A stretch of 13,589 bases of DNA from Gemmatimonadota bacterium (GCA_002712305.1 PATE01000008.1:2825-16413); one strand, 5' to 3'; counted from the stretch's first letter, positions 1 through 13,589 are shown. Notes: generated by a model not told the origin, from the letters alone. Program-made: numbers and translations.

Positions 1-2
1 TC

Positions 3-80
3 TACCTGACCGGACTCGAAGCGGAGCTTCGCAAGTTGTCGACAACGGAGTTGATGGAAAATGAGGAGGCAATGAGATGA
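3..80 (+). CDS. C-terminal end of an unidentified protein (partial)
   Basis: The frame is open from the left edge to a TGA at 78-80 and gives 25 residues ending in TELMENEEAMR, a charged helical tail with mostly G or C at third codon positions. No family can be assigned from so short a piece. Its stop overlaps the ATG of a tiny ORF (ATGA). The opposite strand has a frame sharing the same third positions, so base composition cannot decide the strand. The hydrophilic tail ending just before a good ribosome-binding site favours the plus strand. Confidence is low. Confidence 0.35.
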   Translation, partial: YLTGLEAELRKLSTTELMENEEAMR

Positions 81-175
81 GCACAGCCGCCTTGGGGACC
101 GCTGTGGTAGGCTTCGGCCAAGGAGAGCACCAACATGAGCAATTCCAAGACGCAGAGCCAGACAAAGTCTTCTGA
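77..175 (+). CDS. Possible 32-residue peptide, translationally coupled to the upstream gene
   Basis: The ATG at 77 overlaps the upstream stop (ATGA). A strong Shine-Dalgarno sequence, GAGGAGG at 63-69, lies 7 bases upstream. The product begins MSTAALGTAVVGFGQGEH and is polar towards its end, with no signal peptide or membrane helix. Another ATG, at 135, with AAGGAG upstream would give an overlapping 15-residue peptide in a different frame. The start signals are good, but the product matches nothing I recognise, and the ORF may be the 5' end of a gene broken by an indel. Confidence 0.28.
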   Translation: MSTAALGTAVVGFGQGEHQHEQFQDAEPDKVF

Positions 176-791
176 TCAGTAGGCGCCAATCCGGCTTGGA
201 TGGTGAGCAGCAACTGCGCCGCATCGAGATCCTCGGTCTGTAGTTCACCACTCGAGAACCCGTTGGGCACGCGTCTTGCGGCAACATCACCTTCGTGGGT
301 TGTCGTTTTCTGTTGGCGATCTTCGGCCGCGGGTTGCTCTTCGCCCAACTCATGCCGTGACGGACACAGGCGTGGACGTCGATGTGTGCGGCGTCGAGAC
401 GGTGCGCTACCAGATGGTCAGCGATCTGCTCTTGATGCAGGAACGTTCGGATCGAAGCGGCACCGTATTGCTCCACGCGGGCCACCTCCCAGTGCAGGCT
501 CTGGACGCCATGAGCGAAGGCCTGCTGAACCGCATTCTGCACACCCAGGGCCAGATAGGTCTCGGGCCGTTCCTCGTTCACCTGTCGCACGTGGTGACGG
601 AGATGACGCCGCACACCAGGCGTCGGCACCTTCCCCTTCCACTCGAGGCAGGCTGCTTCGATGGCCGCCAGGAATTGCCCCTGCGTGGCCAACGGTTCGC
701 CGTCGGTGAGACGGATCTGGACACGACGCCACAGTTCGGCGCACGCACGTGCGTCGATCCCCGACCCCGTCGACGGACTCGTGACGGTCAT
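176..791 (-). pseudogene. Frameshifted gene of unknown function
   Basis: Reading leftwards from the ATG at 791, a GC3-rich frame encodes about 146 residues starting MTVTSPSTGSGIDARA and rich in A, E, Q, H and R, with helical segments such as FLAAIEAACLEWKGK. Near 350-357 coding character moves to another minus frame (ELGEEQPAAEDRQQ, then TEDLDAAQLLLTIQAGLAP), which fades near 180. Neither frame meets a stop before the left edge of the window, so no intact end is visible. The simplest reading is one gene with a frameshift near 355. No Shine-Dalgarno is visible before the ATG. It lies 94 bases downstream of the PQQ gene on the same strand. I do not recognise the family; the plus-strand ORFs here look like shadows. 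Confidence 0.42.
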
Positions 792-885
792 AGGCTGAAT
801 ACGGGGAGGGCGTGGTTGTCGGAGTGGGGGTAGCGACTTCGGGGACCACCAATAGCGCGGTGAACGCCGAAACTGGCCAGTGACT

Positions 886-3800
886 TTACTCGCGCTGCAT
901 CATCTGCCACGCCCGTCCTGGCGCCTCCACCCGGAAGGTCTCGACGTTCCCATTGTCCTGCAGCGTGACATAGGCAGTGCGCCCGTCCGGCCCCCCAAAG
1001 GCGATGTTGCTCGGCTGTGTGCCCGTCAGTTCGATCTCCAGCAACACCTCCCCTGCAGGTGACACCTTTGTCACCTTGGCCGAACCATGGCGCGTGATGT
1101 AGAGATTGCCCTCGACGTCGCAGCGCATGCCGTCCATGCCACCCTCTTCGAACTCTATAAGCAGCCGCTTGTTGCTGATCTGTCCAGCAGGCGACAGATC
1201 GAAGACCCACACCTTGCGCTGTATACTCTCGTTCACATAGAGACGCGTCTCGTCAGGGCTCAACTCCACGCCATTCGTCGTACCCATGTTCGATGCCAAT
1301 CGCTGCACCTCGCCCTGGGGGCTGATGCGCCAGAGCTGGCCGGTTCCTTCGCGCCAGTTTGGATCTGAAGCGTAGAGGACGTCGTCGCTGGCGATGGCCA
1401 GATCGTTCGGCTGATTCATCTCCGCCTCGTGGGCAAACACAGAGATCTCGCGTGTCTCCATGTCGACACGCAGCACATTGTGCCGCATGTAGTCGGCGAT
1501 CAGCATGTTGCCGGCACGATCGAAGCGAATGCCATTGCCGATGCTGCCCTGCGGCAGCTCGACGAACAGACTCGCCGTTCCATCGGCATCCGCCACACCG
1601 ATGGTCCCCTGCGTTTCGAAGTTGACCGCATAGAGGCGGCCTTCCGCATCGACGGCAGGCCCCTCAATGCCCTGCGGAAAGCCACCCGCCTCGGTGAGAA
1701 TCTTCGCCACATAGGGTTCGTCACCCTCTTGAGCCGGGCCCTCCGACCCACCCATGAACTCCTGCAGCACGTCCAGTGCCTGTGTCCGTCTGAGGAAGCT
1801 GGCCCAGAAGATGGGCGGCGAATTGAAGTTGTCATCCATCAGGCCCATATCGGCGCCGCGCTCCAGCAGTCGCCGGACAGCGGCGGCCTGGTCCGCATAG
1901 ATGGCCTTGTGCAGGGCACCCACACCTCCTCGTTCGGCCGAGAAGCTGTCAAAGAAACCCTGCGGCTGACTGTCGATGGCGGCCCCCTTGTCGAGGAGCC
2001 AGTCGATAGCCTCCACGTTCCCCGCATAGGCCGCATAGCTAAGACTCAGATCGAGCAGATGCTGGTCGGAGGGCTCGTCGGGCATCTTCGGTCGGAATTG
2101 GGTATTCGCAGAGGGCAACATCGAGCCATCTGCGTCGAAGAACGAAGCCAGCGCCGTCACGTCGCCCACGGCCGCTGTGAAGGGCAGGTCCACCTCGATC
2201 CCACCGGCGACCAGGATCCGAGCCATGTTGAAGTGATTCGCCCCAAGTCCTTCGAACCACCTTGGCTCACCGACCAGCGCATTCCACATACTCTCCGGTC
2301 CTGCGGTGGCTCCTGCGTCGAGAGCCATGCGGATGAGGTCGTCTGCTCCATCGAGCCAGAGCAACTGTGACGAGGTCATGACCGACTGCAGGACCCCCGT
2401 CGAGTCGGCCGTCAGCGCCGAGGCGTCGGCGCCATGGCTGTAGAGGATGCGAGCCAGTTCGGCCACATTCGACGGCAGCGGAGCCCGGTCGGAACCGGCC
2501 AGCACGTGCAGAAGGCGTGCTCCGCGAAGTTGGGGCAGCGGAAACAGCTCGTGATCGTATCCCGCGGCATTCACCACCCCCGGCGCCGCACTCAGCAGCG
2601 AGTCGAGTCCCGACACATCACCCGCGTCGATGAGGGCGACCGCTTCCTCGAAAGCAGGATGCTGTGCGGGATATCCTGCCCACGCTTCGGGCGGCAAATC
2701 ATCTCCGGCCCGGGGAACCCCCACGGCGACGATCTCCGCAGGCTGATCGTTTCCACCGATGGAGGCGGCGATATACTGACGGCCATCAGCCATGAACGAG
2801 AACAGACCACCATAGGTGTTGTCTGGAAGTGGCAGTTCGGCCACGTGGGCGCCCGTCTCCTTGTCGAGTGCGAAGAGACTGGCGTCGCGCTGCACAAAGT
2901 AGGGACCGCCCACGGGGTTGAAGCTACGTGGGTCCTCCAGGGTCACGAAGAGCAGATCCGGTGTTACGAGCGGAAAAGATCGCGTAGGCCAACCCAGCGT
3001 TTTCGGCAGATCCTCCACATCCGCCAGGGCCGGATGATTGACGGGACCCGTCCCCATGGGGCGCATCCACAGCTGTTCTCCCGTGGTCATGTCGATAGCC
3101 GTGAACCGTCCATAGGGCGGCGTGGTCAGCGGCAAGCCGTCGAGAAAACCGAAGAACTGTGCCCGCCCCCCGAAAGCAGAGAAAGCCTCTGCATCGTCGA
3201 CGGGGATCAGAAACGTGGCATCCGGTCGGGTCTTTGAGCCGATGAACAGCACACCCGTCGTGGGATCGACGGCCCCGCCGACCCAGTCGGCCCCACCCAG
3301 TTCGCCCGGCATCTGCACCGACCCTCCCAGAGAGGGCGGTGTGTAGAGCGGCCCCGTGCGTCGATCTCCCAACTCTTGCAGAGCCTGCTCACGAAGCTCG
3401 GGGGTGAAGTCGATGAGGTCGTCCACCGTGAAACCCTGTCGATCGTAGGGTGCCGGTCGCGTCGGATGCGGCTGCGTCGGCGACGTAACCTCCCCCTCGA
3501 CGTCGGAGGCGGGTGCGGGGCGCTCTTCGATCGGCCAGATCGGCTCACCCGTGATGCGATCGAAGACATAGGCGTAGGACTGCTTCGTTACCTGCACCAC
3601 GATCTTGCGGGGCTCGCCGTCGATGGTCACGTCGAGCAGGATCGGCGCCGCTGGTGGGTCGTAATTCCACAACGTGTGATGGATCAGCTGATAGTGCCAG
3701 ATATACTCCCCCGTGCGCGCATCGACGGCGACGAGACAATCCGAAAACAGATTCTCGCCGGGTCGTTCGCCGCCATAGCGGTCATGACTGACCGAACTAA

Positions 3801-4644
3801 CCGGCAGATACGCATACCCCAACTCGGGGTCGGCGCTAATCGTCCCCCACACATTCGCCGCACCAAAGTGCGACCACGAGGTTCCCTCCCATTGGTCCCA
3901 GCCGATCTCCCCCGGCTGCGGAATCGTATGGAATCGCCACAACTGCTCACCGGTGCTTACGTCGTAAGCCCGCACATCGCCCGGAGACACGTAGCGGAAG
4001 GGCGACTCCCCGTTGTGCCAATCAAGGATGATCGATCCCACGATCGCCACATCCCCCACGATTGTCGGGGGCGATGCCAGACCGAAGCGGTCTTTGATCA
4101 CCGAGGCGCGCAGGCCCGTCGTCAGATCCACACGACCATTCGCGCCAAAGGACGCGTCGGGCAGACCTGTCTTGGCGTCCAGCGAATAGAGTGTGTCGGA
4201 CCACGTACCAAACAGAATCCGCGCATTGCCCGCGTCATCGGACCAGTAGCCGACACCCCGATTGAGAAACTGACCCGTCGAGTTGTCGTGGCGGTCATTC
4301 GTGTCGAAACGCCACAGTTCCTCGCCCGACGTTGCATCGAGGGCGAGGGCAATCCCGAATGGGGTGAGGGTGTACATGACCCCGTCGATGACGAGGGGGG
4401 TTCCCTTGTAGTTGTCGATCTCGAAGTCGGGCTCATCTTCCACGATCTGCGCATCCGGCAATCGATAGCGCCAGAGGATGCGCAGACTGTCCACGTTGCC
4501 ACGATGAATCTGGTCGAAGGGCACATACCGCGTGCTGGCCGGATCTGACGCCCAATGACCCCAGTCGGCGGCGGTCTCGTTCAACGACACGAGAACGGTG
4601 ATCAGTGCAAGGGGCAGAAGGGTTGGGCGGAGACGTCGAGACAT
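886..4644 (-). CDS. Exported PQQ-dependent sugar dehydrogenase / ankyrin-like / SMP-30 gluconolactonase fusion
   Basis: The protein has 1252 residues. Residues 1-26 are a Sec signal peptide (basic MSRRLR, hydrophobic core, NETAA before DWGHW), so it acts outside the cytoplasm. Residues 27-645 match the PQQ dehydrogenase propeller of the glucose dehydrogenase type (PFDQIHRGNVDSL, PGDVRAYDVSTGEQLW, YDRQGFTVDDLIDFTPELR). K354 fits the PQQ-contacting Lys of membrane glucose dehydrogenase, but the catalytic Asp, 27 residues before it, is N327 (LWNYD). Residues 661-965 look like degenerate ankyrin repeats (AIDWLLDKGAAID, AVRRLLERGADM). Residues 980-1245 are an SMP-30/gluconolactonase propeller with all expected metal or substrate residues: E994 (EGP), N1080 (ND), N1124 (NG) and D1171 (DG). 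There is no CxxCH haem site and there are no extra membrane helices. AAGGAA before the ATG supports the start. Substrate and electron acceptor are unknown. Confidence 0.93.
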   Translation of the reverse strand: MSRRLRPTLLPLALITVLVSLNETAADWGHWASDPASTRYVPFDQIHRGNVDSLRILWRYRLPDAQIVEDEPDFEIDNYKGTPLVIDGVMYTLTPFGIALALDATSGEELWRFDTNDRHDNSTGQFLNRGVGYWSDDAGNARILFGTWSDTLYSLDAKTGLPDASFGANGRVDLTTGLRASVIKDRFGLASPPTIVGDVAIVGSIILDWHNGESPFRYVSPGDVRAYDVSTGEQLWRFHTIPQPGEIGWDQWEGTSWSHFGAANVWGTISADPELGYAYLPVSSVSHDRYGGERPGENLFSDCLVAVDARTGEYIWHYQLIHHTLWNYDPPAAPILLDVTIDGEPRKIVVQVTKQSYAYVFDRITGEPIWPIEERPAPASDVEGEVTSPTQPHPTRPAPYDRQGFTVDDLIDFTPELREQALQELGDRRTGPLYTPPSLGGSVQMPGELGGADWVGGAVDPTTGVLFIGSKTRPDATFLIPVDDAEAFSAFGGRAQFFGFLDGLPLTTPPYGRFTAIDMTTGEQLWMRPMGTGPVNHPALADVEDLPKTLGWPTRSFPLVTPDLLFVTLEDPRSFNPVGGPYFVQRDASLFALDKETGAHVAELPLPDNTYGGLFSFMADGRQYIAASIGGNDQPAEIVAVGVPRAGDDLPPEAWAGYPAQHPAFEEAVALIDAGDVSGLDSLLSAAPGVVNAAGYDHELFPLPQLRGARLLHVLAGSDRAPLPSNVAELARILYSHGADASALTADSTGVLQSVMTSSQLLWLDGADDLIRMALDAGATAGPESMWNALVGEPRWFEGLGANHFNMARILVAGGIEVDLPFTAAVGDVTALASFFDADGSMLPSANTQFRPKMPDEPSDQHLLDLSLSYAAYAGNVEAIDWLLDKGAAIDSQPQGFFDSFSAERGGVGALHKAIYADQAAAVRRLLERGADMGLMDDNFNSPPIFWASFLRRTQALDVLQEFMGGSEGPAQEGDEPYVAKILTEAGGFPQGIEGPAVDAEGRLYAVNFETQGTIGVADADGTASLFVELPQGSIGNGIRFDRAGNMLIADYMRHNVLRVDMETREISVFAHEAEMNQPNDLAIASDDVLYASDPNWREGTGQLWRISPQGEVQRLASNMGTTNGVELSPDETRLYVNESIQRKVWVFDLSPAGQISNKRLLIEFEEGGMDGMRCDVEGNLYITRHGSAKVTKVSPAGEVLLEIELTGTQPSNIAFGGPDGRTAYVTLQDNGNVETFRVEAPGRAWQMMQRE

Positions 4645-4666
4645 GAGGTTCCTTCAGTGGATTCGT

Positions 4667-4722
4667 GACTCGCCCTCGGCCGTGCCGGCAAAGGGTCGGC
4701 GCATGCCCGAGGTGGGTGAGTC
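4667..4722. repeat. Imperfect inverted repeat upstream of the PQQ fusion gene
   Basis: The left arm at 4667-4679 contains GACTC and CCTCGG. The right arm at 4707-4722 contains CCGAGG and GAGTC, with a short bulge of about 3 bases on the right and a further GCCG/CGGC pair possible in the loop. It starts 22 bases upstream of the PQQ fusion ATG, so it could be an operator or an mRNA leader hairpin in the 243-base divergent region shared with the CPBP gene. No T-run follows on either strand, so it does not look like a terminator. Confidence 0.3.
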
Positions 4723-4887
4723 AGAAAAAGGTGATGGCTTGTGCCTTGCTCAGATACGGCCGCCGTGTGGACAGAGTCAACCCTATTTGACCGTCGCCTC
4801 TCGATGATCTTGTCTGCAACGGTGATCCCGCTCCGGGCTGGACCGCTACGCCTTTGTGAGAATCCCCCCTCGCCATCGAAACGCCGC

Positions 4888-5493
4888 ATGAAGCCTGAAG
4901 AACTACTTACCCACGCGAACACGACGGTGATCTTCCTTGTCGCCGTCGCGGTAGAAGGTGGCTTGTTTGTGGTTGCCCTCATCCTGGGGGCGGTGCTCGA
5001 TGTGAATCCCACGGCACGACTGGCCGGCGCACACTGGAGTTCAGTCGCGTGGGGGGTCGCCGCGGGTCTCCCTCCGGCTTTGGCCGTGATGCTGGCCCTG
5101 TACCGGCGGTCAGAATTCGCCTGGCGTTTGCTTGAAGGTGCTCGGGAGCCCATCAAGGGTCTGCTGCAACTGGCGCCCTGGCAGTTGGCCGTCTTGGCGA
5201 TGGTTGCAGGCCTGACAGAAGAGGCACTGTTTCGCGGCGTCCTGCAGATCGCCACCACTGATGCGCTGAGTGCGTGGCTGAATCATCCAAGTGCCGACGT
5301 CTGTGGCATCGGTGTGGGCGCGCTGCTGTTTGGTTTTGCCCATCCGGTGAGCCGCGCCTACGTGGTGGTGGGGGCGCTGTTCGGTGTGTGGATGGGTGTA
5401 CTATTGCTCCTGGATGGGAATCTTCTGGCGCCGATGGTCGCCCACGCAGCCTACGACCTGATGCTCATGCTCTATCTGAAGAGAACCTGGTAG
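4888..5493 (+). CDS. CPBP-family intramembrane metalloprotease
   Basis: This is a 201-residue multi-pass membrane protein of the CPBP (Abi) family, related to eukaryotic CAAX prenyl proteases. The motifs appear in order: EEALFRG (E111, E112, R116), FGFAH (F148, H152) and NLLAPMVAHAAYD (N178, H186). The last motif usually ends in Asn; here it is D190. Hydrophobic segments lie near residues 12-38, 52-71, 100-110, 139-150, 156-176 and 179-196. The start at 4888 puts a short MKPEELLTHA before the first helix. An open frame continues upstream to an ATG at 4741, but that extension is not hydrophobic or conserved-looking and has no clear ribosome-binding site. Bacterial members have been linked to peptide maturation, bacteriocin self-immunity or protein scaffolding; nothing here identifies the target. 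Confidence 0.85.
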   Translation: MKPEELLTHANTTVIFLVAVAVEGGLFVVALILGAVLDVNPTARLAGAHWSSVAWGVAAGLPPALAVMLALYRRSEFAWRLLEGAREPIKGLLQLAPWQLAVLAMVAGLTEEALFRGVLQIATTDALSAWLNHPSADVCGIGVGALLFGFAHPVSRAYVVVGALFGVWMGVLLLLDGNLLAPMVAHAAYDLMLMLYLKRTW

Positions 5494-5551
5494 CCCTTGT
5501 GCCGGTTCCATACTCTTAGGCCAGACACAAACCCTCTGCAGGAGAGCACCT

Positions 5552-7150
5552 GTGAGTGACGATCTCACCCCCGCCGGCAAGTGGCTGGCAGACTCCCGAT
5601 CCACCCACTTCGATCGACACACCGCTGCTGTCGAAGTGGCTCACGACGAGTCGCTCGACCCCGGCCCCGGCGACTTCTCGATCTCCCTCTGGCTGAATAC
5701 CGAATCCCAGTTGGACGACGTCCTCGGTGATCTGGTCAGCAAGTATGATCCAGCCCAGAGGAAGGGATTCAATCTCGGCTTCCACGACGGGCCGGGTGTG
5801 ACGTCGACCCACTCCAACAGCAGGCACCTGTATTTCGGCATGGACGATGGGGCCGGTGACGAGCAGTGGACGGAGGTCGGCCGGCCGGGAAACAGTGTGA
5901 AGGTGGCCGGTCTGGCCGTGTGGAACGGCGATCTCTACACGGGTTCCTACGAAGCCGGTGAAGGCGAGACGGGGCACGTCTATCGCTACGCGGGGGGCAG
6001 CCAGTGGGAGGATCTCGGGAGCCCCGACGTGTGCAACACGGTCATGTCACTCGCCGTGCTTGGCGACGAGTTGTACGTCGGTACGGGTCACTACCGCGGA
6101 CAGGGATCATCCCTCGAGCCCTCACCAAACTGGCAGCCCGGTGGAAGGGTCTATCGCTACGCAGGTGGCAGCACATGGGAAGACTGTGGCAAGATCTCGA
6201 CAGCCGGTCTCTATGACCTCGACGTATACAGCGATTGGGTACAGAGCCTGCAGGGATGGACGAAGGACGACGTGGATACGGCGGGGAATCTGACCGTCTT
6301 CGACGGTAAGTTGTACGCCATGCCCTATTACCACCGGGGGGTCTATCGGTATGACGGGGGTACGACCTGGACCCATTGTGGTGATCCGGGGTGCCGCTTG
6401 ATGTCGATGGGGCTTTTTGATGGCCATCTGATCGGCGCAGGGAACGAGGGTAGCGGTCACGGCGGCGTCTACACGTATGAAGGTGGAGACAAGTGGTCCC
6501 ACGCCGGTTACCAGGAAGGCGTAAATCAGGTCTACTCCTTCGCCGCCTACGAGGGTTCGTTGTACACCGGTACGTGGCCCGAGGCGAAGGTCTATCGCTG
6601 GGACGGGGAGCAGCACTGGGAAGACTGCGGTCAGTTGGGTGACGAAAAGGAAGTCATGGCCATGGCCGTGTACAATGGCACCCTCTACGCGGGCACGCTG
6701 CCGCTGGGCCAGGTATATCGCTACGAGGGTGGCACCCGGTGGACGATGTCGAAGCGACTGGACATGACACCAGATGTCACCTACCGCCGCGTATGGTCGA
6801 TGGCCGTCTTCCAGGGAAAGCTGTTCTGCGGCACCCTTCCCTCTGGCAAGGTGTATGCATTGGAGGCGGGCAAGAGCGTAACGTACGACGTGGCGTTGAA
6901 AGCGGGGTGGCGGCACGTGGCCGGCGTTCGACGTGGAGACCGGCTGGAACTGTTCGTCGACGGAGAGTTGGTGCGCTGGTCCTCTGATCTGGGCGATCGA
7001 GCCTGGGACATTTCGAACGATCAGCCTCTGCGCATCGGCAAGGGGCCTCACGATCTGTTCAAGGGCAAGATGTATGATGTACAACTGCACCGGCGAGCTC
7101 TGAGCGCCGATGAAGTGCGACAGAGGTTTCAGGCAGGGCACCACGAGTGA
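5552..7150 (+). CDS. LamG (concanavalin A-like) domain interrupted by a seven-repeat propeller
   Basis: The protein has 532 residues and a GTG start with GGAGAG 7 bases upstream. Residues 22-80 are the first half of a LamG/jelly-roll domain (HFDRHTAAVEVAHDESLD, FSISLWLNTE, LVSKYD). Residues 444-527 are its second half (WRHVAGVRRGDRLELFVDGE, PLRIGKG, KMYDVQLHRRALSADEV). Between them, residues 104-439 carry seven propeller repeats with the pattern LAV.ngxLYxGT...GxVYRYxGGxxWExxG. I see no signal peptide or membrane helix, so the protein is either cytoplasmic or exported by an unseen route. The LamG half-domains suggest carbohydrate or protein binding. No catalytic residues are evident. The gene follows the CPBP gene by 58 bases on the same strand and may be cotranscribed with it. 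Confidence 0.82.
   Translation: MSDDLTPAGKWLADSRSTHFDRHTAAVEVAHDESLDPGPGDFSISLWLNTESQLDDVLGDLVSKYDPAQRKGFNLGFHDGPGVTSTHSNSRHLYFGMDDGAGDEQWTEVGRPGNSVKVAGLAVWNGDLYTGSYEAGEGETGHVYRYAGGSQWEDLGSPDVCNTVMSLAVLGDELYVGTGHYRGQGSSLEPSPNWQPGGRVYRYAGGSTWEDCGKISTAGLYDLDVYSDWVQSLQGWTKDDVDTAGNLTVFDGKLYAMPYYHRGVYRYDGGTTWTHCGDPGCRLMSMGLFDGHLIGAGNEGSGHGGVYTYEGGDKWSHAGYQEGVNQVYSFAAYEGSLYTGTWPEAKVYRWDGEQHWEDCGQLGDEKEVMAMAVYNGTLYAGTLPLGQVYRYEGGTRWTMSKRLDMTPDVTYRRVWSMAVFQGKLFCGTLPSGKVYALEAGKSVTYDVALKAGWRHVAGVRRGDRLELFVDGELVRWSSDLGDRAWDISNDQPLRIGKGPHDLFKGKMYDVQLHRRALSADEVRQRFQAGHHE
5861..6868 (+). repeat. Seven tandem propeller repeats inside the LamG protein
   Basis: Repeats start near residues 117, 161, 243, 281, 324, 366 and 412. 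Each has a hydrophobic strand with LYxGT, then VYRYxGG and WExxG. The second is longer, carrying a loop rich in Gly and Ser plus a spacer (residues 180-240). The seventh lacks its W-strand, and an unpaired WTEVG occurs before the first repeat at residues 106-110. This fits a circular closure of a seven-bladed propeller. The repeats are visible at DNA level as recurring GTCTATCGCTACG-like segments. Confidence 0.72.
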
Positions 7151-7200
7151 AGACACATACGTCGAGGAAGTGATGTCTGAGTGAAGCCGATGGGTGGCGG

Positions 7201-8056
7201 ATGAAACTCGAGAGCATCAACTGGAAGAAGGTGACCGCCTCTATGGCGGCCTTCATGGTGCTCCCCGTCTGCCTGGCCACGATCGCATGGATCCTTGAGT
7301 CCGAGACTCGGTTCCTCAGCCATCGAAGGTGACCTTCGTCCCGACCCGAGCATCGCTCTCGGCGCCCACGAGGTGACGGTCGTGGAAATGGCGTCGGCCT
7401 ACGGCACCCTGGCCGCATCGGGCATCCGTGTCGAGCCCACCCTCGTCGACCGAATCACCAACACGGAAAACCGGACGCTCTTCGACCACCGGCCTTCGGT
7501 TCGCCAGGTGGTCTCGCCCACAAAGGCCTTCGAAGTGGTGCAGATCATGCGACAGGTCGTGAACCGCGGTGCCGGGCGTCGCGTCCGTGCCATGGGCTTC
7601 GATCGTCCTGTAGCGGGGAAGACGGGCACGACGAATGACAACACCGATGCCTGGTTCTCAGGCTTCACACCCGAACTGGTCGCCAGCGTATGGGTTGGAT
7701 TTGATGATCGCAAGCGACACCGGCTAGTCGATCAGAACGGTGTGCAGATCACCGGCTCAAGCGGCGCCGCACCGATCTGGACCACCTTCATGCATCAGGC
7801 CGTCGCCGAGGCGCCACCGGCTGAATTCAGCATGCCCGCAGGTATGAGTCAGCAGGAGATTGAGCCCACGACGGGGCTGGCCGCTCGGATTCTACCCGAC
7901 TCCCTCAACCTGACCCATCGTCCCGTGAGGTTGGCACTCGTCGATACGGTGCGTGCAAACACCTGGGAGGACGTACGACGATTCGAAGAGCAGAGCGGCC
8001 GTCCCCTCATCGACAGTGTGCTTGAGCGTGCTCGCCCTGTCTTGTTGACTCCCTGA
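7201..8056 (+). pseudogene. Internally deleted class A penicillin-binding protein
   Basis: The 3' part (frame open from 7295) is the C-terminus of a class A PBP transpeptidase: PDPSIALGAHEVTVVEMASAY, then the active-site KTGTT (K109 counted from 7295) followed by AWFSGFTPELVASVWVGFD. The glycosyltransferase domain and the SxxK and SxN motifs are absent. The 5' part, ATG at 7201, encodes MKLESINWKKVTASMAAFM and a membrane helix, then stops at 7330-7332 in a different frame. It could be the PBP's own N-terminal anchor. Full-length relatives are about 700-800 residues, so roughly 450-500 codons are missing and the two ends are out of frame. The fragment cannot be a working transpeptidase. The anchor's link to the PBP is inferred from position; it could be a separate 43-residue membrane peptide. 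Confidence 0.72.
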
Positions 8057-8078
8057 GGTCTGAACACCTCTCAGCCAC

Positions 8079-8591
8079 TCAGCCTTCGGACAGAAGCGGA
8101 TCGTCGGGGGCCAGTTCTTTGAGTCGAGTAGCCAGCGCATCGACACGCTGATGGAGTTTCTCGATGTCGCCATTCATGCCGAAGACACGTTCGTAGAGCG
8201 TCTTGCAGAGATTGATCAACAACCGGGCACCCACGTCCGGATCATTCTCGGCCAGGTCTTGAAGCAAGGCGCGTGAGATCGCCAGGACATCGGCCTTCTC
8301 TTCAACGACAACACGCGAACTGCGTGACAGGCCGGTGAGAACGCCCATTTCACCGATGATCCGAACGGGCTTCAGATCGGCCAGCTTGGTTCCATCGGCA
8401 GACTCGAGACGCAACCTGCCCCCAAGCAGCAGATAAAGATCTTCATCGACGGTGAGGGGATTGCACAGCGTGACGCCGGGTTCGAGGTCCAGCCGCTGGG
8501 CGGCCTCGCGTAGTTGCTCAATCTGCTGGTATTCGATCCCGTTGAACAATGCGAGATTCATAAGGTCTTTGGTGACCAGCAGATCATCCAT
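8079..8591 (-). CDS. Cyclic nucleotide-binding domain protein without a DNA-binding domain
   Basis: The protein has 170 residues. Residues 10-115 form a cNMP-binding (CAP/CRP-type) beta-roll, with the phosphate-binding cassette IIGEMGVLTGLSRSSRVVV (G80, E81, R90, S91). A helical tail follows, ending in a short coiled-coil-like segment (IEKLHQRVDALATRLKEL, 143-160). There is no helix-turn-helix, so it is not a CRP-type regulator by itself and more likely a sensor or adaptor. GGAGA upstream of the ATG supports the start. It converges on the broken PBP gene, 22 bases away, and is divergent from the first PhyH gene across a 97-base region. Whether it binds cAMP, cGMP or neither cannot be told. 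Confidence 0.82.
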   Translation of the reverse strand: MDDLLVTKDLMNLALFNGIEYQQIEQLREAAQRLDLEPGVTLCNPLTVDEDLYLLLGGRLRLESADGTKLADLKPVRIIGEMGVLTGLSRSSRVVVEEKADVLAISRALLQDLAENDPDVGARLLINLCKTLYERVFGMNGDIEKLHQRVDALATRLKELAPDDPLLSEG

Positions 8592-8688
8592 CGTCTTTCT
8601 CTCCGGTTGAATCGTAGCGACACATTCAATAACGTCTCCAAACTTATGGTTGTGCGTTCACTTCACAAGAAGACGCCTTCCTATGGGC

Positions 8689-9489
8689 ATGACAGAAGAA
8701 GAGAAATTTCGCTTTGATCTGACCGGTTACCTCATTCGACCGGCGATCCTGACACCTGAGCAGATCGCTGACATCGTCGAGCAGATCGACCGGATCAAGC
8801 ACGATCCAGATTCACTTCCGCCCGCAGAGCGAAACGTACCGGGCGGTGCGTCGAGTCTCCTCATCGACCATCCCAAGGTAACTGAGGTACTTCACGAGAT
8901 CATCGGTCCCAATGTTCGTCTCGAAGGCACCTTCTGTGTCTGGCGGCAGAAAGGTGAATGGGCCGGTGACCTGCACGGCGGAGGGCCGCAGCAGATCGAT
9001 CCCATCTTCGGCTACCGATGCGCCCACGGACGGATTCATGCGGGCATGGTGCGTGTTGTGTTTGAGTTGACGGATGTCTCCAAGCAGGACGGGGCGACCC
9101 ACTTCATCCCCGGCAGTCACAAGGCCAACTTCCCCATGCACCCCGACCATATGTCGCTCGAACCAGGGGAACGGTCGGAGTTTCTGACCTCGTACGAATG
9201 TCCGGCGGGCAGCGCCATCTTCTTCACCGAGAATCTGTGCCACGCCGGACCTCATTGGCAGCGAGATACACCGAGAGTCGCCGTGCTCAACGCCTATACC
9301 CATCTGGCGACCCACTGGCACCGACCCACCATCGCAGCTGAAATCATGGCCGGGCTGGCACGCGAGAAACAGGCCTGGTTTCGTGAACCATGGATCGCAG
9401 ACTTCCGCACGTCGCCGGCGACGCACAACTCTATGGAACGTTTCCTCGACAACGAAGAACCCACAGTGCGGCTGGACCACAAGCCGTAG
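8689..9489 (+). CDS. PhyH-family (phytanoyl-CoA dioxygenase-like) protein with an H-G-G motif
   Basis: The protein has 266 residues with the PhyH double-stranded beta-helix fold. Features are FDLTGYLIRPAILTPEQI at the N-terminus, FELTDVSKQDGATHFIPGSHKANF in the core, the distal His H185 (NLCHAGPHW) and R196, the likely 2-oxoglutarate-binding Arg. Where Fe(II)/2-oxoglutarate oxygenases have HxD, this protein reads DLHGGGP (H96, G97, G98). It may therefore lack the carboxylate iron ligand, as Fe/2OG halogenases do. I take the ATG at 8689 (MTEEEKFRF) as start; the ATG two codons earlier at 8683 is equally possible, and no strong Shine-Dalgarno is seen for either. Substrate is unknown. Proteins of this kind are numerous in planctomycete-like and latescibacterial genomes. 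Confidence 0.87.
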   Translation: MTEEEKFRFDLTGYLIRPAILTPEQIADIVEQIDRIKHDPDSLPPAERNVPGGASSLLIDHPKVTEVLHEIIGPNVRLEGTFCVWRQKGEWAGDLHGGGPQQIDPIFGYRCAHGRIHAGMVRVVFELTDVSKQDGATHFIPGSHKANFPMHPDHMSLEPGERSEFLTSYECPAGSAIFFTENLCHAGPHWQRDTPRVAVLNAYTHLATHWHRPTIAAEIMAGLAREKQAWFREPWIADFRTSPATHNSMERFLDNEEPTVRLDHKP

Positions 9490-9492
9490 GAA

Positions 9493-10362
9493 TCAGGCGT
9501 AGTACATCTCTCCGCCGAAGGACAGGGGTTCGACAGGTCGCGGATAGCGAATCTGTTGCGGCGTCTCTTCCACGGCAGCGGCCCACGCATCACGCCATGT
9601 TTCATAGGTCGTCTCCTGCCCCGGGTCGTGGCGACTGCGCGCGACCAGACTCGGCCATTCGGGCCGCGGCGACGGTTCCCCCGTCTTCTGATATCGCAGA
9701 TCCATACTCCAACGCACGGCGTCGGTGTTGTTGGGGCCTGAACCGTGTGGGGTCAGCTTGTGCATGATCAGCACATCGCCCTTCTCCATCGGTAGGAGCA
9801 CTTTCTCGGTCTGCGGCAGATCCTTGCTATAGGTCCAGTAGACGATCTCCTGTCGATGGACCCCGGGTTGCACCTGCAAACAACCGTTTTCTGCCGTTGC
9901 CTTTCCAAGGGGCAGCCAGACGGTGACCTGCAGAATGTCTTTCGCCTCCTGGGTGGTGAAGACCGCATCCTGGTGAAAGTGAACGTCTGTCCGCGGCATC
10001 TTCGGTCGCACATGCGACACCGGATTCCATGTGATTTCCGGGCCGATGAAGGGTTCGATCAGATCCACCAGATTCTGGTTGCGAAGAAACTCGAAGGTGC
10101 CACGCCGGCGCGTGAAACCGATGTCCGGGCAACCGTCCACCTCGTCGCACTGGTCTGCCAGGCGCGCCAACCGATGGTGGAAGTCTTCGTCTTCGCACAG
10201 ATCCTTGATTTTCCCCGCTTGATGCAGGTCGCGGGCCATCTCGTCGACGATGGCGACGTGGTCCTGAATCAAGGGTTCGAGATCCTCGTCGGTCAGCGCT
10301 TTCGGGAAGACGACGTACCCGTGCTCTTTGTAGAACTCAAGGTCCTCAGCGCGGACCGTCAT
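9493..10362 (-). CDS. PhyH-family (phytanoyl-CoA dioxygenase-like) oxygenase with a canonical iron site
   Basis: The protein has 289 residues: a PhyH N-terminus (EFYKEHGYVVFPKALTDEDL), the iron motif HFHQD (H130, D132), the core VWLPLGKATAENGCLQVQPG with PGVH, the distal His H206 (TPHGSGPNNT) and an Arg after it (R217 or R223) for 2-oxoglutarate. All ligands expected of an Fe(II)/2-oxoglutarate hydroxylase are present. The ATG has AGGAG 6 bases upstream. The gene converges on the other PhyH gene with only 3 bases between stop codons. It is divergent from the operon at 10462. The substrate cannot be predicted. Confidence 0.9.
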   Translation of the reverse strand: MTVRAEDLEFYKEHGYVVFPKALTDEDLEPLIQDHVAIVDEMARDLHQAGKIKDLCEDEDFHHRLARLADQCDEVDGCPDIGFTRRRGTFEFLRNQNLVDLIEPFIGPEITWNPVSHVRPKMPRTDVHFHQDAVFTTQEAKDILQVTVWLPLGKATAENGCLQVQPGVHRQEIVYWTYSKDLPQTEKVLLPMEKGDVLIMHKLTPHGSGPNNTDAVRWSMDLRYQKTGEPSPRPEWPSLVARSRHDPGQETTYETWRDAWAAAVEETPQQIRYPRPVEPLSFGGEMYYA

Positions 10363-10425
10363 AAACGACTCCTGTGGCGATTGGCGTTCTCTCTGCCAGA
10401 TCCAGTAGAGTCAAAAGATAGGGTG

Positions 10426-10454
10426 GCGACACTGCCACATGTGCCGTTTATATT
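10426..10454 (+). promoter_or_regulatory. Candidate sigma-70-like promoter for a leaderless transcript
   Basis: GCGACA (10426-10431, 4 of 6 to the -35 consensus) and TATATT (10449-10454, 5 of 6 to the -10 consensus) are separated by 17 bases. The predicted start lies at about 10461-10462, on the ATG of the next gene, which has no Shine-Dalgarno. A small inverted repeat, GTGGC/GCCAC at 10423-10438, overlaps the -35 element and could be an operator. This rests on consensus matching by eye in a GC-rich genome. Confidence 0.33.
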
Positions 10455-10461
10455 GACGCCC

Positions 10462-10923
10462 ATGGCAGAATCGCGACATGACTCGAATCGGCGCCCCCCG
10501 ATCCTCGACCAGTTTCCGCGACGCCGCACAGCGCTGGGACTCGTGGCTGTGACGGCCCTCATCCTCCTCTATTTCATGTTGACAGGTCCCGTGCAATACT
10601 CCGACCGATGGGCACGATATGCTTTCCCCGAGGGCTCTCCCATTCCCGGGGCGACGAGCCTCGTATTGAGCTTGCCGTCGATCGATACACACGGCCAGGA
10701 CGCGACGTTCTGGTGGCGGATGCAGGTCGAGGGACTCGAAGGAAACCTCTTTGCCATCGATCTGCAGACGAGAGCGCTCGACTTTCTCTATCCTGGAGCA
10801 CTCGCCGTCCACGTCGATCGATATCTGTTGGAGCCGTCCGGCGCGGATCCCATCGAATACGTCGATGCCGGCTCCGGAGGAGCACGACTTCGTGACAGGT
10901 GCCATCGTGAAGCCATCGACTGA
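10462..10923 (+). CDS. Single-pass membrane-anchored protein of unknown function, C-terminus probably frameshifted
   Basis: The ORF has 153 codons. A basic N-terminus (residues 1-23) precedes one membrane helix (LGLVAVTALILLYFML, about 25-40) and a soluble region likely facing the periplasm (FWWRMQVEGLEGNLFAIDL, ALAVHVDRYLLE). The last 18 residues (AGSGGARLRDRCHREAID) have poor codon character. The +1 frame over the same bases reads PAPEEHDFVTGAIVKPSTEQE and stops at 10933 with strong GC3. An indel near 10867 is therefore likely, and the true protein would end there, 4 bases before the next ATG. It is the first gene of the operon 10462-12998. No family recognised. Confidence 0.55.
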   Translation: MAESRHDSNRRPPILDQFPRRRTALGLVAVTALILLYFMLTGPVQYSDRWARYAFPEGSPIPGATSLVLSLPSIDTHGQDATFWWRMQVEGLEGNLFAIDLQTRALDFLYPGALAVHVDRYLLEPSGADPIEYVDAGSGGARLRDRCHREAID

Positions 10924-10937
10924 GCAGGAGTGAACGT

Positions 10938-11426
10938 ATGCACAAGCACAAAGCGGGTCCCATCTTCGTCGCCCTCGTGGTATGGCTTGGCTGGAGCGCC
11001 ACCTCAGCTGAGGCCAGGGAACGCATCGAATTCGAGTCGGTACATATCAACATGGTCACGAGTTTCGATACGCTGATCGTGGGCGACAATGCGGATCGCT
11101 TCATCGCCCTGATGCGCGCTCAGGGAGCAGGACGACGCATCTCGGGGCCAGTGGAACCACCCTACAGCATTGAGATCTGGGGCACGGGCGACTACGCCGA
11201 CGGTATGGGCGAAGAGACGGGCTACGGAAAGTTCATCTTCGAAGATGGTTCGGCCTTCTTCGAGAAGTGGACGGGTACAGCACAAAACAACCGGGCCGTT
11301 GGCACGGCGATCTACTACGACGGCAGTGGTCGCTTTGAGGGGATGACGGGCGGCAGCAATTGGGACTGCACGAGTATGGGAGATCGTTTCTCCTGCGATG
11401 TAGAAGGCTGGATCGAGGTTCCCTGA
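10938..11426 (+). CDS. Secreted beta-rich protein of unknown function
   Basis: The protein has 162 residues. Residues 1-26 are a signal peptide (MHKHKAGPIFVALVVWLGWS, then SAEA). The mature part is rich in Gly, aromatic and charged residues in alternating strands (GKFIFEDGSAFFEKWTGT, AVGTAIYYDGSGRFEGMTGG) and ends with a Cys pair, C144 and C153, spaced for a disulfide. The strand pattern recalls small lipocalin- or allene-oxide-cyclase-like barrels, but I cannot assign a family. GGAG 7 bases before the ATG supports the start. The gene lies 14 bases after the previous ORF and 2 bases before the next, so they are almost certainly cotranscribed. Confidence 0.75.
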   Translation: MHKHKAGPIFVALVVWLGWSATSAEARERIEFESVHINMVTSFDTLIVGDNADRFIALMRAQGAGRRISGPVEPPYSIEIWGTGDYADGMGEETGYGKFIFEDGSAFFEKWTGTAQNNRAVGTAIYYDGSGRFEGMTGGSNWDCTSMGDRFSCDVEGWIEVP

Positions 11427-11428
11427 CC

Positions 11429-12190
11429 ATGCTCCGTTTCGCCTACAGCAGTCTTCCCTGGAAGGGCAAGGATCTCGAATACAATCTGGGGATGCTGGCT
11501 GAAAATGGCTGGGAGGGATGGGAGACGCGTGAATCTCTCGACCAACTGGGAACCCCTGCTCGGCTTCGGCGAGTCTGTGCCGACGCAGGTATCGAGATCG
11601 CTGCCGTCTCCGGTCCCAACGTCTCCAGTGCCCATGACGCGCAAGAGTCGCTCGAACGTTGCATGAGGCGAATTGAATTCGCCGCCGAGTGTGGCGCAGG
11701 TCTCTTCATGTCCAAAGGTCCGGCCCATGGGCCGGTCTCCCCCACGACTGATGCGGAGCTCGACCTGATCGCTTCGCATTATGACACGCTCGCCGAACAC
11801 GGACAGAAAATGGGTGTGAAGGTCGCCTGGCACCCTCACGTGAACCACTTCGTGGACAGTGAGGCTGAATGGGATCGATTCCTGCAACGCCTGACCACGT
11901 GCAAACTCTGTCTCGATATGGCGCACGTCGTACTCTGGGGATTCGAGCCATCGCAGGCGGCCCGCGACCATGCGAATCGCCTCGCTTATGTCCATCTCCA
12001 CGATGATCTCACACGGGACAACACCGCCGGCGACCTGGGTGACGGTCCCATGTGTGACTACGGAGACTTTCTTCGGACACTCGAAGAAGTGGGCTTTCAC
12101 GGATGGATCGTCACCGTGTCCGGAGGAACGAGAGATCCCTGGGAGAGCATGAAGCTGAATCGTGAGTATCTGCGAAGCATCGGATTCTGA
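11429..12190 (+). CDS. Sugar phosphate isomerase/epimerase-like TIM-barrel protein
   Basis: The protein has 253 residues of the xylose isomerase-like (AP endonuclease 2) TIM-barrel family: ENGWEGWETRESLDQLG, LRRVCADAGIEIAAVSGPNV, AWHPHVNHF (H135, H137), CLDMAHVV (D163, H166), YVHLHDD (H189), EYLRSIGF at the end. Relatives bind a divalent metal through Glu, Asp, His and Glu and isomerise or epimerise sugars. Here the last strand reads GWIVTVSGG where relatives usually have a Glu (GWIVVE-type). The motif after HPH has Asp (FVDS) where Glu is common. Metal binding may be changed or lost. The ATG at 11429 comes 2 bases after the preceding stop; the frame opens further upstream but overlaps that gene. 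There is no signal peptide, so it is cytoplasmic, unlike its operon neighbours. Confidence 0.87.
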   Translation: MLRFAYSSLPWKGKDLEYNLGMLAENGWEGWETRESLDQLGTPARLRRVCADAGIEIAAVSGPNVSSAHDAQESLERCMRRIEFAAECGAGLFMSKGPAHGPVSPTTDAELDLIASHYDTLAEHGQKMGVKVAWHPHVNHFVDSEAEWDRFLQRLTTCKLCLDMAHVVLWGFEPSQAARDHANRLAYVHLHDDLTRDNTAGDLGDGPMCDYGDFLRTLEEVGFHGWIVTVSGGTRDPWESMKLNREYLRSIGF

Positions 12191-12998
12191 TGGCCGCTCG
12201 TGCGCCGGATTGGTCGTCCATCGGACATAATCACATCATCGCTTCCCTGGTATGCGTGTGTCTCGTGGCGTTGAGTTCGAACGTGTGGGCCCAGGCAGGT
12301 GCAGAGGAGTTCGACTTCGGTCTCTACAGCGACGCATTGGTCGATGATCCATCTGCAGCGGGTCCAGCGTCCTACCACCTGCTAAAAGCGCCGTGGGATT
12401 CATCGGTTGCGCTGCACACCTCGGGCGGCATCGGACTCACGAGATGGGACGGAGCGTCCGCGATTCGGGCGAATGTGGGGCTCAGACGCAGTGGCCGACT
12501 GGAGATCGGTGCGCGCCTGCTCGTCGATGCCGAAGGAGCCGGCTTCAAGGGGGCCGTGCTCGGTCTGCGTCACCAGATTCACGCCTATCTGGCGTGAGGA
12601 ATCAGTGGCAACGTTCGCGACCGCGGAAACGCAGCCAGCGATCAGGGCGGAACCTCCGTATTCATGGCCCGCGCCCGCAGCGTCGCGGGACTACCGGTCG
12701 GATCCTTGAACAAGCTTGGTCTCGAGCTTGGCGACGAGATCTCCGTCGACGGAGTAGGCCTGCGCGCTTCCAGTCAGTTCGATGGGCAGATCCGCGGCCT
12801 GACGGTGATCGGCGGTGTGCAGGCGCGATCCGTGAAAGGTGATCTCAGTGGTGCCATTGGCGTAGATGGGTGGTTGGGTGTGCAGCGAGACTTCGCAACC
12901 ACGAGGCTGCGCCTCTCAATCGATACAGGCCTGGGGGCTCCGGGCGTCAGCGTGGCAAGGGCGTGGCCCTGTTCGTCGAGTTTCGCCCTGAGGAGTAA
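12190..12998 (+). pseudogene. Outer-membrane beta-barrel-like protein gene with an in-frame TGA and a frameshift
   Basis: The ATG at 12190 overlaps the preceding stop (TGATG). The first 135 codons give a signal peptide (IIASLVCVCLVALSSNVWAQA) and alternating beta strands (IRANVGLRRSGRLEIGARLL). A TGA at 12595-12597 interrupts the frame, which then continues in the same phase for over 110 codons with the same amphipathic strands (LELGDEISVDGVGLR, AIGVDGWLGVQRD). Near 12950 coding moves by one base into GKGVALFVEFRPEE and a TAA at 12996-12998. Taken together the product would be about 268 residues. The strand pattern and export signal suggest a small outer-membrane barrel. No specific family recognised. 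The first 135 codons could still be translated. Confidence 0.6.
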
Positions 12999-13047
12999 GG
13001 TGCCGCCCCCTGACCGCCACCAGTACAAGCAGCCGTCGGCGACATCC

Positions 13048-13256
13048 CTACACGCGTGTCTCACCCCAGACGAGTTTCTCTCGCTGGATCCAGCGTTCCA
13101 TGATCTTCACGCCGCGCTTCATCAAATCACCGTAATCTGCTGGCAACGATGCTCTTCGTCGTCCGGGCCGAGCCAGGCTGCGTCGAGAAAGTCGGGAACG
13201 TCCTGAAACTCAGCCAGCAGATGGCTGGATCGGCGGCGACTGATGCGACATGACAT
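13048..13256 (-). pseudogene. Small frameshifted gene of unknown function
   Basis: From the ATG at 13256 a frame encodes RRRSSHLLAEFQDVPDF then LDAAWLGPDDEEHR and stops at 13122-13124. A second frame, starting with PADYGDLMKRGVKIMERW and ending in VWGETRV, runs on to the TAG at 13048-13050. The two join naturally as one protein of about 67 residues if a base is missing near 13140. The stop of the first and an ATG of the second overlap (TGATG), so two coupled peptides are possible but less likely. No family recognised. It lies 72 bases downstream of the epimerase gene on the same strand. Confidence 0.45.
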
Positions 13257-13328
13257 CCTCCGTCACGATCATCCGAAACGACGTGGCTCAGTGTGAAGTA
13301 CGGCCAGGAGGGGCGAAGTACGCCGTCT

Positions 13329-13589
13329 CTATGCGGAAGAGACTTCCTCTACGGGCTCAACACATCCATTGTCCTGCGTCTGGTAACCATAGGGGTTGGT
13401 GAGATCGAACAAGGGTTCCTGATCGGGCCCACGATTGTCGGACACGCCATAGGCAATCCAGAAGGGAGGCGGATTCTCACATTCGACAAAGGCCTCCAGA
13501 AGGCCCGCGCAGTCTCGGTGGCTCCCCCAGACTCGGGCCCACTCCGGGGAAGGTCGAGCTGGATCCCGTTGCACACCGCCGAGACGAAC
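13329..13589 (-). CDS. C-terminal part of an NAD-dependent epimerase/dehydratase (partial)
   Basis: The last 86 residues of a protein that begins outside the right edge. It opens with VRLGGVQRD, then WGSHRDCAGLLEAFVE, then FWIAYGVSDNRG, then NPYGYQTQDNGCVE. This order (R-x-G at a strand end, a W-x-S-x-RD motif, an S-x-N strand and a terminal GY-x-x-x-D) is typical of the C-terminus of extended SDR NAD-dependent epimerase/dehydratases that act on sugars. The Rossmann nucleotide site and the catalytic YxxxK are outside the window, so activity and exact substrate cannot be judged. Confidence 0.75.
   Translation of the reverse strand, partial: VRLGGVQRDPARPSPEWARVWGSHRDCAGLLEAFVECENPPPFWIAYGVSDNRGPDQEPLFDLTNPYGYQTQDNGCVEPVEEVSSA

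Follow-up and report, generated by a model that had tools for sequence, protein, structure and literature searches.

The window, a stretch of 13,589 nucleotides from a Gemmatimonadota bacterium (GCA_002712305.1, PATE01000008.1:2825-16413), carries between positions 886 and 4644 one uninterrupted minus-strand reading frame (from 4644 down to 886), which starts with ATG and encodes 1252 amino acids. An earlier reading of the sequence alone (the sequence-only reading) had placed a dehydrogenase fused to a lactonase at these positions; the reading frame is real, and its strand, which had been left out, is minus. The following features were assigned:

886..4644, minus strand: whole reading frame with signal-like start, PQQ, ankyrin and SGL parts (reading frame call, Pfam, full-length homologue in G001/L028, 86%)
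4567..4644, minus strand: signal-peptide-like start, residues 1-26, MSRRLRPTLLPLALITVLVSLNETAA (sequence and hydropathy)
2725..4563, minus strand: PQQ-dehydrogenase-type 8-bladed propeller, residues 28-640 (PF01011 at 28-625, E 9.1e-173)
3664..3666, minus strand: Asn327, codon AAT, at the catalytic aspartate position (E. coli Gcd Asp466; alignment to Gcd, homologues and PDB)
3583..3585, minus strand: Lys354, equivalent to Gcd Lys493, retained (alignment to Gcd)
1747..2724, minus strand: ankyrin-repeat region, residues 641-966 (Pfam at 868-936; homology to unfused PQQ-Ank proteins throughout)
892..1746, minus strand: SGL (SMP-30/gluconolactonase/LRE) 6-bladed propeller, residues 967-1251 (PF08450 at 994-1227, E 8.7e-45)
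1663..1665, minus strand: Glu994, SGL metal-site residue (alignment to the DFPase/SMP-30 set)
1405..1407, minus strand: Asn1080, SGL active-site residue (same alignment)
1273..1275, minus strand: Asn1124, SGL metal-site residue (same alignment)
1132..1134, minus strand: Asp1171, SGL metal-site/catalytic residue (same alignment)

The claim that a PQQ dehydrogenase-type domain and an SGL domain are united in one chain is supported by the Pfam assignments within this single frame. PF01011 was matched with 576.6 bits (cut-off 26.7) over profile positions 1-595 of 595, and PF08450 with 153.7 bits (cut-off 26.3) at residues 994-1227. At residues 868-936 the scores of three ankyrin families lie above their cut-offs (PF13637, 31.8 vs 22.7 bits; PF12796, 27.7 vs 27.3; PF00023, 23.8 vs 21.1). 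The region from approximately residue 641 to 966 is homologous over its full length to the C-terminal part of unfused PQQ-Ank relatives, and since it aligns as a whole we regard it as one ankyrin domain and as more than a linker. The three-part architecture suggested previously thus holds with respect to the presence of an ankyrin part, but this part is longer than had been implied.

The signal-like residues 1-26 are in agreement with the predicted export of the protein. Beyond this start the hydropathy of the fused protein indicated no transmembrane-like segment, and no haem-c motif was found in it. A structure prediction of residues 53-1252, based on a two-sequence alignment only, resulted in a mean pLDDT of 33.7 and a pTM of 0.28; viral contigs scanned for additional alignment rows contributed a single distant relative of the PQQ part and none of the SGL part.

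Conservation, rarity and ancestry of the fusion

The genome from which the window is taken (G000; 4.77 Mb, 146 contigs, 90.9% complete) contains one copy of the fused gene. The three-part protein is also encoded in a second species of the genus (G001, Gemmatimonadetes bacterium SI074_bin69, JABJJN010000014.1), and the two proteins are 86% identical over residues 1-1252 with no gap. An assembly chimera or a frameshift artefact in a metagenome-assembled genome, which the fragmentation of the G000 assembly might bring to mind, has a negligible probability in view of the identical junction without any indel on a 310-kb contig of the second species, and a chimera is ruled out by that second gene. 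Between the two fused genes dN/dS is low throughout (PQQ part, 0.060; ankyrin part, 0.077; SGL part, 0.078), and all three parts are thus maintained. The fusion is genuine and conserved.

The sequence-only reading had called the architecture unusual and had proposed a search for PQQ, ankyrin and SGL in one chain. It occurs in 2 of the 64 genomes of the phylum, and no plasmid record covered 80% of the fused protein as query. Over these genomes, the plasmids and a scan with one genome per bacterial or archaeal species, which reaches close relatives only, the architecture is rare, its uniqueness not being proven thereby. No report of PQQ and SGL in one chain was found among the searchable papers, nor any publication on PQQ-ankyrin proteins in a literature search of limited coverage.

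Unfused PQQ-Ank proteins of about 960-1030 amino acids, which lack the SGL domain and share 45-61% identity with the fused protein, are frequent in the bacterial family. Separate SGL proteins of about 300 amino acids (58-67% identity) occur in most genomes of the family, with two in G000. The fact that both are common suggests that two exported genes which already existed were joined recently. In the PQQ tree the fused pair clusters with unfused PQQ-Ank proteins from G001, G005 and G012 (100/100); in the SGL tree it falls with exported SGL proteins from G005 and G009 (97/98). The separate SGL genes of the family have no PQQ genes beside them; their conserved neighborhood is RadC - bifunctional nuclease - SGL - Ni-SOD. 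In the sister genus g5 separate contigs carry the PQQ-Ank and SGL genes, which show no indication of being linked, and inspection of the relatives' loci gave no support for a side-by-side arrangement preceding the fusion. The simplest reading of these sequences would be a joining event in the genus ancestor between a PQQ-Ank gene and an SGL gene, both coding for exported proteins.

Residues of the two propellers and the supply of PQQ

Residues of the PQQ domain were numbered with the E. coli Gcd sequence as reference. The fused protein is 27.6% identical to Gcd and, like Gcd and TIGR03074, possesses a PQQ propeller over the whole domain. Trp404, Lys493, Asp354, Asp468 and Asp730 of Gcd correspond to Trp266, Lys354, Asp208, Asp329 and Asp587, including both PQQ-contact residues (Trp404 and Lys493). 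In contrast to Gcd the N-terminal membrane domain or anchor is missing, ankyrin and SGL parts are added, Asp466 is exchanged for Asn327 and Asn607 for Gly469, and His262 is lost.

The exchange of Asp466 concerns the general base. Both the Gcd 466 and the 1kb0 numbering point to the W-D position as the base column, by which the GDN motif is ruled out for this role; the standard aspartate of the W-D-x motif is absent from the fused protein. Gcd, five Alphaproteobacterial homologues and the five top-ranking PDB homologues all possess this aspartate, and the WDYD of the XoxF-like lanthanide alcohol dehydrogenase (6dam) aligns to WNYD of the fused protein (D-Y-D in the former, N-Y-D in the latter). 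The fused protein is not of this lanthanide type by its profile score either (TIGR03075, 202 vs 480 bits). The asparagine is common to both fused proteins and the three closest unfused PQQ-Ank relatives and is therefore older than the fusion, whereas most other unfused proteins of the family retain the catalytic aspartate. In the PQQ tree it recurs in one separate pair (G015/G016), the outgroups having aspartate. All seven Asn proteins have E, R or A in place of the usually conserved aspartate of the GDN motif upstream, an aspartate that nearly all Asp-bearing proteins of the PQQ set retain.

A D466N exchange in E. coli Gcd reportedly leads to very low activity while the affinity for PQQ is not lost. 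Together with Asn327 at the general-base position this puts the dehydrogenase activity in doubt, and the working PQQ dehydrogenase assumed by the sequence-only reading becomes doubtful for both fused proteins as well as for their three nearest relatives. From its residues, oxidation by the PQQ half is most likely weak or proceeds via a changed mechanism. The asparagine is shared throughout a clade that is under strong purifying selection, and the rest of the PQQ pocket is intact, which argues that the PQQ domain does something; Asp329, invariant in the set, could represent an alternative base.

With regard to the cofactor, neither PqqC nor, above the curated cut-off, PqqE was found in the 64 genomes of the phylum by searches that included no known-positive control genome; genes for PQQ synthesis are likely absent from the phylum. 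G000 has a gene for a protein homologous to E. coli PqqU over its full length, in which Phe99, Lys274, Arg304 and Arg365 are present. The same F99/K274/R304/R365 signature is present in 7 relatives, and none of the other TonB receptors matched has both arginines. According to Munder et al. the PqqU signature consists of Y/F/W99, R304 and R365, and producers of PqqU without PQQ synthesis have been reported in Latescibacterota (PMC12124388). Given an encoded PqqU-type importer and no sign of synthesis genes in the phylum, PQQ is probably scavenged, and scavenged PQQ would be a plausible source of the cofactor. In G001 the PqqU gene is divergent from an adjoining PQQ-Ank gene; in G000 it adjoins the remnant of a PQQ-Ank gene from which the PQQ domain is deleted. 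Genuine PQQ chemistry is favored by the importer gene and the conserved pocket. G000 has no PF01011 protein besides the fused one, but the presence of GSDH-type proteins rules out that this is the only possible PQQ user there.

The four key residues that had been noted in the SGL domain were recovered in the alignment to the DFPase/SMP-30 set as E994, N1080, N1124 and D1171. Across related sequences the glutamate is present in 27 of 28, and both asparagines and the aspartate in 28 of 28. These metal and active-site residues are shared with the SGL family (DFPase, regucalcin, XC5397-like lactonases), and PDB matches were obtained to a β-propeller lactonase (7ris) and a gluconolactonase (8djf); the difference to the family is that the domain here forms the C-terminal part of a predicted secreted three-part protein. 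A metal-less NHL-like domain at the C-terminus is ruled out by the intact Glu/Asn/Asn/Asp set. The SGL half therefore appears as the better supported enzyme of the two halves, one that could still have lost activity in ways the four residues would not reveal. By comparison with the family, membership leaves the substrate unfixed, as not all SGL domains are sugar lactonases.

Possible functions of the fused protein

Judged by analogy, fusions of an enzyme with a lactonase have precedents. G6PD-6PGL fusions (Plasmodium, Giardia/Trichomonas, metazoan H6PD) arose several times and likewise join a dehydrogenase to the lactonase of the next step, but their folds are unrelated, they are NADP-dependent, act on a phosphorylated sugar and are not bacterial secreted proteins (PMC3148214). 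In DrSOD, the Cu/Zn-SOD-SGL protein of D. radiodurans, an SGL lactonase is also placed C-terminal to an unrelated redox enzyme; in DrSOD the partner is a SOD and not a quinoprotein, and there is no ankyrin part. The DrSOD gene is overlapped by that of a PQQ-dependent sugar dehydrogenase within one operon, and its SGL hydrolyses 2-coumaranone while the hydrolysis of gluconolactone is hardly accelerated (PMC12362111).

We moderately favor a lineage-specific fusion in which an SGL hydrolase is carried by a PQQ-binding domain with weak or altered oxidation. In or just before one genus, an exported PQQ-Ank quinoprotein would have been joined 5' of an exported SGL hydrolase, and the product would be secreted to the periplasm or the outside. 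PQQ may be imported by PqqU and then bound in the first propeller, and the ankyrin arm could have the effect of keeping the SGL propeller beside it; any coupling between the halves is something we infer. The site formed by Glu994, Asn1080, Asn1124 and Asp1171 would bind a divalent metal, probably Ca2+, and might hydrolyse a lactone or ester. In the quinoprotein half, with PQQ-stacking Trp266, Asp208, Lys354 and Asp329 retained and Asn327 in place of the general base, the oxidation of an alcohol or lactol may be weak or follow a changed mechanism.

Tentatively, the halves could have been joined for location only, with the SGL domain displayed on a scaffold of ankyrin repeats and propeller and no pathway shared. 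This is compatible with the fusion favored above, and the confidences in the two overlap. In the Deinococcus SOD-SGL protein the lactonase activity is independent of the SOD domain, and stress resistance was not noticeably altered by deletion (PMC12362111). The unlinked PQQ-Ank and SGL genes in g5 and the Ni-SOD neighbors of the other SGL copies in relatives point in the same direction. Against location as the only reason stands that the halves remained joined and constrained in two species, and that PQQ and SGL enzyme types cluster in other bacteria: on plasmid pSRL1 of Sphingobium indicum, genes for two PQQ dehydrogenases and two cytochromes c lie together with an SGL gene in a stretch of approximately 8 kb.

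This clustering in pSRL1 and, independently, in Deinococcus also favors a functional enzyme that carries out both steps on a non-sugar compound, a rather doubtful reading in which the PQQ domain would oxidise a lactol or alcohol and the SGL domain hydrolyse the resulting lactone. The base would then possibly be Asp329 or a metal-bound hydroxide, with lanthanide dependence as an option, since Asp329 occupies the +2 position that is aspartate in lanthanide-dependent XoxF. The low dN/dS over the PQQ domain is in line with this, but Gcd and other homologues possess both acids, and the second acid alone would be an abnormal arrangement. It is unlikely, in our estimate, that the protein is a secreted bifunctional quinoprotein-lactonase which uses scavenged PQQ without the aspartate base and passes the lactone via the ankyrin arm. 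If true, it would be the first single-chain PQQ oxidoreductase and lactonase, possibly relying on another metal or base.

The sequence-only reading had gone further and proposed direct sugar oxidation, that is a working aldose dehydrogenase and a gluconolactonase in one chain, by which sugar is turned to lactone and opened, with channelling between the sites. The domain families suit both steps, the SGL site is intact, export and PQQ are plausible, and G6PD-6PGL offers an analogous fusion (PMC3148214). The best NCBIfam match is indeed a glucose/quinate/shikimate family (TIGR03074), but its 354.2 bits do not reach the curated cut-off of 832.65. No sugar-pathway genes were found among the neighbors in the window, which are a CAAX protease, PhyH dioxygenases and a TIM-barrel protein. 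Neither this score nor the neighbors lend support to an aldose as substrate. With a fused SGL in Deinococcus that is inefficient on gluconolactone (PMC12362111), no membrane anchor and Asn327 at the base position, we consider the aldose pathway quite improbable. At most, direct sugar oxidation has partial support: the general base is missing from the oxidising half, and no evidence speaks for a sugar as substrate.

The PQQ and SGL families are old and common, but their occurrence in one exported chain was seen in one genus only. If both sites work, an organism that scavenges its cofactor would naturally possess an alcohol or aldose oxidase and a lactonase in a single chain, with which the question of lactone channelling could be addressed. 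If the asparagine disables oxidation, the clade would consist of conserved pseudo- or neo-quinoproteins that have kept the PQQ pocket, and would thus exemplify how the fold is reused.

Importer loci and PQQ-Ank genes

A locus for a PqqU-type PQQ importer with the signature residues F99/K274/R304/R365 present was found both in the window's own genome (G000) and in the second species of the genus with the fusion (G001):

G000:C108:22797-24860 (L110:6648-8876), PqqU-type importer
G001:C29 (L111:5070-7541), PqqU-type importer

In G001 the importer gene forms a divergent pair with a gene for PQQ-Ank, the unfused protein without SGL. The gene adjoining the importer in G000 has lost the PQQ domain in frame, and retains the signal, approximately 50 residues and the ankyrin repeats. 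Elsewhere in the phylum set three PQQ-Ank paralogues occur in tandem at L038 (G020:C54) and at L040 (G024:C1), and a further, separate pair of PQQ proteins (L021 in G016, L023 in G015) carries Asn at the position of the catalytic Asp.

Other genes of the window

7295-8056, penicillin-binding transpeptidase match, possibly a gene fragment (profile positions 157-267 of 299 only)
8650-9489 and 9493-10362, two mutually facing PhyH-type dioxygenase genes

SGL gene neighbourhoods

On pSRL1 of Sphingobium indicum B90A (L075) an SGL gene shares a stretch of approximately 8 kb with genes for two PQQ dehydrogenases and two c-type cytochromes; this stretch adjoins alcohol and semialdehyde dehydrogenase genes. 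The gene order RadC, bifunctional nuclease/UVR, SGL, Ni-SOD is conserved in several genera (L033, L034, L035, L036), with a signal-less SGL and an exported Ni-SOD; this neighbourhood recalls the SOD-SGL fusion of Deinococcus.
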